From Tildeniella nuda ZEHNDER 1965/U140 (GTDB lineage Bacteria; Cyanobacteriota; Cyanobacteriia; Leptolyngbyales; Leptolyngbyaceae): a stretch of 64,000 nucleotides of DNA. A program made the translations under genes and the position numbers. The DNA is taken from positions 124,001 through 188,000 of the forward strand of contig JAHHIG010000001.1 in the NCBI GenBank assembly GCA_019358895.1, given 5' to 3'. Positions 1 through 64,000 of the stretch are shown here, piece after piece; position 1 is the stretch's first letter; each line of letters opens with the position of its first letter. Below the pieces are notes generated by a model that worked only from the letters and a program-made list of their open reading frames with translations, had not been told where the DNA came from and made no database searches.

Positions 1-465
1 AGCAACATCACTGCCCAGGCGCATTTCGAGTGATTCCAGGCAGAGTTGCGTTGTCGCATGATCGCCCGTGCCAAAAGCAACGCCGGGTTCAAGCTGAAGA
101 ATGATGCGATCGGTCTGCTCTGGTTTCGGCAACCAGGCAGGATTGATGAGGAAGCGATCGCCAATTTCCTGCGGTTGCCAATGCTCTTTCCAGGTGCTTG
201 ACCAATCTTCTTCGTCAATCAAATCCCACTGCACGGCTGGAATGGGTAGACCAATGCAAAGAGCATCCTGCCGTAATGCCAGCGCCAAGGCTGCCAGATC
301 AAGCACATGCGCCTGTTCCTGCGGTAAATAAGCACTGATGAGAGACGAGTAACCTTTCACTTCACTGGACATACCACGGCAACCGAACATCTCCAGTCGC
401 CAAAAGATGGTTTCTTCCAGCGCGGAGTCACACAGAATCTGAATTTCCCACCAGCTATTTGCCAT
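1..465 (-). CDS. prmA: Ribosomal protein L11 methyltransferase PrmA, N-terminal part
   Basis: PrmA trimethylates ribosomal protein L11 using S-adenosylmethionine in the cytoplasm. The 155 readable codons begin [13 protein letters not shown] at an ATG at 465 and run off the left edge, so the C-terminal half of the methyltransferase domain is missing. The N-terminal substrate-recognition part contains the family-typical [12 protein letters not shown] stretch near residue 83. Near residue 128 comes [12 protein letters not shown], which matches the family's SAM-binding loop AFGTGxHPTT; here the usual proline is alanine. The gene lies downstream of serA on the same strand with a 109-bp gap holding degenerate STRR-like repeats, so it may have its own promoter. 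The identification is firm; the truncation is only the window boundary. Confidence 0.9.
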
Positions 466-574
466 AAGAGCGGTCAGCGATTAGCAATCAGCCATCAGCT
501 TGTGTTGTTGTGTATTTCTCGTCGCTCATGCCGTAAACACAGGCGACTAACGGCTGAGCGCTGACAGCTAATAG

Positions 575-2155
575 CTATAACGTTACCGTATAGGCATCCC
601 GAATACCCGACACCTTCAAAATCTCATCTAGAATCCCGTCAGGCAGGGGATCGTCAATGCTAAGTACCATCACGGCATCGCCACGCACAATTTTGCGTCC
701 CACCTGCATACTGGCAATATTGACGTTGAAGTTGCCTAAGAGTGAACCAATATTACCGATAATTCCTGGCATATCGCGGTGCAGTGTGAAGAGCATGTAG
801 CGGTTGGGCGGCACGTTGACTGGGAACTCATCCACGTTAGTAATGCGGATTTCCGAGTCACCGAGTAGCGCTCCGGTAACGGAATGTTCGCCTAGTGAGC
901 CTTTGGCAGAAAGATGCAGCGATCCCGAATAGTCCTTGATGGATGCATCACGAGTTTCAATAACACGAATGCCACGCTCTTTTGCCTCCAGGCTGGCATT
1001 AACGTAGTTGACCCGCTCTTGCAGTGCATGAGACAGCAAGCCCTTAAGCGCGGCTACGACGATCGGCTGGCTTTGATTGGTCGCCAGTTCACCTTGAAGG
1101 CGCACCGTGAGCGATTCGACTCGTCCGCCTGCCAGTTGCGCGACCAGATTGCCTAGTGTCTCCGCCAGTTGCAAATAGGGGCGCAGTTGTTCTAGCAAAT
1201 CGGGGCGCAGTCCGGGAATGTTGACTGCCGATCGCGCAGGTAACCCCAACAGCACATCCCGAATTTGCTCGGCTACATCGATCGCCACATTTGCTTGTGC
1301 TTCTTCAGTTGAAGCGCCTAGATGAGGAGTCATCACCATTTCCTTGCCGAGCGATCGCAAAGGCGATTCGCCCAGTGGCTCTTGCTCGTAAACATCCAGC
1401 GCGGCTCCAGCAATTTTGCCGCCTTTTAGAGCCTCTGCCAGGGCAGTTTCATCGATAATGCCACCCCGAGCGCAGTTGATGATGCGTGCAGTCGGCTTCA
1501 TCCGTGCGATCGCTGCTGCATTAATCAAATGAGTGGTTTCCGCTGTTTTAGGAATATGCAGAGTGATGTAATCTGCCTGCTGTAGCAACACATCCATCTC
1601 GACGATGCGGCAACCTAACTGCTCTGCGCGTTCATGAGAAATGAAGGGATCGTATGCCAATAGCTTCATGCCCATCGCACGAGCAACCGTCGCAACATGG
1701 GCACCAATCTTACCCAGTCCAACGATCCCCAGCGTTTTCTTATACACTTCAACGCCCGTGAACTGCTTACGATCCCACTTGTTTGCTTTGACTGACTGAT
1801 TTGCTTCAGGGATGTAGCGTGACATTGCCATCATCATCGCTAACGTATGTTCGGCAGCCGCGATCGTGTTACCTTCAGGTGAATTAACCACCACAATGCC
1901 TTTGCGGGTTGCTGCCAGCACATCCACGTTGTCAACGCCAACGCCTGCTCGACCAATGATTTTCAGTTGCTTTCCCGCTTCAATGACCGCCTGAGTCACG
2001 CGAGTACCCGAGCGAATCATCAACGCATCATAGTCAGGAATGATCTGGATCAGGTCGTCGGGCGACAAATCTGTTTTCACGTCAACCTGAGCCACCTGAG
2101 AGAGGATATCGATCCCTACCTGGTCGATCGGATCAGAAACAAGAACTTTAGACAT
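575..2155 (-). CDS. serA: D-3-phosphoglycerate dehydrogenase SerA
   Basis: This enzyme oxidises 3-phosphoglycerate to 3-phosphohydroxypyruvate with NAD, the first step of serine synthesis. The start at 2155 (MSKVLVSDPIDQVG) gives 526 residues, the usual cyanobacterial length; an ATG two codons upstream is also possible. Visible motifs are GRAGVGVDNVD near residue 70, the NAD-binding glycine motif GIVGLGKIG near 143, the catalytic arginine region NCARGGIIDE near 227, and the catalytic histidine in TPHLGAST near 275. A long-form intervening domain follows, and residues 455 to 526 form an ACT domain (DMPGIIGNIGSLLG), which in this family binds serine for feedback control. It is transcribed towards prmA. 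Confidence 0.97.
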   Translation of the reverse strand: MSKVLVSDPIDQVGIDILSQVAQVDVKTDLSPDDLIQIIPDYDALMIRSGTRVTQAVIEAGKQLKIIGRAGVGVDNVDVLAATRKGIVVVNSPEGNTIAAAEHTLAMMMAMSRYIPEANQSVKANKWDRKQFTGVEVYKKTLGIVGLGKIGAHVATVARAMGMKLLAYDPFISHERAEQLGCRIVEMDVLLQQADYITLHIPKTAETTHLINAAAIARMKPTARIINCARGGIIDETALAEALKGGKIAGAALDVYEQEPLGESPLRSLGKEMVMTPHLGASTEEAQANVAIDVAEQIRDVLLGLPARSAVNIPGLRPDLLEQLRPYLQLAETLGNLVAQLAGGRVESLTVRLQGELATNQSQPIVVAALKGLLSHALQERVNYVNASLEAKERGIRVIETRDASIKDYSGSLHLSAKGSLGEHSVTGALLGDSEIRITNVDEFPVNVPPNRYMLFTLHRDMPGIIGNIGSLLGNFNVNIASMQVGRKIVRGDAVMVLSIDDPLPDGILDEILKVSGIRDAYTVTL

Positions 2156-2591
2156 AGCCACCAGTGAGGGTTAAACGCAGAGCGCTCTAGAACAACAGGG
2201 ATTATTTCTGGCTCAGCCATGACACCAAAAGACCAGTCAAGAAGGAAGACGCAAAGGTAACTCCGACTAACTTAAGATGAAAAGAGCTGCTGATACAGAC
2301 CATCTAGAGTACGCCATTTTAAGTCTCACTTTGCCTAAACTGCTTGTTTTTTTAATTTCAATTTCTGTTTCGATCAATAGGAGCCGCTAGCGGTACAACC
2401 TTTAGGAGTCAGCAGTCAGCACAAGATGAATGATGAACTAGGAAATGATGAAAAGCTGGCGGAGCATTACTTCGTATGACTACCAAGTTAAAGCTTTTAG
2501 GATCAGCAAACAGTTTCTCCAAGCTGACCGCTGACCGCTGACCGCTAAAATGCATTACATCTACTCCAGTCGTGTCCGTTTACCTATTTCT
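2156..2591. other. Intergenic region with an STRR-like heptamer repeat
   Basis: This 436-bp gap between the divergent serA and the membrane protein gene must hold both promoters. A T-rich stretch lies around 2345-2370. Next to the downstream gene, at 2524-2546, the heptamer CTGACCG is repeated three times in tandem. Similar CTGACCG/TAGCTGA heptamers recur between genes across the window. A degenerate GTCAGCAGTCAGC copy lies near 2407. No further gene is seen here. Confidence 0.6.
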
Positions 2592-3107
2592 ATGAATTAT
2601 CTTGTTGCCGTCTTGAGCGATCGCATTCGGGCAGAAGAAGCCTACTCAGCGCTAGAAAGCCAAGGCTTGCCGATGACCAAGGTCGCCATCCTCGGTAGGG
2701 GCTACAAAAGCGCAGACGAGTACGGGCTGCTTGACCCAAACCAGCAGGCAAGTAAGCAGGTCAAGCTACTGGCTATTTGGCTTGTACCCTTTGGCTTCGC
2801 TGCTGGCTATGTCTTTAACCTGATCACTAATCTCGATACGTTTGCTTGGGCGGGAAACATTGGCAGTCACGTTATTGGTGGGCTGTTGGGTGCTGCCTCA
2901 GGTGCCCTGGGTAGTATTTTTGTGGGTGGGGGAGTTGGCTTGATCACTGGCAGCGGTGATGCCCTTCCTTACCGCAATCGACTCAACGCTGGAAAGTACC
3001 TGGTCGTCGTGAAAGGCTCAGAGGCTCTGACACGTCAGGCAACAACTATTTTGAGGCAGTTCGAGCCTGAAAATATTCAAGGCTATGTTGATACATCGGA
3101 AGCATAA
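2592..3107 (+). CDS. Glycine-rich membrane protein with split stress-protein-17M-like ends
   Basis: The function is unknown. The start at 2592 (MNYLVAVLSDRIRAEEAY) is preferred over an upstream in-frame ATG at 2550, because the strand-helix pattern of a small ferredoxin-like half domain begins here. That gives 171 residues. Residues 1 to 45 resemble the N-terminal part of general-stress-protein-17M-like proteins. Residues 58 to 125 are hydrophobic and glycine-rich (GGLLGAASGALGSIFVGGG), as in glycine-zipper membrane segments. Residues 130 to 160 (KYLVVVKGSEALTRQATTIL) look like the second half of the soluble fold. Proteins of this shape are common in cyanobacteria, often tied to stress. The gene is followed by a hairpin shared with the convergent hli gene. 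Confidence 0.7.
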   Translation: MNYLVAVLSDRIRAEEAYSALESQGLPMTKVAILGRGYKSADEYGLLDPNQQASKQVKLLAIWLVPFGFAAGYVFNLITNLDTFAWAGNIGSHVIGGLLGAASGALGSIFVGGGVGLITGSGDALPYRNRLNAGKYLVVVKGSEALTRQATTILRQFEPENIQGYVDTSEA

Positions 3108-3200
3108 GCGATCGCCCTGTTGCCTATTGCCCATGCATTTTTCGCTTAGATGCGATCGATCCATGTGACCGTGCATAAACACTCGCTTTAAAAAGATGAT

Positions 3201-3241
3201 AGCTGCTGTTTCAACCTAATGCATGGGTCGAAACAGCAGCT
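3201..3241 (-). terminator. Hairpin terminator downstream of hli
   Basis: A perfect 12-bp inverted repeat (AGCTGCTGTTTC and GAAACAGCAGCT) encloses a 17-base loop. Read on the minus strand, the stem is followed within seven bases by CTTTTTAAAG, which fits an intrinsic terminator for the hli gene ending at 3303. It also lies 94 bp beyond the stop of the convergent plus-strand gene and could serve both. Confidence 0.65.
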
Positions 3242-3302
3242 ACTAAGAGAGATTAATGATGACTGGCTTCCATTGACCGAAAACCTGAAAGGTTCAACGA
3301 AC

Positions 3303-3485
3303 CTACAGTAAACCCCAGAAATGTAGAACACCTTGACCAGAGTAAAGCTCAATTAGTAGTACAGCCGCAAAGCCAATCATGGCAAGACGACCGTTCCACA
3401 ATTCTGCTTGGGGAGTGAAGCCAAACTTCCATGCGTTGCGGTCTGTTTCGACGATCGGAGTGGTTACTTTTGTTGCGTTAGTCAT
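3303..3485 (-). CDS. High-light-inducible protein (Hli/SCP), one-helix chlorophyll-binding protein
   Basis: Hli proteins are single-helix thylakoid relatives of light-harvesting proteins that bind chlorophyll and carotenoid and protect photosystem II assembly under excess light. The start at 3485 ([12 protein letters not shown]) gives 60 residues, typical of the family; the longer reading frame to 3530 adds an unlikely leader. The conserved chlorophyll-binding signature appears as [20 protein letters not shown] around residues 28 to 47, including the ExxNGRxAM core. The C-terminal tail [11 protein letters not shown] is also typical. It is a single gene flanked by its own upstream region and a downstream hairpin. 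Light-stress regulation is expected from the family, but no clear HLR1 element was found. Confidence 0.93.
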
Positions 3486-3702
3486 GATTATTGCTCCAAT
3501 TACTTCAGATTGATAAAGGTTACGGATCAACGAACTAGCGCTGTCAAAGAGATGGGGCTAAGCCAACTGATGAAGCTTCGTTAAACTATGTAAACCAATA
3601 TAACGAAAAGTTTCAGGAATGGCTAGTGATCCTTCATAGATCTTTCCAAAGACGCGGAAATGTGTATTGGGAGCAAGTCACTAAAGGTTCCTGAAAAACG
3701 AA

Positions 3703-3728
3703 ACGGACTGAAGCAATGTTCAGTCCGT
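3703..3728 (-). terminator. Hairpin terminator downstream of the haem peroxidase gene
   Basis: A perfect 10-bp inverted repeat (ACGGACTGAA and TTCAGTCCGT) has a six-base loop. On the minus strand it is followed by TTCGTTTTTC. It starts 42 bp after the peroxidase stop codon, so it fits an intrinsic terminator for that gene. Confidence 0.75.
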
Positions 3729-3770
3729 CTGCTTGGGTTATTGATCTTGGGCTAGTCGCGATCGCAATGC

Positions 3771-5339
3771 TTAAGCTTCAAGACCATCGATCGGGCTAAT
3801 GTCTCCCATAAACCGCAGCATGTCTGCAAAGGTAAACTTTCCTGGCACTTTAGAAGGTAGCGTTGGCTTCCAGTGGCGATTACGCACAAAGAAGGAATTG
3901 CTATCGCCCTCAAAGAGACCCAAAAACACCTCCGCGATAATACGGCTACCCACTTCACCCAGACGTAAGCCCTGCTGTTGCACTTGCGCTTCTTTCAAGA
4001 TGTAGTACCAGAGCGGCGTTTCCTTGTCAAAGCCATGACGAACAACCACATCAACATCAGGACCCGGAATCGATGTAAAAGCACTGGAACTCAACGGCTT
4101 GAGATCCAAGAATTTAGCCACACTTTGACCCGACGGCAACCCTAGACTGCGCCCTCGAATCAGGTTTCTGACGGCAAGCGAAGCGGGTGCTGGAACGTTT
4201 GGCAAGTTCTTCAGCGGATTCACCAGGAATGGATCGAATTTGCGGGCAAGATTCACTTTGATATCTGTATCAAGCTCGAAGAAGCGTCTCCAGTCAATGA
4301 TCCAGTTGCTTGGCAGGGTCGCATTTAAACCAGGAAACACGATATCGCCATCGCCAGATTTAGCGGTAAACGTAAAGAGCAGTTCCAGCGTTGCGTCGGT
4401 CAGCCGACTACCATCCGATCGATCATTAAAGGTGAATGCGCGGTTGTAGTCGTAGGTGCTGCGGATCATGCTGTGACCCAGGCGATAGGCAGCCGTCGAA
4501 AACTCAACCGGGATGAATGGAAAGGTGTCGAACTTGTAAAACTTACGCCCCTCGTTCAGCACCTTATTGATCTGGTTGGGGTCGAGAATGCGATCGAGGA
4601 AGTCATAGACCACAAGCCACTGATAGTGCCACACCACCAACTGTCTGGCTTCTTCAAAAATCGATTTGTCGATCGCTGCCTGACGCGGAATCGAACCATC
4701 ATTGAGTCCATCCACAATCTTGTTGTGAAATTTGAGAAACGCAAGGTGCGTCTGCGCCACAATGAGATTTTCGTCGTTCCGAGGATCGCCTAACAGCGCG
4801 ATACTGCTGACAGCACGAGGCAAATCGTGGTCATTTTGCTTGAGCGCAATGATGTCCTCGACTGCATTGGGGTTCTCAGGTGTCGGTTTCGGCTTTCTCG
4901 TGCCGCTGGGCGTGTTTGTGCCAACGAGAAACTTATCCTTATTGCCCAGTTCATACAGATAGGGTTGATCATCAGGACCAGCGCCGTAGAGACTGTCTAG
5001 ATCGAGCGCGGGTGTGCGGAAGTTAACCAGTGCTTGAGGATCAACCCGCTTCTCTTTCAGCGAGGTGGGGTCAAAGGTAATGTCGTGGTCGATGAACTGC
5101 CCAAAATAGGTAAGTCCTGCTGAAACGTGGGGATTGTCTCCATCGGGGTGATCTCGTTTTGGCTCTTTCGGATCAGTTCTATCGTCCGTCATCGCGTTGC
5201 CCAACGCCGTCAGGCTGTCGATCGATGGCGTAAAAGCTGGAAGCTCTGGAAACATCCTGCCGAATTTACCAGTTTGGGCAAACGCGCCTTGAGGCGTATT
5301 ATCGCCATTGCGAACACTAAAACCATGTTTGGGTGACAT
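3771..5339 (-). CDS. Animal-type haem peroxidase
   Basis: This is a bacterial member of the animal haem peroxidase superfamily (peroxidasin/cyclooxygenase fold), expected to oxidise halides or organic substrates with peroxide. The start at 5339 (MSPKHGFSVRNGDN) is chosen because AGAGG lies eight to twelve bases upstream and the extra 39 residues of the longer frame are unlike the family; this gives 522 residues. The distal haem site is visible as TYFGQFIDHDITFDP with His85. The proximal helix appears as EFSTAAYRLGHSMIR in the middle of the protein. No signal peptide is evident at this start. It stands alone with its own terminator. The substrate cannot be read from the sequence. Confidence 0.88.
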   Translation of the reverse strand: MSPKHGFSVRNGDNTPQGAFAQTGKFGRMFPELPAFTPSIDSLTALGNAMTDDRTDPKEPKRDHPDGDNPHVSAGLTYFGQFIDHDITFDPTSLKEKRVDPQALVNFRTPALDLDSLYGAGPDDQPYLYELGNKDKFLVGTNTPSGTRKPKPTPENPNAVEDIIALKQNDHDLPRAVSSIALLGDPRNDENLIVAQTHLAFLKFHNKIVDGLNDGSIPRQAAIDKSIFEEARQLVVWHYQWLVVYDFLDRILDPNQINKVLNEGRKFYKFDTFPFIPVEFSTAAYRLGHSMIRSTYDYNRAFTFNDRSDGSRLTDATLELLFTFTAKSGDGDIVFPGLNATLPSNWIIDWRRFFELDTDIKVNLARKFDPFLVNPLKNLPNVPAPASLAVRNLIRGRSLGLPSGQSVAKFLDLKPLSSSAFTSIPGPDVDVVVRHGFDKETPLWYYILKEAQVQQQGLRLGEVGSRIIAEVFLGLFEGDSNSFFVRNRHWKPTLPSKVPGKFTFADMLRFMGDISPIDGLEA

Positions 5340-5684
5340 AAGTTTTCCCTCTAAAGGTTTAAATCTGACTCGACTACGGAGACAGCCTAAACTGAATGAC
5401 AAACGTTTGATGGTACCCGTTTGGGTTATTTTTCTTTGAACGATCGCTGCTTGCACACGCGCCGCTCTCTCACGGTTGTCATCCTACGAACCATTCACCA
5501 AAATGAAGGAAAGGGCGAAGCATCACTCTCTTGACTGCGTGTTGATTGGTGAGGAGTTGTACAGAAACAGCATGGTCTGTAGCCGTCAGCCGTCAGTGAA
5601 AAACTGATCGCTGATCGCTGATCGCTGAGCCAAAAGTGTGCAGTTATTTTTTAGCAAGCTCTTAGATGAAAGAAGGACAGCTTC
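5340..5684. other. Intergenic region between peroxidase and DUF2997 genes, with STRR
   Basis: This divergent intergenic space carries the promoters of both flanking genes. At 5581-5629 there are degenerate then exact heptamers: AGCCGTC twice, followed by three tandem copies of GATCGCT. This belongs to the dispersed short-repeat family of the window. An AAGGA element near 5672 probably serves as ribosome-binding site for the gene at 5685. No other gene is seen. Confidence 0.55.
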
Positions 5685-5909
5685 ATGGCTGAGTATCAAA
5701 AAATTGAATACCGCATTGGCAAAGATGGCAAGGTCATTGAAACCGTACTCAATGCCGCTGGCACAAGCTGTACGACGACAACAGCAGCGATCGAACAGGC
5801 ACTCGGCACCGTAGAGTCACAGGAGTTTTTGCCTGCATACTATGAAGGTGAGGAAAATTTGCCTGTAGACACAACCCAGTCGCTACAACAGAAAAATTTA
5901 GAGTCATGA
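5685..5909 (+). CDS. DUF2997 family small protein
   Basis: The product has 74 residues and starts MAEYQKIEYRIGKDGKVIET, the typical opening of DUF2997 proteins, which are short cyanobacterial proteins of unknown function. The core is a predicted beta hairpin (IEYRIGKDGKVIETVL) followed by the conserved-looking GTSCTTTTAAIEQALG segment and an acidic tail. A ribosome-binding site AAGGA lies about 12 bases before the ATG. The stop is only 9 bp from the next gene, so it is probably cotranscribed with the GrpE-like and Hsp70-like genes. Elsewhere, DUF2997 genes often sit beside ycf35-like or ferredoxin-like genes; that partner is absent here. The family assignment is good; the role is unknown. Confidence 0.8.
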   Translation: MAEYQKIEYRIGKDGKVIETVLNAAGTSCTTTTAAIEQALGTVESQEFLPAYYEGEENLPVDTTQSLQQKNLES

Positions 5910-5918
5910 GTCAAGGCT

Positions 5919-6488
5919 ATGGTGGATGATCCTGACCTTTTCTGGTTTGGCTGCATGTTGACGCTAGTCTGCCTTTGCTTCACGCTCAGCCTGATCAGCA
6001 AAAACCCCAAAACATCTGCAAGCTCACACGCAACGACGATCGCGCCCCCTGTCGCTGACGCTACCGTCGATGCCCAAATCGCAGCGTTGCAGCAGCAGTG
6101 TTCGCGCCTACGTGGTGAACTACAGCAGCAAAAGGCTCAACTGCACGAAGACTTTCAGAGCCACAGCTTTGCCCAACTGCAACCGCTGCTCACTAACTAT
6201 CCCAGCGCTTGCAAAATGGCACAGGTCAAGCCCGATCTGCCTGCCCGTAATCTGGTTGCGCTTTTTAACCCGTTAGAGAATTTGCTTGAAACCTGGCATA
6301 TTGCCCCGATCGGTTCTGTCTGGGAGCAAGTGCCCTTCAACGCCCAAAACCATCAGCCTGACACAGATGATCTTGTAACCGGAGAACCTGTCTATATTCG
6401 CTTTGTTGGCTACTGCCAGGGCGATCGTATTCTCTGCCCCGCCAAAGTAAGCCGGACGTTGCCGGGAGGGATGAAAGGTGCGGAGTGA
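5919..6488 (+). CDS. Membrane-anchored GrpE-like protein, partner of the adjacent Hsp70
   Basis: The 189-residue product begins with a hydrophobic anchor (FWFGCMLTLVCLCFTLSLI, residues 9 to 27). A low-complexity linker follows, then a predicted coiled coil (AALQQQCSRLRGELQQQKAQ, about residues 57 to 76). The C-terminal part, about 100 to 180, contains PIGSVWEQVPFNAQNHQP and EPVYIRFVGYCQGDRILC. These resemble the beta domain of GrpE nucleotide-exchange factors, where a motif of the form V..V.F.P..H precedes a strand-turn-strand. Coiled coil plus beta domain, placed directly before an Hsp70-like gene, makes an exchange-factor role likely. That role is inferred from architecture and neighbourhood. 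Confidence 0.6.
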   Translation: MVDDPDLFWFGCMLTLVCLCFTLSLISKNPKTSASSHATTIAPPVADATVDAQIAALQQQCSRLRGELQQQKAQLHEDFQSHSFAQLQPLLTNYPSACKMAQVKPDLPARNLVALFNPLENLLETWHIAPIGSVWEQVPFNAQNHQPDTDDLVTGEPVYIRFVGYCQGDRILCPAKVSRTLPGGMKGAE

Positions 6489-6489
6489 G

Positions 6490-6555
6490 GGGTGAGGAGT
6501 GAGGAGTGAGGAGATGGGGAGATGGGGAGATGGGGAGATGGGGAGATGGGGGGTG
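6490..6555. repeat. G-rich microsatellite (GAGGAGT and GATGGGGA repeats)
   Basis: Two or three copies of a 7-bp GAGGAGT unit are followed by five tandem copies of GATGGGGA. The block lies between the GrpE-like stop and the Hsp70-like start. It is the type of short repeat that slips easily. A role in spacing or expression of the downstream gene is possible but not shown. Confidence 0.75.
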
Positions 6556-6615
6556 AGTTAGCCTTGACTACTGACTTCTTCTAATGACTAACAACCAACA
6601 ACTAAAAACTCCTCC

Positions 6616-8208
6616 ATGACTACGATCGCGATCGACTTTGGCACCAGCAATACGGTTGTCAGCCTTTTGGAGCCGGATACACAAACACCGAAGACGCTGA
6701 GGTTTCCAGGTCTTTCGCGGATGTTTCGGCTGACCCAGAAGTCAGGAGATGTACAAGAAATTCCGGTGGTGCCAACGCTGGTGTTTGTGGAAGATGCGGA
6801 AACCCTGATCGTGGGAGAACAGGTGCGATCGCAGCGGTTGGGATTGATGCAACCCGATCGACTCTTCAAAGCGTTCAAACGTGATCTGATTGCTGCGTTT
6901 CAGCCGCCGTCCCGTCAAATCGATGGGCAAACCTATAGCGCTGAGTCTGTTTCAGAGCAATTTTTGCAGGTCATCTGGCAACAGCTTCAGGAACAGCACA
7001 TTCAGCCGACGCAGGTGATTTTCACGGTGCCGATCGGTGCCTTTGAGAGCTATCTGGGCTGGTTTCGGGATGTGGCAACACGGCTTGGTCTACTGACTGT
7101 GCAGTTGGTGGATGAGGCAACGGCGGCGGCATTAGGTTATGCGATCCAACAGCCCGGTTCGCTAGTGCTGGTGATCGACTTTGGCGGCGGGACGCTTGAC
7201 CTGAGCCTGGTGCGAACGATCGCCGCTGCGCCTGATACAGGTATAGATGACTCTTTGGTACAACGAGCTGAAGTCTTAGCAAAGTCTGATGCGTACATTG
7301 GTGGAGAAGACATTGACCTTTGGCTTGTGGAAGACTACCTTCACCAAATCGGTTCGTCGCGCGAGGCTGTGGGTGCAGTCGGTTGGCAAAATCTGCTTGC
7401 CCTGGCTGAGCGGCTGAAGATGAGGCTTTCTGGCGTTGAAGTCGCGAAGGAAAGCTGGCTGGATGAGGAAACGTTCATGTCTTGCGAGTTTGCGCTCGAT
7501 CGCGATCGCTTCGAGTCCATTCTGGAAGCGCGGCAGCTTTTAGAGCAGTTACGACAGGCATTGGATGAGGTGTTGACGATCGCGATCAGCAAGGGCATCA
7601 GTAAAGCAGACATCGAACAAGTCTTGCTGGTGGGTGGCAGTTGTCTGATTCCTGCCGTGCAGCAGTTGGTGCTGTCGTACTTCGGGCGGCAGCGTGTGCG
7701 ACTCGACAAACCGTTTGAAGCGATCGCGCATGGTGCGCTGGCAGTGAGTCAGCTTGCAAGTATTGATGATTATCTCCGCCACAGCTATGCCATTCGCCTC
7801 TGGGAACCGTATGCGGGCACCTATACCTACGTGCCGCTGTTCCAACGGGGCAGTCGCTACCCCTGCCAGCGATCGGAGCCTCTGACGCTGCAAGTTGCCA
7901 CTAATGGACAGTCAGAAATTCGGCTGGAGATTGGCGAAGTTGCCACGATCGCCCAGGCAGAGATGACCTACGATGCTCAAGGCAGAATGACCAGCGCACC
8001 ACTGCGCCAACAGGAAACCTACCGTTCTCTAGACCGCCAGCAGGAAGCCGTTTGCATCGCTCATCTCACTCCACCTGGACACGTTGGCATCGATCGCGTC
8101 ACTGTCCAATTTGAAGTGAACGATCAGCGCATACTCATCGCTACAGTGCGAGATTTGTTGACGAACGTCTTGTTGGTCAATGGAGCCGCGATCGCAAAAC
8201 TGCGCTGA
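6616..8208 (+). CDS. Hsp70-family protein lacking the helical lid
   Basis: This 530-residue protein has the actin/Hsp70 ATPase fold: phosphate-1 loop AIDFGTSNTVVSLLEP at the N terminus, phosphate-2 loop LVIDFGGGTLDLSLV near residue 180, and the adenosine motif VLLVGGSCLIPAVQQL near 336. After the ATPase domain only about 160 residues remain. These resemble a beta substrate-binding domain (RGSRYPCQRSEPLTLQVATN) without the C-terminal lid of DnaK. It is therefore one of the noncanonical cyanobacterial Hsp70 relatives, not the housekeeping DnaK, which is about 630 residues. The 127-bp gap upstream is filled by a microsatellite, so separate transcription is possible. The client is unknown. Confidence 0.85.
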   Translation: MTTIAIDFGTSNTVVSLLEPDTQTPKTLRFPGLSRMFRLTQKSGDVQEIPVVPTLVFVEDAETLIVGEQVRSQRLGLMQPDRLFKAFKRDLIAAFQPPSRQIDGQTYSAESVSEQFLQVIWQQLQEQHIQPTQVIFTVPIGAFESYLGWFRDVATRLGLLTVQLVDEATAAALGYAIQQPGSLVLVIDFGGGTLDLSLVRTIAAAPDTGIDDSLVQRAEVLAKSDAYIGGEDIDLWLVEDYLHQIGSSREAVGAVGWQNLLALAERLKMRLSGVEVAKESWLDEETFMSCEFALDRDRFESILEARQLLEQLRQALDEVLTIAISKGISKADIEQVLLVGGSCLIPAVQQLVLSYFGRQRVRLDKPFEAIAHGALAVSQLASIDDYLRHSYAIRLWEPYAGTYTYVPLFQRGSRYPCQRSEPLTLQVATNGQSEIRLEIGEVATIAQAEMTYDAQGRMTSAPLRQQETYRSLDRQQEAVCIAHLTPPGHVGIDRVTVQFEVNDQRILIATVRDLLTNVLLVNGAAIAKLR

Positions 8209-8494
8209 GTTCGCTGCTGAGAGCTGCTTGCGTTTTGTGCTGATTGTGTGGAAGTGCGATCGTCACTTGAAAGAACGATCGCAGTTTGCTTCAGCAGAGG
8301 CACATCACCGTTTTATTGAGGCGCACGACGAGAATCACTCAATGAATCAAGCATCAACCACTGATGAATAAGGCTCAAGGCTTAGAACTGGGTTTCTGAA
8401 GGCTGGGACTACATTTTTTCAGAAGCCCTGTAAGCTATGACGAGAAGATTACAATGAGCCAAAAGCACCATTTACATTTTGCTGGAAGAACAAG

Positions 8495-9457
8495 ATGGCA
8501 GAAGAAGCCGTTAAAATCTTCTATTCTTATTCGCGCAGAGATCTAGAAATGCGGAATACGTTAGAAGATCACCTGGCAGGACTAAGAAGAGCCAGGAAGA
8601 TTAGTACTTGGCATGACCTTGAACTGGAAGCTGGCAGTGAAAGGGAGCCGAATATTCTTAATAAACTCAACACAGCAGACATCATTCTTTTATTGGTCAG
8701 TAGGAACTTCATTGCTTCCGACTACTGCTTCGGCACAGAAATGAAGCGGGCGATAGAACGACATAACAGTGGGGAAGCCCGTGTTATTCCGATCATTCTG
8801 CGCCCATGTGACTGGAACCATCCTGATGTACCTTTCAGTAAATTGAATGTCCTCCCAACCTACGCTAAACCGATCACAAGTTGGGCAGACCAGGATGAGG
8901 CGTTTACAATCGTGGCTCAGCGTATCCGTGAAACAGCCGATCAGCTAAGAGCAAAAAAGATTGTTGACCCACCGCCAACATTGGTGCAGCCAATCACTCG
9001 AAAAGAGCTACAGAAATGTGATCCAGCAAAGATCCTTTTTATTAAAAACGTCAAAAATCCAGAGGGATGGGCTTATTTACTGGATCAAAGACAACAACCA
9101 GAAAGTAGAACTTTTGAGTTGATGTGGCGGTTGGGAAGTCACGGATTTCAAACACCAGTGACAGGAGATTTAATGATTTTACATCAACGTGCAAAAGTCA
9201 CCCATGTTGTTGAGTTCTTGAGTAATGAAGTCCGTAAGACGGACACAGGCTTTTTTCGTCAGGTTAAAGCGGTATGGATACCAGAGCAGGATTGGAGCCA
9301 ACTTCCTCACCAAAAGGAATTTTTAGGATTCAGCCCTAGATACGCTGATGGCAACACCCATTCTCTAAAGAGTCCCGGTTTTACAACCTTTCATGAAGCC
9401 TGGAGCAATTTAGAAGAGTTCCAGAATCACATTGCTAATGAGATACAGCAGTCCTAA
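8495..9457 (+). CDS. TIR-domain protein with a novel C-terminal domain
   Basis: Residues 6 to 150 form a bacterial TIR domain: box 1 KIFYSYSRRDLEMR, the central STWHDLELEAGSERE, and LLLVSRNFIASDYCFGTEM. In the last motif, Glu82 matches the catalytic glutamate of NAD-cleaving TIR domains such as SARM1. Bacterial TIR proteins act as NADases or signal generators in antiphage defence or as adaptors. Residues 165 to 320 form a separate predicted alpha/beta domain with GDLMILHQRAKVTHVVEFL, LGFSP and several aromatic positions. I do not recognise it; a PUA- or EVE-like fold is a guess. The gene stands alone at the start of an accessory segment with antitoxin-like and Uma2 genes downstream. The TIR assignment is strong; the biological role is inferred. 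Confidence 0.85.
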   Translation: MAEEAVKIFYSYSRRDLEMRNTLEDHLAGLRRARKISTWHDLELEAGSEREPNILNKLNTADIILLLVSRNFIASDYCFGTEMKRAIERHNSGEARVIPIILRPCDWNHPDVPFSKLNVLPTYAKPITSWADQDEAFTIVAQRIRETADQLRAKKIVDPPPTLVQPITRKELQKCDPAKILFIKNVKNPEGWAYLLDQRQQPESRTFELMWRLGSHGFQTPVTGDLMILHQRAKVTHVVEFLSNEVRKTDTGFFRQVKAVWIPEQDWSQLPHQKEFLGFSPRYADGNTHSLKSPGFTTFHEAWSNLEEFQNHIANEIQQS

Positions 9458-9741
9458 GCCATTTGTGAGAAGACGTGGCTGCAAACCTAGTAGATTAGCT
9501 TGACGGAGAAAGCTCAAACCCTTCAGATAAAACTTTGCGCCTGGTTTTTCGTCAAGCGCTCATGAGAGACGTAGACGAGCCAAACTCTTACCTCGATCGC
9601 CCAAGCTCGATCACAAAGCACGGACGTTAGAGCTGATTGAGTATGTGACTAAGCAATTGAGAGTGACGATCGCTTAAAGAGCAGAGGATGTGGAGTCACG
9701 GGTTAGTGTATTAGAAGCACTGCATTGGGAGGGACGATCGT
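9458..9741. other. Intergenic region, no gene recognised
   Basis: This 284-bp stretch has coding-like composition and short open stretches but no start-to-stop frame that I recognise. It may be a decayed gene in an accessory region. The sequence just before the next gene has GGGAGGGACG, which can serve as its ribosome-binding site. Confidence 0.35.
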
Positions 9742-9993
9742 ATGCAGCCAATTCAGCAGAGAGTGGTAGAAGGCTTACAAACGCTCTCCTCACGTGAACA
9801 GCAAGAAGTGTTGGATTTTGTAGAATTTCTTAGAAGTAAGCAGCAGCACGCAGTACGCACCAAATCATCAGAAAAAGCTGGCATGTCTGTCTTGGAAGCT
9901 GCTGGTGAGTATGTTGGTTGCTTAGAGGGTGGTCGCTCTGATCTATCGACCAACAAAGCTTACATGGAAGGCTTCGGGGAAGATCGTCAGTAG
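9742..9993 (+). CDS. DUF2281-like small protein, probable antitoxin
   Basis: The product has 83 residues. Residues 8 to 35 (VEGLQTLSSREQQEVLDFVE followed by FLRSKQ) match the DUF2281 pattern in which a short helix-turn-helix-like segment LSxxxQxEVLDFVEFL begins an antitoxin. The C-terminal part, AGMSVLEAAGEYVGCLEGG to the end, is typical of antitoxins that wrap a PIN- or RelE-type toxin. No such toxin gene follows. Instead a Uma2-family nuclease gene begins 84 bp downstream on the same strand. Either the protein is an orphan antitoxin or it pairs with that nuclease. The start codon has a GGGAGGGACG ribosome-binding site. Confidence 0.65.
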   Translation: MQPIQQRVVEGLQTLSSREQQEVLDFVEFLRSKQQHAVRTKSSEKAGMSVLEAAGEYVGCLEGGRSDLSTNKAYMEGFGEDRQ

Positions 9994-10077
9994 ATTGCTT
10001 GCTCTCCCCCAAAGTTAGTTCAAGAACATCGCTATTCTGCCTGAGATAATAAGGGTAACCTTCTTGCACGTATAGCC

Positions 10078-10722
10078 ATGTTTGCGATCGTCTCCCGCGA
10101 GCACATTCAACTTCGACCCGGTGCAGTGCTGCGTCTACCCGCCACCTGGGACGAGTACAAGAGTTTGAGCCAACAGCGGGGCGACGGTTCGCTGCCTCGT
10201 CTCAAGTACCGTAATGGAGAAGTGCTTCTCATGTCTCCGCTGTTCCATCACGGGAAAGATGCCAGTTTGATCGCTGATGTCACTACAACGCTGCTGGATC
10301 ACCGTGAGCGTGACTACGATGCTTTTACCCCAATCACAATGAAGCTGCCGGAGGAAAGCGGGATTGAACCAGACTACTGCTTTTACATTGACAACTGGGA
10401 AGCCGTCTCAGGTAAAAGGCGCATTGACTGGCGCATCGATCCACCACCTGATCTGGTGCTTGAGATTGATGTCACCAGCTACTCCGATGTCGATGATTAT
10501 TTGCCCTATCGGGTTCCAGAAGTGTGGCTCTATAAGCGGCATCAGCTTCGTATTCATCAGCTTCAGGACGATGCCTATTGCGTGTCAGCCCAAAGCCGTT
10601 ACTTCCCAGGAATCGATCTTCAGGCTGTGGTCGATCGCTGCCTCCAACTTGCCTACGATCGCAACACCAGCGCCGCAATCCGTGACTTGAGACAGCGGTT
10701 AAGCAGTGACAGTACGCTATAG
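10078..10722 (+). CDS. Uma2-family putative endonuclease (DUF820)
   Basis: Uma2 proteins have a PD-(D/E)XK restriction-endonuclease fold and are greatly expanded in cyanobacteria; their substrates are mostly unknown. The 214-residue product shows the family's acidic pair: GIEPDYCFYI near residue 97 and DPPPDLVLEIDVTS near 120. The usual lysine of the YLPYRVPEVWLY segment near 140 is less obvious, which may weaken catalysis. The N-terminal part has the family's TWDEYKSL element and RNGEVLLMSP strand. It follows the DUF2281-like gene by 84 bp. Two further Uma2 genes are in this window, at 32.5 and 41.7 kb, and they differ clearly in sequence. Confidence 0.85.
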   Translation: MFAIVSREHIQLRPGAVLRLPATWDEYKSLSQQRGDGSLPRLKYRNGEVLLMSPLFHHGKDASLIADVTTTLLDHRERDYDAFTPITMKLPEESGIEPDYCFYIDNWEAVSGKRRIDWRIDPPPDLVLEIDVTSYSDVDDYLPYRVPEVWLYKRHQLRIHQLQDDAYCVSAQSRYFPGIDLQAVVDRCLQLAYDRNTSAAIRDLRQRLSSDSTL

Positions 10723-10848
10723 CCGACTCATACGATGGCAATGTAGATGGTTCTAATGCCCGTCGGCATCACTTTTGAAGACGAAAGTTTTTGAGCAAGG
10801 CAATTTGGGCACTCTACGGTAGATTATTTTTTACTCGGAGTTTCAGCC

Positions 10849-11340
10849 ATGCCCTACCAGGACATCAACACGACCCTTTCAGACAAAGACCTGCAAGACA
10901 TTAAGCAAGCGATCGCGACCATTCAGCAGAAGATGCCCTTTCTCGTGACGCTGAGTGCTGAAGAGCGCAAGCGTTTGTATAAGATGGGCGATCGTCGTCT
11001 CGCCTTTGTGCAAAATAGCTTTCAAGCGGCTCAAAGCAACCGCAACATTCTGCCAGCCAGCTTTGACTTTGACGGTTTTGGCAATGACTATCGGCTTTCC
11101 AGCAACCTCACCGAGTTACTCATGCTGCTGCGCCAGCTTACCGAACAGGTGGATGATACTCTGATGGCAGTCGGCAGTGAAGCGATGAGCAGCAGCCTTA
11201 CGGTGTATGACTACGTGAAGACGGCTGCGAAGAAGACACCCGGACTGAAGGCGATCGCCGAGCAACTGGGCACCTTGTTCAAAGCACTGAAAGCCAGAGC
11301 CAGCAAAGCAACGAACGACCAGTCTGCCCCATCGCTGTAA
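10849..11340 (+). CDS. Small helical protein preceding a 21-bp repeat block
   Basis: I cannot assign a function to this protein. It has 163 residues, is soluble and mostly helical, with no signal peptide. Notable segments are LSAEERKRLYKMGDRRLAFV (about residues 36 to 55), the alternating ILPASFDFDGFGNDYRLS, and LRQLTEQVDDTLMAVGSEAM (about 91 to 110). The C-terminal part contains YDYVKTAAKKTPGLKAIAEQ and a basic tail. The shape suggests a helical bundle. From memory, similar proteins occur in cyanobacteria and other bacteria, but this cannot be checked here. Its stop codon is followed after about 50 bp by twenty tandem 21-bp units. Another small helical protein at 25231 sits next to a different 21-bp repeat block, so the association is probably meaningful. 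Confidence 0.6.
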   Translation: MPYQDINTTLSDKDLQDIKQAIATIQQKMPFLVTLSAEERKRLYKMGDRRLAFVQNSFQAAQSNRNILPASFDFDGFGNDYRLSSNLTELLMLLRQLTEQVDDTLMAVGSEAMSSSLTVYDYVKTAAKKTPGLKAIAEQLGTLFKALKARASKATNDQSAPSL

Positions 11341-11392
11341 GGTTGCCATGCTCTGAGGTTCCGTCACTACCCTACAGCGATCGTGCCCGAAC

Positions 11393-11814
11393 CTCAGAAC
11401 ATCGTCAGCCATGCTCAGAGCATCGCCAGCCATACTCAGAGCATCGTCAGCCATACTCAGAGCATCACGCGTGAACCTCAGAGTATCGTCGTTCATGCTC
11501 AGACCATCGTCAGCCCTACTTAGAGTATCGTGCGTGAACCTCAGAGTATCGTCGTCCATGCTCAGAGTATCGTCGTCCATGCTCAGACCATCATCGACGA
11601 ACCTCCGGAGCATCGCGCGTGAACCTTAGAGTATCGTCAGCCCTGCTCAGAGTATCGTCGTCCATGCTCAGAGTATCATCGACGAACCTCCGGAGCATCG
11701 CGCGTGAACCTTAGAGTATCGTGCGCGAACCTCAGAGTATCGTCAGCCATGCTCAAAGCATCGTGCGTGAACCTCAGAGCATCATGCATGAACTGCAAGA
11801 CATCACAGAGGAAC
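11393..11814. repeat. Tandem array of twenty 21-bp units
   Basis: The unit consensus is CTCAGAGYATCGTCRKCCATG, with a second version ending in GCGTGAAC. Twenty units run head to tail; two of them are 22 bp. A degenerate unit may precede the block at 11371. Twenty-one bases equal seven codons, so open frames show heptads: L-R-x-S-x-x-x and Q-S-I-V-x-x-x on the plus strand, D-x-L-S-M-x-D on the minus strand. Stops interrupt the plus frames (CTTAG variants), and the block lies after the TAA of the 163-residue protein, so it is probably not translated with it. There are no spacers between units, so it is not a CRISPR array. Confidence 0.9.
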
Positions 11815-11834
11815 CTGGAACTGGCACGATCGCC

Positions 11835-12185
11835 CTACACTGCTACAGACTCGACCCGCAGCCCAAAGTACGTGAGAATCAGATCGGTCGAGCCAGTGTT
11901 GCGAACTTCGTGTTTTTCTCCCGCTTCTACAGCAACGCAGGTACCGCTTTGCAACGGGTAGGGCACATCATCAACCCAGATTGTGCCTTCGCCGGATTCG
12001 ACGAAAAAGACCTCGCACATATCTGTATGGCTGTGAGCGCTGGCGATCTGTCCTGGGGCAAAGCAGGCTTGTGAGAAGTTGGTCAAGTGCGGCAGTTCGC
12101 CCAGGCTCAGCATGACCTTTTTTTTGATGGCTAGATTGTGAGAAACGGCTTGTTCAGGCAGGGTAGAGAGTGAGGTAACTTTCAT
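11835..12185 (-). CDS. Small cupin-domain protein
   Basis: This is a 116-residue single-cupin protein beginning MKVTSLSTLPEQAV at 12185. A longer frame to 12275 would overlap the divergent amidotransferase gene and is not preferred. Cupin motif 1 is seen as AHSHTDMCEVFFVESGEG near residue 53 with two histidines and a glutamate for metal binding. Motif 2 is GEKHEVRNTG near 92. Such proteins bind a divalent metal and act as dioxygenases, isomerases or ligand sensors; the substrate is not evident. It is divergent from the GATase-like gene with about 78 bp between starts. The pair and the adjacent ABC genes may belong to one metabolic function. Confidence 0.85.
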   Translation of the reverse strand: MKVTSLSTLPEQAVSHNLAIKKKVMLSLGELPHLTNFSQACFAPGQIASAHSHTDMCEVFFVESGEGTIWVDDVPYPLQSGTCVAVEAGEKHEVRNTGSTDLILTYFGLRVESVAV

Positions 12186-12263
12186 AGAGTGGTGGCGATC
12201 GCGCAAAACTTCCTCTACACTAACCTCGCGCTCACTCACGGCAAGGCGACTCTCAATCCATTC

Positions 12264-13007
12264 ATGACTAAACAACGTGCTCAGCTCAAGCTCCTTCTAT
12301 TGCAAATCCGGGATGATGCGGAGACGTGTCAAGAAGAATTCGATGAGTTCGTGCGCTACAGCCGTCTCAACGCTCACCAGTTTGCGGTGCTGAATGTCTT
12401 TGCTACCCCTGAATTTGACTCAACCTGTATGGAGGGCTACGATGCTCTATTCGTCGGCGGTTCCAGCGATGCATCCGTGACGCAACCAGAACTCTACCCA
12501 TTCGTTGCATCGGCAAAGCGGCTGCTGGTTCACTGTTTAGAGCAAAGCATTCCGGTGTTTGCGTCTTGTTTTGGCTTTCAGGCGGCGATCGAAGCGTTGG
12601 GCGGGCAGGTGATTGTCGATGTGGCAAACATGGAAATGGGCACCTATCCGCTGCAACTGACTGAAGCGGCTGCGGTAGATGTGCTCTTCCACGATGTTCC
12701 CAACGAGTTTTGGGCAGTGTCGGGACACAAAGAGCGCGCGGTTTCCCTACCAGACGGAGCAATTCTGTTGGCGTACTCAGATCTCTGCCCATATCATGCG
12801 TTTCGGATGGAGGGGAAGCCGTTTTATGCCTTTCAATTCCATCCCGAAATCGATCCAGCCGATCTAACCGTTCGCATTACCCGCTATCAGCACCGCTATT
12901 TAGACAGTGCAGAGGCGCTGGATGCCATTCTTCAGTCGTTGCAAGCAACACCGATCGCGAACCAGTTAATGGAGAAGTTCGTCGATCGCATTTTGTTGGC
13001 TGAGTAG
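12264..13007 (+). CDS. Class I glutamine amidotransferase-like protein
   Basis: The start at 12264 (MTKQRAQLKLLLLQIRDD) gives 247 residues and avoids overlap with the divergent cupin gene. The triad of class I amidotransferases is present: nucleophile Cys102 in VFASCFGFQAAIE, and His193 with Glu195 in YAFQFHPEIDP. The usual G-x-C-x-G elbow reads S-C-F-G here, so the first glycine is replaced by serine, as in several stand-alone members. It lacks any synthetase domain and so is not GuaA or CarA. Stand-alone members hydrolyse glutamine or gamma-glutamyl conjugates. The neighbouring cupin and ABC transporter genes suggest metabolism of a nitrogenous compound; this is inference. Confidence 0.82.
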   Translation: MTKQRAQLKLLLLQIRDDAETCQEEFDEFVRYSRLNAHQFAVLNVFATPEFDSTCMEGYDALFVGGSSDASVTQPELYPFVASAKRLLVHCLEQSIPVFASCFGFQAAIEALGGQVIVDVANMEMGTYPLQLTEAAAVDVLFHDVPNEFWAVSGHKERAVSLPDGAILLAYSDLCPYHAFRMEGKPFYAFQFHPEIDPADLTVRITRYQHRYLDSAEALDAILQSLQATPIANQLMEKFVDRILLAE

Positions 13008-13017
13008 GATTAGAAGC

Positions 13018-13087
13018 CCCCCAACCCCCAAGGCTGGGGGCGCTGGATTTCTATAAAGTCCCCCAGCCTTGGGGGATTTAGGGGGCG
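13018..13087. terminator. Large inverted repeat between convergent genes
   Basis: CCCCCAAGGCTGGGGG (near 13026) is mirrored by CCCCCAGCCTTGGGGG (near 13059), and outer CCCCCC/GGGGGG runs extend the pairing. The element sits between the GATase-like stop at 13007 and the permease stop at 13090, where a bidirectional terminator is expected. Its form also matches GC-rich palindromes that are dispersed through cyanobacterial genomes, so it may be a repeat used as a terminator. Confidence 0.65.
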
Positions 13088-13089
13088 CT

Positions 13090-13953
13090 CTAAGACGATC
13101 GCTCTGCCCAGGGGGTGACGAGCTTAAACAGCAGCTTGAACGCAAAGTCTGTCAGTAGTCCAATGAGACCGATGATGGCGATCGTAAACAGCACCTTGTC
13201 AGTTTGGAGGTAGCGCTGTGACTGCACGACACGAAAGCCCAACCCATTCTCAGAGGCGATGAGTTCTGAAATCACCAGGTAGTTCCAGGCTCCAGCGACG
13301 TTCACGCGCAGAGTGTCAATAATGCTGGGCACGATCGCGGGTACAATGACTCGCACCAACACATCGAAACGATTTGCCCCTAGCGTATACGCCACACTCA
13401 ACAGCTCGTTGGGGATAAACTTCACGGCATCTGCCACCATGATGGCGTTGAAGAATACAATGCCGAGAAAAATGATCGTTACGCGGGTCGGCTCATCTAA
13501 CCCCAGCCAGAGTATGATAAGCGGCACAAACGCTGCTACAGGCATATAGCGCACGGTGCCGACGATCGGGCTAAAGAGGCTCTCCATACTGGAAAACGTG
13601 CCCATCGCAATGCCAACTGGGACACCGACCGCAGCCGCCAATAAAAACCCTAAAAAGACACGATACGAACTGGCAAACACATCCAGCAGTAAATTCTCTT
13701 CCGTGAACATCTGAATGCCAGATTGCAAGACGGCTGTGGGCGTGGGGAGAAAGATGGGTGTCACCCAACCGCCATAGCTCAGCACTGCCCAAACCAGCAA
13801 CGGTACCACCAGCGCTGTGATTGAAATGAGCAGACTCAGCCAGCGTGGAAAGCTCTGACGGATGCTCCAGAAGACAGATGGGGTCAAATACCGTTTGCGG
13901 GACGTGGGAAGAGATTTGAGCACGGCGGTCGTTGAAGTGGGGTGAGTTGGCAA
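13090..13953 (-). CDS. ABC transporter permease, NitT/TauT/SsuC type
   Basis: This 287-residue inner-membrane permease has about six hydrophobic segments, the first at roughly residues 38 to 60 (LSLLISITALVVPLLVWAVL). The cytoplasmic coupling loop is visible as AYTLGANRFDVLVRVIVPAI near residue 190, the EAA-like element that contacts the ATPase. Similar permeases import nitrate, sulfonates, taurine, cyanate or thiamine precursors. The gene is divergent from its probable ATPase partner. No substrate-binding protein lies beside it. The only candidate of the right family in the window is at 56164, about 42 kb away. Confidence 0.88.
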   Translation of the reverse strand: MPTHPTSTTAVLKSLPTSRKRYLTPSVFWSIRQSFPRWLSLLISITALVVPLLVWAVLSYGGWVTPIFLPTPTAVLQSGIQMFTEENLLLDVFASSYRVFLGFLLAAAVGVPVGIAMGTFSSMESLFSPIVGTVRYMPVAAFVPLIILWLGLDEPTRVTIIFLGIVFFNAIMVADAVKFIPNELLSVAYTLGANRFDVLVRVIVPAIVPSIIDTLRVNVAGAWNYLVISELIASENGLGFRVVQSQRYLQTDKVLFTIAIIGLIGLLTDFAFKLLFKLVTPWAERSS

Positions 13954-14054
13954 CGTAGTCCAGATTGTCGAGGGCGGTCAGGAGAGTAACCGTAGCGATC
14001 GCCACAATTTCAGACTTCAGGCATTCGTTTAATGAAGGTAGGATCACCAGTGGC

Positions 14055-14966
14055 ATGTCGCAGCCGCAGATGTTTGAATGGACTGGCGTGGCTCAAACAC
14101 CCTCTTCTCGATCGCCTCGCGCCACGAAGACTTTGAGTCCCACCTTGAATGCGAGTAATCACTTGACTCTTACTAGCACATCTCCCACACTCGTTCACTC
14201 AGCCGAGTGCCCCAAACTGGAAGTACAGGGCGTGTTCAAACGCTTTTCGCAGAAGGGCAGAACTGTGACGGCGTTGCAGAACATTGATCTCCATCTGCAA
14301 CCGCGAGAATTTGTCTGTATTGTCGGCGCGTCCGGTTGTGGTAAATCGACGCTGCTCAACATTGTGGCTGGCTTAGTGCAACCCTGCTCTGGCAACGTGC
14401 TGGTAGACGGTGAGGCAGTGCCGGGTCCCGGAGCCGATCGCGGTATGGTCTTCCAAAGCTACACGCTCTATCCCTGGCTCACCGTCGCAGGCAACATCGC
14501 GTTTGGGCTGAAGCTGCGCGGTTTACCCAAAGCAGAGATCAAGCAGCGGGTGTCCTACTATTTAGATGTGGTTGGGCTGACCAAGTTTGCGAAAGCTTAT
14601 CCCAAGCAACTGTCTGGCGGGATGAAACAGCGAGTGGCGATCGCCCGCGCGATGGCAAACGAACCAGAAGTCTTGCTGATGGACGAACCCTTCGGTGCGC
14701 TGGATGCCCAAACGAAGGAGCAAATGCAGAAATTTCTGCTGGAATTATGGGAGCAAACCCACACAACCATTCTGATGATCACGCATGATCTAGAAGAGGC
14801 TGTCTTTCTCTCACAGCGCATCTATGTAATGAGCGCTCAACCCGGTCAGATTAAGCAAGAAGTCCACGTACAACTGCCCGAACATCGTGACCTGGAACTG
14901 AAGCTCGATCCCGCCTTTATTCAAATCAAACGCGCCATCATTCATGCTCTACACGACGATCATTAA
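14055..14966 (+). CDS. ABC transporter ATP-binding protein, NitT/TauT/SsuB type
   Basis: This ATPase subunit energises an importer, most likely with the divergent permease at 13090. The start at 14055 (MSQPQMFEWTGVAQ) gives 303 residues; a frame opening at 13965 would leave only 11 bp to the divergent permease start. About 50 nonconserved residues precede the ABC domain. Walker A is GASGCGKST near residue 93, the signature is LSGGMKQRVAIARA near 194, Walker B with D-loop is VLLMDEPFGALDAQ near 215, and the switch histidine is in MITHDLEEAVFLS. The Q-loop reads GMVFQSYTLYPWLT. Composition matches the neighbours. The imported compound is unknown. Confidence 0.9.
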   Translation: MSQPQMFEWTGVAQTPSSRSPRATKTLSPTLNASNHLTLTSTSPTLVHSAECPKLEVQGVFKRFSQKGRTVTALQNIDLHLQPREFVCIVGASGCGKSTLLNIVAGLVQPCSGNVLVDGEAVPGPGADRGMVFQSYTLYPWLTVAGNIAFGLKLRGLPKAEIKQRVSYYLDVVGLTKFAKAYPKQLSGGMKQRVAIARAMANEPEVLLMDEPFGALDAQTKEQMQKFLLELWEQTHTTILMITHDLEEAVFLSQRIYVMSAQPGQIKQEVHVQLPEHRDLELKLDPAFIQIKRAIIHALHDDH

Positions 14967-15003
14967 CGTTACTAAGGGCAGAATGGAAAAAACAATGCTG
15001 TTG

Positions 15004-15114
15004 AGCTATCAGCTATCAGCGGTCAGCGGTCAGCGAACTCTTATGAAGAAGCAAGCCACAGCAATCAGTTGCTAGACCTGTATTGATAGCTGATAGCTAA
15101 TAGCTGACCGCTAA
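15004..15114. repeat. STRR heptamers in inverted orientation
   Basis: At 15004-15034 the heptamers AGCTATC and AGCGGTC occur twice each; at 15084-15114 their reverse complements (TAGCTGA, GATAGCT) follow. The two halves can fold on each other. The element sits between the ABC ATPase stop and the desaturase start and belongs to the heptanucleotide repeat family seen across the window. Confidence 0.7.
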
Positions 15115-15155
15115 CCAACTATCAACTGAACGAACATCAGGGGTTCAAAACCGTC

Positions 15156-16172
15156 ATGACTACTGGATCGATCGATATCAACCGCTATTTACATCAGAAA
15201 AAGTCGCTGTGGAATAGCCTTGCCATCCTTTATACGCTGGTTGGCTATGTGGGTAGCATCGCCTTGCTTTTGGCAGCAAATGGCTGGCTCAATGGCTTAG
15301 GAGTCGTGCTGCTGACGCATAGCCTGCTCTTTTCAGCTTATCTAGCGCACGACTTTATGCACAGTGCCCTTTTTGAAAGCAAAGCGTGGAATGTTGTGTT
15401 CGGCAACGTGATGCTGTGGCTGAATGGTGGCTGCTATGCCCGTTTTGAAGATTTGGCACGACTGCACATTGCTCATCACGTCAATCGAGTCGATTTTTGC
15501 CGCTTTGACCTGACGACCTTCCTGAACGCGATGCCTGCGCCTGTACGATCGCTCCTCCTGGCGCTCGAATGGCTCTACTTTCCCTCGCTGGCGTTTCTGC
15601 TGCGGATTCGCTCGATCTTTGCGCCGTTTTGGGAACCCGATCGCACGGACGATCGCCTGCGAAACGTGCTGATGCTGCTGATTCGGGGTAGCTTATTTGC
15701 GATCTTAGGTATCGTGTCGCCGAAAGCACTGTTGCTCTACTTCGTGTCTTACATCGGTATGCTGACCATTCTGCGGTTTGTGGATGCGTTTCAGCACACG
15801 TATGAAGTCTTTGCAGTTGGTAGCGCGATACCCAAGCGCGATCGTGCCCATGAACAGGCAAACACCTTCTCAAATGTGATTTCACTGCGTTACCGCTGGC
15901 TGAATGTGCTGTTGCTGAACTTTGGCTACCACAACGCTCATCACGAATTGATGAAGTGCCCCTGGTACAATTTGCCAGACCTCGATCGTGCCTTGTTCAA
16001 CGGCGATGAAGTGCAGTACATCACCCTGCCGGAACTCCTGATGAACTATCACCGCTACCGAATTTCACGCCTTTATTCTGGTCAAGGGCGCGGTGTGGAT
16101 GAGGACGGTAAGCGTAGCCTGGAGACGTTCTATGGCGCGATCGAAGTTTCATTCCTGGTGTTACCAGCTTAG
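15156..16172 (+). CDS. Membrane fatty acid desaturase/hydroxylase family protein
   Basis: This 338-residue di-iron membrane enzyme has the three histidine boxes of the desaturase superfamily: HDFMHSAL near residue 69, HIAHHVNR near 104, and HNAHHELM near 266. Hydrophobic pairs lie around residues 22 to 60 and 155 to 205. Relatives introduce double bonds or hydroxyl groups into acyl lipids or carotenoids using ferredoxin and oxygen. The spacing does not let me assign it to DesA, B, C or D, or to the CrtR/CrtW groups. It is flanked on both sides by STRR repeats and so is probably a monocistronic unit. Confidence 0.85.
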   Translation: MTTGSIDINRYLHQKKSLWNSLAILYTLVGYVGSIALLLAANGWLNGLGVVLLTHSLLFSAYLAHDFMHSALFESKAWNVVFGNVMLWLNGGCYARFEDLARLHIAHHVNRVDFCRFDLTTFLNAMPAPVRSLLLALEWLYFPSLAFLLRIRSIFAPFWEPDRTDDRLRNVLMLLIRGSLFAILGIVSPKALLLYFVSYIGMLTILRFVDAFQHTYEVFAVGSAIPKRDRAHEQANTFSNVISLRYRWLNVLLLNFGYHNAHHELMKCPWYNLPDLDRALFNGDEVQYITLPELLMNYHRYRISRLYSGQGRGVDEDGKRSLETFYGAIEVSFLVLPA

Positions 16173-16207
16173 AAGCTGCAAAGAACCAATGTCCTGAATT
16201 GGCAGCG

Positions 16208-16260
16208 ACTAGCTGCTAGCTGACCGCTGCTAGCTGATGGCTCGTAGCTGACCGCTGTTC
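16208..16260. repeat. Degenerate STRR heptamers
   Basis: CTAGCTG, CTGACCG and CTGCTAG heptamers follow each other between the desaturase stop and the DMT transporter start. They belong to the same family as the repeats at 2524, 15004, 37529 and 63102. Confidence 0.6.
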
Positions 16261-16303
16261 TAACCATGTGCAATGATTCTTTAACAAGCTCTCAGGCAAA
16301 TTT

Positions 16304-17203
16304 GTGACCCAATTAAGCTTTCGGGCAGCTTTGCCAGGTGTGGGCTTTGGCATGAGCACGGCGCTCTTGTTTGGTGGCACTACGCCTCTAGCCAAGCTGT
16401 TTTTAGATGATGTACAGCCCTGGATGCTGGCGGGTCTACTCTTTTTAGGCGGTGGTTTAGGACTGCTGCCGATCTATCTGATTCGCAGCCGACTGATCTG
16501 CAAACGACAGGTGCCGCCGAGCGATCGCTTGCAAAAGCATGATTGGCGCTGGCTGGGAGCCTCGATCGTCGTTGGCGGCATCATCGCACCCGTCCTCTTG
16601 ACGCTGGGCTTAGTGCAGACGACTGCGGCTGCTGCCTCCTTACTACTGAACTTTGAGTGCGTCTTCACAGCACTACTGGCGTGGACTGTCTTTGGCGAAA
16701 AGTATCGCTGGCAGGTGTTGATTGGCATGTTGGCGATCGTGGCGGGAGGGATTATTCTCTCTCATGCCGAAAACGCCAGAGTGGGTCTTACGTGGGGCGC
16801 ACTGCTGATTTTAGGCACGTGCTTCTATTGGGCGCTGGATAGCAATTTCACTAGCAAAATTGCGATGAAAGATCCCTTGCAGATAGCGATGCTGAAAGGT
16901 GGAGTCGCTGGGGCAATGAATGTGGCGATCGCCCTAACCATTGGGCAATCCTTACCGCCACTGCCCATTCTATGTAGTGTTTTAGGCGTGGGCTTTCTCA
17001 CCAATGGTCTGACGCTGTTTTGCTTTGTCATGGCATTGCGCCATCTGGGAGCCGCACGTGCAGGTGCGTATTTTGCTCTTTCGCCTTTTGCTGGAGTTGC
17101 CGTCTCAGCGCTCTTGCTCAAAGAAAGCCTGAACGAATCGCTGGCAGTTGCGGCTGTTTTGATGGCAGTCGGAGCCGGATTATGTGCAAGGGTTGCGGAT
17201 TAG
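16304..17203 (+). CDS. EamA/DMT-family transporter
   Basis: The 299-residue protein has about ten hydrophobic segments in two five-helix halves, the arrangement of EamA drug/metabolite transporters. The first half ends with FECVFTALLAWTVFGEKYRW, the second with LALSPFAGVAVSALLLKE-like sequence near residue 255; both match the helix-4 pattern of EamA repeats. The start is a GTG at 16304; an ATG at residue 18 (MSTALLFGG) is an alternative that would shorten the first helix. DMT proteins export amino acids, nucleosides or other metabolites; the substrate is unknown. A second, unrelated-looking EamA gene is at 21463. No close partner gene is seen. Confidence 0.88.
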   Translation: MTQLSFRAALPGVGFGMSTALLFGGTTPLAKLFLDDVQPWMLAGLLFLGGGLGLLPIYLIRSRLICKRQVPPSDRLQKHDWRWLGASIVVGGIIAPVLLTLGLVQTTAAAASLLLNFECVFTALLAWTVFGEKYRWQVLIGMLAIVAGGIILSHAENARVGLTWGALLILGTCFYWALDSNFTSKIAMKDPLQIAMLKGGVAGAMNVAIALTIGQSLPPLPILCSVLGVGFLTNGLTLFCFVMALRHLGAARAGAYFALSPFAGVAVSALLLKESLNESLAVAAVLMAVGAGLCARVAD

Positions 17204-17309
17204 CTCGTGAACGGTAACGTACACTGCGTAAGCTTTTGGATTATTTGAACGCGCTGAATGAAACCGATGAGTAGAAACGATCGTCGCCAGAGGTAGGCAG
17301 TTTGCAAGG

Positions 17310-17512
17310 GGAGCCGTTAAAATAGTGGAAGGTTCATCTGCGGCGTTGGTGACTGCCAATAATGTTTTTTGACTATGCCTTGTTCAAAAGGGAACCGATC
17401 GCCGGACGGCAGTAGACCGGGCTTGTACCCGGAAACTTTAAGTCACGGCACTAGGTACCCACCTGGTTTTTTACCAGGTCAAAAACTGAGGTAAGACGGC
17501 GCTGCGGGGAGC
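17310..17512 (+). ncRNA. Candidate 6S RNA (ssrS)
   Basis: A structured noncoding block of about 200 bp lies in the gap between the DMT and DUF3536 genes. It contains GCGGCGTTGGTGACTGCC, which resembles the conserved part of 6S RNA (E. coli has CGCGGTTGGTGAGC). It also contains CAGTAGACCGGGC and a small hairpin CCGGGcttgtaCCCGG, a perfect hairpin ACCTGGTttttttACCAGGT, and GTGACT/AGTCAC and GCCGT/ACGGC pairings that could close a long rod with a central bubble. 6S RNA mimics an open promoter and binds RNA polymerase. The ends are approximate. The identification rests on memory of the family and not on a covariance search. Confidence 0.5.
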
Positions 17513-17530
17513 TTTAATTAATCATTTCGA

Positions 17531-17558
17531 GTAGGGTTGTATGAAAATGCAACCCTAC
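17531..17558 (+). terminator. Hairpin after the candidate 6S RNA
   Basis: A perfect 9-bp stem (GTAGGGTTG and CAACCCTAC) has a 10-base loop and is followed by TTGCGTTT. It is placed about 20 bp after the candidate RNA and may be its terminator, although the T-run is poor. GTAGGG-type palindromes also occur as dispersed repeats. Confidence 0.45.
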
Positions 17559-17579
17559 TTGCGTTTAAAGACCTGAGCT

Positions 17580-17800
17580 AGAAACCGGGTTTCTAACCAA
17601 GGCATGTCATTAGCACCTGATTGACTGACAAAAGTCCTGCAAGGCTGATGGCTTCGTTGCTCACCCGCCCGTGATTAAAATCCGGGCTAATGGTAGAAAA
17701 CCCGTTGAAACGGGTTGCAGCCCCTTGCAGTCCTCCTTTAGAGGACTTACTGCTGTTAGCCCGTACTTCGAGTGCAGGGCGGGGCGGGCGATCGCTGAAA
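17580..17800. repeat. REP-like cluster of short palindromes
   Basis: Three short inverted repeats follow each other: AGAAACCgGGTTTCT at 17580, AACCCGTTgaAACGGGTT at 17699-17716, and GTCCTCctttaGAGGAC at 17730-17746. GC-rich TTAGCCCGTAC and GCAGGGCGGGGCGGGC follow. The arrangement resembles the REP-type palindromic repeats of cyanobacteria that are mobilised by TnpA-REP proteins. No RAYT gene is in the window. No coding sequence is supported between 17204 and 17876. Confidence 0.45.
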
Positions 17801-17876
17801 GATTTGTCAGTCAACCAGCATTAGCACATAACCACCGCAAGAAACCCGTCTGAAGCTGACGGCTGATAGCTGATAG

Positions 17877-20660
17877 CTAGACAGGTAACTGTTTCAGCCA
17901 GCCTGATACATCGACTGCTAGTGTGCGTCCCAAAGCAAGCAACGATCGCAGATCGGCTAACGGTATGGTCACCACGCGATCAGGTTTGGATTGTCCTGCA
18001 TTGCTCAACCAATGGACGCATTCGGGAATGATCCAGTTCTGCAACCGCTGAAAGTAGAGTTCTTGCGCTTGAGCCAACGAAAGATTGAGGTGCAACTGCT
18101 CACCAAGGATCAAGAGTCGTTCCAGTCGATTGAGTTCAGTTTTGCAGGTGTTAGAGTCAAAGTGGTAGAGGAGTTGCCAGAGCGATCGCAGCACCAGTCG
18201 TTCGAGCGTTTGTCGTGCTTCCGGTAGATTGAGCTGGCAATGGAGGTGAGTCGCTTCGGTGGCGATCGACTCCAGCTCTAAAAGGCGACTTGCGGCGGCT
18301 GGCAACGTTGAGCGATCGCTGCTCTCCTGCTCCAACGCTCTTAAAGAAAGCATGACGCGATGGCTCAACGCGATTTCAGCCGCTACTTGAAGCTCTCGCG
18401 GTACGGCTAACTCGTCTCGATGAAATGCTATTAAGACACCGTAGTTATCCCGGTAGACCTGGGTATAGAGCTGATCGAGCCGTGTTAGCGTTTCGTGGGT
18501 CAGCAGACGCATAATGCGGTGACGCTCCTCCGCGAACAGGCTCTGAAGACTGTGAGACTGGCTGCCGAAGAGCGCATTCATTGCCAGAATCGTTTGCGCG
18601 GCGCTAGCTTGTTTGATCGACTCAAACAATTGTTCTTTCATGTCGGCATAGTCGCGCCGTCCCGAGAACGGTTGAATACAGCAATGAAAATCCCATCCAC
18701 CCAAATGAACGACAGCAAACACGAGATGCGTACTTTCACGCGTGATATCTGAAACCAGTTGAAGCTGCCCGATCGCCAGCGTCAGAGAACCCATCCGCTG
18801 CAACTGGTAATCAAGCTGCTGGGCGGTATAGCAATAAATTTGGTGTTCTTGGCTGTAGGTGGTAAACAGCGAACTGATGGCATAGTGAGCCGCAACTTGC
18901 TCCATGCTAATTTGCGCTGTCCTCACCAGTTGGTCATAGACCTCTGCACCATGCTTAAAGCATTCGACATTACTAGGGGCCAATGCCAATCGTCTCACAA
19001 AAGCCTTTTCGAGCTGAATGCCCGTCACTTCGCCAGCGAGTTCGAGTGCGCGAACCGCGTAGCGCAGAAGCTGCACCCCTTCTGGACGGGACAATTCCTC
19101 AAAGAACCAGCCGCAACTGGTATACATCAGGAGGGCATGGCGCTGCATTTCGAGCAAATGTAAGGCATCCACGCGCTCTGAAGCAGTGAACTTGTGGGTC
19201 TGATGCCGTGACAGAAAACCATCAAGGCTGGTCAGGCTACGATCGCGCACGACCTGGATGTATTCATCCCGCGCCAGCCAAGGATCAGAGAACAGCTTTT
19301 TGCCTGCCGCTTCATATACGTTGATCAGTTGATCCCGTAGCCAATCCAATGCGTCTCGTAACGGTCGCCGCCACTGTTGGTTCCAAAGTCCACCGCCGCC
19401 GCAGCCACAGTCATCTTGCCAGCGATCGACCCCATGGCTGCAACTCCAGGCTGTGACGGGTTTTAGCTCTACTTCCCAGGTCGGTGTATGCAGTGATAAG
19501 TAGTGGGCAAAGTTAGTAACTGTCCAACCGCGATCGGGGAACTCATAGGCAAACGCATAGGCAAGACATTTTTCGGTGCCACCTTTGTGGTGTCCAAACG
19601 TTTCACCATCTGTTGCGACCGAAATTAACTGCGAGGGACGCTGATCCCCGCGCACTGCTTGCCCTAATCGTCCCGCTAGGTGGTGAGAACTACTCAAGGC
19701 ACTGTCAAACCCCATGTCACGAGAAATGGGTCCATCGTAGAAGAAAATGTCGATGAAGGGTGTGGGGTGTAGGGTGTGGGGTGTAGGGTGTGCGTCCTCA
19801 TGCTTCAGGAAACAACGATAGGGACGGGTGGGATCGATTTGCCCGCCGCCGACTTCTAGCCACTCGGACGCTGGCTGGTCATGCATGGACAACGATCGAC
19901 AGCGCTGGGCTTGAGACGGAGCCAGGACAATAAATTTGATCCCTTCGGAAACGAGTGCCTCTAAAGTGGCGTAGTCAACGGCTGTTTCTGCCAGCCACAT
20001 ACCTTCGGGATCGCGTCCAAAGCGGGAGTGAAAGTCTGCCTTACCCCAGCGAATCTGAGTCAGCTTGTCGCGATCGTTCGCCAGAGGCAAAATGATGTGG
20101 TTGTACGCCTGCGCGATCGCATTGCCATGTCCATTCAGGCGGGCACAGCTTTTGCGATCGGCATCTAAAATGCGTTGATAGGTTTCGACATCGTGCCGTT
20201 CCAGCCAGTTCATAAGCGTGGGACCGATGTTGAAGCTCAAAAACTCATAGTTATTGACGATCCCCAGCACGTCTCCCTGTTCGTTGAGAATGCGGGCAAA
20301 GGCGTTGGGGCGATAGCATTCGTGGTGAATCCGCTCATTCCAGTCGTGAAACGGTGCGGCACTGGGTTGACGCTCGATCGCATCCAGGTAGGGGTTTTCG
20401 CGCGGAGGCTGGTAAAAATGTCCGTGTATAGTGACGTACACACCTTGAGCGGTTTGTAGGGGATCACTGTGGCAGCGATCGGTTGGCGAAACAGCATCTG
20501 CCTGCTCATTGCTCAAGTACTGTGCTTGAGTCGGTTCACCCTGCTGCATCGTCTGCCCATTGACAAGCGCTCTTGTAAGCGCAGATGCAGTCAAACGGGG
20601 ATCAAAATTTGAAGTCATGTAAGAAAATCCAAGGGGTAGAAGTTCGCTGTTTGATGCCAT
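17877..20660 (-). CDS. GH57-type glycoside hydrolase-like protein with DUF3536 domain
   Basis: This 927-residue cytoplasmic protein starts at MASNSELLPLGFSY; an internal ATG at residue 15 is equally possible. Residues 80 to 420 form a GH57-type (beta/alpha)7 barrel, opening with GHFYQPPRENPYLDAIERQP and continuing through NYEFLSFNIGPTLMNWLE and ATDGETFGHHKGG. The last is the acidic catalytic-region strand. Residues 420 to 920 match the helical DUF3536 extension, with WRRPLRDALDWLRDQL and HLLEMQRHALLMYTSCGWFF. Such proteins are widespread in cyanobacteria and thought to act on alpha-glucans. At 19760-19795 the gene contains five 7-bp repeats encoding HPTPHTLHPTP, an unusual insertion in a loop. 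Confidence 0.85.
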   Translation of the reverse strand: MASNSELLPLGFSYMTSNFDPRLTASALTRALVNGQTMQQGEPTQAQYLSNEQADAVSPTDRCHSDPLQTAQGVYVTIHGHFYQPPRENPYLDAIERQPSAAPFHDWNERIHHECYRPNAFARILNEQGDVLGIVNNYEFLSFNIGPTLMNWLERHDVETYQRILDADRKSCARLNGHGNAIAQAYNHIILPLANDRDKLTQIRWGKADFHSRFGRDPEGMWLAETAVDYATLEALVSEGIKFIVLAPSQAQRCRSLSMHDQPASEWLEVGGGQIDPTRPYRCFLKHEDAHPTPHTLHPTPFIDIFFYDGPISRDMGFDSALSSSHHLAGRLGQAVRGDQRPSQLISVATDGETFGHHKGGTEKCLAYAFAYEFPDRGWTVTNFAHYLSLHTPTWEVELKPVTAWSCSHGVDRWQDDCGCGGGGLWNQQWRRPLRDALDWLRDQLINVYEAAGKKLFSDPWLARDEYIQVVRDRSLTSLDGFLSRHQTHKFTASERVDALHLLEMQRHALLMYTSCGWFFEELSRPEGVQLLRYAVRALELAGEVTGIQLEKAFVRRLALAPSNVECFKHGAEVYDQLVRTAQISMEQVAAHYAISSLFTTYSQEHQIYCYTAQQLDYQLQRMGSLTLAIGQLQLVSDITRESTHLVFAVVHLGGWDFHCCIQPFSGRRDYADMKEQLFESIKQASAAQTILAMNALFGSQSHSLQSLFAEERHRIMRLLTHETLTRLDQLYTQVYRDNYGVLIAFHRDELAVPRELQVAAEIALSHRVMLSLRALEQESSDRSTLPAAASRLLELESIATEATHLHCQLNLPEARQTLERLVLRSLWQLLYHFDSNTCKTELNRLERLLILGEQLHLNLSLAQAQELYFQRLQNWIIPECVHWLSNAGQSKPDRVVTIPLADLRSLLALGRTLAVDVSGWLKQLPV

Positions 20661-21233
20661 CAGCCGTTAGCTGACAGATGCAAGCGCACTGAGCGAGAGG
20701 GAGTTTGAGTAGAACTGTGAGTTCTTGCGGGTTCGCAAATCTCTGCACCCGACGATCGTGCTAAGCGCGGTTTCAGAATGAAGACTGGAGGCAAGTATCA
20801 AGGTAGTAGTCGCTACTCGTAGTGTCCATCCTGTGAGCGAAGAATCATAGCGACAATGACTTTAGCAGCCTTAAAAGGTTAGATATATCTAACTAAAAGA
20901 GTAGAAAAACGGGGATCGCTGCTGCACCGACTAAACCCAACCAGGTTCAAACGCGATTGTTAGCGTGGTTCTCGTTCTACAATCCACTCATACACTCAGC
21001 AACAGTCCTATGAGCAGTCGTCCGATACGGATGCAAAGTAGTAGTTAGTACCAAAACTCTCAGAGATTTGAGAAAGCTGCTGTAACATAACTGATTCAAC
21101 CGCGAATGAGAGACGGACTTAACAGTAACTTAAGCTTTTATGACAAAAATTACAGTTATGATGGCAAACTACACGATCGTTTACGCTTAAGCCGATGCAT
21201 CTTTAAAGGGTTCCTGCATTACCTGCATTAATA
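20661..21233. other. Long noncoding stretch upstream of the DUF3536 gene
   Basis: No supported gene lies between 20661 and 21233. The stretch includes a 16-bp perfect palindrome GTTAGATATATCTAAC at 20878-20893, about 218 bp upstream of the DUF3536 start. That is the form and place of a regulator-binding site. The rest is unremarkable, with an AT-rich part at 21110-21180 that may hold a promoter. Confidence 0.5.
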
Positions 21234-21413
21234 TAGCGGTTCCTAATCCAGTGAAGTACAGTTGCAAAGAGGCGGAAGGCAGGCTTCGACGTGAGCTTTC
21301 AGCCGAAGGGCGCTCAGCCGAACGTAAGCAGAAGGAAAGCCGCCGTTCTCTTTAACTTCTGCCCTCTGCCTTAAAACCTCAGCCCTTGTACCGCCCTCTA
21401 ATGGGAACCGCTA
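21234..21413. mobile_element. MITE-like element with 10-bp terminal inverted repeats
   Basis: TAGCGGTTCC at 21234-21243 is matched by GGAACCGCTA at 21404-21413. The 180-bp interior is GC-rich, has no coding frame, and contains purine-rich AGGCGGAAGGCAGG and pyrimidine-rich CTTCTGCCCTCTGCC segments that can pair. The size and termini fit a nonautonomous miniature element. No clear target-site duplication is visible and no transposase is nearby. Confidence 0.45.
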
Positions 21414-21462
21414 GATCACGCCATTCACCAGGACATTGCAGTGGAGCATTACAAACGTTCAC

Positions 21463-22392
21463 TCATTGCCAACTAAATAGTAGCCAGATACCAATGATGG
21501 CGATGAGAACGCCCACAATTGCTTGCAGGCTGACTTTTTCACCTAACGCGATCGCAATGGGAATGACAAACAACGGGCTGGTCGCACTCAGCGCCTGTGC
21601 AATGCCAACGGCTGTATATTTCAGTGCCACTTGCTGGAGCCAAATTGCCAGATATGTGCTGGCAAACGCAACTCCGACTAGAAGAGTCAGAAAGCGTCTG
21701 GAGCCTAGTGGTTTCAGTGACTGTTGAAGGGATTGGATGGGCTGTCGTCGGCACAGCAGCCAAACTAACAGCGCCAAGCTACCTGCTACAAGGCGAAGCA
21801 AAGAACTCCACAGTGGGTCGATGGTGGTACTAGCCAGCACTGCCCTGGACAGCACCACTCCACCTGCCTGCCCCAAGGCTGCTAACAAACCAAAGACTGT
21901 GCCCTGCCAGAGGTGACGCGGGGGTTGATCCTCTACAACTGTGCGTTCAGCAACAACCCAGGTAACACCGACGATCGTCAGCGCAATGCCAAGCCATGCA
22001 CTCACCGCAAGGCGTTCTTGCAAGAAAACCAATGCCATGACCGCCGCTAACGGGGGAGCGACAGATTCTAATACAAGCGCTCGTCGTGCGCCCAGGCAAT
22101 TGAGCGCCTTGAAGTAAGCCGTGTCGCCTATCCCAATACCAACGATGCCGCTAAGGAAGAGAAGCCCCATCGCTGGCAGGCTGATCTGAGGCAGTTCTCC
22201 ACCCTGCAACCATAAGGTAAGGAGAAGAAAGGCGATCGCAATCACCCCTTTAACCAAATTCAGCACTAACGGCGCTAACTGCCGCCCAATGCCGATGTAA
22301 ATGACAGAGGCGATCGCCCAAATCAGCGCTGCACTCAACGCTGCCAGTTCGCCACGAAATGTGAGCAAAGATAGAGCCACTGCAAGCCACAA
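21463..22392 (-). CDS. EamA/DMT-family transporter
   Basis: The protein has 309 residues and ten hydrophobic segments in two EamA repeats. The first repeat includes LILKGV-like NLVKGVIAIAFLLLTL and AYFKALNCLGARRALVLES; the second includes SRAVLASTTIDPLWSSLLRL and ALSATSPLFVIPIAIALGEK. The latter is the typical conserved end of the family, where the proline and glutamate of P.F...I....GE line the path. The N-terminal leader up to residue 14 may be over-extended. It is transcribed downstream of the GNAT gene on the same strand with a 47-bp gap, so the two could be cotranscribed. The substrate is unknown. Confidence 0.87.
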   Translation of the reverse strand: MWLAVALSLLTFRGELAALSAALIWAIASVIYIGIGRQLAPLVLNLVKGVIAIAFLLLTLWLQGGELPQISLPAMGLLFLSGIVGIGIGDTAYFKALNCLGARRALVLESVAPPLAAVMALVFLQERLAVSAWLGIALTIVGVTWVVAERTVVEDQPPRHLWQGTVFGLLAALGQAGGVVLSRAVLASTTIDPLWSSLLRLVAGSLALLVWLLCRRQPIQSLQQSLKPLGSRRFLTLLVGVAFASTYLAIWLQQVALKYTAVGIAQALSATSPLFVIPIAIALGEKVSLQAIVGVLIAIIGIWLLFSWQ

Positions 22393-22439
22393 AGAGAAGA
22401 GGATACACCGTTGATTGACGGATCTGAAGCGTCAGCCGT

Positions 22440-22895
22440 TTAGAGAATCTCCTCATACATTAAAGAATCTGAAGGCTGCATCCCTAACGACTGATAAACC
22501 GCTTGTGCTCTTGCGTTGTCTTGATACACATAGAGACGTAACCCACAAACGTTGGACAGGGTTGCCTGGTCTTTCAGATATTGATAAAGGGAGCGGAAAA
22601 CGCCTTGCTGACGGTAGTTTGGCTCTACGTAAACGTCTTGCAGCCACCAGAACCAGGCATTTCTAAAATCGCTCCATTCAAAGGTCACTAAGACGGCTGC
22701 AACAACTTTGGCTTCAACTTCAGCAACGGTATAGAAGCCACGATCGCCATCATTCAGCACCGCTTGCACACCCTTCTGAAGCGTTGTGGGATCAAGGTCT
22801 TTCCCCCGTGCCTCTTTGACTAGAGACAAATTGAAGTTGACGATTGTTGCCAGGTCTTGGAGTCGTGCTTTGCGAATGATTGGAGCGATCGTCAT
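22440..22895 (-). CDS. GNAT-family N-acetyltransferase
   Basis: This is a 151-residue GNAT enzyme that transfers an acetyl group from acetyl-CoA. The fold order is clear: strand 1 and helix 1 from IIRKARLQDLATIVNFNLSL, the central strand WFWWLQDVYVEPNYRQQGVF, which carries the acetyl-CoA pyrophosphate loop (R/Q-x-x-G-x-x variant YRQQGVFRSL near residue 96), and the late strand CGLRLYVYQDNARAQAVYQS. The last is the family's N.A...Y...G element. It precedes the DMT gene on the same strand. The substrate is unknown; some small GNATs with adjacent exporters modify amino acids or polyamines. Confidence 0.88.
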   Translation of the reverse strand: MTIAPIIRKARLQDLATIVNFNLSLVKEARGKDLDPTTLQKGVQAVLNDGDRGFYTVAEVEAKVVAAVLVTFEWSDFRNAWFWWLQDVYVEPNYRQQGVFRSLYQYLKDQATLSNVCGLRLYVYQDNARAQAVYQSLGMQPSDSLMYEEIL

Positions 22896-22950
22896 AAATA
22901 GTCATCAGGAATGATGGTGCTTTACCCTCTATCACATCGAACTGTTTCGG

Positions 22951-24642
22951 TTAGTGCGATCGATGGTTTAGCAATTCTACTGTTTGCTTTGGCTGTACCA
23001 ATGTGTTGGCACACAAAATCCCAGAGGCAGCGACCGCAGGCACGCCAATCCCAGGCATAGTGCTGTCGCCAACGCGGTACAAGCCGGAAATGGGGGTTTG
23101 GGTGCTGGGAAACATGCCCTGACCAGCGGCGATTGCTGGACCATACGTCCCCAGATGACGGCGCAAGTAGCGGGCATGGGTGAGCGGTGTGCCGATGAGT
23201 TCTAAGACGATGCGCGATCGCAAATCAGGAATGACTTTTTCTAACGCCTGAAAGAGTGGTTCTGCGCGTGCGTGCTTGCGTTCCGCATAGTCGCTGTCCT
23301 TTTGCCAATTGGCGTGAGGTTCCAGCGTATAGGCATGAACGACGTGATGACCGGGAGGAGCCAGAGTCGCGTCCCATACAGAAGGAATGGAAAGCATGCA
23401 GGTATTACCGGGAACGGTGATGTCTCGATCGGCATCGTGCAGAACCACATGATGTCCCGTAAGGTGCTCCAACCCATCGGCTCGAATGCCTAGATGCAGA
23501 TGCATGAAGCTATCTACGGCTGGGGTTTCTAATGCTGTTTGACGATAGTTCGCAGGTAAATCTTCTGGTTTCAAGAGGTGATTGTACGTGTCCCAAACGG
23601 TGGCATTGGAGATGACGATCGCCGCCTTCAAGATTTCGCCATTTCGCAAGCGCACTCCAACGGCTTTGCCAGCTTCCACCAAAATCTGTTCTACGTGAGT
23701 GCCTAACCGCAGCGTCCCGCCCCATTTCTGCAAGCCTCGTACCAACGCCTGCACGATCGCGCCACTGCCACCGATGGGATAGTCGATCACCGATCGTGTC
23801 CGTTCGCCAAACATAAAGGCAACTTCGGGGGCGATCGTTCCCTCAGCTTTCAGACCAGAGAGCAAAAAACACTCCAGATCAATTAAGCGTCGCAGCCAGG
23901 GATCATGCAGATCGTGCATCAAGTCGGCGACGGAGCTTTGGACGGCACCCAGTTGGGGCAGGAGCTTGATCAAGGCAGGCAAATAACGACTCAACAGCAG
24001 AGGCACCAGCTTAAAGTCTGCCCGTAGCGCCAGGGTAGGAATGCCTCGCAGCGCTTCATACAAACCCAGCAGTCGTTTCTCTAGCCGAGCCAGTTCTGCG
24101 GCACCTTGAGGCGTAACTTGTGCTATCGCCGATCGGTAGCGATCGGCATTGCCATACACCGGGAAGGTGCCTTCAGGAAAGTGGTAGTGTCCCATTGGGT
24201 CGTAGGCGATCGCGGGCACCGTCTCACCCAGCACATCCAACACCTGTCGCAATGGATTTAGCGAGTGGCGATCGCTCAGACCGCAGTAAAACGACGGACC
24301 TGAATCAAACTCAAAGCCCTGCCGCGAAAAACTGTGAGCCGCGCCACCGGGAATCGTGTGGCTTTCACAAACTAGAACTCGCTTCCCGTAACGAGCCAGC
24401 AGCGATCCTGCCACCAGTCCACCAATCCCGCTACCAATGACGATGACATCGAAATTGCTACCATTCCGATGTTGTGTTGCTTGCCCCATACCTGCATCAA
24501 TGTCCCAGAAACGCGCCTCTGGATTGTAACGACCTGTACTATGAAATTGGGAGAGATCGTACCTGGTTACGCGAGTTGATTGTTTCTCAAACCTCGAAAG
24601 TTTAGCTAAAAGGCTCACCAGCGATCGCATCTGACCAGTCAT
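22951..24642 (-). CDS. FAD-dependent oxidoreductase of the phytoene desaturase/CrtISO family
   Basis: The 563-residue frame may start later at 24489 (MGQATQHRNG), which would give 512 residues, closer to the usual length. The dinucleotide-binding motif is VIVIGSGIGGLVAGSLLARY followed by the acidic strand end VLVCESHTIPGGAAHSF. C-terminal motifs include GLYRVGDSTMPGIGVPAVAA, the FAD-binding close of carotenoid desaturases and isomerases. The alignment pattern resembles CrtH (prolycopene isomerase) and related cyanobacterial CrtISO-like proteins more than CrtP or CrtQ. The exact reaction is open: isomerase, desaturase or retinol saturase-like. No other carotenoid gene adjoins it. Confidence 0.8.
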   Translation of the reverse strand: MTGQMRSLVSLLAKLSRFEKQSTRVTRYDLSQFHSTGRYNPEARFWDIDAGMGQATQHRNGSNFDVIVIGSGIGGLVAGSLLARYGKRVLVCESHTIPGGAAHSFSRQGFEFDSGPSFYCGLSDRHSLNPLRQVLDVLGETVPAIAYDPMGHYHFPEGTFPVYGNADRYRSAIAQVTPQGAAELARLEKRLLGLYEALRGIPTLALRADFKLVPLLLSRYLPALIKLLPQLGAVQSSVADLMHDLHDPWLRRLIDLECFLLSGLKAEGTIAPEVAFMFGERTRSVIDYPIGGSGAIVQALVRGLQKWGGTLRLGTHVEQILVEAGKAVGVRLRNGEILKAAIVISNATVWDTYNHLLKPEDLPANYRQTALETPAVDSFMHLHLGIRADGLEHLTGHHVVLHDADRDITVPGNTCMLSIPSVWDATLAPPGHHVVHAYTLEPHANWQKDSDYAERKHARAEPLFQALEKVIPDLRSRIVLELIGTPLTHARYLRRHLGTYGPAIAAGQGMFPSTQTPISGLYRVGDSTMPGIGVPAVAASGILCANTLVQPKQTVELLNHRSH

Positions 24643-24787
24643 CTTTCAACTATGCCCCCACCAATAACTGGAAGCGGCATGATTATTAATAGACTGAAAC
24701 GTAATTGGGCGATCCTCTTGTAGAGACTCTCCGCGAACGCGCTTTAATTGGCTGTCATTTGAAGAGACTGCAAAACGACGATCGGAG
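24643..24787. other. Intergenic lead-in to the 21-bp repeat block
   Basis: These 145 bp separate the oxidoreductase gene from the repeat block. They contain TAGAGACTCTCCGCGAACGCG, resembling a fragment of a dispersed palindrome, and no coding frame. The upstream part probably carries the promoter of the minus-strand oxidoreductase. Confidence 0.4.
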
Positions 24788-25081
24788 CTACGAAACAATG
24801 TCCTGGGTCTAGGAAATCGCTATTGAGGTCTGTAAAGCGATCACTGAGGTTCGCATAACGATTGCTGAGGTTAACGAGACAGTTGTTGAGGTTCGCACAA
24901 CGACTGTTGAGGCTCACGAAACGGTTACTGAAGCCCCCAAAACGATTTCAAGGGTTTGGGAAACGATTGTTGAGGTACAGAAACCAATGATTTGGGTCTA
25001 CGGCACAGTGATCGAGACGTAGAGATCGATGATTGAGGGCTAGGAAACGACTATTGAGGGCTGGGAAACGACTATTGAATC
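24788..25081. repeat. Tandem array of fourteen degenerate 21-bp units
   Basis: Fourteen units of exactly 21 bp run head to tail with an approximate consensus CTNNGAAACGATTGTTGAGGT. Several are strongly diverged, but the phase is kept without indels. In one plus-strand frame the units read as heptads of the form TIVEVxE (TVVEVRT, TVVEAHE, TVTEAPK), in another as RLLRxxK; stops break both. The sequence is unrelated to the array at 11393 although the period is the same. The block ends 149 bp before the start of a 146-residue protein gene. No spacer structure is present, so it is not CRISPR. Confidence 0.88.
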
Positions 25082-25230
25082 CTTAACCGGAGGAATTTAC
25101 GGAAGCAGACAGCGATCGTCGGCTGCAAATTCAACTAAATTACAAACTTTTACGGATCTCGTAGAAATTAACACCGGGCTAGAGTAACTCCATCATCAGT
25201 CCAACATCTAGCCACTGAAGACCACTCACT

Positions 25231-25671
25231 ATGACCTACCAAAAACGGCGTTCTGCCACTCTGGAAAAAGCACAGTCACGCTTAAGCGGGCTGCAATCGG
25301 TTCATTTCACCATCAATCTAGGCAATGGGTTAACGCTACAAGACTACGCTGCTTTGATTGCCACCGCAGACACCCAGTTGCAGACTCACAATCTTGCCCT
25401 TGCAGAAGCCGATCGCACCCGCATTGAATTTGCCGAAACCGAAGCCGCCTTAACCGCTCTGTCATCACGTCTTTTGAGTGCAGTGGTGGCGATGTATGGC
25501 AAAAACAGTAAGGAATACGAAATGGCAGGTGGGAAGCCGCCAAGTACATACAAACGCTCCAAGAAACAAGCTTCAACCACAAGCTCAACCGCTGCTCAGA
25601 ATGGAGATACTGCCTCTACCAATGGAGCCATAACGAACGGTGCCACAACAGCAGCGCCTTTACCGCATTAG
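25231..25671 (+). CDS. Small helical protein following a 21-bp repeat block
   Basis: The function is not known. The 146-residue protein begins MTYQKRRSATLEKAQSRLSG; residues 30 to 46 (NLGNGLTLQDYAALIAT) and the helical stretch to about residue 100 (DRTRIEFAETEAALTALSSR) suggest a long antiparallel helical hairpin. Then comes MYGKNSKEYEMAGGKPPSTY near residues 90 to 108, and a basic KRSKKQ followed by a Thr/Ala/Asn-rich low-complexity tail. The YGK-S-EYE-AGG pattern looks conserved and I recall it from other bacterial hypothetical proteins, but could not verify this. It sits between a 21-bp repeat block and the convergent NB-ARC/WD40 gene. It parallels the gene at 10849, which also adjoins 21-bp repeats. 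Confidence 0.6.
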   Translation: MTYQKRRSATLEKAQSRLSGLQSVHFTINLGNGLTLQDYAALIATADTQLQTHNLALAEADRTRIEFAETEAALTALSSRLLSAVVAMYGKNSKEYEMAGGKPPSTYKRSKKQASTTSSTAAQNGDTASTNGAITNGATTAAPLPH

Positions 25672-25711
25672 CAGTTGGTAACGCAGCCACTCCTTTAGCC
25701 GCGATCGCCTC

Positions 25712-28700
25712 TCACGCGAGTAGTTCACACGACTCGATCGCACCTAATGCCTGAAGGGTAACGTTCTGTGCGTCTGTCAAGCCTGTTGCCCCTGCAATGA
25801 GAGTGCCTTCGTAGGGTCGGGGACAGCGCAATGTTTTTAAGTGGGTTCCCGTCTCAAGATGCCACGCCTTGATGGTTTCATCCTGGCTACTGCTCAAGAG
25901 AATGCCGTTTTGGGGATCCTGTGCGAGTGACCAGACCCAGCTTTGGTGTTGCTGGAGCGTAGTTATACAGCCGCCTGTCGTGAGATTCCAGCGCCGAATC
26001 GTTTTGTCAGCGCTGCTGCTGATCAGACTGGTGTTATCAGCATGGAACAGGAGTGATACCACCTGGCTTGTGTGTCCTTCAAACGTTCTGACGCACTGAC
26101 CCGTTGCCACATCCCACAGCTTGACGGTGCGATCGTCGCCACCCGTTGCCAAGTAGCGGCTATCAGGACTGAACGCGACTGCCCAAACGCGATTCAGATG
26201 TGCCTTTAATGTGTTGAGACACTGCCCAGTTTTAGAATGCCACAGTTTGATCGTTTGTTCATAACCGCCGCTGGCTAACCACTGCCCGTCGGGGCTAAAA
26301 GCAACGGCTAAGACGGAACTGGTATGCTCTTTGAGTGTTTGCAAGCAATCGCCTGTAGCAACATCCCAGAGTTTGAGGGTGTGGTCGTAACTGGCACTGG
26401 CAAGTTGTTTGCCGTTGGGGTGAAAGGCGATCGCCCAGACCCAACTGGTATGCCCATGTAATGTCTTCAAGCACTGTCCGGTGTGCGGATTCCAGAGTTT
26501 GATGGTGCGATCGGCGCTGGCGCTGGCAAGCATCTGACCGTCTGCACTGGGCGCATGGGCTAGTGGTGCAAAGGTAATCGAGAAGATGCGTCCGGCATGT
26601 CCACGCAAAACACGAAAGGGCTGCGGGTTTGATGTTGGGTTCAAAGTTTGCGGATGAAAATCCCAGAGCTTGATAGTTTGGTCTTCGTGTCCACTGGCAA
26701 GCAGATTTTGGCTCGTGCCGAGGACGTTCCCGCCAGGGTTTGTCAGGCAAATCGTATAAATGGAGTTGCTGTGCCCCTGCAAGGTTTTAGTGCATTGCCC
26801 TGTTTGTAGATCCCAAAGGCGGGCTGTGTAGTCTTCGCCGCCACTGGCAAGCAGCGGTTGAGTGGGATGGAAGGCAACCGACCAAACAAAATTCGTATGT
26901 TTCTGAAGCGTTTGCAGACAGTGTTGGGAGGCAACGCACCAGAGCTTGAGGGTTTGATCATAGCTGCTGCTTGCCAGGGTTTTACCATCGGCTCTGAACG
27001 CAACAGCCGTGACGGGTTTGTGATGACCGCTTAAGGTCGCTAGACAGTTGCCTGTAGTCACATCCCAGAGTTTCAACGTTTGGTCATCGCTACCACTAAC
27101 GAGCTGTTGTCCATCGGGACTGATGGCGATCGCTCTAACCCAGTGTTGATGTCCCGTCAGCGTTTGCACACACAGTCCACTTGCAATCTGCCAGCGCCGG
27201 ATTACATTATCTTCTCCCGCACTGAAGAGGGTTTTGCCATCGGGATGAAACACGACACTCCAAACACAGGCAGCATGACCATACAGCGTTTGCACACACT
27301 GCCCAGTCGCAACGTTCCACAGACGAATGGTTTGATCGCCGCTGGTACTGGCAAGCCACTGACCGTCGGGGCTGAAGGCGACAGCGGTAGCGATGCCGAT
27401 GTGTCCCTCCAGTAGTTTGAGGCATTGCCCCGTGTTGCTATCCCACAACCGCACTTGATGATCCTGACCGCAACTCGCCAGCAACGGCTGTGAAGGACTG
27501 TAGGCAACGCTCCACACCCAGCTATTGTGCCCAGTGCAAAGGGCAAGTTGTTTGCCGTGCGTCAGACTCCAGAGCTGGATGCTGCCGTTGGTGTCGCTGG
27601 TTGCCAGTTGACGACCATCCGCACTGAAAGCAACGGACGTGACCCCGCCAAACGTAGACGCAAAGGCGCAGTTGACGAACTCAGCCTCGGTAAAATTCAC
27701 CTGATGCAAATTGACATCTTGCAGGTATGCCTGCCGAATGCTCAAGCAGGAGAAGTCGTAGCCTGTGAGATCGGTTTCTAATTGGCGACATAGGTTTAGC
27801 AAATTGCCTGCACCGTAATTTGGCTGCTGGGCACAGTGGGTTCGCAGGTATGCTAACAGGCGACTCAGTTTAAGCTCTAGTTGCTTGGGTGAGCCGAGTT
27901 GTGTTAGCAGGCGATCGATGAGTGGTTTCAGAATGACTCGCATCTGACTATCGCGGATGTAATCTTTTACCTGAGCTTTGATGAGCGCATGGCTAAGAAA
28001 GACCTGTGGCTGCTCGGTCACAATTTCATTGGTAACCTGTTCAAGCAATGATTCGGTCACAGATTCCATCACGACTGGTTGCTGGGTAAAGCCGATCGCG
28101 CTGCTTTCAATCAAACTCCGCCAGCGTAAGGATTCCATCACTGCCATCAGCGTTGATTTGGGCAACTCAGACACCAAATCTGCCTGAAGATCTGCAAGGG
28201 TGACGGGTTCACGATTGATGGCAAGCCAGTGCATGACCGCTTGCTCTAGCGGTGACAGGCGATCGCATTGCTGCTGAAGCAAGTGACCAATGCCATTAAA
28301 GGCAACCGTATTTTGCTCCAGAAAGGGGGCAATGTGACCTGCAAACAAGTTTTGAATTGAGGTGGCTGCCATCTTCAGCGCCAGTGGGTTCCCCCGATAG
28401 TGAGCAATCAACAGTTCCCGATCGTCGATGGCACCGTGCAAGCCTTTGGCATCCAGAATGTGTTGTCCTGCCGCAACATCCAAACCGACGAGCGGCAAAG
28501 TTCGCACAGGCAGACGATCGCCCTCCATTGTGCCGACTTCCTGCGGCTTTTCTCGGCTCGTCAGCACCAAGCAACTCTGATGCGCGATTTCACCGACGCG
28601 CTTGAGCAGCTCGCCATACGTCTCATAGCCTTCGCGGTACGTTCCAGCACACTTGCCGCCTTGCAACACCGCTTCAACGTTATCGAGAATGATGAGACAG

Positions 28701-29332
28701 CGCGATCGCTTCAGCAGTTCGATCAGGTGAGAAAGCTTGCCGCCCAAGCTATCTGGCAAAGCGGTGTCTTGCTGTTGGGCAAAAAACTGAATCAGCGTGG
28801 TCAGCAGTTCGTCAAGCGGGGGTGCATCCCGCAGCGATCGCCAGATCACGCATGCAAATTCACTTTGGATCTCCTCTGCTAGTTTGACTGAGAGCGAGGT
28901 TTTGCCCATGCCGCCCATGCCAAGCAGCGTGACCAGTCGGCAACGGTCTTGCACAAGCCAGTGCTTGAGGGTAGCGCGTTCTTGGGTGCGTCCATAGAAG
29001 ATGGAAACGTCGATCGCGTCGCCCCAATCGGTTCGCTTTTGGCTTGCTTCCTTGTTCTCTGTCCTCTGTCCCCTGGTTACGACTGTCGCGGTTCGCTGCA
29101 AGACACCGCGAAAATTGAGCTTGGTAATCTTTTCACCCGAAGCCGTTGAGAGCGATCGCCAGAGTTCAGACCCAACATCTTTAATGTAACCAGGGTCGTA
29201 GCCAGAGCTGTGGGCAATTTCCATATACGACTGCCCTTCCCAGGACTGCCGGAACACGAGTTCTTGAATTTTAGTGAGTCTTGCCTGCTTCAAAACTTTT
29301 TCTACGAGAGCGATCGCGTCTTCAGAATTCAT
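25712..29332 (-). CDS. NB-ARC ATPase with fourteen WD40 repeats (STAND family)
   Basis: This is a 1206-residue signal-transduction ATPase. Residues 1 to 80 form a helical, HTH-like N-terminal domain (LTKIQELVFRQSWEGQSYME) of the kind found in vWA-MoxR-associated proteins. The NB-ARC domain follows, with Walker A LLGMGGMGKTSLSV near residue 137, Walker B SRCLIILDNVEAVL near 215 and the GNPLALKM motif near 315. A short pentapeptide-like stretch (YDFSCLSIRQAYLQDVNLHQ) precedes fourteen WD40 repeats from about residue 565 to the end, enough for two seven-bladed propellers. Such proteins oligomerise when the propellers sense a ligand. The effector of this one is unknown; the N-terminal domain may recruit a partner. 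Confidence 0.93.
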   Translation of the reverse strand: MNSEDAIALVEKVLKQARLTKIQELVFRQSWEGQSYMEIAHSSGYDPGYIKDVGSELWRSLSTASGEKITKLNFRGVLQRTATVVTRGQRTENKEASQKRTDWGDAIDVSIFYGRTQERATLKHWLVQDRCRLVTLLGMGGMGKTSLSVKLAEEIQSEFACVIWRSLRDAPPLDELLTTLIQFFAQQQDTALPDSLGGKLSHLIELLKRSRCLIILDNVEAVLQGGKCAGTYREGYETYGELLKRVGEIAHQSCLVLTSREKPQEVGTMEGDRLPVRTLPLVGLDVAAGQHILDAKGLHGAIDDRELLIAHYRGNPLALKMAATSIQNLFAGHIAPFLEQNTVAFNGIGHLLQQQCDRLSPLEQAVMHWLAINREPVTLADLQADLVSELPKSTLMAVMESLRWRSLIESSAIGFTQQPVVMESVTESLLEQVTNEIVTEQPQVFLSHALIKAQVKDYIRDSQMRVILKPLIDRLLTQLGSPKQLELKLSRLLAYLRTHCAQQPNYGAGNLLNLCRQLETDLTGYDFSCLSIRQAYLQDVNLHQVNFTEAEFVNCAFASTFGGVTSVAFSADGRQLATSDTNGSIQLWSLTHGKQLALCTGHNSWVWSVAYSPSQPLLASCGQDHQVRLWDSNTGQCLKLLEGHIGIATAVAFSPDGQWLASTSGDQTIRLWNVATGQCVQTLYGHAACVWSVVFHPDGKTLFSAGEDNVIRRWQIASGLCVQTLTGHQHWVRAIAISPDGQQLVSGSDDQTLKLWDVTTGNCLATLSGHHKPVTAVAFRADGKTLASSSYDQTLKLWCVASQHCLQTLQKHTNFVWSVAFHPTQPLLASGGEDYTARLWDLQTGQCTKTLQGHSNSIYTICLTNPGGNVLGTSQNLLASGHEDQTIKLWDFHPQTLNPTSNPQPFRVLRGHAGRIFSITFAPLAHAPSADGQMLASASADRTIKLWNPHTGQCLKTLHGHTSWVWAIAFHPNGKQLASASYDHTLKLWDVATGDCLQTLKEHTSSVLAVAFSPDGQWLASGGYEQTIKLWHSKTGQCLNTLKAHLNRVWAVAFSPDSRYLATGGDDRTVKLWDVATGQCVRTFEGHTSQVVSLLFHADNTSLISSSADKTIRRWNLTTGGCITTLQQHQSWVWSLAQDPQNGILLSSSQDETIKAWHLETGTHLKTLRCPRPYEGTLIAGATGLTDAQNVTLQALGAIESCELLA

Positions 29333-29462
29333 GGTGAGATTCCACAGGGAAGTAGATTGACTGAGCTAGCCGCCTCTACTCACCTTTACGCCCACTGATT
29401 AGTATTTCCGCACAGATAATTATGAAGCTCAGCTTTATGCGGGAACTTTTAGTATCAAAGTT

Positions 29463-29511
29463 GCGTAAATTTACGCCCGATCCGACCTTGATCCGACCTT
29501 TTCCGACCGTC
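29463..29511. promoter_or_regulatory. Palindrome plus CCGACCTT direct repeats in a divergent promoter region
   Basis: GCGTAAATTTACGC at 29463-29476 is a perfect 14-bp palindrome. Immediately after it come three direct repeats spaced 11 and 10 bp: CCGACCTTGAT, CCGACCTTTT and CCGACCGT (29482-29510). The site lies about 150 bp before the NB-ARC/WD40 start and 165 bp before the 213-residue protein gene, between divergent genes. A 23-bp identical copy of the repeat part occurs at 30396. Spacing near one helical turn suggests cooperative binding of a regulator; this is inference. Confidence 0.55.
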
Positions 29512-29669
29512 AAAGCCCTTACACACAAGATAAGCTTTGTTCAAAAGAAATTCCAGCACCGTTGAGTCAGGCTGACATTGCAGAGACTCAGTGAGCCGCG
29601 ATCGCATTTTAGGGTACTACCAAGCTAATCCCAGACACCGTTACAGCATATCGAAGGATAGTTAAACCC

Positions 29670-30311
29670 ATGACACAAGAAGCACCCGCCAATCTCAACA
29701 TCAGTTCAGATTCACTCAGCACCGATTCAAAACCCTGGTGGCAGTTATTACTCATGTCTCCCGTTTTAGTTGCCCTGATTGCCAGTGGCATTCCATCAAT
29801 TAGTAACCTCATCACCGCTTTCAAAGCAGGAGTTTCGCCTGAAAAAGCGCCTCTAGCAAGACAACAGGAAAACCTATGGGAGAAGAATGCTCACTGTCTT
29901 GTTTCTGGCAAGCACAGCCAGATTACGACCTCTGAGAAAGTCAGAATTGATGTGTTGACCTGCCCGTCTGGCGACATTTTGCTCACCAGAGCGCTCGATT
30001 CACAAGAACCGCAACGGCAGTGGATTGCTTTTGCTACTGCCTCAAACACTGCATTTACTGACATCTTAATGCCAAGGGCAAACGCTGCAACGTCAACAAC
30101 TGCAACACTAACGAAGGTGAACCAAACAGTACCATCAACGCAATTAGCCCAGGCTGGAACGGTTATTTGCACCAAGATTTTAGGAGAAGGTCGCTTGCTG
30201 CAACGGCTCCGCAATTCCAACGGTCAATGCGTTGATGAGGTGATCAATACTTTCACAGGAGATCTTGTCAGTCGCACTCCTGGCTCTTGCAGTAGTAATT
30301 GCGAACAATAG
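29670..30311 (+). CDS. Membrane-anchored protein of unknown function
   Basis: I do not recognise this 213-residue protein. Residues 1 to 25 are polar. Residues 26 to 52 (WWQLLLMSPVLVALIASG and onwards) form one hydrophobic segment, probably an uncleaved signal anchor. The remainder would be extracytoplasmic, with paired cysteines (HCLVSG, DVLTCPSG, TVICTKIL, GQCVDEV, GSCSSNCEQ) that suggest disulfides. The gene faces the NB-ARC/WD40 gene across a shared intergenic region carrying the CCGACCTT repeats, and the next gene downstream has the same element at the same distance. That suggests common control with both. Confidence 0.6.
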   Translation: MTQEAPANLNISSDSLSTDSKPWWQLLLMSPVLVALIASGIPSISNLITAFKAGVSPEKAPLARQQENLWEKNAHCLVSGKHSQITTSEKVRIDVLTCPSGDILLTRALDSQEPQRQWIAFATASNTAFTDILMPRANAATSTTATLTKVNQTVPSTQLAQAGTVICTKILGEGRLLQRLRNSNGQCVDEVINTFTGDLVSRTPGSCSSNCEQ

Positions 30312-30395
30312 TTCTTGAAAGTTAAGTATGGTGCGATCGCCTTTTCCATACCAAAGAAACGATCGCGTTCAACCCCTCCTCTAACTGGCAAGATG

Positions 30396-30424
30396 CCGAC
30401 CTTGATCCGACCTTTTCCTGACCT
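30396..30424 (+). promoter_or_regulatory. Second CCGACCTT direct-repeat element
   Basis: Bases 30396-30418 are identical over 23 bp to 29482-29504 and are followed by a weaker third copy, CCTGACCTT. The element lies 164 bp before the ATG at 30582; the first copy lies 166 bp before the ATG at 29670. Sequence between element and gene is not otherwise similar, so the shared part is probably selected as a regulatory site and not a recent duplication. Confidence 0.6.
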
Positions 30425-30581
30425 TTCACCGATGTATTTAAGGCAACTCAGTAGTTACTCTAGAAGCAACAGAGTGCAAACGGCTACCACCACAACGACT
30501 GAATCTTTGCCAGCTTGACGATCCACTGCCAAACAAGGGTCTCTACCATTCACCACTACCCTCTTTGGAGTTCTTCAGTTC

Positions 30582-31238
30582 ATGTTTAGCATTAAACAGT
30601 TTTCACTTTCTGCTGCAACGATCGGCATCGCAACCAGTACGGTCTGTACTGTGTTGGGGACTTCAAATCCTGCTAATGCACTCAGCATAGTAGATTCCGT
30701 CAATGCCGACAAATCACCTGCGGAAAGAGTGAGTTGGGGTGCTAGTGAAGTTGGCTGGTCTTATACCCCCACCTTTTCTTACGATCTGAGCGGAATTAAC
30801 ACAAAATTTGGTGCTAGGTCCGTTGGGTCAAAAACTGTAACGGTTGAGGTATATGACAAAGCCCCAACAACAGGCGGCACATTGCTACGGTCAGCAAGTT
30901 TTACATCTCTCGCAAATGCATTTTCAGGAGGAACATTTACCGCTCTAAGCCTGCTGGCAGGTGAGGATTATTTCATTGGCTTCCGCGACGTTGATGGATT
31001 AGATGTCAATGTCACACAAGATGCAGGAGTTGTCTCCCTACCCTACCGATTCGGGTCTTCTGGTTCTTATGAAACTGCTTTTTCAGGTAGCTTTTTTGTA
31101 ACACAACCAATCCTACAATTTGTGGGTGAGGTGCCCACTGCTATTCCCACTCCTGCTTTGTTACCGGGCTTAATTGGGCTAGGGTTGGGTATTCTGCGTC
31201 AGCGCAAGGCTCAAGCGGCAGCAGTTTCAGAAGAGTAG
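30582..31238 (+). CDS. PTPA-CTERM/PEP-CTERM sorted exported protein
   Basis: The 218-residue protein has a signal peptide (LSAATIGIATSTVCTVLG then ANA near residue 34) and a C-terminal sorting tail: PTPALLPGLIGLGLGILRQR plus a basic end. This PTPA variant of PEP-CTERM is typical of cyanobacteria and is processed by an exosortase (XrtJ- or EpsH-type) outside the cytoplasmic membrane. The middle, residues 40 to 185, is a predicted beta-sandwich (KTVTVEVYDKAPTTGGTLLR, AGEDYFIGFRDVDGLDVNV) that may bind carbohydrate or form extracellular matrix. It has the CCGACCTT element upstream and a hairpin downstream. The specific function is unknown. Confidence 0.85.
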   Translation: MFSIKQFSLSAATIGIATSTVCTVLGTSNPANALSIVDSVNADKSPAERVSWGASEVGWSYTPTFSYDLSGINTKFGARSVGSKTVTVEVYDKAPTTGGTLLRSASFTSLANAFSGGTFTALSLLAGEDYFIGFRDVDGLDVNVTQDAGVVSLPYRFGSSGSYETAFSGSFFVTQPILQFVGEVPTAIPTPALLPGLIGLGLGILRQRKAQAAAVSEE

Positions 31239-31256
31239 CAAGCATAAAACATAATC

Positions 31257-31296
31257 GCGATCGCTCCTGCATCAACAAAAGGGGCGATCGCTTTTC
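31257..31296 (+). terminator. Hairpin terminator after the PTPA-CTERM gene
   Basis: GCGATCGCTCCT pairs with AGGGGCGATCGC across a 15-base loop and is followed by TTTTCTATTTC. It begins 18 bp after the stop codon. The stem uses two HIP1 octamers. Confidence 0.7.
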
Positions 31297-31432
31297 TATT
31301 TCTATACACGTATAACTGTTGAGGTGTTCCTGCAAATCTAGCTTATCTCTGCAACAATAGTCTTATGGTTACACTGGCGATGGGGCTACCTCTACAGCCA
31401 AGGCTCAATCAATCCTTCTCAGCGGCTTTCCG

Positions 31433-31768
31433 ATGAAATCTAAATCTTTGATGAGAGCGACAGTATTAGCGATCGCCAGCTTAGCCATTCCCTTAGCCAC
31501 GATCGCATCCCCGTCAAGTCAGCAGCGTAATGCGATCGCTCAAGCTCAGGCTGAACCGACAGCAAGACAGATCCTCGAAGCCTGCGTCCAGAACCGAGCC
31601 GACACGCTACCCAATCCGTTTGTCGATGTTCCTGCAAACCATTGGGCGTTCAAGGCGGTTTTGACGATGCATTACTGTGGGGCGTACCGTCAGGCAACAC
31701 CACCTAGCCTGATTGAAAAACTGACAGACCAACAGTCTCCTGCACAAACATCGCCATTGGCGCAATAA
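31433..31768 (+). CDS. Small exported protein with a partial SLH-like motif
   Basis: The 111-residue product starts MKSKSLMRATVLAIASLAIP with a cleavable signal peptide ending near residue 36. The mature part contains NPFVDVPANHWAFKAVLTMH, which matches the start of S-layer homology (SLH) domains (FxDVPxxHWAxxAV). Only about 30 residues of the motif are present, so a complete SLH domain is absent. It may be a truncated or minimal relative of the SLH-porin family, or a periplasmic protein whose short motif binds peptidoglycan-linked polymer. It is a single gene without obvious partners. Its function is unknown. Confidence 0.65.
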   Translation: MKSKSLMRATVLAIASLAIPLATIASPSSQQRNAIAQAQAEPTARQILEACVQNRADTLPNPFVDVPANHWAFKAVLTMHYCGAYRQATPPSLIEKLTDQQSPAQTSPLAQ

Positions 31769-31860
31769 AACGCAAGGCTCTTTTTACCAGAGTCCAAGCG
31801 TTAGGGCGTGTATGCTTGGTTGAGAAAACAATTGCTTAGGATCGTGGATTAAATCATCTG

Positions 31861-31952
31861 TGTAGGTTGGGTTGAGCTTTGGCAAACCCAACGCTCCGGA
31901 GGTGTTGGGTTACCCTGCGGGAAGCAAGCTACGTGCCTCAACCAACCTACAA
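31861..31952. repeat. Dispersed inverted-repeat element (TGTAGGTTGGGTTGAG ends)
   Basis: TGTAGGTTGGGTTGAG at the left end is mirrored by CTCAACCAACCTACA at the right end of a 92-bp unit. Its interior carries a second stem (CAAACCCAACGC and GTGTTGGGTT). This is the familiar bacterial dispersed repeat whose ends read GTAGGTTGGGTT. It lies between the SLH-like gene and the DUF2127 gene and has no coding content. Confidence 0.7.
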
Positions 31953-31998
31953 AAATCGGTGCTACTTAATTCTCATTCCTTAGCCGAAGAGAAGAGAG

Positions 31999-32448
31999 AT
32001 GCTGACGAAGCGCCCTTTTGGATTGCTTGCGATCGTTTTTTATAAAGCATTTGTCGCGTCGCTTTTAGCCGTTACGTCTCTTGCACTGCTGTTAGCTTTA
32101 AAGAACTACGACAGCCTGTCAGCTTTTGCTGATGCTTATACGCTCGAAGGCAAGAGTCAAATCATTAATTGGGTTTTAGATAAAATCTTAAACTTGAATC
32201 CAAGAACCCTGGAATTTAGCGGTATTGGTGCAGGCGTTTATGCCCTTTTGACGGCGATCGAAGCAGTGGGCTTGTGGTATGAAAAACGCTGGGCGCACAT
32301 TCTCGTCTTAGTACTAGTTGGAACCAGTATTCCACTCGAAGTTTATGAATTAGCTAATGGTTTCACAGTGCTTAAAGCGATCGTCTTTGCAGTGAATATC
32401 GTTGTCTTCTGGTACTTATTGAGTCATCCCAACTATAAAAGCTCATGA
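31999..32448 (+). CDS. DUF2127 membrane protein
   Basis: The 149-residue protein has four hydrophobic segments: residues 8 to 35 (LLAIVFYKAFVASLLAVTSL), 68 to 92, 97 to 113 (WAHILVLVLVGTSIPLEVYE) and 120 to 143. The pattern and the YEKRWAHILVL motif are those of DUF2127, a family of small inner-membrane proteins of unknown function. No partner gene adjoins: a dispersed repeat lies upstream, and the Uma2 gene is convergent with only 10 bp between the two stops. The start MLTKRPFGLLAIVF has AAGAGAGA upstream as ribosome-binding site. Confidence 0.8.
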   Translation: MLTKRPFGLLAIVFYKAFVASLLAVTSLALLLALKNYDSLSAFADAYTLEGKSQIINWVLDKILNLNPRTLEFSGIGAGVYALLTAIEAVGLWYEKRWAHILVLVLVGTSIPLEVYELANGFTVLKAIVFAVNIVVFWYLLSHPNYKSS

Positions 32449-32458
32449 TCAGTAGCGA

Positions 32459-33058
32459 TTAGCTGTACTGAGATTGACGTAGCATCGAAATAAAGCTTTT
32501 GACGGCTTGGGGTTGCTCTTGAGGGGTGACGTATCGAGCCAGTAAAGCAATATCCAAATCTGGAAGAAATTGGCTACGACTGGCAACAGTGAGACTATCC
32601 CCTCTCAAGTCATAGAGAACAAGCTGGTTATTCTGCCAGAGTAAAACCTCCGGAATCTCCAATCCTTTATAAACATCTAATTTATCCAATCCACCACTGG
32701 TCAGAATGACTTCGATCGCAAGATCAGGAATGTCCTTTAACGAACCAATGCAGTAACATTCGTCAGGTTCTAGTCCTCTGGCTTTTGCCTCTTTACGAAA
32801 CGTAGTAGAGCCGTAGCCGTGCAGAGGAATGTCTAATTCTTCAGCGTATCGCTCTAGCAAGCGAGCAATGACCTTCTTGAGCATTTCGTGTTCAGAGGAG
32901 GGCATTAGTAACTCTAATCCGCCTTCAAGGTAGGTCATTCGCAGCCCTGGAAAATCTCCTAGCGTTGCCAAAAGATTCTCATATTGCTGCCAGCTTACGC
33001 CAAACAAGACGACTTGTTGATCGGTTTGCTGAATGAGCGGCTCAATAAGGTAAGCCAT
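32459..33058 (-). CDS. Uma2-family putative endonuclease (DUF820)
   Basis: The start at 33058 (MAYLIEPLIQQTDQQVVLFG) gives 199 residues; the frame is open to 33109, but these extra codons are unlike the family. The PD-(D/E)XK core shows EPDECYCIG near residue 108, then DIPDLAIEVILTSGGLDKLD near 119, and KGLEIPEVLLW. The D, E and following lysine positions look intact. The N-terminal VSWQQYENLLATLGDFPGLR and GGLELLMPSSEHE segments are typical of the family. The gene lies directly downstream of thrS, with 55 bp between the thrS stop and this gene's upstream limit, and may be cotranscribed. Its biological target is unknown. Confidence 0.87.
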   Translation of the reverse strand: MAYLIEPLIQQTDQQVVLFGVSWQQYENLLATLGDFPGLRMTYLEGGLELLMPSSEHEMLKKVIARLLERYAEELDIPLHGYGSTTFRKEAKARGLEPDECYCIGSLKDIPDLAIEVILTSGGLDKLDVYKGLEIPEVLLWQNNQLVLYDLRGDSLTVASRSQFLPDLDIALLARYVTPQEQPQAVKSFISMLRQSQYS

Positions 33059-33113
33059 ACGCGAATGCCTTGAGGGTTTGCTTTCGTCTGATCCTAACGA
33101 CTGACGCACAAAA

Positions 33114-34952
33114 TTAGAAGGTGATATGGTTTTGGTTTGCCAACTTCAGCCGCTCTAGAACCGCATCGACTGAAATTGCGCCCAGTTCACCAGAGGCACG
33201 AGTACGGATACTAAGCGCATTGGCTTCGACTTCCTTTGCACCGACGACTGCCATCACGGGGATTTTGTCTTTTTCAGCGTTGCGAATCAGTTTGCCGAGA
33301 CGATCGCCGCTTGTATCGACCTCTGCCCGCACATCGATCGCCAACATTTGACTGACCACCTCTTTTGCAAACGGAAGCTGCTCTTCACTCACCGCCAGCA
33401 GACGCACCTGGATGGGAGCCAACCACACCGGAAAATCGCCTGCGTATTCTTCAATCAGAATCCCAATGAGCCGTTCGAGAGAACCAAAGGGCGCACGGTG
33501 AATCATGACAGGACGTTTACGGGTGCCATCTTCGGCTACGTACTCCAGGTCAAAGCGTTCGGGTAGGTTGTAATCGACCTGGACGGTGCCCAGTTGCCAT
33601 TCGCGATCGAGCGCATCATTAAACATAAAATCCAGCTTTGGACCGTAGAATGCCGCTTCGCCAATGCCTTCAAAGTGCTCCATACCAATCTTTTCGACCG
33701 CTTGACGGATGGCACTTTGGGCTTTTTCCCACGCCTCATCAGAGCCAATGTACTTATCAGAGTCAGGGTCACGAAAGCTCAGACGTGCCCGAAACGAATT
33801 GCCCAGTTGCAATGCCTGAAACACCGACTGAATCAGATCCACCACCTTAAGAAATTCGTCCTCAAGCTGCTCTGGAGTGACAAATAAATGAGCATCATCT
33901 TGCGTAAAGCCGCGCACCCGCGTTAAGCCACCCAGTTCGCCCGACTGCTCATAGCGGTAAACAGTGCCAAACTCTGCCAATCGCATGGGCAGTTCCCGAT
34001 ACGATCGCAGTTCGCTTTTATAAATCTGAATATGAAAGGGGCAGTTCATCGGCTTGAGCACAAAGCCTTGCTCCAATGCTGCTGACTCTGCATCCTCTGC
34101 CATGAGCGGAAACATATCTTCCTTATATTTTTGCCAGTGTCCGGAGGTCTTGAACAGATCGACACGGGAAATATTAGGAGTCACGACGGGCAAGTAGCCC
34201 CGTTTGAGTTGTTCTTTTTGCAGAAATTCTTGGAGGGTCGATCGCAGCACCGTTCCTTTCGGTGTCCACAATGGCAAACCGGGTCCAACCAGATCTGAAA
34301 AGATGAAAAGTCCCAGTTCTTTGCCTAGCTTGCGGTGATCGCGCCGGAGTGCCTCTTCTTTGCGCCGCTTGTATTCCGCCAACTGTTCGGGCGTTTCCCA
34401 GGCAGTGCCATAGATGCGCTGGAGTTGGGCTTTAGTTTCATCGCCGCGCCAGTAAGCGCCAGCCACACTTTCTAGCTCGATCGCGTCTGGCTTCAAATCG
34501 GCAGTGTTCTCTACATGCGGACCCGCGCACAAATCCCACCACTGGTCGCCCAGGTGATAAAGCGTGATTGGCTCTTCTAGCCCTTCCAAAATTTCAAGTT
34601 TGTAGGGTTCGTTGATTGCCTGAATGCGGCGCTTTGCCTCGTCCCGGCTCACTTCTTCCCGAATCACAGGCAGCTTGCGGTTGATGATCTTCGTCATCTC
34701 CTTTTTAATCGCCTTCAGATCCTTCTCAGTAAATGGCTCTGGACTGTCGAAGTCGTAGTAGAAGCCGTTTTCGATCCAGGGTCCGATCGTCACCTGCGCT
34801 TTGGGGAACAACTTCTGCACCGCCATTGCCATCACATGAGAAACGGTATGGCGAATCTTTTGCAGCGGTACCGATTCGCTGGTGCGAGGCAAATGAATTT
34901 TTTCGGGCAGATCGTCGTCGGGGGAGGCGGAGAACGGCATAGGAGATGGCAT
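33114..34952 (-). CDS. thrS: Threonyl-tRNA synthetase ThrS
   Basis: ThrS charges tRNA-Thr. The start at 34952 (MPSPMPFSASPDDDLPE) gives 612 residues; a start at 35006 would add 18. Like other cyanobacterial enzymes it lacks the N-terminal TGS domain. It begins with the editing domain, where HTVSHVMAMAVQKLFP carries the zinc-type histidines, and includes LCAGPHV near residue 165. The class II catalytic core follows, with motif 2 RLAEFGTVYRYEQSGELGG, the zinc ligand cysteine in LKPMNCPFHIQIYKS, and motif 3 MIHRAPFGSLERLIGILIEE. The last 100 residues form the anticodon-binding domain. Upstream I saw no T-box leader. Confidence 0.96.
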   Translation of the reverse strand: MPSPMPFSASPDDDLPEKIHLPRTSESVPLQKIRHTVSHVMAMAVQKLFPKAQVTIGPWIENGFYYDFDSPEPFTEKDLKAIKKEMTKIINRKLPVIREEVSRDEAKRRIQAINEPYKLEILEGLEEPITLYHLGDQWWDLCAGPHVENTADLKPDAIELESVAGAYWRGDETKAQLQRIYGTAWETPEQLAEYKRRKEEALRRDHRKLGKELGLFIFSDLVGPGLPLWTPKGTVLRSTLQEFLQKEQLKRGYLPVVTPNISRVDLFKTSGHWQKYKEDMFPLMAEDAESAALEQGFVLKPMNCPFHIQIYKSELRSYRELPMRLAEFGTVYRYEQSGELGGLTRVRGFTQDDAHLFVTPEQLEDEFLKVVDLIQSVFQALQLGNSFRARLSFRDPDSDKYIGSDEAWEKAQSAIRQAVEKIGMEHFEGIGEAAFYGPKLDFMFNDALDREWQLGTVQVDYNLPERFDLEYVAEDGTRKRPVMIHRAPFGSLERLIGILIEEYAGDFPVWLAPIQVRLLAVSEEQLPFAKEVVSQMLAIDVRAEVDTSGDRLGKLIRNAEKDKIPVMAVVGAKEVEANALSIRTRASGELGAISVDAVLERLKLANQNHITF

Positions 34953-35229
34953 CGAGACAATAGACACTAGAGGGCGAGCAGCAGACGGACAAGCGTCGCA
35001 CATCAATCAAAGCATGATCGGAATGCAGCAAACTCTAGACAGATCTAGTCTAAAGTCCGGTGCTGCAAGTCCACATCGCTAGCTAAGACTACAACCTCTA
35101 TCTTACTGAATCTTATTGATCCCCTCTTAGGGCTGATGATTTTGCGTTACTTAAATCTATGTAAAGAAGGGTTGCGAACCTGAGAAAGCGCTAAAATGGG
35201 AAGATGGATACAATAAGTCAGTTTTAGTA

Positions 35230-35559
35230 ATGTTTGATTCCAATTCATCCAACTCAGACTTGCTCCGATCGATCCTGGAGCCGCTGTTAGAAGACTTTCA
35301 GTACTGGTTCGACCGATCACAACTGCTCTTAGAAACAGAAACGCTCTCTTTTTTGAGCGCTGAGAAACGTGCGGAACTGCTGGCACGAGTCGCCATAGCA
35401 CAACGAGAAGTGAGCACGGCACAGATGCTTCTTAAAGCAACTGATGGGCAGGTTGGCGTTGAGACAGCCGTGATGAAACCCTGGCACGATCTCGTAGCAG
35501 AATGTTGGCAAGTCGCTGTACGCTTTCGGCTTCAAGAGTCCGGCGAGAAGCAACTGTAA
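35230..35559 (+). CDS. DUF2605 family cyanobacterial protein
   Basis: The 109-residue protein begins MFDSNSSNSDLLRSILEPLL and contains EDFQYWFDRSQLLLETETLS and AVMKPWHDLVAECWQVAVRF, which are hallmarks of DUF2605, a family restricted to cyanobacteria. Predicted structure is all-helical and cytoplasmic. It lies 173 bp before a DUF2973 gene on the same strand. The two families are neighbours in many cyanobacteria, so a shared role is likely although unknown. The GTPase gene that follows belongs to the same co-directional group. Confidence 0.8.
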   Translation: MFDSNSSNSDLLRSILEPLLEDFQYWFDRSQLLLETETLSFLSAEKRAELLARVAIAQREVSTAQMLLKATDGQVGVETAVMKPWHDLVAECWQVAVRFRLQESGEKQL

Positions 35560-35731
35560 CTGACCGTAGAGCTGAGCCACATTTGAGCTGCTAAGTAGCA
35601 TCATGAAGTGACGCTCTGATTCACGTCTGCTGGTTTGGTTGAGCGATCGTTGAGTACCTGAAATTTTAAGCATCCATAAAAACGCACTGATGTAGCCCTT
35701 ACTTAAGGCTGCTAATCCTGAGGAAACCCCT

Positions 35732-36067
35732 ATGATCCTACATTTGCTTTACATTATTGCCTTTACAACGCTTGCTTTCCTTGCGGTCGGAAACTTGATT
35801 CGGAATTTGATGACTCTGGGTGTAGAATCGCAGCGCAGTCAAGCGCCTAGAAACTGGGCAATGGGTGATCCGCAGGCAGCAGGAGCAGGACGGTTGCGGA
35901 TGGTACCGCATCCAGAACTCCTGGACACAGCCGGGAATGTGATCAACGAGCCGCTTCTAGTCATGCGATCGATGAGCGTCGAAGATGCACGCGAACAGCT
36001 AGATGCCCTCTACGAATCTTCACCAGGGGCAAATGCGTCAGGCGGCGATCGTCGTGACGAGACCTGA
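35732..36067 (+). CDS. DUF2973 family cyanobacterial membrane protein
   Basis: The 111-residue protein has one N-terminal transmembrane helix (LHLLYIIAFTTLAFLAVGNL, residues 3 to 22) and a cytoplasmic part with HPELLDTAGNVINEPLLVMR. These are the core features of DUF2973, whose consensus includes a PHPEx(L/F)D-type motif. The C-terminal tail is low complexity. It sits between the DUF2605 gene and the GTPase gene, all on the plus strand. The role is unknown. The usual family length is about 100 residues, so it is complete. Confidence 0.82.
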   Translation: MILHLLYIIAFTTLAFLAVGNLIRNLMTLGVESQRSQAPRNWAMGDPQAAGAGRLRMVPHPELLDTAGNVINEPLLVMRSMSVEDAREQLDALYESSPGANASGGDRRDET

Positions 36068-36179
36068 TCGGTGGCAGCGTTCTAGATCTGCTTGACTGCC
36101 ATGTCAATCATTGGGTGGTGTACCCACACACAATTTGGAATTATTGTAAGGATGTACACCTACTCATTGTTAGACATTC

Positions 36180-37523
36180 ATGTCTGAGCCATCTGAGGTA
36201 CAGCCTTCAGACGTTTCCCACAAGCCGCATGAAGAAACTGCGATCGTTTCTGTTGAACCGACCAGCGAAAACATCGATCGTAAATCGTCTGCGCTAGAAG
36301 CGTGGGGCACCTTGAATGAACAGTTGGGCGGCTGGAAGCGATTCGCTCCTGTTCAGTGGCTTACAACGACGCTAACATCCTGGTTTAGCGTTAGCGAGGC
36401 TGAGGTCGTTGAGATTTTAGAGCAGGTACGGTCAGAATTGCCGACGACCGAAGCGCTCATGGTGGGCAAACCACAAGCGGGAAAAAGCTCGATCGTTCGT
36501 GGTCTTACTGGAGTTTCAGCCGAAATCGTGGGTCAGGGTTTTCGACCCCATACGCAGCACACACAGCGCTATAGCTATCCGACCAACGACCTGCCGCTAC
36601 TCATCTTTACTGATACAGTTGGTCTAGGCGATGTGTCTCAAGAAACAGGGGCGATCGTGCAAGAACTCGTGAGCGAACTCCAACCTGATGAGAACCGCCG
36701 CGCCAGAGTGCTCATTCTCACTGTTAAGATTAACGATTTTGCGACTGATACTCTGCGTCAGATTGCCAGCCAACTTCGCAAGCAGCATCCCGAAGTACCT
36801 TGCCTGCTGGCTGTAACCTCTCTCCACGAGCTTTATCCAGCCGCGCTGAGTGATCATCCTGCTTACCCACCGGATGTTGAAGCAGTCAGCCGAGCCTTTA
36901 CTGCTGTGCAGGAATCGTTTAAAGGTTTGTACGATCGCGCCGTGATGATTGACTTCACCCTAGAAGAAGATGAATTTAACCCAACGTTCTACGGTTTAGA
37001 GCCATTAGTCAACGCACTGGCAGATTTATTGCCCGAAGCGGAGGCTCGCACCATGCATCAACTTCTAAATGACGGTGCCGGAGAGCAACTGGGCAACCTT
37101 TATCGGGATGCAGGTCGCCGTTACATTTTACCGTTTGCAATCATGGCAGCAACACTTGCCGCTGTCCCGTTGCCTTTTGCCACAATGCCCGTACTGACGG
37201 CGTTACAAGTTTCCTTAGTCGGTCTTTTAGGGCAACTTTACGGACAAACACTGTCTCCGTCACAAGCGGGTGGAGTCGTCAGCGCGATCGGGGGTGGTTT
37301 TTTGGCACAGGCGATCGGGCGTGAGCTGATCAAATTCATCCCTGGCTTTGGTAGCGTCATTGCCGCATCATGGGCAGGTGCTTACACTTGGGCACTCGGC
37401 GAAGCTGCCTGCGTGTACTTTGGTGACCTGATGGGTGGTAAAAAACCTGACCCAAGACGGATTCAGCAAGCGATGAACGAATCCTTTACAGCCGCGAAAG
37501 AGCGCTTTAAGCAGAAAAGCTAA
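36180..37523 (+). CDS. Membrane-associated GTPase with DUF697 domain
   Basis: The 447-residue protein combines a GTPase domain with a DUF697 membrane domain. G1 is MVGKPQAGKSSIVRGL near residue 96, a switch-region threonine is in HTQHTQRYSY, G3 is FTDTVGLGDVS near 145, and the G4 position is taken by a SLHE-type sequence (LLAVTSLHELYP) instead of NKxD, so guanine specificity may be altered. Residues 315 to 440 form hydrophobic DUF697 segments (LPFAIMAATLAAVPLPFATM, AIGGGFLAQAIGRELIKFIP). Proteins of this kind are related to YcjX/Era-like GTPases thought to act at the membrane. It is downstream of DUF2605 and DUF2973 genes, with an STRR array after its stop. Confidence 0.85.
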   Translation: MSEPSEVQPSDVSHKPHEETAIVSVEPTSENIDRKSSALEAWGTLNEQLGGWKRFAPVQWLTTTLTSWFSVSEAEVVEILEQVRSELPTTEALMVGKPQAGKSSIVRGLTGVSAEIVGQGFRPHTQHTQRYSYPTNDLPLLIFTDTVGLGDVSQETGAIVQELVSELQPDENRRARVLILTVKINDFATDTLRQIASQLRKQHPEVPCLLAVTSLHELYPAALSDHPAYPPDVEAVSRAFTAVQESFKGLYDRAVMIDFTLEEDEFNPTFYGLEPLVNALADLLPEAEARTMHQLLNDGAGEQLGNLYRDAGRRYILPFAIMAATLAAVPLPFATMPVLTALQVSLVGLLGQLYGQTLSPSQAGGVVSAIGGGFLAQAIGRELIKFIPGFGSVIAASWAGAYTWALGEAACVYFGDLMGGKKPDPRRIQQAMNESFTAAKERFKQKS

Positions 37524-37528
37524 GCAGG

Positions 37529-37690
37529 CTATCAGCTATCAGCTATCAGCTATCAGCTATCAGCTATCAGCTATCAGCTATCAGCTATCAGCTATCAGCT
37601 ATCAGCTATCAGCTATCAGCTATCAGCTATCAGCAGTCAGCGGTCAGCGCTGATAGCTGACTGCTGACTGCTGACTGCTGACTGCTGACC
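37529..37690. repeat. STRR array: fifteen CTATCAG heptamers plus inverted heptamers
   Basis: Fifteen perfect tandem copies of the heptamer CTATCAG occupy 37529-37633. They are followed by AGTCAGCGGTCAGCGCTGATAGCTG and four CTGACTG-type heptamers to 37690, in the opposite orientation, so the RNA could fold into a hairpin. The block lies between the convergent stops of the GTPase gene and purB. Short tandemly repeated repetitive (STRR) heptanucleotides are known from cyanobacteria; this is the longest array of the window. Confidence 0.9.
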
Positions 37691-37691
37691 A

Positions 37692-38987
37692 CTAAATCCC
37701 CAGGCGTTGATAAATTTGGTCGAGGTGCTTGAGATGGTGCTGCGGATCAAAACACCCTTCAACCTCCTCGGCAGAAAGGTATTTGGCAACACGATCGTCC
37801 TGGCTGATCAGAGCACGAAAATCGCCATCAGGTTTGTTCCAGGCTTGATGAGCACAGGCTTGCACGACGGTGTAGGCATCTTCACGGCTCATCCCTTTTT
37901 CAACCAGCGTTAACAGCACACGCTGACTGAAGACAACGCCGCCGTAGAGGTTCATGTTGCGCGTCATATTTTGGGGATAGACGAGCAGATTTTTCACCAG
38001 GTCGGTGATTTCGACCAGCATGAAATGGGTCAGAATGCAGGCATCCGGTAAGATAACGCGCTCAGCGGCACTGTGAGAAATATCGCGTTCGTGCCAGAGC
38101 GCTACGTTTTCTAAAGCAGTGCTGGCGTGACTGCGAACCACTCGCGCCATTCCAGTCAAGCGTTCCGATCGAATGGGGTTACGTTTGTGCGGCATAGCAG
38201 AGGAGCCTTTCTGCCCTTTGGCGAAATATTCTTCGACTTCTAAAACATCCGTGCGCTGGAGGTTGCGAATTTCGACGGCAAACCGCTCGATCGACGCTGC
38301 CAGTAACGCTAACGTTTGCACAAATGCAGCATGTCGATCGCGCGAAACCACCTGTGTTGAAGCGGTATCAGGTTCCAACCCAAGATTCTGGCAGGCGATC
38401 GCTTCCACTTGCGGATCAATATTGGCATACGTGCCCACCGCACCGGAGATTTTGCCCACAGCAATGCTGCGCCTTTGTTGGCAGAGGCGATCGCGGTGAC
38501 GCAATACTTCCGCTAACCAGCTAGCCAGCTTAAAGCCAAAGGTGATCGGTTCCGCATGAATGCCGTGTGATCGACCAATCATGATCGTGCTGCGATGCTG
38601 CTGTGCCTGATAGCGAATTGCCTGAATGAGCGACTCTAGCTGTGTCATCAAGACATCCAGACTGGCAACCAACTGGAGCGCCAAAGCCGTATCCAGCACA
38701 TCAGAGCTGGTCAACCCCAGGTGAATGTAGCGTCCCGCATCGCCCACATATTCGTTCACATTCGTTAGAAAGGCGATCATGTCGTGGCGTACTTCTGCCT
38801 CAATCTCCAACACTCGCTTGGGGTCAAAATTTGCCTTCGCCTTAATCTCTGCCACCGCTTCTGCTGGAACGTCTCCAAGTTCTGCCTGTGCCTCGCAGAC
38901 AGCAATTTCGACTTGCAGCCAGGTCTTCAGCTTGTACGTATCAGTCCACAAGTTGCCCATTTCGGGCAGGGTATAACGCTCAATCAA
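37692..38987 (-). CDS. purB: Adenylosuccinate lyase PurB
   Basis: PurB catalyses two fumarate-releasing steps in purine synthesis, from SAICAR to AICAR and from adenylosuccinate to AMP. Starting at a TTG (LIERYTLPEMGNLW) at 38987 gives exactly 431 residues, the usual length. The ATG-initiated frame would add seven atypical residues. Visible motifs are the substrate loop GRSHGIHAEPITFG near residue 140 and the fumarase-superfamily signature GSSAMPHKRNPI near 262 with the catalytic serine. It also has LTSSDVLDTALALQ near 88 and the HERDISHSAAER helix. The gene is transcribed alone, converging on the GTPase gene across an STRR array. Confidence 0.96.
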   Translation of the reverse strand: MIERYTLPEMGNLWTDTYKLKTWLQVEIAVCEAQAELGDVPAEAVAEIKAKANFDPKRVLEIEAEVRHDMIAFLTNVNEYVGDAGRYIHLGLTSSDVLDTALALQLVASLDVLMTQLESLIQAIRYQAQQHRSTIMIGRSHGIHAEPITFGFKLASWLAEVLRHRDRLCQQRRSIAVGKISGAVGTYANIDPQVEAIACQNLGLEPDTASTQVVSRDRHAAFVQTLALLAASIERFAVEIRNLQRTDVLEVEEYFAKGQKGSSAMPHKRNPIRSERLTGMARVVRSHASTALENVALWHERDISHSAAERVILPDACILTHFMLVEITDLVKNLLVYPQNMTRNMNLYGGVVFSQRVLLTLVEKGMSREDAYTVVQACAHQAWNKPDGDFRALISQDDRVAKYLSAEEVEGCFDPQHHLKHLDQIYQRLGI

Positions 38988-39209
38988 GGTTCGTGTCGCA
39001 CAGCACAACGGCTCTATTGTACAACCGTCCTTTAGTGGATGGGTGGATGGAGCCGGACGATCGCCAGTCTCCTCCCAACCAATTTCACAATGTCTTGGTT
39101 AAACATTCGCAAATGGTCATCTACCTTAAGGTAGAGATTGGGTACGTTGTAGCTGGGCGTTTCTCTTGATGAACGTCTGGAAGCATCGGTAGAATCGGGA
39201 GCAACAACC

Positions 39210-39779
39210 ATGCACAGCAACTCTCAACGCAGCGCGATCGCATACTGGAGCAAACAAATAGCAGCGATCGCAAGCTGTACAGGACTGTTGACAGGGCTAT
39301 TGATGACTCATACAGCCTTGACTGCCCGTACGGTAGACGCTGCTCTCGATCGCCCTACCCTCCAAAGCAACGCGCCAGTAGCTACAAGCGTTGTTCGCCT
39401 CGAAATCCATCTCAACCGTCGTCAGGCAATTCTTTACCAGGGCAGCACACTCATCAAACGCTACCCGATTGGCACCGGACGACAAGGTTGGGAAACTCCA
39501 GTCGGAACATTTCAGGTAATGCAAATGAAGCGCAATCCTACCTGGATTAGCCCCTTCACGAATGAACGCATTGCTGCCAATGATCCGAGGAATCCTTTGC
39601 GGGGCTACTGGATTGGCTTCTGGACAAATGGCAGGAACTGGATTGGGTTTCACGGCACACTGAATGCTAGCAGCGTGGGTAAGGCAGCATCTCATGGCTG
39701 CATTCACATGTATGACCGGGACTTGCAAGACCTCTTTGCACAAGTCAGCTTAGGCACTCAGGTTAAAGTCGTACCATAG
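39210..39779 (+). CDS. L,D-transpeptidase (YkuD family), exported
   Basis: This periplasmic enzyme cross-links peptidoglycan or attaches lipoprotein at meso-diaminopimelate. The 189-residue protein has an N-terminal hydrophobic segment (AAIASCTGLLTGLLMTHTAL, residues 13 to 32) as signal peptide or anchor. From residue 63 the YkuD domain runs: LEIHLNRRQAILYQGSTLIK, GRQGWETPVGTFQVMQMKRN, and the active-site motif with histidine and cysteine, GFHGTLNASSVGKAASHGCI followed by HM. The catalytic cysteine is near residue 171. There is no peptidoglycan-binding domain. The gene is divergent from purB with its own upstream region. Confidence 0.92.
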   Translation: MHSNSQRSAIAYWSKQIAAIASCTGLLTGLLMTHTALTARTVDAALDRPTLQSNAPVATSVVRLEIHLNRRQAILYQGSTLIKRYPIGTGRQGWETPVGTFQVMQMKRNPTWISPFTNERIAANDPRNPLRGYWIGFWTNGRNWIGFHGTLNASSVGKAASHGCIHMYDRDLQDLFAQVSLGTQVKVVP

Positions 39780-39922
39780 GATCGCTTAGCCGTGGTGAAC
39801 CACCATTCTCCTTGCTGAAAAGCGCGTCGCTAAAGTATCTGAAAGGCTCTCAAATATTGAACGACAGCCTTGCTTTCAACCATTGTCGTTAAAGCCGATG
39901 GAGTCTTAGGAAGAGCGTATAG

Positions 39923-40195
39923 ATGAATATAGTCAAAGGGTTACTGGGGCTGGGGTTGCTGGCGATCGTCATTTATGCAGGTTTCGCCAAACTCCCCTTG
40001 TGGAGCTTGCCACTTTTAGCCCTACTGTTCACCGCCGCTTATATCCACGGCAAATGATACCTGTGGCGAGACCTGTTTCAACAACGAAAGCTCAAACTCT
40101 ATCAATCCCTGCTCATTACCTATTTGATTCAAGTCGTTGTCGTGGGTCTCTTCTATTTGCTTGGTAGCGAAGTGGCACACTTGTTCGATCGGTGA
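39923..40195 (+). pseudogene. Small membrane protein gene interrupted by an in-frame TGA
   Basis: From the ATG at 39923 the frame encodes 44 residues (MNIVKGLLGLGLLAIVIYAG and so on), with two hydrophobic segments, and stops at TGA 40055-40057. In the same frame, without gap, 45 more sense codons follow (YLWRDLFQQRKLKLYQSLLI with a third hydrophobic segment VVVVGLFYLLG) to TGA at 40193. Read through, it is a coherent 90-residue three-helix membrane protein, and TGA may replace a TGG tryptophan. Either the gene is disabled by one substitution, the base is a sequencing error, or two short peptides are made. I do not recognise the family. Confidence 0.6.
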
Positions 40196-40354
40196 TCATC
40201 TTCTCACTCAATCTTCGTTGAACTAGAAACGGCTGAGAGTTTGTTAAGGGCATTAATCTCAATCGATTAGCAGAATGTGCCGCGATCTAATCTAGATTTC
40301 AGGTAGTAAAAACATTAAGAAGCTTCACGCATAAACTAGCCTTGGCGCTATCAG

Positions 40355-41119
40355 TTATGCTGCCAACATTTGTCTAAACTCATCAAACCCAATATCGTAG
40401 ATTGCCTGCACATTTTCATGTAAGGCAAGAAGTACATTCATCATACTAGGGTATATATGTACTGTATAGGACACTGGGTAACTGAAATCGAGCTTCCTCA
40501 CTTGATCAAGAAAATCATTAGCATTAGATAGATCATGTTCTACGGTTTTTATAGTAGAACCAATCGAATATGGAAAAGATTGATGGAGATTAATATTGTT
40601 AAACCTATCAGAGTAAAATTTTAATACCTTTTTCAACACATTGTTCTTTACACGAACACTTCTATCTTGATCAATTAGCACATAAGCTTGCAGTTGTAGA
40701 ATTTGAGAGAAACTATAAATTTTAATACGTTTCTTACCTCCGCCTTTTTCTAAAAAAGGTACAACCATTTTTTCTTGTTCTAAGTAGCGCAATTGCTTGA
40801 AGCTAATTCTTGTTAGTTTACGAGCTGTATTTCTGTCAAATTTGTCATCGATATTGAACGCAGTTTGGCGACCTTTTGAGTCTGATATAGAAACATCTCC
40901 GAGGCTAACGTCAGGGATTGGTTGATAAACTTCCCAATGCAGTAATTCATGCTGTTTTTGTCGAGCTTCCTCCCAAGAACTAGCCTCAATAATGCTAACG
41001 AGCTTGGCATCTTCATCTAGGAAAGCTCGAGCACTTTCATTAGTCGATGGAAAAAAGTCATAGCTACCATCGCCATTAACCCATAATTCGTAAGTTACCT
41101 GCTCTGCAATGGAAGTCAT
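40355..41119 (-). CDS. AT-rich gene for a protein with a central MerR-like HTH
   Basis: The function is unknown. The start at 41119 (MTSIAEQVTYELWVNGDGSY) gives 254 residues. Residues 1 to 75 look like a small alpha/beta domain. Residues 105 to 150 contain KLTRISFKQLRYLEQEKMVV, KKRIKIYSFSQILQLQAYVL, the pattern of a MerR-type winged helix-turn-helix in which the recognition helix is followed by a wing. Residues 170 to 254 are helical, with VLLALHENVQAIYDIGFDEF at the end. The gene and its upstream partner are noticeably richer in A and T than their neighbours, which suggests recent transfer. The pair is probably one operon, gap 10 bp. A regulator of the pair is a reasonable guess. Confidence 0.6.
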   Translation of the reverse strand: MTSIAEQVTYELWVNGDGSYDFFPSTNESARAFLDEDAKLVSIIEASSWEEARQKQHELLHWEVYQPIPDVSLGDVSISDSKGRQTAFNIDDKFDRNTARKLTRISFKQLRYLEQEKMVVPFLEKGGGKKRIKIYSFSQILQLQAYVLIDQDRSVRVKNNVLKKVLKFYSDRFNNINLHQSFPYSIGSTIKTVEHDLSNANDFLDQVRKLDFSYPVSYTVHIYPSMMNVLLALHENVQAIYDIGFDEFRQMLAA

Positions 41120-41129
41120 ACAACAGCTA

Positions 41130-41459
41130 TTATTTAGAGTCTGGTACAAAGGCTCTACCCGTAATTACCTCTATATCAAGCCGTATGTTAGAACGCTCTC
41201 TTGAACGGTTTGGGAAAGTTTTGCTGACTGGTGCATCAACACCACCTGCCCTTGCCACACGATCTATATAATCTCTTACCTGCCGAAATGCCTCCTCCCG
41301 CCCCTCTTTTTCCTTTGAAGTAAGACCTCCCTCCAGTGTATCTACTTTTTGTTGTCCTTCATCTCTGGTAAGCGGAGTCTTCTGTGCCCAAGGACAAGAC
41401 TTTTCTACTCCACCCCCCTGAGCTTGTACTCGCCCTCTGTGAGCAGTTCCTCTTTCCAT
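41130..41459 (-). CDS. Conserved-looking small protein of unknown function
   Basis: The 109-residue product starts MERGTAHRGRVQAQGGGVEK and contains CPWAQKTPLTRDEGQQKVD (near residue 22), AFRQVRDYIDRVARAGGVDA (about 58 to 77), and a C-terminal NIRLDIEVITGRAFV beta pair. The GTAHRGRVQAQGGG and GGVDAPVSKTFP pieces look like a conserved family that I believe occurs in other cyanobacteria, but I cannot name its function. The gene precedes the HTH protein gene by 10 bp. The two form an AT-rich block between the broken membrane-protein gene and the duplicated dnaN tail. A possibility is a toxin-antitoxin or modification pair; nothing in the sequence proves it. Confidence 0.55.
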   Translation of the reverse strand: MERGTAHRGRVQAQGGGVEKSCPWAQKTPLTRDEGQQKVDTLEGGLTSKEKEGREEAFRQVRDYIDRVARAGGVDAPVSKTFPNRSRERSNIRLDIEVITGRAFVPDSK

Positions 41460-41549
41460 TATTTTTTGAAAAAATTATAACTTGGGTTAGGTTCTAACCG
41501 AATGTTAGAAGCTCCTCCTTTCGAGATCGTGGACGTATTGATGCGTCTT

Positions 41550-41654
41550 TTACGATCGCACCTGCACAGGCATCACGAGGTAAGTCATTTTGATGCTACC
41601 GAGAGGAGTGACGATCGCCGGACTCATGACAGTATTGAGCTGAATCTGAATCTC
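41550..41654 (-). pseudogene. Duplicated 3' end of dnaN
   Basis: Reverse translation gives 34 residues followed by TAA: EIQIQLNTVMSPAIVTPLGS and then IKMTYLVMPVQVRS. The real dnaN at 42258-43433 ends with the same residues except two (AT in place of VM). At DNA level about 82 percent of the 105 bp match the dnaN end at 42258-42362. Homology stops exactly at the TGA of the adjacent Uma2 gene. The fragment has no start or promoter and is a remnant; most differences are silent, which suggests a related dnaN from another strain as source of one copy. Confidence 0.85.
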
Positions 41655-42218
41655 TCATTCAGGCAATGCCAGCCAGTTGAAGACATCCGTTGCGGAGACG
41701 ACCAGATCGAGACCGTTCAGCATCGGTAGGGACTCCGTTCCCTGGTACAGCTTCACCCGCGACTCTGGAAAAATTGCTAGGACACTCTCATTCTCAGGAT
41801 CAAGCAACCAACCAAGTGACGTGCCATGTTCCACACAATGCAGCAGATTGGCTAGCACCTTCGTCTGAGACTGCTCTGGGGAAAGAATTTCAATCGCCCA
41901 ATCCGGGTGAAGCTCAAAGCGATTTGCCACTCTACCCGATGCGGTACGAGGAATCCGCTGCCACCGAAACACAGACACATCCGGCACAATCGCCGCTCCA
42001 CCAAATACACAGCGTAACTCTGAGAAGGCTTTTGCTATTCGCTGAGGTTCTGCAACCCGATCAATTACCTTACAAAGTTCAACTTGTAGTGTGCTGTGTT
42101 CTCCCTGGGGCATGGGCTTCTGTGTCACTTGACCGTTGATAAATTCGCTGGCAGGATTGGTTTCTGGCAGTTGCAGAAACGCATCCAGCGTTAACGGTTG
42201 GGTTGGCGTTTGAACCAT
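41655..42218 (-). CDS. Uma2-family putative endonuclease between dnaN tails
   Basis: The 187-residue product starts MVQTPTQPLTLDAFLQLPET and has a Uma2 core: AAIVPDVSVFRW near residue 74, then HPDWAIEILSPEQSQTKVLA near 103, and LLHCVEHGTSLGWLLDPE near 124. The pattern D-x(n)-E-x-L with a later lysine fits PD-(D/E)XK. It is one of three divergent Uma2 genes here. Its stop codon abuts a duplicated dnaN tail, and its start lies 40 bp from the true dnaN stop, so the gene sits between two direct copies of 105 bp. This could have come by insertion or by recombination with foreign DNA carrying both genes. Confidence 0.88.
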   Translation of the reverse strand: MVQTPTQPLTLDAFLQLPETNPASEFINGQVTQKPMPQGEHSTLQVELCKVIDRVAEPQRIAKAFSELRCVFGGAAIVPDVSVFRWQRIPRTASGRVANRFELHPDWAIEILSPEQSQTKVLANLLHCVEHGTSLGWLLDPENESVLAIFPESRVKLYQGTESLPMLNGLDLVVSATDVFNWLALPE

Positions 42219-42257
42219 AGACCCTCCTTTGTGATCTCAGCACCTTCCCTTCTGATT

Positions 42258-43433
42258 TTAGCTACGCACCTGGACGGGCATCACGAGGTAGGTCATTTTG
42301 ATGCTGCCGAGAGGAGTGACGATCGCCGGACTTGTTGCCGTATTCAACTGGATTTGGATTTCGGTGGTGGCGATCGTCTTCAAACCATCCATCAGGTACT
42401 TCACGTTAAACGCTACATCCAGGTCATCCCCTGAAATTTGGGCGGGGATGGTTTCTTTGCCGCTACCCACATCCTGAGCATCTACCGAAAGCGTTAGCAA
42501 CTGGTTGGCGCTATCAAGAGTCAGCTTGACAATATTGTTTTTCTGATCCGCCAGCACTGCAATCCGTTCCAGGGCACTTAGCAAGAGTCGTCGTTCAGCC
42601 GTAATCTGGCGAGAGAATTGACGCGGTATCAGTTGATGATAGTTGGGGTACTGCCCTTCTAAAAGGCGGCTGGTGAGCCGTTGATCCGTCCATTCAAAGA
42701 CAACCTGGCTATGGTCAAAGTGTACGGCAACATCACTGCCCGTTTGCCGCTCCAGCATTTTCGCTAACTCTTGCAGCGCCTTGGCGGGGATAGTCACATC
42801 CAAGCCTTTTTCTAATGCGCTGGGCTTTGCTCCACTTTCAGCAGCCTCTGCATTTAAAGTTTGAACCACCGTCAAACGATGCCCATCCGTTGCGGCAAAC
42901 TCCAAGCCATCAGGTTGCATGGTCAGGTGAACGCCTGTTAGCACTTGCTTGGTTTCGTCACTGCTGGCAGAAAACAAGGAACTCCGCAAACCTTCAATTA
43001 AGCTCTCTACTGAGAGATGTGCCACTTCGCCGCCTTCGACCACTGGCAGTTCGGGAAACTCCTCGGCTCCCATACCGCGCACCTGGTAGCGTCCCGAAGC
43101 GCAGGTAAGCGTGGTTAAGAAATTGGTGTCCGTGGTGCCAGCGGCTTCATCGTTGCCATCCTCAAGGGTGATGTCGCCTTCTGGCAAACGCGAGACGATA
43201 TCGGTCAGCAGTTTGGCAGGTAGGGTCAGCTTGCCACCTGTGGATACGTCGGCTGGAAAACTCGTCTGAATGCCGAGACTGAGATCAAAGGCGCTGAGCT
43301 TGATTTGCTGTAGTTCTTCATCAGCAACCAGGAGGATGTTTGCCAGTACGGGATGGCTCGGACGTGATGAGACGGCACGGCTGACCAGTGAGAGATTAGC
43401 GCTGAGGCTGTTTTGGGAGCAAACCAGTTTCAT
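42258..43433 (-). CDS. dnaN: DNA polymerase III sliding clamp, beta subunit DnaN
   Basis: DnaN forms a ring around DNA that tethers the replicative polymerase. The 391-residue protein begins MKLVCSQNSLSANLSLVSRA and has three similar domains; the conserved FPELPVVEG element lies near residue 124, GVHLTMQPDGLEFAATDGHR near 167, and SALERIAVLADQKNNIVKLT near 289. The C-terminal end IVTPLGSIKMTYLVMPVQVRS includes the polymerase- and loader-binding pocket residues typical of clamps (M-P-x-R/V). The gene lies next to a cluster of DnaA boxes, as in cyanobacterial chromosome origins. Its 3' end is duplicated downstream at 41550. Confidence 0.97.
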   Translation of the reverse strand: MKLVCSQNSLSANLSLVSRAVSSRPSHPVLANILLVADEELQQIKLSAFDLSLGIQTSFPADVSTGGKLTLPAKLLTDIVSRLPEGDITLEDGNDEAAGTTDTNFLTTLTCASGRYQVRGMGAEEFPELPVVEGGEVAHLSVESLIEGLRSSLFSASSDETKQVLTGVHLTMQPDGLEFAATDGHRLTVVQTLNAEAAESGAKPSALEKGLDVTIPAKALQELAKMLERQTGSDVAVHFDHSQVVFEWTDQRLTSRLLEGQYPNYHQLIPRQFSRQITAERRLLLSALERIAVLADQKNNIVKLTLDSANQLLTLSVDAQDVGSGKETIPAQISGDDLDVAFNVKYLMDGLKTIATTEIQIQLNTATSPAIVTPLGSIKMTYLVMPVQVRS

Positions 43434-43674
43434 GGGAGTTCAACCTTTGCGTTGAGTAAAGAGGAGCGTTGTGACAGGAGTTTTGAACGGAATTGTGAGC
43501 AGATGGGGTTGTTTGGGCTTAATTGAAGAAACTAAACGCTATCTGTAGCGGGTGAAGGCGTTGTCTGCGTATGTTAGCACCCTTGTTTTGAACAATCTAG
43601 CCTGTCTTTTTTGAAGCGTCGATCGCTTTTTCCTATACTCCGGACTTAAGTAATTCTTATTTAAACAGTAGTAG

Positions 43675-43965
43675 TAGAGCCTGTGGAAAATGTGGAGAAC
43701 CGTATGAAGTACGACTGGTCAATTCTTTGAGATGGCTTTAAACCTGTGGAAAACCTGTGGAAAACTGGGCGATCTTTTCACAGAGTATTTATACTCATTA
43801 AGCTTATCCACGATCGTGGCGGGTTTTGTACCGCTTTTCCACATGCTTTTCCACAGAAAAGTTTAAGCTTTTCCACATGGCTGCGATCGCTTTACATTTC
43901 GCAACAAAATTTCGTCATAAAAATTTGGAGTCGCTCAAAAAATAGTCTGACTTCTCCACACCCCC
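43675..43965. other. Probable chromosome replication origin (oriC) with DnaA boxes
   Basis: At least seven DnaA-box sequences stand in about 200 bp: TGTGGAAAA at 43682, 43745 and 43756; TTATCCACG at 43804; TTTTCCACA at 43835, 43847 and 43869. Weaker ones lie at 43691 (TGTGGAGAA) and 43952 (TTCTCCACA). Cyanobacterial DnaA boxes are commonly TTTTCCACA, and the origin often lies next to dnaN. AT-rich sequence near 43620-43670 and 43905-43945 could be the unwinding element. The site is between dnaN and the AI-2E permease gene, with no coding sequence from 43434 to 44056. Confidence 0.85.
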
Positions 43966-44056
43966 AGCGCAGATAATCCATAAGAGAGGCTGATCGATGG
44001 ACTGCGTAAACGTCTTGTACGTTCAGCGATGAAGCAGGCGGTAAAGGTCGGCAGCT

Positions 44057-45313
44057 TTAGACCCTTTCTTTGACGATCGGTTGTTCGGTTGCCGTACGTT
44101 CAGCATAGGGCTGATCGAGGTGATCGATGGAACCCGTCTCTGGACTGAGTTCTCCTTCGCTATGCGGCACAAAACTACCCTGAGCTGTCTGCGCTTGGGT
44201 TGTCTGCGATCGTGTCCCACTAGCCCCTCTCGATGACCGCACAGCAACAAGAATATTCTTGACGACCACAGCCGTTGGTACGGCAACGATGACACCGAGC
44301 AGACCACCCACACGGGCACCCGTCAAAATCGAAACAAAAATCCAGACTGGATTCAGCCCCGTAACGCTACCTAAAACACGGGGCGCAACCAGATTTTCCA
44401 AAATTTGTTGTACCAGCAACGAGGCTGCCAGCACTTTAACGCCTAAGCCGATGTCGCGCAAAGCAACCAGCAGTGTCACCAGCGCAATGCCAACGGAACC
44501 ACCGAACGGAACGAGCGCCATGGTGCCGATCGTCAACCCAAACAGCAAGCCAAAGGGCACTGCCAACCACAAAAAGATGAGGGTTAAAACCGAACCCATA
44601 CAGGTCGAGAGAATGAACTGACTCAAAAAGTAGTTCTGAAAACTGAGCCGCAACGTTTCCGAAAACGGCTTTTGCATATTGTCGGGCAGCCACTCTACAA
44701 GGCTTTCCCAAAGCGAATCGCCGTTTTGCAGTAGGTAGAACGTCAACACCAGCGTTAACAACACGTCTAGTAGACTGGTAACGGTAAAGACGGCAACGCT
44801 TAATGCCTGCGCTGCAATGAGCTGCAACTGGCTTTTAAGGCGATCGTTCACCTGTTCTGCCAGCAAGCTCAAATCCAATGGGAGGTTCGCGCCTTCTAGC
44901 TGCTGATTGAGAATAATGAGCTGCCGCTGCCCAGAGTCAAACCATTCGGGCAAGCGTGCTACCAGTTGACGAGCTTGATCAAGCGCACTGGGCAGCAGGG
45001 TAATGCCACCTGCCAGCAAAATCGACAGCGCCAGCAAAAACACGACGATCGCGGCTCGTCCGCGTGGTACGCCCTGCCGCTGCATGATGCTGACGGGGTA
45101 GTTGAGGAGAAAAGCGATGAGTGAAGCGGCAACCAGAATGACAATGAGGGAATGGAAGTAGTCTGCGATCGCAAAGAGCGACCAGGCGTTTAACACCAAC
45201 AGTGGCGCTGCCAACAAAATAAGCAATGCTTTTGCCACTGGAGACAGCGTTTCCCACCAGAGCCGCAAGCGCCCTTTTTGCACATCGTGAGCTTCAATCT
45301 GGTGATCTGGCAT
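44057..45313 (-). CDS. AI-2E family (PerM-type) membrane transporter
   Basis: The 418-residue protein has hydrophobic segments at about residues 25 to 90, 160 to 190, 215 to 250 and 250 to 345, in the arrangement of AI-2 exporter (UPF0118) proteins. The conserved C-terminal signature appears as PFGGSVGIALVTLLVALRDI and ILENLVAPRVLGSVTGLNPV, the known QxxENxxxxPxxxG region of the family. Proteins of this family export autoinducer-2 or act as sodium/proton antiporters; which one applies is not visible. The last 65 residues are polar and low complexity. The gene is followed by the origin region and preceded by yajQ on the same strand. Confidence 0.9.
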   Translation of the reverse strand: MPDHQIEAHDVQKGRLRLWWETLSPVAKALLILLAAPLLVLNAWSLFAIADYFHSLIVILVAASLIAFLLNYPVSIMQRQGVPRGRAAIVVFLLALSILLAGGITLLPSALDQARQLVARLPEWFDSGQRQLIILNQQLEGANLPLDLSLLAEQVNDRLKSQLQLIAAQALSVAVFTVTSLLDVLLTLVLTFYLLQNGDSLWESLVEWLPDNMQKPFSETLRLSFQNYFLSQFILSTCMGSVLTLIFLWLAVPFGLLFGLTIGTMALVPFGGSVGIALVTLLVALRDIGLGVKVLAASLLVQQILENLVAPRVLGSVTGLNPVWIFVSILTGARVGGLLGVIVAVPTAVVVKNILVAVRSSRGASGTRSQTTQAQTAQGSFVPHSEGELSPETGSIDHLDQPYAERTATEQPIVKERV

Positions 45314-45374
45314 AGATACCCGCCGTTCGCTTCTCTACACCCTCCACCCTACACTTATCTCTGCTCACCATCCC

Positions 45375-45866
45375 CTACCGATAGTTAGTAAATTGCAGCG
45401 CCATCGGAAACTCTTCTTGCTTCAGGCGCTGCATCACGGCTTGCAAATCATCTTTTGCTTTCGCGCTCACTCTCACCGCATCGCCCTGGATGGATGCCTG
45501 CACTTTCTTAAATTCATCCCGAATCAGTTTGGAAATTTGCTTGGCAATCTCCTGGCTGATACCTTTTCGCAGCGTAATTTCTTGTTTCACCCGATTGCCG
45601 CTGGACGATTCGATTTTGCCGTACTCAAAAATCTTGAGCGACAGGTTACGTTTAGCCGCTTTCATTTGCAGCAAGGTATGAATGGCATCCAACGTAAATT
45701 CGCTGTCGGTGTGAACTGTAATGGTCGTTTCGCCTAACTCAAGGGTGGTTTTGGTATCTTTAAGGTCGTAACGACTCTGAATTTCGCGTGTCGTTTGATC
45801 GATCGCATTGACGAGTTCCTGCCGATCGAACTCACTTACGACATCAAAGGAAAAGGATGCAGCCAT
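45375..45866 (-). CDS. YajQ-family nucleotide-binding protein
   Basis: The 163-residue protein matches YajQ throughout: [20 protein letters not shown] at the start, [20 protein letters not shown] near residue 30, and [20 protein letters not shown] in the second half, ending with [19 protein letters not shown]. The family folds as two ferredoxin-like domains and binds cyclic di-GMP in Xanthomonas, where it regulates transcription; it has also been linked to RNA or tRNA binding. It is 61 bp upstream of the AI-2E gene on the same strand and may be in one operon. The identification is firm; the role in this host is not proven. Confidence 0.95.
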
Positions 45867-45996
45867 AGGACGTAAACTCTAAACGTTGAATGCAGAATGG
45901 GGGCTTCGTTTGCTGCCTGAATTCCTTAGTCTATAACCTGTAGCCCATTGTCTCAAGCCCACATCGATCGACAGCACTTAAACAGGCACATCCAAA

Positions 45997-46890
45997 TTGT
46001 TCTCTCGAAAGTCTTCTAAACTCTCACCGCGCAAGAAACCTCAGCCAAACTCTAGACGCTGGCTGGTACGTGCTGCCCGCTTATTCAGCGGCTATGTCGT
46101 CATCTGTATTTTATTATTGTGGCAGCAGCAGCGGTTACTCTTCTGGCCATCATCCACACTGGAGCACACGCCTGGACTCTATAATCTTCGCTATCAGGAT
46201 GTTTGGCTGCCAGTAAGCACCAAAGATGGCAACGTAGAGCGGATTCATGGCTGGTGGATTCCGGCAGAGCAAGCAACGGCTCCAGTGCTACTGTATTTTC
46301 ACCACAACGCCGTCAATATTGGGGCTAATGTTAGCCAAGCTCGGAAGTTTCAGCAGTTGGGCTGTTCGGTATTGCTAGTTGACTACCGTGGCTTTGGGCT
46401 GAGTGAAGGCAGTTTTCCAACGGAGTCGCAAGTGTATGAAGACGCGCAAGCCGCTTGGGTTTACCTGACGCGCGATCGCCAAATTCCAGCGAGACAAATT
46501 TTCATTTATGGTCATTCAGTCGGTGGAGCCGTTGCGATTGATCTCGCTGCCAAACATCCAGAGGCAGCAGCGCTCATTGTGCAAAGCTCTTTCACCAGCC
46601 TGCGCGATATGACCAAGCGCTTTGGTCTGTTTTGGGTGTTGCCGATCGACCTAATTCTGCGCCAGCGCTTTGACTCATTGCAGAAAATTAAGTCCTTAAA
46701 GATGCCAGTTTTGTTCATTCACGGTACGGCTGACCCACAGATTCCAGTGGCGATGGGTCAAGCGTTATATGACGCTACTCCTGAACCGAAGCAAATTCTG
46801 ATCATCCCTCAAGCGGGACATGACAACAACATGGCTGACCCATACTACCAAGTAGTTAAGCAGTTCACAGCAGCGCACAGAAAGCCGTAA
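45997..46890 (+). CDS. Membrane-anchored alpha/beta hydrolase (BEM46-like)
   Basis: The frame begins at a TTG (45997) and has 297 residues; the true start is uncertain, because no ATG precedes the anchor. Residues 24 to 44 (RAARLFSGYVVICILLLWQQ) are a signal anchor, so the hydrolase domain faces the periplasm. The catalytic triad is visible: nucleophile Ser in IYGHSVGGAVAIDLA near residue 172, aspartate in FIHGTADPQIPVAMG near 248, and histidine in IIPQAGHDNNMADP near 275. The oxyanion region reads YFHHNAVNIGANVSQARKFQ. It resembles BEM46 and FrsA-like serine hydrolases; the substrate is unknown. The gene stands alone. Confidence 0.85.
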   Translation: MFSRKSSKLSPRKKPQPNSRRWLVRAARLFSGYVVICILLLWQQQRLLFWPSSTLEHTPGLYNLRYQDVWLPVSTKDGNVERIHGWWIPAEQATAPVLLYFHHNAVNIGANVSQARKFQQLGCSVLLVDYRGFGLSEGSFPTESQVYEDAQAAWVYLTRDRQIPARQIFIYGHSVGGAVAIDLAAKHPEAAALIVQSSFTSLRDMTKRFGLFWVLPIDLILRQRFDSLQKIKSLKMPVLFIHGTADPQIPVAMGQALYDATPEPKQILIIPQAGHDNNMADPYYQVVKQFTAAHRKP

Positions 46891-47076
46891 AGAGTGATGT
46901 CGTGCGATCGCGCTGACTCGTCCTCAAGCAGGATGCTAATTCCGATGCATTTTGTTAGATTTTAGTCAAGCAAGAAAATACAGCACTGTGCCATGCGCGA
47001 GTGTTTGGAGTGTCAATGGTGCGAGTTGTACGTTTGAGCGCCAAAACAAAACCATAAAGCACTGTCAGGAGTACCT

Positions 47077-47412
47077 ATGATGTTCAAAGCGATCGCCGCT
47101 TTCGGTACCGTTGCCATTCTCACCACCGTCGCCATGCCAACGTTCGCACAGGAGAAGCCAATGGGTTCAGCCGCCTCCCTGGATGGGCTTCAAGAGCGAT
47201 CGGTTGCCAGACCTTCCTCGCAAGACCCAGTGTCATTATCGCCGCAACGGAGCACAGATATCCCGGCTGGCAGCGAAGCGTCAGTGCAACTATACGATAA
47301 GGTGAACCTGATTGTTGGTCCTGAGAGAGGCGCAAGTCAAGTAGGGGTCTACCCTGCTGACGATTCGTCGTCTGGCAACAAAGTTCAGGTTCTCTACCAA
47401 CTCAACCAGTAA
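47077..47412 (+). CDS. Small exported protein of unknown function
   Basis: The 111-residue product begins MMFKAIAAFGTVAILTTVAM with a signal peptide that is probably cut after PTFAQ near residue 25. The mature part is about 85 residues, polar, with SLSPQRSTDIPAGSEASVQL and YDKVNLIVGPERGASQVGVY. It contains no cysteine and no recognised domain. It is flanked by the alpha/beta hydrolase gene upstream and a hairpin with the convergent response regulator downstream. The gene may begin one codon later (MFK). Composition matches the neighbours, so there is no sign of transfer. Confidence 0.65.
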   Translation: MMFKAIAAFGTVAILTTVAMPTFAQEKPMGSAASLDGLQERSVARPSSQDPVSLSPQRSTDIPAGSEASVQLYDKVNLIVGPERGASQVGVYPADDSSSGNKVQVLYQLNQ

Positions 47413-47459
47413 TTGGGTGCGGGTCGTTTACTCATGCAGCCTCATATCGAATGCGTGTC

Positions 47460-47491
47460 AAGCGGTCAGCATGAACCAGTGCTGACCGCTT
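47460..47491. terminator. Hairpin between convergent genes
   Basis: A perfect 12-bp stem, AAGCGGTCAGCA and TGCTGACCGCTT, encloses an eight-base loop. It lies 48 bp after the exported-protein stop and 29 bp after the response-regulator stop, so it may end both transcripts. The stem uses STRR-family heptamers. The T-run is weak. Confidence 0.6.
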
Positions 47492-47519
47492 AACCAGGAT
47501 GTTTACGCATTAACGATCG

Positions 47520-48068
47520 CTACTTCAACTTTTGCCTGATAAACGTCAGAATTTGTGCCATCTGCTTTTTCAAGCTGTCAATCTCAGCTTGCATTTTAAC
47601 AACTTTCTCGTTCAGCGCCTGCATATCACCCGCTGGAGCCGAAGGGGTGCTTGGTGCTACGGTTGGAGCGGTGATAACTGCGGCTGGTCGACGCTTCGCT
47701 TTTGCCATTGCCGCTTTGATCGCATCAATCAGTTCTTTCTGATCAAACGGCTTTTGGACAAACTCAAAGTACTCAAAGGGTTCCTGAAGCTTTTCGGTTA
47801 CTTCTTCCTTTCGACCAGACATGAGCACTAGCGGAATTGCCTGTAAATCTTGCTGAATTTGAATTTGCTGATAAACTTCCCAACCACTCAGTCGAGGCAG
47901 CAAGAAATCTAACATGATCAGGTTCGGGCGCTCCTGACGAATCAGGTCAAGCCCCTGCACGCCATCTTTTGCTTCCAGGACTTCAAAGTTACCTTTCGGC
48001 AACATGTCCCGAACCATGTTTCGGATGACGTTGCTGTCATCGATGACCAGGATCTTGTGACTTGCCAC
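47520..48068 (-). CDS. CheY-like response regulator with C-terminal coiled coil
   Basis: The 182-residue protein has a receiver domain in residues 1 to 122: acidic pocket VIDDSNVIRNM (Asp near 10 and 11), phospho-acceptor aspartate in NLIMLDFLLPRLSG (near residue 54), conserved serine in PLVLMSGRKEEV and lysine in FEFVQKPFDQKELI. A proline- and alanine-rich linker follows, then a helical coiled-coil tail (LNEKVVKMQAEIDSLKKQMA) near residues 150 to 170. There is no DNA-binding domain. Such PatA-like or CheY-like proteins act through protein partners. No kinase gene is adjacent. The output partner is unknown. Confidence 0.9.
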   Translation of the reverse strand: MASHKILVIDDSNVIRNMVRDMLPKGNFEVLEAKDGVQGLDLIRQERPNLIMLDFLLPRLSGWEVYQQIQIQQDLQAIPLVLMSGRKEEVTEKLQEPFEYFEFVQKPFDQKELIDAIKAAMAKAKRRPAAVITAPTVAPSTPSAPAGDMQALNEKVVKMQAEIDSLKKQMAQILTFIRQKLK

Positions 48069-48397
48069 AACTGAACTCCTCTGGTAGAGACTGCAAGGTT
48101 AGCGAATAAGGTGAAAGGTCACAGTGTTTAGATATGACTACTGTTCGATCGAGCTAGAGAGCATGAGTTCTAGACGGAACCCTTTGCTAACGTGCCAAGG
48201 ATGAAGACTTAGATAGTAGCAATTAAACAGCGAACTGTATTCAGGTTAGACGGTAATCCGGTCGTAGCACAACTTAGTTTAGCCCTCATGAGGCAGAATT
48301 GCTCCTCTACTGTGGATTGATACAGTCCGGCTCACGTCTCTGAATCCTTTAGAATTTGAGAAAGCAATGCCCTGTTCAACGTAGTGTGCCCAACTCT
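48069..48397. other. Intergenic region before lipA
   Basis: This divergent gap of 329 bp must carry promoters for the response regulator and for lipA. It holds no supported coding sequence or repeat; a TTG-started extension of lipA to 48356 is possible but unlikely. No riboswitch or leader structure was recognised. Confidence 0.4.
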
Positions 48398-49342
48398 ATG
48401 CCTGCTGAAACAAATGCACTGAATTCTGTCCCGCCTCAAAGCACCTTGACGGCAGAAAAAATGCCGGAGTGGTTGAAACGTCCAGTTGGTAAGGCAAGTG
48501 AGCTTTCGACGGTGCAGCGGATCATTAAGCAACGTCACATTCATACCATTTGTGAGGAAGGGCGTTGCCCCAATCGGGGTGAATGTTACGCCCAGAAGAC
48601 GGCAACATTTTTGCTGATGGGTCCAACCTGTACACGATCGTGCGGTTTCTGCCAGGTCGATAAGGGACATGCACCAATGCCCCTCGACCCAGACGAACCG
48701 CAAAAAGTGGCTGAGTCAGTGAGTTTACTGGGACTCCGCTATGTGGTGTTAACATCGGTGACGCGCGATGATTTGCCTGATCAGGGCGCAGGATGGTTTG
48801 CTCAGACGATCGCCCAGATTCGTCAACGCAACCCACAGACACAAGTCGAAGTGCTGACACCCGATTTTTGGGGCGGACGGGATGGTGGTGAACCAGACGC
48901 GTTGCAGCAGGAACGCATTGCAACGGTTGTAAACGCCCAACCTGCTTGCTATAACCACAACATTGAAACCGTACAACGGCTTCAGGGTCCGGTTCGGCGG
49001 GGAGCAAAGTATGAGCGATCGCTGCGGGTGCTCCAAGTGGTCAAGGCACTGAATCCAGCCATCCCTACTAAGTCGGGGTTGATGTTGGGATTGGGTGAAA
49101 CGGAGGCAGAAGTGCTGGAGACGTTCGTGGCGTTGCGATCGGTGGGATGCGATCGCCTGACGATTGGACAATACATGCGCCCGTCGTTAGAACACCTACC
49201 CGTGGCAAAATACTGGACACCCGCAGAATTCGATGAGTTGGGAGAGCGGGCGCGATCGATGGGGTTTGTTCATGTGCGATCGGGTCCATTAGTGCGTAGC
49301 TCCTACCATGCGGGAGAGGGACACGCAGACCCAAGACGTTAA
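48398..49342 (+). CDS. lipA: Lipoyl synthase LipA
   Basis: LipA inserts two sulfur atoms into octanoyl chains on lipoyl-dependent enzymes, using S-adenosylmethionine radical chemistry. The start at 48398 ([14 protein letters not shown]) gives 314 residues; an upstream TTG would add 14. The auxiliary iron-sulfur cluster site reads [20 protein letters not shown] near residue 50, with three cysteines. The radical-SAM cluster motif [13 protein letters not shown] follows near 78. The conserved C-terminal HYxPS-like region is seen as [19 protein letters not shown] and [15 protein letters not shown]. The psaX gene follows after 76 bp. Identification is firm. Confidence 0.96.
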
Positions 49343-49418
49343 GATTCATCCAGGGACAGCACCAACGTTAGCAATTCTTTGGTATGTCTTAAAAAACAAC
49401 ACTCAAGGAGTTTTCGTT

Positions 49419-49562
49419 ATGACTGCTCGGACGACAAAACCCGCTTCTCCTGTCACCAAAACAGGCAGCCCACCTTATCCGTTTCGCACCTTTTGGGCGC
49501 TGCTGCTATTAGGTGTCAACGTTCTAGTGGCTGCGATTTATGCAGGCTACCTGAAGATTTAA
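49419..49562 (+). CDS. psaX: Photosystem I subunit PsaX
   Basis: PsaX is a one-helix 29-to-47-residue subunit at the periphery of photosystem I, found in some cyanobacteria only. The 47-residue protein starts at 49419 (MTARTTKPASPVTKTG) with a good ribosome-binding site AAGGAG ten bases upstream. Residues 20 to 46 (YPFRTFWALLLLGVNVLVAA then IYAGYLKI) match the known PsaX transmembrane segment, which as I recall from Thermosynechococcus reads YAFRTFWAVLLLAINFLVAA. The N-terminal extension is longer and polar. An upstream in-frame ATG at 49308 is not preferred, as it overlaps lipA. A weak hairpin follows. Confidence 0.85.
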   Translation: MTARTTKPASPVTKTGSPPYPFRTFWALLLLGVNVLVAAIYAGYLKI

Positions 49563-49630
49563 GCGATTCGTCTGTAGTGGGGGTGGCACAGGTAACGCCC
49601 CTACACGAATGATCCCACGCGATCGCCGCC

Positions 49631-50497
49631 CTATAGCGTCCCTCTAAAGATGCCTTGCGGACGAAACAGCAGGACAAGCACCATCATCACGAGTGCAACA
49701 CCCAGTTTGTATTCGGTTGGTAGCCAGTATGTGCTGACTTCTTGAGCGATGCCAATGACGATCGCGCCCGCGATCGCGCCGTAAGGATTGCCAATGCCGC
49801 CCAAAATGACGGCAGCGAATAGTGGCAAGATCAGAAACCAGCCCATATTGGGGCGTACTGCTTCGACCAAGCCCAACATGCTCCCACCGAGGGCAGTTAA
49901 ACCGCCTGCAATGATCCACGTCCAGATGACCACGCGATCGACATTGATCCCCGTCACACGAGCGAGATCAATGTCATCTGCGACCGCACGCATGGCTTTA
50001 CCGATGCGAGTGCTTTGAAGGAGATAGTGGAGTGCGGCGATCGCCACAACTGCCAACACCATAACGACAACATCGTAGTAGGCAATCCGCAGCCCCCAGA
50101 TGGGGATCGCTTCGGAAACGGGTAGGTTATAGCTCTGGTTGCCGCCGCCCCAAATTAAAATGATGCCATTGCGGAGAAATAGCGCCAGACCGATCGAGAT
50201 AATGACCAGCGTCGTCGAGTTAGCGCGATGGGCACGCATGGGCGACCAGATGAGCTTTTCGCTCACTAGCACAGCCACCACCGTTAGCGTTGCTCCGACT
50301 GCCATAGAAAGCCAGATATTGAGTCCAGCCGTATTGACCAGCAGCGTCAGGTACGCACCCAGGGTCATAAAATCACCGTGGGCAAAGTTGGAGAGGCGCA
50401 GAATGCCGTAGGTGAGGGTCAAACCGATCGAGGCAAGGGCAATAATGCTGCCGACTGCCAAGCCGTTGATGACCAGTTGAACGAGTTGTGGATCCAT
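49631..50497 (-). CDS. LivH/NatD-type branched-chain amino acid ABC permease
   Basis: The 288-residue membrane permease starts MDPQLVQLVINGLAVGSIIA. It has eight or so hydrophobic segments and the LivH landmarks LTLTYGILRLSNFAHGDFMT near residue 27, SEKLIWSPMRAHRANSTTLV near 79, RVTGINVDRVVIWTWIIAGG near 187 and FAAVILGGIGNPYGAIAGAI near 230. In cyanobacteria such permeases (NatD) serve the N-I neutral and acidic amino acid uptake system together with NatA, B, C and E encoded elsewhere. None of these is adjacent here. The gene is convergent with psaX. Substrate range is inferred from the family. Confidence 0.92.
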   Translation of the reverse strand: MDPQLVQLVINGLAVGSIIALASIGLTLTYGILRLSNFAHGDFMTLGAYLTLLVNTAGLNIWLSMAVGATLTVVAVLVSEKLIWSPMRAHRANSTTLVIISIGLALFLRNGIILIWGGGNQSYNLPVSEAIPIWGLRIAYYDVVVMVLAVVAIAALHYLLQSTRIGKAMRAVADDIDLARVTGINVDRVVIWTWIIAGGLTALGGSMLGLVEAVRPNMGWFLILPLFAAVILGGIGNPYGAIAGAIVIGIAQEVSTYWLPTEYKLGVALVMMVLVLLFRPQGIFRGTL

Positions 50498-50600
50498 TGC
50501 AAACCGTTAAGGCGATCGCTTTGATTGTGCAGGATAGCGGCGACCTTTGGGAAGCGTAACGGCGATTTCAAGCAAATCCTGTAGGGCAGTCCATGCGTTC

Positions 50601-51416
50601 CTACTTTTTTTTCTTCTTACCTTTTTGGGCTTTCGGCTGAGCTGTTTTGCCAAAGCCTTGAGGCTTGGGTGGATTCAGCGCATCAAGTTTTTCGATGAGT
50701 TTTCTGATCTCATCCATTTCTGGTGTCATTTTTGGCTTCAGCGCTTCAGGGTCAAAGTCCGACTCTTGCTTGAGTCCCAGCTCTACCTGTACGCCAGCCC
50801 AACTTCCCACCATAAACTCATCGACCCGTTCGGCTGCAAATGCCTGTTCAATCAGTGGCGCAGCCTCGACGGCTTTTAGATCCAGCAGAGCGCTAATCAG
50901 AATCGTGTTGAGATCGATATCATTTTCGGCAGAAGATTCTAGCTGCTGAAGCATCGGCGCAACGCAGGCATCGCGGCTTTCTGGGTGCGATCGCGCAATT
51001 TCTAGCAAGCAGTCCACTGATGTATTCCGCGCCCACGTTTCATGAGCGGTATCGTGCAGGTAATCTGCCAGGACTGGGATCGCGGCTGTCCCTAGCATGG
51101 CGTAGACTTTGGGCAGTTCTTCTGTCACCCAGTCACTATCGCGTTCTTGAAAGAGCTGAGTCAGTGGGACGATCGCCGCTTCGGCGTGTAACTGTCCCAG
51201 CGATCGCCAGGCATGAATCGGTGCCCAAACGTCCAGCCGATCGTCGTCCAATTCCCATAAGGCTGGGTCAGTTGCCATGCGGATGAGTTCTGGTGCATCG
51301 TCTACCGTCAACCCAACGGTCTCAGGATAGTTGTGCCAGTCGTGCAAATCCATTTCATGACAATCGCCATAGGTGAGCAGCTTTGCTACTGGGTCATGGT
51401 AGGTGTCAAGGCTCAT
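50601..51416 (-). CDS. DUF1186-type HEAT-like repeat protein
   Basis: The start at 51416 (MSLDTYHDPVAKLLTYGDCH) gives 271 residues; the frame opens three codons earlier. The protein is helical. The N-terminal part has the DUF1186-like LTVDDAPELIRMATDPALWE and WAPIHAWRSLGQLHAEAAIV; helical repeats VPLTQLFQERDSDWVTEELP and TAAIPVLADYLHDTAHETWA follow with HEAT-like periodicity to about residue 190. The last 25 residues are lysine-rich (KAQKGKKKKK). Relatives in cyanobacteria have no experimental function that I can recall. It lies 31 bp downstream of hemC on the same strand and may be cotranscribed. Confidence 0.75.
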   Translation of the reverse strand: MSLDTYHDPVAKLLTYGDCHEMDLHDWHNYPETVGLTVDDAPELIRMATDPALWELDDDRLDVWAPIHAWRSLGQLHAEAAIVPLTQLFQERDSDWVTEELPKVYAMLGTAAIPVLADYLHDTAHETWARNTSVDCLLEIARSHPESRDACVAPMLQQLESSAENDIDLNTILISALLDLKAVEAAPLIEQAFAAERVDEFMVGSWAGVQVELGLKQESDFDPEALKPKMTPEMDEIRKLIEKLDALNPPKPQGFGKTAQPKAQKGKKKKK

Positions 51417-51446
51417 AGATGTCACCTGGTGTAGCTAATCGCTTCC

Positions 51447-52418
51447 TCAGCTTCGTTGTACGATTGCCAAAATTTCGTCCAAAATTTCCTGTGCGCCCTG
51501 TTTGCGAAGGCGCTGAGCCAGTTCTACACCCAGCGCTTCGGCTTCGATCGCAAGCCCACTCACGCTGTCTTTCGCCACTTTTTGCCCATCCAGGCTGATG
51601 ACAATGCCCGTTAAGGTGAGTCGATCGCCCTCTAGCAAAGTATTCACACCAATCGGCACCTGACAACCGCCTTCTAACTCGCGGAGGAACGATCGTTCCG
51701 CATAGCAACGGTAAGCGGTTGGCTCATGCTCCAGCGCTTTTAGCAGTAACAACACTTCCGCATCATCACTCCGACATTCAATCCCTAGCGCACCCTGACC
51801 CACCGCATGTAACGAGATTTCGGGAAGAATAATCTGATGAATGCGGTCTGCCATCTCTAACCGCTGCAAGCCTGCTGCTGCCAAAATCAGCGCATCATAC
51901 TCGCCTGCATCCAGCTTTGCCAGTCGGGTATTCAGGTTGCCTCGCACATCCTTAAAGCTGAGGTGGGGGTAATGATGCCGCAGTTGTGCTAAACGACGCA
52001 GTGAAGATGTACCGACAACAGCGCCTTCTGGCAAGGTTGCTAACTGCTTGTCTTTGTGCTTCTCGTGCACCACCAGAGCATCAGCGGGATTCTCTCGCTC
52101 AGTTACGCAGCCTAAAACCAGACCTTCTGGCAGATGAGTGGGCAAATCTTTGAGCGAATGCACGGCAAAATCAATATCACCGCTGATCATGCCGACTTCG
52201 AGTTCTTTCGTGAAGAGACCTTTATCACCAATTTTCGCCAGCGCCACATCCAAAATCTTGTCGCCCTGAGTGCTCATGGTGTGGACTTCAAAGGTTCTAT
52301 CTGGGAAGGCTTTTTGCAATTCTGCCTGTACCCAATGAGTTTGTACCAGTGCGAGCTGGCTTTTGCGAGAACCAATACGAATCGTGCGAGTAGCGATCGG
52401 CGTTGCAGTAGGCGACAT
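51447..52418 (-). CDS. hemC: Hydroxymethylbilane synthase HemC (porphobilinogen deaminase)
   Basis: HemC links four porphobilinogens into hydroxymethylbilane for haem, chlorophyll and bilin synthesis. The 323-residue protein has the substrate-binding [20 protein letters not shown] near residue 13, [20 protein letters not shown] near 89, and [20 protein letters not shown] near 141 followed by NLNTRL. The cysteine that carries the dipyrromethane cofactor is in [19 protein letters not shown] near residue 250. All family landmarks are intact. The gene is followed by the DUF1186-type gene on the same strand and is preceded by a 235-bp intergenic region with no recognised element. Confidence 0.96.
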
Positions 52419-52653
52419 AATTCAGGGCTTGAAACGAGCTTCAAAAGTCACTCTATCCACCTTACCGCAGTGTGTAACCCGTTTGTAGAAGTGTAAGAAG
52501 CGTAATCGTTACAGATGTTTAAGTAGATTCCTCATCTTTTAACCAGCAATATGAACGATCGTGCTAGAAGGAAAATTTCGAGCTTGTTAGTTTTCAAATT
52601 CCAGAAATCAGGCTAATAATAGGGGTGCTTTGTGCGTTGCCAGCTAATTAGCG

Positions 52654-53088
52654 ATGATTACTTACCGGGAGAATGAGAATCTATCCTTTGAAGAATATTA
52701 CGACTTCTTGAAAAGAAGTGATCTTGGTGGTCAATATCCGAAGGAGCGGTTTGAGGAAAGGATAAGAAGGCTCTTGGTTCAGCGGTCAATTGCCATCACA
52801 GCCAGAAACGATGAAGGGAAACTGATTGGAATAGCCTTCGGTATTACCGATTTTGTTTACTTCCTGTTTGTCACAGATCTTGGTGTTGATAGAACTTATG
52901 CAAAACAAGGCATAGGAAGCGAGTTATTGATTCGCATCCAAGATGCCGTTGGTGGAGCAGATGACATTACGGTCGTAACTGTTGCACACGAAACTGCGGC
53001 AGGCTTCTACGAGAAGTGTGGCTACGTATCGGAAGATTGTCTGTTTTGGAAACCTTGTCAGCTTTGGGGCGAATTTAAAGTAACTTAG
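52654..53088 (+). CDS. GNAT-family N-acetyltransferase
   Basis: The 144-residue protein starts MITYRENENLSFEEYYDFLK. The acetyl-CoA loop is seen as LGVDRTYAKQGIGSELLIRI near residue 76 (the Q-x-x-G-x-G/S motif), preceded by the strand LFVTDL, and the last conserved element is ETAAGFYEKCGYVSEDCLFW near 118, matching the A..FYEK.GF motif. The region around it is less GC-rich than its neighbours. The substrate is unknown. Small GNATs of this length resemble the PaiA/YhbS-like group. It is followed 37 bp later by a HicB gene on the same strand. Confidence 0.85.
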   Translation: MITYRENENLSFEEYYDFLKRSDLGGQYPKERFEERIRRLLVQRSIAITARNDEGKLIGIAFGITDFVYFLFVTDLGVDRTYAKQGIGSELLIRIQDAVGGADDITVVTVAHETAAGFYEKCGYVSEDCLFWKPCQLWGEFKVT

Positions 53089-53125
53089 CTCAATCACGTG
53101 ATGAAAACTGGGGACGCGAATCAGA

Positions 53126-53356
53126 ATGAAGCGTGAATCTCTAGAACACTACCTGAAGCTTCGTTACCCCATTACGGTGTACCCGGAGGCGGAAGGCGGC
53201 TATGTCGCGATGATCAAAGATCTGCCAGGATGCATCACGCAGGGTGAAACGCCAGATAAAATCATGGCAAACATTGAAGAAGCACGACAACTCTGGATCG
53301 AAACGGTGTACGAACACGGCGATGAAATTCCGCTACCATCTGATGAGTTTGCCTAA
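53126..53356 (+). CDS. HicB-family antitoxin
   Basis: The 76-residue protein has the HicB fold: YPITVYPEAEGGYVAMIKDL PGCI pattern around residues 14 to 37, then GETPDKIMANIEEARQLWIE near 40. HicB proteins are partially degraded RNase-H-like antitoxins that neutralise the HicA mRNA interferase. No HicA gene (about 60 residues, with the GSHHVY motif) lies upstream or downstream. The protein has no C-terminal DNA-binding domain, unlike longer HicB proteins. It is followed after 10 bp by a YgiT-type zinc-finger gene, probably in one operon. An orphan antitoxin or a new pair is possible. Confidence 0.85.
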   Translation: MKRESLEHYLKLRYPITVYPEAEGGYVAMIKDLPGCITQGETPDKIMANIEEARQLWIETVYEHGDEIPLPSDEFA

Positions 53357-53366
53357 ATGAAAGATG

Positions 53367-53609
53367 ATGAACGCTTTTCAGCAATGTCCTAGTTGTGGTG
53401 GTGAATTAGTCAAAAAGAACGTGCAGAAGCTGTTGCGCGGCGGGATGCACACGGCTGTTTTGCAGGTTAAGGCTGAAGTTTGTCTTCAGTGTGGTGAGCG
53501 TTTATATTCTGAGGAAACCGTCAGACGCTTTGAAGACATTCGAGCAAAGCTGAAAAATCAGCAGGTAGAAGAATTTACACCGTTGGGTCGATCGTTTCAG
53601 GTCAGCTAA
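53367..53609 (+). CDS. YgiT/MqsA-type zinc-finger protein
   Basis: The 80-residue protein begins MNAFQQCPSCGGELVKKNVQ and has two CxxC pairs (CPSCGG near residue 7 and VCLQCGERLYSEE near 39), the zinc site of the N-terminal MqsA/YgiT domain. Residues 45 to 70 (EETVRRFEDIRAKLKNQQVE) are helical. It lacks the HTH domain of full MqsA antitoxins, as is usual for YgiT-type zinc-finger proteins paired with DUF4258 toxins. No DUF4258 gene is seen next to it. The HicB gene 10 bp upstream overlaps its ribosome-binding region. Taken together the two may be a hybrid antitoxin operon. Confidence 0.82.
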   Translation: MNAFQQCPSCGGELVKKNVQKLLRGGMHTAVLQVKAEVCLQCGERLYSEETVRRFEDIRAKLKNQQVEEFTPLGRSFQVS

Positions 53610-53843
53610 TCGAACACCCAATATTGCTTCTTGGGAGTCGTTGCAACTTCTGTAAGAGGAAGGGGCATTGTGTCTGGAGCAGTTGATCGCCCACATCACG
53701 ACTTAGGCGATCGCATGTCCAATACTTAAGATCTACGCAAGTTTCCTCAAAAGAATAAATAAGCAACGATAATCGAGCTTATTCTGATCAATGGTTTTTT
53801 TGATTAGCTGAACAATAATCGTAGCTGTAGGTTTGGATATTAC

Positions 53844-55418
53844 ATGCGCGTTCTACTCCTGTATCCGCTGTTTCCGAAGTCGTTCTGGTCATTTGATAAA
53901 GCGCTTGAACTCGTTGGACGCAAGGTATCGCTGCCACCATTGAGCCTGACGACTGTGGCAGCGATTTTGCCGCAAACCTGGGAATTTCGTCTGGTCGATC
54001 GCAACATCCGGTATGAGAGTGATGCCGATTGGTATTGGGCAGACCTGGTGATCATCTCTGGCATGATTGTGCAGAAGCCAGACATGCTGTATCTCATCGA
54101 ATCGGCAAAGCGGCGGGGTAAATTAGTCGCAGTGGGTGGTCCCTACGTCACCTCTGTCCCCGAAGCAGCGCAGGCAGCAGGAGTAGACTTTCTGGTGCTG
54201 GATGAGGGCGAAATTACGTTACCCATGCTGGTAGAGGCACTGGAACGGGGTGAAACCTCTGGAGTCTTTCGTGCCGATGGTGAAAAGCCTGCAGTGACGG
54301 ATACGCCCGTGCCCCGGTTCGATTTGCTGGAACTGGACGCTTACGGCGATATGTCGGTGCAGTTTTCGAGAGGCTGTCCATTCCAATGCGAGTTTTGCGA
54401 CATCATTGTGTTGTACGGACGCAAGCCACGCACCAAAACCCCGGCTCAACTGCTGGCAGAGTTACAGACGCTCTACGATTTGGGCTGGCGACGCACGATC
54501 TTTGTGGTGGATGACAACTTCATCGGCAACAAGCGCAACGTCAAGCTGATGCTGAAAGAACTGGCTCCCTGGATGAAAGCGCACGGCTATCCCTTTAGCC
54601 TTTCTACCGAGGCATCGGTGGATCTGGCACAAGATCAGGAACTGCTGGATCTGATGATTGCGGCAAACTTTACAGCGGTCTTCTTGGGCATTGAAACGCC
54701 GGATACTGATAGCCTCTCAATGACGCAAAAGTTCCAGAATACGCGCAATTCTCTCGTAGAAGCGGTGCAAACCATTAACCGTACCGGACTGCGCGTGATG
54801 GCTGGGTTCATCATTGGGTTTGATGGCGAAAAAACAGGGGCGGGCGATCGCATCATCGATTTTGTGGAAGCAACCGCCATTCCCCAGGCGCTCTTCAGCA
54901 TGTTACAAGCGTTGCCCAACACGGCTTTGTGGCATCGGCTGGAAAAGGAAGGACGGCTACGGGCAGGCGATGGTGAGGCAAATATTCACCAGACGACGCT
55001 CACAAATTTTGTGCCCACTCGTCCGTTAGAAGAAATTGCACGGGAATACGTCCGCTGCTTTTGGGAACTGTATGAACCCGATCGCTATCTGGCGCGAGTC
55101 TACCGTCACTTTTTGGTCATGACACCTAGTCCCAACAAAAAGAAGTTTAAACTGCCAGGGTTGGTAGATATACGCGCCATGCTAACCATTTGCTGGCGAC
55201 AGGGCATTCAACGCAATACCCGGTGGCAGTTCTGGCGACAGTTCGTTTCCATCCTGCGGCGTAACCCCGGCGTGTTCAAGCATTACCTTACCAACTGCGC
55301 CCTGCTGGAACATTTCATCGATTACCGCGAAATCGTGCGCGATGAAATTTATACCAAGCTGACTGAGTATCAACCAGAAGAGTTGACGGAGAAAGTCGTG
55401 GCGATCGCAGGTAAATAA
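53844..55418 (+). CDS. B12-binding radical SAM protein with DUF4070-like C terminus
   Basis: The 524-residue protein has a Rossmann-type cobalamin-binding domain in residues 1 to 130 (MRVLLLYPLFPKSFWSFDKA, LVAVGGPYVTSVPEAAQAAG). A radical-SAM domain follows, with the iron-sulfur cysteine motif RGCPFQCEFCDIIVLYGRKP near residue 178. Downstream, FVVDDNFIGNKRNVKLMLKE and FLGIETPDTDSLSMTQKFQN fit the barrel. Residues 400 to 500 (VRCFWELYEPDRYLARVYRH) match the DUF4070 region found in many such proteins. Members include the hopanoid C-2 methylase HpnP, but this protein cannot be assigned to HpnP from sequence reading alone. No hopanoid genes are adjacent. The gene is convergent with the cysteine hydrolase. 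Confidence 0.88.
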   Translation: MRVLLLYPLFPKSFWSFDKALELVGRKVSLPPLSLTTVAAILPQTWEFRLVDRNIRYESDADWYWADLVIISGMIVQKPDMLYLIESAKRRGKLVAVGGPYVTSVPEAAQAAGVDFLVLDEGEITLPMLVEALERGETSGVFRADGEKPAVTDTPVPRFDLLELDAYGDMSVQFSRGCPFQCEFCDIIVLYGRKPRTKTPAQLLAELQTLYDLGWRRTIFVVDDNFIGNKRNVKLMLKELAPWMKAHGYPFSLSTEASVDLAQDQELLDLMIAANFTAVFLGIETPDTDSLSMTQKFQNTRNSLVEAVQTINRTGLRVMAGFIIGFDGEKTGAGDRIIDFVEATAIPQALFSMLQALPNTALWHRLEKEGRLRAGDGEANIHQTTLTNFVPTRPLEEIAREYVRCFWELYEPDRYLARVYRHFLVMTPSPNKKKFKLPGLVDIRAMLTICWRQGIQRNTRWQFWRQFVSILRRNPGVFKHYLTNCALLEHFIDYREIVRDEIYTKLTEYQPEELTEKVVAIAGK

Positions 55419-55442
55419 CTTCTCTCACGCAGCCAATCTCCT

Positions 55443-55470
55443 GTAGGGACGTTACATGTAACGTCCCTAC
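55443..55470. repeat. Perfect 28-bp palindrome (GTAGGGACGTTACATGTAACGT core)
   Basis: GTAGGGACGTTACA is followed immediately by its reverse complement TGTAACGTCCCTAC without a loop. The element sits between the convergent stops at 55418 and 55467 and overlaps the last codon of the cysteine hydrolase gene by a few bases. This palindrome is known as a dispersed repeat in cyanobacteria, and its position would let it act as bidirectional terminator. Confidence 0.75.
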
Positions 55471-56153
55471 AAACGCAACAGGGTGTTAGACGTGCCAACC
55501 CAGCCGATCGCGCCGTTTTCACTTTGCACGACCGCGATCGCTGCTTGGTGTTCGCTGGGATTGAAAGCAGCACAGCAGTCTTCTAGCAGCAGACAATAGA
55601 AGCCGAGATCGCTGGCGTGACGGTAAGTTGCTAACACGCAGCATTGGGTGGTTACGCCTGTGAGCAGCAGATGGGTAATACCGCGATCGTGCAACTGTGC
55701 TTCTAAATCAGTGCCAATGAAAACCGATTGAGCAGGCTTATCAAGCTGGAGTTCTGTGTCTAAAGGGCTGAAAGCATTCAGCAGAGCAGTGCCGGGTTCG
55801 CCTTGCACGAGAAACCGCCCCATATTGCCCCGTGTCCCCACTGGGTAGCCTGCGTTGGTGTATCGGAGTTGCTTGCTGGGTGAGACATCGGACAAATCCG
55901 CTGGATGACTTTCGCGGGTGTAGACGATCAGGATGCTTTGACGGCGACACCACTCAATCACCGTTTGGATACGAGGTACGATCGCGCTGACAGCCGACAA
56001 ATCGGCACCCAGATCATGACCGCAGAAGCCCTCTGGATGGCAGAAGTCGTGCTGCATATCGATGACCAGGAGTGCCGTTTTGTTTAGCGCGATCGGAAAG
56101 GAATGCGGTCTAGCCGCTAGAGCTAACGAACGATCGAAGCCAGACATCATCAA
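55467..56153 (-). CDS. Isochorismatase-family cysteine hydrolase
   Basis: The 228-residue protein begins MMMSGFDRSLALAARPHSFP and has the family triad: aspartate in ALLVIDMQHDFCHPEGFCGH near residue 32, lysine in LQLDKPAQSVFIGTDLEAQL near 138, and nucleophilic cysteine in HLLLTGVTTQCCVLATYRHA near 170. The cis-peptide VTT motif before the cysteine is present. Relatives are isochorismatases, ureidoacrylate and biuret hydrolases and nicotinamidases; the CHP stretch after the aspartate suggests the amide-hydrolysing group RutB or BiuH. It is the third gene of a cluster with a NitT/TauT binding protein and a creatininase, so the substrate is probably a small amide or guanidino compound. Confidence 0.88.
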   Translation of the reverse strand: MMMSGFDRSLALAARPHSFPIALNKTALLVIDMQHDFCHPEGFCGHDLGADLSAVSAIVPRIQTVIEWCRRQSILIVYTRESHPADLSDVSPSKQLRYTNAGYPVGTRGNMGRFLVQGEPGTALLNAFSPLDTELQLDKPAQSVFIGTDLEAQLHDRGITHLLLTGVTTQCCVLATYRHASDLGFYCLLLEDCCAAFNPSEHQAAIAVVQSENGAIGWVGTSNTLLRL

Positions 56154-56163
56154 TGCACCCGTT

Positions 56164-57225
56164 CTACTTCATCGCGGTGACATATTGCGGTTCAAGCACT
56201 TTCGATAGGTCAGGCACCGTTTGAATTTGTCCTTGAGCTTTCAAAAATTCTGCCAGTCGGGTCATTGGCTTCAGCAGATATTGGTCGCTGTTGGCATCGC
56301 CTAACATGGCAATATTGGTTGCCTTATCGGGAATCTGAATGCCTTTTAGCTGCTGGTCAAGTTCTTCAGGCTTAATTTTGAGCTTGGCGGCACCAATTTT
56401 CAAACCTTCTTCACGATTTGTTTTCAAGAACTCGACACCCTTGAGGTTGCCTTCCACAAACGCTGCAACGGTTTTAGGATTCGCCTGCACGAATTTTGTA
56501 CTGAAGATGTAAAGGTCAGCGATCGCCGTGGGCATTTGCTTCGAGCTATAGATGACTCGTCCATCTTTTTGAGCCGCGATCGCTTTGTCACTGAACGGCG
56601 AGTAGGAGTAAGCAATCTCAACTTTGCCTGCCTGGAATGCGGCAGCGGCAGCATCGGGAGGCGTGTTGACTAGCGTGACATCCTTACCCGTTAAGCCAGC
56701 TTGATCGAGAATTTGCAGCAGAAAGAAGTGACCAATCCCACCCAATTCGACCGCGATCTTTTTGCCCTTGAACTCTTTAATGCTCTTGATGCTGTTCCGC
56801 GCCAGAATGACATCGGCACCAACAGATGTATCTTCGACCGTCACTACTTTGAAATCGACCCCTTTAGATGCCAGCGTGACAGCTTCAGACGTGACGGGTG
56901 CCAACCCATCCAGTTGACCCGATGTAAAAGCTGGAAATGCCTGTGCCACCGTATCAAACACTTTGATTTTGAGATCCAGCCCTAAGTCCTTAAAGAAGCC
57001 CTTTTCTTCAGCAATGCGGAGTGGAGTATTGCCAATCCAGGTAGTAATGCCGATCGAGGCTGACGTTGCGCCAGCGCCTCCCGACATGGCTGGTGATGCC
57101 GAAGACTGTGCTGAAGGGGCTTCAGGTGGCTTCGCGCAGGCATGAACACTGGCTCCTGCGATCGCGCCAGTCATCATCCACAAAGCCTGCCGACGTGTCC
57201 AACGAGGTGACTTAGAGAAGGTCAT
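56164..57225 (-). CDS. NitT/TauT-type ABC substrate-binding lipoprotein
   Basis: The start at 57225 (MTFSKSPRWTRRQALWMMTG) gives 353 residues. A twin-arginine-like signal with a lipobox-like GASVHACAK near residue 30 suggests a lipid-anchored periplasmic binding protein. The NMT1-like fold shows SIGITTWIGNTPLRIAEEKG near residue 56, TSGQLDGLAPVTSEAVTLAS near 98, ELGGIGHFFLLQILDQAGLT near 158 and PPDAAAAAFQAGKVEIAYSY near 185. These proteins bind nitrate, sulfonates, pyrimidine precursors and similar small molecules. It has no permease or ATPase gene beside it; the permease and ATPase at 13090-14966 are of the matching type. It lies 10 bp upstream of the hydrolase gene. Confidence 0.9.
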   Translation of the reverse strand: MTFSKSPRWTRRQALWMMTGAIAGASVHACAKPPEAPSAQSSASPAMSGGAGATSASIGITTWIGNTPLRIAEEKGFFKDLGLDLKIKVFDTVAQAFPAFTSGQLDGLAPVTSEAVTLASKGVDFKVVTVEDTSVGADVILARNSIKSIKEFKGKKIAVELGGIGHFFLLQILDQAGLTGKDVTLVNTPPDAAAAAFQAGKVEIAYSYSPFSDKAIAAQKDGRVIYSSKQMPTAIADLYIFSTKFVQANPKTVAAFVEGNLKGVEFLKTNREEGLKIGAAKLKIKPEELDQQLKGIQIPDKATNIAMLGDANSDQYLLKPMTRLAEFLKAQGQIQTVPDLSKVLEPQYVTAMK

Positions 57226-57324
57226 TAATACTGCCATCCATACGAACTCAGGGCAAATTGTGACACTTGCAACTCGGTTAAAATGAAGCACTCGCTACAT
57301 CACTGTAGAAACAATTGTGCGTCC

Positions 57325-58101
57325 TCACTGAACAGAGCTAAATTCATGCCGAATTGCCTTAGTAATGCTCTCTGTAAGCTGCTCTGCCATCAAGCGACCC
57401 TTCTCGGCGCTGGCTCCTTTTGCAGATGACAACACTCCCGACTGAGGCACCCATTCTGTGCGAGTAGGATACATGTCATAGGGCGGAAAGTTGGCAGGCG
57501 CAATAGTGGGAAGCCGATCCAGTGCTACCAGGTCGGGACAAAAATGCAGCATGAGCGATGTTTCAATTACCGCAGCATGTTCCAGTGCAAACCCCGGAAA
57601 GCCGTCAGGAAAGACGTGGCTTAACGTTTCTTCGGTGCAAAAATCCCAATATTCCAGGCGCATGATGCTCAGTGGATGGGCGGTTCCCAGTTCACGCATG
57701 GCAAGATCAATGCCTTCAGTGAGAAACCATTGATTTTCGTAGTGTCCATCGACAACCACAAGGTTTTTAACCCCGTGGCGAGCAAACTCACGAATGACAT
57801 CGCGGGTAATTTGGCTCAAACTTTGTCCATCTAGGCTAGTCGTACCCGGAAAATGCTGCCCACCACCCGACTTGGGCTGCGATTTGTAGCCGTAGCTGAG
57901 GGTTGGCGCAACCAATCCGTTTAGGTTGGTCGCAACAGACTGGGCGATCGCTGCACTCAGCAACGCATCTGTCCCCAGCGGCAAATGTGGACCGTGCTGC
58001 TCCAAGGCACCACAGGGCAGCAGCAGTACTAAGCTGTCATCCTGCAACCGTTCCTGGTAGGCGACCCAACTTAACGCACTCATCAATACAGTCATGTTCA
58101 C
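57325..58101 (-). CDS. Creatininase-family amidohydrolase
   Basis: The 258-residue protein matches creatininases: LLLPCGALEQHGPHLPLGTD near residue 26 holds a glutamate and histidines for metal binding, TLSYGYKSQPKSGGGQHFPG near 64, VKNLVVVDGHYENQWFLTEG near 110, and EHAAVIETSLMLHFCPDLVA near 175 with further metal ligands. Creatininases hydrolyse creatinine or related cyclic amides; others, such as MftE and ArfB, act on peptides or formamides, so the substrate is open. It heads a three-gene minus-strand cluster with the binding protein (100 bp to its preferred start, 34 bp to the longest frame) and hydrolase. An ATG two codons later is also possible. Confidence 0.9.
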   Translation of the reverse strand: MNMTVLMSALSWVAYQERLQDDSLVLLLPCGALEQHGPHLPLGTDALLSAAIAQSVATNLNGLVAPTLSYGYKSQPKSGGGQHFPGTTSLDGQSLSQITRDVIREFARHGVKNLVVVDGHYENQWFLTEGIDLAMRELGTAHPLSIMRLEYWDFCTEETLSHVFPDGFPGFALEHAAVIETSLMLHFCPDLVALDRLPTIAPANFPPYDMYPTRTEWVPQSGVLSSAKGASAEKGRLMAEQLTESITKAIRHEFSSVQ

Positions 58102-58207
58102 TCCTCAATGCTCTGATTGGACTTTAGACGATTCACCTCAGTAAAGATGTTTGTCAAAGAGGCTTTCATCTAGCAGAATCAAACATGCTGTACGCATGGA
58201 GCGATCG

Positions 58208-58969
58208 ATGGGACGACTGAATGGCAAAGTGGCACTGATTACGGGCGTCGCGTCTGGCATTGGGCGATCGGCGGCTGAGCTGTTTGTCGCGGAAGGCGCA
58301 CTGGTGTTGGGGGTCGATCGCAATGAGTTGGCAGGGAACGCACTGGCAGCAGCCTTGCAGACAGACGGACAGTTTCAGTTTTTTGCTGCTGATTTGTCTA
58401 CACAAGCTGCCTGTGCTGCAACCGTTGACCATTGCTGCAAAATCCACGGACGCATTGATATTCTTTACAATAATGCCGGAATCGCGGTCATTGCACCTTT
58501 TGCCAGCACTGATGCAGAAACGCTAGAACGCGTGATGGCAGTGAACTTTAAATCGGTTTTTTACTTGTGCCAGCAGGCGATCCCCAAAATGCAGCAGCAG
58601 GGTAGCGGCGTGGTCATCAATACCGCATCGGAACTGGCGATCGTCGCGCAACCTCTCTATGCCGCTTACTGTGCCAGCAAAGGCGCTGTGCTGTCGCTAA
58701 CTCGTGCGCTGGCGCTGGAATATGCTAAGGACAATATCCGCATTAATGCCTTGTGCCCGGGTCCGATCGCCACGCCGATGCTGCAAGGTGAGTTTGACCA
58801 GGCAAACGATCCCGCACAGGCGAAGCAAGAGGGTATTGCAACCATGCCGATCGGACGACTTGGCACACCAGCCGAAATTGCCCAGGTCGCGCTGTTTCTT
58901 GCCAGCGATGCGCCTACCCTGATGCATGGTGCCGCGTTGGTTGTCGATGGTGGGAAGACAATTTTTTGA
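58208..58969 (+). CDS. Short-chain dehydrogenase/reductase
   Basis: The start at 58208 (MGRLNGKVALITG) has GGAG seven bases before it and gives 253 residues; starts at 58196 or 58151 would extend the N terminus. The cofactor motif is LITGVASGIGRSAAELFVAE near residue 9, NNAGIAVIAPFAST near 85, the catalytic serine in VINTASELAIVA near 138, and the tyrosine-lysine pair in YAAYCASKGAVLSLTRALAL near 152. The C-terminal LFLASDAPTLMHGAALVVDG is typical of classical SDRs. After the TG-rich motif an aspartate (GVDRNEL) suggests NAD preference. It is divergent from the creatininase cluster and may act in the same pathway. Confidence 0.9.
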   Translation: MGRLNGKVALITGVASGIGRSAAELFVAEGALVLGVDRNELAGNALAAALQTDGQFQFFAADLSTQAACAATVDHCCKIHGRIDILYNNAGIAVIAPFASTDAETLERVMAVNFKSVFYLCQQAIPKMQQQGSGVVINTASELAIVAQPLYAAYCASKGAVLSLTRALALEYAKDNIRINALCPGPIATPMLQGEFDQANDPAQAKQEGIATMPIGRLGTPAEIAQVALFLASDAPTLMHGAALVVDGGKTIF

Positions 58970-59134
58970 GGATGAGTTTTTGAGGATGAGCGATCGCCTA
59001 GCCTCGATCGTGGCAGCTTGATGCTAAATTGTGACTCTGGCACTCAATCCCGGCAATAATGGCTCCTTCAGTGAGCTAACAGCAGTGGTTAAGACTTCTG
59101 TAAACCACTGCTCTAAACCATTCTTCTGACCAAA

Positions 59135-59491
59135 ATGCTGCACTTTATTTTGACCTGGCTGGCAACTGCCCTATCGCTGGTGATCACCGCCCACTTCGTA
59201 CCGGGCTTCAAGATCGATAGCTTCACTGCTGCGCTCATTGGGGCAGTGGTTTTGGGTTTGGTGAATGCGATCGTCCGACCCATTTTGACGCTGCTCACGC
59301 TGCCGTTGACAATTATTACGCTGGGCTTATTTTTGTTTGTGGTGAATGCGTTTACCTTTTGGCTCGTGGCTGCGATCACACCCGGCTTTCACATCTCGGG
59401 GCTTCTAACTGCTCTGATCGGGGCGATCGTCCTCACGATCGTCTCTACCATTGTCTCTTGGCTGGTGAGAATCATTGATCCGCTGGCATGA
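59135..59491 (+). CDS. Phage-holin-family membrane protein (DUF360/Mycobacterial 4TM type)
   Basis: The 118-residue protein has four hydrophobic segments at roughly residues 3 to 22, 28 to 50, 55 to 78 and 88 to 112. The motif FTAALIGAVVLGLVNAIVRP, LTLLTLPLTIITLGLFLFVV and GLLTALIGAIVLTIVSTIVS are those of the phage holin family 4 (PF04020-type) membrane proteins. These are common in bacterial chromosomes and are not evidence for a prophage. No lysis genes are near. It begins MLHFILTWLATALSLVI with AAAATGC upstream and no obvious ribosome-binding site. It is followed 12 bp later by the convergent S66 peptidase gene. Confidence 0.88.
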   Translation: MLHFILTWLATALSLVITAHFVPGFKIDSFTAALIGAVVLGLVNAIVRPILTLLTLPLTIITLGLFLFVVNAFTFWLVAAITPGFHISGLLTALIGAIVLTIVSTIVSWLVRIIDPLA

Positions 59492-59503
59492 GGTGACCGC
59501 CGT

Positions 59504-60403
59504 TTAGCATGTCGAGTCAATGCTGAGAAGCCCACGATCGCCGTCTAAGTGAGCCATGATGCCCACAGGTAGCGCTGCATTCGCGCCATCATGACCAAAG
59601 GGCAACTCTGAAACGATCGGAATGCCCAGGTCACCCAGGCGATCGCGCAACACTTCTGCCACCGTGAAGCTAGGAATGTTGGCAGGCGGATCGCACTGGC
59701 TAAACCGACCGAGGGCAATCCCTTTGACGTGCTTCAATGCGCCGCAAAGTCGCCATTGGGTCAACATGCGATCGATGCGGTAGGGTGCTTCTCCCACATC
59801 TTCTAATGCCAGAATGGTGTCAGCAAAATCAGGCTGTACAGGCGTTCCCAACAGATTTGTTGCTACGGTGAGATTGACGGGTAAAAGGAGTCCAGCAGTC
59901 TGTCCGCCGCCCCAACCCGTTCCTTGTAAGGGCGGGAGCGATCGACCTTCTACCCAATCGAACAAGCGTTGCACTGACCACTCCGGTTCTGCCGTCAGCG
60001 TGGTCAACAGCGGTGCATGAACGCCCGAAATGCCCTGTAGACTGAGGCTCATCAACAAACTGGTGATATCTGAAAAGCCGATCAGCCATTTGGGATCACT
60101 TCCTTTCCAAGACCAGTCTTCCAGCAATCGCGCACCACCGTAGCCACCTCGTGCACAGAGAATGCCGCGACAATCTGGATCGTTGAGCGCAGTAAGCAAT
60201 TGTTGGCGACGATCGACATCGGTGCCTGCCAGATAGCCCCAGCGATCGTCGTAGCCAGGAGTGAGTTCCACCCGGTAGCCGTGCGATCGCCAGATCTTAA
60301 CGCCGCGCTGAAAGGACTCAACCTCTCGCAAGGTGCCGCTGGGGGCAATCACTCGCAGTGAGTCACCTGGTTGTAATGGTGGTGGGGGTTGGCAGGGACG
60401 CAT
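59504..60403 (-). CDS. LD-carboxypeptidase / MccF-like S66 peptidase
   Basis: The start at 60403 (MRPCQPPPPLQPGDSLRVIA) gives 299 residues. S66 enzymes are serine peptidases that cleave L,D-bonds in recycled muropeptides (LdcA) or detoxify microcin C (MccF). The first conserved stretch is RGVKIWRSHGYRVELTPGYD near residue 33, followed by FARGG-like CARGGYGGARLLEDW near 77 with the oxyanion residues and GFSDITSLLMSLSLQGISGV near 105 carrying the nucleophilic serine. The catalytic glutamate (LEDVGEAPYRIDRML near 213) and histidine (LPFGHDGANAALPVG near 273) are present. It is probably involved in cell-wall recycling. Confidence 0.9.
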   Translation of the reverse strand: MRPCQPPPPLQPGDSLRVIAPSGTLREVESFQRGVKIWRSHGYRVELTPGYDDRWGYLAGTDVDRRQQLLTALNDPDCRGILCARGGYGGARLLEDWSWKGSDPKWLIGFSDITSLLMSLSLQGISGVHAPLLTTLTAEPEWSVQRLFDWVEGRSLPPLQGTGWGGGQTAGLLLPVNLTVATNLLGTPVQPDFADTILALEDVGEAPYRIDRMLTQWRLCGALKHVKGIALGRFSQCDPPANIPSFTVAEVLRDRLGDLGIPIVSELPFGHDGANAALPVGIMAHLDGDRGLLSIDSTC

Positions 60404-60420
60404 GGCTTCACGCTGGTGTG

Positions 60421-60478
60421 ACCGCAGAGACGCAGAGGACACGGAGACGTTACTCTGCGCTCTTTGCGCCTCTGCGGT
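60421..60478. repeat. Dispersed palindromic repeat (ACCGCAGAG...CTCTGCGGT)
   Basis: ACCGCAGAGACGCAGAG at the left pairs imperfectly with CTCTGCG and CGCCTCTGCGGT at the right across about 20 bases. This is the common cyanobacterial repeat that reads CGCAGAGGCGCAGAG. It lies between the ccs1 stop and the S66 peptidase start, where it probably acts as an extra hairpin. Confidence 0.65.
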
Positions 60479-60505
60479 AAATTTTTGATGTTATATCCGA
60501 TCGCG

Positions 60506-61903
60506 TCACACCGTCACCACAGCATTTGCTTCCTGTTTCTGAGTATCCAGACGCTCCAGGATCTCCAACATTTCGCGTTCAAAGGTGACTTGAGCACGAT
60601 TGGTCAGACCGCCAATGTAGAGGTGCCCATCTTTCTGAAGTGCCCAAATTTGGGAGTGAGAGACATAGCTCATCATGACACCCAGCATGAGTAGACCAAA
60701 GCCTGCGTAGACGATCGGGATGCTGGGGTCAGCCTTAATTTGCAGTCCCGTGCTGCCGATGATGTCTTTCACTGCCAGCGTCACGCCATTCACGGGGGTA
60801 GACATCCCCGCGCGCACGGTGGAAATCAGCTTGCCAGTTGTGTCGTAGACCAGCAGCATTCCCTGTAGATCTTTAGCAATTAAAGATACCCCAGCGCTCA
60901 AATCCGGCTTGGTGGGAATCCAGGTGCCCCAGATGCGCCCACCTTTGCCGCCTGTATCCAACTGCGCCATCGGGAGCTGAAAGATCGGGCTGTTGTTGAT
61001 ACGAACCTGCACTGCAGAGATGCCCCAATCTGCCTGGTACAGTGTGACACCGCGATAGCGTAGGGGTTCATTCACATGAATCGTTTTGCGCTTGACTTCT
61101 TTGCCGGCGCTGTCCAGCACCGACATATCGGAGTAAAACTGGTCGATCGCGCCTTGCGGGGTGTAGTCAATCCAAAAGCGATTTACTTTCACCGACCAAT
61201 CTTTGGGAATCTGCGACTCGGCAAATGGTCCCGCATCCAGGATGTTTTTGACCTGAAACGTTTGACCGCTGGGTATCATCTCTTGCCCCACAAAGCCTGT
61301 CAGTGCCCCAACGATCGCGCCGACCAAAATCAGCAGCATACTGGCATGAACGACGATCGGACCAATCCGCCCCACGATACCTTTTCGAGCGTAAATCGCG
61401 TCATCTTGACGAAACAGCTTGTACCGCTTCTGCTCTAGTAGCGGCAATACGTCATCGAGCGAGGTTTGTTGAAATTCAGCGCTGAGGGCAAACTTTTGAA
61501 ACTGGCGCGGCTGGCTGTAGAACTTGCGAGACGTACGCGAAAACCAGCGCAAGGCGGGTAGCTGTCGCGTAAACGTACAGGCAGTCAGGCTCGACCCAAA
61601 TAAAATCAGCAGCGCCAGAAACCACCACGTTCGATACACATGATCCAATCCCAACGCCAGCAGCACTTTCCAGGTGAGAAAGCCAAATAGCGCTGGATGT
61701 TCTGGATAGTTTGCCTCATAGAACGCGGCAGACTGTCCCTGCTCAACCACCGTCCCAGACACGCTGAAAAGCGCGATCGCCAACAGCAGCGCGATCGCCA
61801 ACCGCAGATCAGACAGCACAGGCAACAGTTCCCGCTTGAAAAAGTTTTTGGGAGCCGTTCCCCAACCAGCAAGACGCGTTAGAAAAGAAGGATTTGCAGA
61901 CAT
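60506..61903 (-). CDS. ccs1: Cytochrome c biogenesis protein Ccs1 (CcsB/ResB-like)
   Basis: Ccs1, with CcsA, delivers and attaches haem to apocytochromes c in the thylakoid lumen and periplasm (system II). The 465-residue protein has membrane segments near residues 28 to 50 ([20 protein letters not shown]), 85 to 107, 170 to 193 ([20 protein letters not shown]), and 410 to 430. A lumenal domain sits between the third and fourth, from about residue 195 to 400 ([20 protein letters not shown]). The histidine VVHASMLL in the third helix is a family heme-ligand position. It is next to ccdA on the same strand, with 63 bp between, as in other cyanobacteria. Both act on cytochrome c. Confidence 0.93.
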
Positions 61904-61966
61904 TTGGGGCAGTTGTTAGTTGTTAGTTGCTGGTTATTAGTGGTTAGACAGTCTAAAAGCCAACCA

Positions 61967-62701
61967 CTAAAAACTAGCAACTCTTGAAAGCAGCGAAAAG
62001 ACACCGAAGCCAACCAACAAAACGCCGCTGGCTGGCGTAATCCAACCTGACCAGCGACGGAGTTCCAGCAGTTTTTTAATCGAAGCTGTAAACGTTCCCG
62101 CCAGCACTAGCGGAGCCGCATACCCGATCGTATATGAAAGCAGCAATGCACTGCCCAAAACCGGATCTTTCGTTGCTGAAATCCACGCCAGGATGCTTGC
62201 CAGGACGGGGGTACTGCACGGCGATGCGACCAGCCCAAACGTTAGCCCGATCAAATAGGCACGAACACCGGGCGGTAAGTCCTTAGAAATCCATTCCAAA
62301 CCACCGAAGGACGGCAGGCGAAAGGGCAAGGCTTCTAGCAGGTTCAGCCCCATGAGAATGGCGATCGCACTGACCACGATCGGCAACCCCAGCCCAATTT
62401 GCCCATAAATTTTGCCCACCACTGCTGCCACAATGCCTAACCCTGCCAGCGTGGTCGCCAATCCCAGCGCAAACCAGGTGGATTGTGCCGCCGCCTGTAC
62501 CCGCGTTTGAGTTTCGTAGCCGCCAATGTAGCCGATCGTAATGGGCAGCATCGACAACATACAGGGCGTAAGGCTCGTCAGCAGCCCAGCCAGAAAAATG
62601 ATGCCCACACTGGCTGGCGTAAGATGAGCCAGTTGCTCAGACACCAGGCTATTGGCAAAGCGTTCTAACCAGTAAAGCTGGGTTTGCAGCGTTTCGATCA
62701 T
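61967..62701 (-). CDS. ccdA: Cytochrome c biogenesis protein CcdA (DsbD-type)
   Basis: CcdA passes reducing power from cytoplasmic thioredoxin to the lumen so that apocytochrome cysteines stay reduced for haem attachment. The 244-residue protein has six hydrophobic segments. The redox cysteines are visible in LLTSLTPCMLSMLPITIGYI near residue 45 and FGLVASPCSTPVLASILAWI near 155, the two PC motifs of the family. It precedes ccs1 on the same strand; the two form the expected system II pair. An A/G-rich 21-bp repeat block lies upstream and may influence transcription. Confidence 0.93.
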   Translation of the reverse strand: MIETLQTQLYWLERFANSLVSEQLAHLTPASVGIIFLAGLLTSLTPCMLSMLPITIGYIGGYETQTRVQAAAQSTWFALGLATTLAGLGIVAAVVGKIYGQIGLGLPIVVSAIAILMGLNLLEALPFRLPSFGGLEWISKDLPPGVRAYLIGLTFGLVASPCSTPVLASILAWISATKDPVLGSALLLSYTIGYAAPLVLAGTFTASIKKLLELRRWSGWITPASGVLLVGFGVFSLLSRVASF

Positions 62702-62779
62702 TCTGTGTCCAATGTCTTGTTCTGAAGAAGTAGCGCTGTCTTTATCTTACTGGAGGTAGGAGAAGCAGGGGTGGTGGTG

Positions 62780-62884
62780 GAAGCAAGGGAGGCAGAGGGG
62801 GAAGCAAGGGAGGCAGAGGGGGAAGCAAGGGAGGCAGAGGTGGAAGCAAGGGAGGCAGAGGGGGAAGCAAGGGAGGCAGAGGGG
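62780..62884. repeat. Five near-perfect 21-bp tandem repeats (GAAGCAAGGGAGGCAGAGGGG)
   Basis: The plus strand has five units of 21 bp that differ at one base only. In frames they read EAREAEG on the plus strand and SLASPSA on the minus strand; neither frame has a convincing start or homologous product, so the block is noncoding in my reading. It lies upstream of ccdA and 294 bp from the hom stop. This is the third 21-bp period block of the window, but unlike the other two it is nearly identical unit to unit. Confidence 0.85.
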
Positions 62885-63101
62885 GTAGAGAAAAAGGCGT
62901 TGCTGAATCCTGGGATGAAACACCCTGCTTCTTCCCAAGGAGAAGGGCTGGGGATGTAGCTCGCTTCCCGCAAGGTGGAAAATCATACTTGCATTCAGCA
63001 ACGCCGGAAATAGATGGGAAGAGGTATTTTTTTAGGTTCGCTTCTAGAAGCTGTATGCTTTCCTCAAATCAGGTAGACAGAAGCAGCCCAACCAATGCTC
63101 A

Positions 63102-63176
63102 TAGCTGACCGCTGACCGCTGATAGCTGACCGCTGACCGCTGATAGCTGACCGCTGACCGCTAATAGCTGACCGCC
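63102..63176. repeat. STRR heptamer array with 21-bp superperiod
   Basis: Heptamers TAGCTGA and CCGCTGA follow in the order TAGCTGA-CCGCTGA-CCGCTGA, and this 21-bp set is repeated three times before an imperfect end. It begins after the ccdA-upstream region and ends two bases before the hom stop codon region. The superperiod equals that of the large repeat arrays at 11393 and 24788. Confidence 0.85.
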
Positions 63177-63177
63177 C

Positions 63178-64000
63178 TCACAAAACCCTCAGCGTACTGG
63201 CAATACTGCTAACAGACTCCATCACCCGGATCTCGTCCAGCGCGGTGCGAAAGTTGCCTTCGCGAACGTGATGGGTGACCACGACAATTTCTGCCAGGTC
63301 ATCGCGTAAGCCTGTTTGCACGATCGATTCCAGACTCACGTTATGGTTGCCAAAGCAGGTGCCCAGCTTGCCAATGACACCAGGAGAATCACGTGTGAGA
63401 AAGCGAGTGTAGAAGCGGCTGACAAGCTCTTCGATGGGGACGATCGTGCAATAAGTCTGGTGCGAACAGGCAAGTAAAGGATCAAGTAAGGGCGTGCCAG
63501 TCGATCGTACTGCCCCGCCTCGCTGCACCTTCAGAATGGCAGCGATGTTGAGGATATCTGCCACGATCGCGCTAGCAGTGGGACCAGCCCCCGCACCAGG
63601 ACCAAAAAACATCACCTGACCGATCGGTTCGCCTTCGATCAGGATGGCGTTGTTCACATCATTCACGCTGGCAAGGGGATGACTTTTGGGTACCAGCGTC
63701 GGATGCACTCTAATCTGTAGCTGCTCTGGAGCCTCGGTAAGAGTTTGTGCGTTTCGCTTCGCAACCGCCAGTAGCTTAATGACAAAGCCTAGCTTGTCGG
63801 CATAGGCAATATCCGCCGCACTTACTTGCCGAATGCCTTCGCAGTAAACGTCTGGCAGCTTAATCCGCCCACCAAACGCTAGCGATGCCAGAATGGCAAT
63901 TTTATCTGCCGCATCTAGACCATCCACATCAGCGGTCGGATCAGCTTCGGCATAGCCCAGCCGTTGGGCATCTGCCAGAATGTCGGCAAAGTCGCCACCC
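63178..64000 (-). CDS. hom: Homoserine dehydrogenase, C-terminal part
   Basis: Homoserine dehydrogenase reduces aspartate semialdehyde to homoserine on the route to threonine and methionine. The 274 readable codons run off the right edge, so the NAD-binding N terminus is missing. The catalytic domain is visible in GGDFADILADAQRLGYAEAD, DPTADVDGLDAADKIAILAS and FGGRIKLPDVYCEGI. The substrate lysine lies within LDAADKIAILA. The ACT domain follows at the C terminus: SPGVIGKLGTCFGNHNVSLE and EIVVVTHHVREGNFRTALDE; it senses threonine in this family. The preceding GPGAGAGPTASAIVADILN segment matches the family's dimer region. Confidence 0.95.
   Translation of the reverse strand, partial: GGDFADILADAQRLGYAEADPTADVDGLDAADKIAILASLAFGGRIKLPDVYCEGIRQVSAADIAYADKLGFVIKLLAVAKRNAQTLTEAPEQLQIRVHPTLVPKSHPLASVNDVNNAILIEGEPIGQVMFFGPGAGAGPTASAIVADILNIAAILKVQRGGAVRSTGTPLLDPLLACSHQTYCTIVPIEELVSRFYTRFLTRDSPGVIGKLGTCFGNHNVSLESIVQTGLRDDLAEIVVVTHHVREGNFRTALDEIRVMESVSSIASTLRVL

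Follow-up and report, generated by a model that had tools for sequence, protein, structure and literature searches.

A uma2 gene between an intact dnaN and a second dnaN 3' end in Tildeniella nuda: possible import by recombination

Results and Discussion

Layout of the locus

The window analysed here is a stretch of 64,000 nucleotides on contig C9 of the Tildeniella nuda genome (G000). Within it, an intact dnaN is followed by a uma2 gene and then by a spare copy of the dnaN 3' end, beyond which lie two open reading frames and an L,D-transpeptidase-type gene, ldt (Table 1). Two genomes of the same genus, G038 and G039, recur in the comparisons; the latter is Oscillatoriales cyanobacterium Centralia_MAG_596 (JAJPKC010000612.1), whose dnaN locus is L061 among the loci discussed below.

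Table 1. Features of the dnaN–ldt region, in window coordinates.
Feature	Position	Strand	Basis
dnaN, intact, 391 aa; body of the ordinary same-genus type	42258..43433	-	Pfam, comparison with relatives
dnaN, last ~18 codons, of G039 type (8/8 informative sites)	42258..42312	-	site comparison
39-bp gap from dnaN stop to uma2 start, alignable to G039	42219..42257	-	alignment
uma2, 187 aa, PF05685; 85% identity to G039 homologue	41655..42218	-	Pfam, comparison
Junction: TGAGA common to G000 and G039, then dnaN codon 358 in G000	41653..41657	-	alignment
Spare dnaN 3' end: codons 358-391 and stop, 105 bp	41550..41654	-	alignment
ORF109, 109 aa, no Pfam match	41130..41459	-	ORF list, Pfam
ORF264, 264 aa, no Pfam match	40355..41149	-	ORF list, Pfam
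Stretch common to G038, between the variable slot and ldt	39912..40311		comparison
ldt, L,D-transpeptidase-type gene (YkuD domain); flank common to G038 and G039	39210..39779	+	Pfam, comparison

The Uma2 product matches PF05685 with E=1.8e-28 and 99.6 bits, against a curated cut-off of 27, and a solved structure described as 'Uncharacterized protein' (3ot2_A) matches its residues 1-183 with E=3e-66. In an alignment of the same subfamily, D80 is kept in 150 and E110 in 148 of 151 relatives; we take these two to be putative catalytic residues.

Uma2 and the gap behind dnaN, some 0.6 kb by the ORF list and Pfam, are all that lies between the two dnaN tails. The initial annotation had offered, as one possibility, an element that integrates at the end of dnaN and restores it. 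For such an element inserted by an integrase, the segment does lie between direct copies of one gene's end, but Uma2 is its only coding content, neither the ORF list nor Pfam places an integrase gene between the repeats, and the copies are 81% identical where identical cores would be expected. We therefore rejected the integrase element as very improbable.

ORF109 matched none of the 41 remaining family genomes. ORF264 has weak relatives in three of these 41, all on contigs without that genome's dnaN, and no match in the plasmid collection searched. No other case of dnaN followed by either ORF was found in the 42 genomes. The stretch between the slot and ldt is a relative of a 90-aa ORF of G038 without a Pfam match; by reading, it is interrupted by TGA in G000.

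On the other side of dnaN, six exact TTTTCCACA sites occupy 196 bp at 43682-43877, approximately 250-445 bp upstream of the dnaN start, the expected count being 0.69 in the whole window. We take TTTTCCACA to be a DnaA-box-like site, and the cluster is a probable replication origin on this sequence evidence; GC skew in 4-kb windows gave no clear switch.

Descent of the two dnaN ends

The second dnaN end had been described in the initial annotation as 105 bp long, in the same orientation, inclusive of the stop codon, diverged by about 18% and changed at two of 34 residues. Alignment confirmed each of these points, with divergence measured at 19 of 102 nt (18.6%). Twelve codons differ silently and two non-silently, and when 19 random changes were simulated on the intact tail, none of 20,000 runs gave two or fewer amino-acid changes. 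A blastn comparison between the two flanks of uma2 returned E ~2e-27, and the homology of the spare tail begins one base past the Uma2 stop (GAA TGA / GAG ATT CAG).

Because the differences are mostly silent, the spare tail stems from another dnaN lineage, and the two tails once served as working dnaN ends in different lineages. This silent pattern rules out a recent dnaN duplication and bears out the foreign origin that had been proposed instead. An assembly duplicate is an unlikely source, given that the copies are 18% diverged.

The dnaN–ldt slot in related genomes

A second tail adjoining dnaN was found in G000 only, among the 42 genomes of the family set, which is identical to the order set; G004 gave no dnaN match in this family search and G035 gave distant dnaN relatives only. 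Across the class, the dnaN-end query matched 373 of 388 genomes, and by table reading 12 of them contained two matches: G000, G036 and ten which were rechecked. G036 carries a second full-length dnaN on another contig. In nine of the ten rechecked genomes both matches lie in open frames of at least 378 aa and were read as paralogues, while the second match of the tenth (G376) lies one base from the locus end and was read as a contig edge. The spare-tail arrangement was hence seen in one of 373 genomes at the sensitivity of that search.

An empty site was looked for in related genomes, as the initial annotation had proposed. G034, G037 and G038 possess a single dnaN end with no uma2 behind it, and other sequence in its place; G039, on the other hand, has uma2 without a second tail, in the order dnaN-uma2-ldt-purB with nothing annotated between uma2 and ldt. 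The G036 contig ends too soon behind dnaN to display the content of the slot. Since this content differs between genomes of the same genus, the slot between dnaN and ldt is best read as a variable one. Insertion of uma2 into an ancestral empty site as the sole change was considered and rejected, both on account of G039 and because the right side of the slot differs between genomes too.

A uma2 gene was located 40-88 bp behind dnaN in three of 80 fetched relatives, namely L061, L062 (Oculatellaceae Prado106) and L074 (PMM_0085). For L062, identity at the protein level is 79% for Uma2 as opposed to 67% for dnaN, so that uma2 seems, from these identities, to be younger than the dnaN split. Separately, L272 (G198) harbors a frameshifted Uma2 at 6283-6878, approximately 3 kb behind dnaN and 79% identical over the matched part, possibly an older displaced copy.

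A dnaN end and uma2 shared with G039

Over the whole of dnaN, G039 is the most distant of the five same-genus genomes, with a nucleotide identity of 0.777 to G000 versus 0.803-0.839 for the others. In the final 102 nt no other genome comes closer, with 94.1% for G039 versus 83.3-88.2% for G036, G037 and G038; the dnaN end of G034 is one codon longer and misaligned over these 102 nt, its identity being 0.838 over codons 357-391. In those final 102 nt of dnaN the window score is 0.029, and none of the 330 windows preceding codon 357 exceeds 0.000. All eight informative sites between +53 and the dnaN end are G039-like, as compared with three of 20 in the preceding ~250 bp. The intact dnaN is in this sense a chimera, with its last ~18 codons resembling G039 and its body not.

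The likeness continues into uma2. Four-fold sites are identical between G000 and G039 at 55 of 81 positions in uma2, at 66 of 166 in dnaN codons 1-373 (Fisher p=4e-5 versus uma2) and at 117 of 259 in purB and ldt (p=4e-4 versus uma2). Homology with G039 stops at the TGAGA past the uma2 stop, where the dnaN codons of G000 start. On these comparisons uma2, together with the gap and the final ~18 codons of dnaN, has a younger common ancestor than the surrounding DNA and, because uma2 and those codons are less diverged between the two genomes than the rest of dnaN, purB and ldt, the stretch appears to have moved horizontally through the dnaN end. Together with the uma2 genes directly 3' of dnaN in L062 and L074, this G039-like unit supports the earlier suggestion of recombination with foreign DNA that carried a dnaN end and Uma2. 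We infer a crossover just upstream of the last ~18 codons. A foreign dnaN end beginning where the spare tail begins was considered and rejected, the crossover lying ~50 bp further in.

Upstream of this crossover, the spare tail and the intact dnaN differ at eight of the ten codons 358-367. A single event displacing the recipient's own tail would leave these codons equal; as they differ from the intact gene where it is of ordinary type, the spare tail is apparently not simply the recipient's old dnaN end. Either at least two events would be needed, or the spare tail would have arrived with the ORFs on its right.

The latter possibility amounts to a distinct explanation, in which a dnaN-uma2 pair was already present and was then joined, at its downstream end, to a foreign fragment starting inside another strain's dnaN and continuing through ORF109 and ORF264 and perhaps into the right flank. 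It accords with the order in G039, where uma2 is followed by ldt with nothing annotated between, with the silent divergence of the spare tail from the intact gene, and with the occurrence of ORF109 and ORF264 behind no other dnaN in 42 genomes. Against this, no donor was found, uma2 itself is less diverged than its surroundings, and the stretch at the ldt side of the slot, common to G000 and G038, was not found in G039, so that G039 does not simply represent the ancestral state. We consider arrival from the right unlikely.

Displaced gene ends at other Uma2 loci

Gene ends displaced around uma2 were also encountered at hsdM. In L076 (Coleofasciculus LEGE 07092), an hsdM-type end precedes uma2, behind which this end is repeated twice, first as a 281-bp copy (93%) and then as an older one, before hsdS; the hsdM of L076 is itself interrupted and was named via L136, while hsdS was named by Pfam. 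An empty-site relative, L332 (G089), has hsdM DNA 93-96% identical and running directly into an hsdS-like gene. Identity to L332 is 93% for the intact hsdM end of L076 and 89% for its displaced tail. Orphan hsdM ends of ~11-23 codons occur 3-30 bp before uma2 in L073, L077, L105, L129 and L270. Of these five loci only L073 has an hsdS nearby; none was found in L105 (5 kb on each side), L270 (1.5 kb) or L077 (0.3 + 2.1 kb), nor in L129 within just 0.2 kb behind uma2. L083, read by eye only, has an hsdM-like end before uma2 and a short hsdM-like piece (IAPADDD) behind it.

A comparable series concerns a TPR-CHAT gene before hisG in genomes of family f23, the named members of which are Pseudanabaenaceae. 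The order is CHAT-uma2-hisG in L261 and CHAT-uma2-tail-hisG in L328, and CHAT tail remnants occur at one or both sides of uma2, partly in other places, in L312, L321, L324 and, weakly, L307 (tail score 32). In L316, L322, L326 and L329 a CHAT-type gene end is followed by a large and a small Uma2, the large one confirmed by Pfam in L316 and L326; these four are paralogue cassettes behind one host gene.

The scar is not specific to the nuclease gene. L345 (G123) has, at 1483-1785, an hsdM tail before hsdS and ~2.2 kb behind a full hsdM, and between the two are a HepT-like gene and ORFs which look transposase-like by eye, with no Uma2. In L289 and L335 (G033), hsdM-uma2 is followed by a PIN gene, a second Uma2-type tail and hsdS. 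Orphan hsdM tails of ~80 codons were additionally observed in L343 and L344 (G232 and G185) beside small genes which are toxin-antitoxin-like by eye; neither genome gave a full hsdM match at E 1e-20.

To what extent such arrangements recur was gauged on 151 distinct loci (80 plus 71 more) whose Uma2 belongs to the same subfamily, and on G000 itself, where all of the 71 Uma2 matches except a fragment on contig C8 were tested, making 70. In a stop-anchored comparison, the end of the upstream gene, present in 136 of the 151 loci, was matched with everything behind Uma2. Scores of at least 40 were reached in four of the 151: L076 (hsdM), L242 (the present dnaN case), L328 (CHAT gene) and L110, whose match is probably due to chance. 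In G000 they were reached in two of 70, the dnaN case and L209, which involves neighbouring paralogues, and among 421 other genes used as controls again in two, L330, by reading a tandem duplication, and L289, with its Uma2-type tails around the PIN gene. With the upstream-gene requirement dropped, ten of 151 loci scored at least 40 (the 99th percentile of 3020 mispairings was 34), and these include intergenic repeats (L099, L109, L279 and L319), L110 and L258 besides gene ends. The repeats in L099, L109, L279 and L319 are short, direct and intergenic; they flank Uma2 and by reading are not gene ends. A nucleotide test selected five of 150 Uma2 loci (L013, L029, L076, L099 and L204), two of them gene ends, and two of 217 controls, both of which proved to be Uma2 genes (the window's own and L123), so this control set was unclean. 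No rule that would cover all Uma2 genes was found in these tests.

When the tails themselves were searched for, a dnaN (four), hsdM (nine) or CHAT (six) end was found near Uma2 in 19 of 151 loci as a whole gene, an orphan tail or a displaced copy, the tails having been chosen after they had been seen beside Uma2. Near flanks produced 24 matches of at least 32 in these 19 loci, the antisense maximum being 31, and distant windows four matches in 523, one of which is the real dnaN of L272 and three of which score 32-35. In a quick tree of Uma2, a single 17-row clade with a support of 97 holds the dnaN-linked genes; the hsdM-linked genes require two changes and may be of one origin. Taking the dnaN, hsdM and CHAT labels together, eight of 200 shuffles were as low.

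These observations bear on a further explanation, namely that Uma2 is a free-standing homing element which substitutes a 3' end of its own for that of the host gene, in the manner of WHO at FBA1 in yeasts. The putative nuclease would cut the gene near its end in an element-free genome, and repair would copy in a resistant 3' end along with uma2, leaving the old end downstream as a fragment. The chimeric dnaN end fits such a process, as do the 19 loci, the orphan hsdM tails before Uma2 with no hsdS in the stretch searched (L270, L105, L077 and L129) and the CHAT series, in which remnants of the tail precede, separate and follow Uma2 genes. So does the anatomy of WHO elements, which likewise comprises an intact chimeric host gene, a nuclease gene, a displaced fragment, clusters and copies elsewhere (PMC7282813). 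Several points weigh against homing. Firstly, neither at dnaN nor in L076 (93% vs 89% to L332) can the fragment behind Uma2 be clearly equated with the former end of the recipient's gene. Secondly, HepT-like and PIN genes bear the same scar. Thirdly, the search suggested in the initial annotation, for further Uma2 genes that abut pieces of their neighbours, succeeded in other genomes, at hsdM and the CHAT gene, and failed in G000, where none of the other 69 tested loci displays the scar if L209 is taken as neighbouring paralogues. Finally, orphan tails could also have remained after host genes were deleted, or have been carried along as 5' regions, and the counted tails were chosen after being seen. 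We therefore regard homing as a tentative and rather doubtful explanation.

Import through the dnaN end

We favour import by recombination with an illegitimate second junction, and assign it a probability of about one half on the strength of the sequence comparisons. The slot directly behind dnaN would be a variable site at which genes are gained and lost through horizontal recombination. A uma2 seated behind dnaN in a relative, as in G039, would have passed between lineages as a unit with the short gap and the final ~18 codons of dnaN. Homologous exchange within dnaN would have kept that gene intact. At the opposite junction, perhaps through a short match (GAGA), the uma2 stop would have become linked to the 3' end of another dnaN with a separate history, and these 105 bp would have stayed behind as a scar. 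We infer the direction of the transfer, the microhomology step and a break made without Uma2 activity; the match of a few base pairs at the junction is weak evidence for microhomology joining.

The displaced tails around genes other than Uma2 suggest a general import process, and import is put first because a general process acting via host ends, with an illegitimate junction, would explain the HepT-like and PIN scars as well. As judged from the quick tree, the clustering of Uma2 genes linked to the same host end exceeds what blind import would predict.

Comparison with known systems

Homology-facilitated illegitimate recombination, known from natural transformation, proceeds with one homologous and one illegitimate side. 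Such a process would account for an intact gene next to a foreign segment; in the present case the inferred crossover falls within the dnaN end, and a few base pairs match at the other junction. It gives no reason for related Uma2 genes to remain with a single host gene end.

Homing endonuclease genes of phages likewise lie near essential genes and at the edges of exchanged DNA (PMC10448857). They are, however, phage genes of other nuclease families, and the available part of that source names no displaced host 3' ends (PMC10448857).

Uma2, or DUF820, has been described as a likely solo toxin which mostly forms cassettes of paralogues (PMC2701414), and expansions of the family have been reported (PMC9403480). 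The cyanobacterial genes studied here share this abundance and the paralogue cassettes, while movement with host gene ends is undescribed in the accessible portions of both sources (PMC2701414, PMC9403480). No description of Uma2 genes carrying host gene ends was found among the openly licensed papers searched, and other papers in print may contain one.

The closest described system is the WHO element of the yeasts Torulaspora and Lachancea, with which the anatomy agrees in most points. Its nuclease gene lies behind a chimeric FBA1, accompanied by displaced 3' fragments, clusters and copies elsewhere, and cleavage has been demonstrated (PMC7282813). Both systems place a known or predicted nuclease gene directly 3' of an essential host gene, whose 3' end and body differ in descent, have a spare fragment behind the nuclease gene (PMC7282813), and recur at the same host end (here dnaN in L061, L062 and L074 of 80 loci, hsdM and the CHAT gene). 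They differ in that WHO, for which cleavage has been shown, is a yeast protein of intein-zinc-finger type (PMC7282813) and Uma2 a bacterial family of predicted nucleases, and in that the spare dnaN tail, which departs from the intact gene at eight of codons 358-367, where the latter is of ordinary type, is not clearly the recipient's. Cyanobacterial Uma2 might, tentatively, constitute a free-standing WHO-like homing class, each lineage tied to one host 3' end (dnaN, hsdM or a CHAT gene), cutting alleles that lack it, bringing a resistant end and leaving old ends behind. If true, such homing would explain the dozens of Uma2 genes per cyanobacterium, many of them in cassettes, and travel with host ends would give one account of why these genes are so numerous, why they form cassettes and why an essential gene has a chimeric end. 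Even with passive import, tail scars would mark gene entry points, and Uma2 genes beside fragments of host ends may show how a very common gene family spreads.
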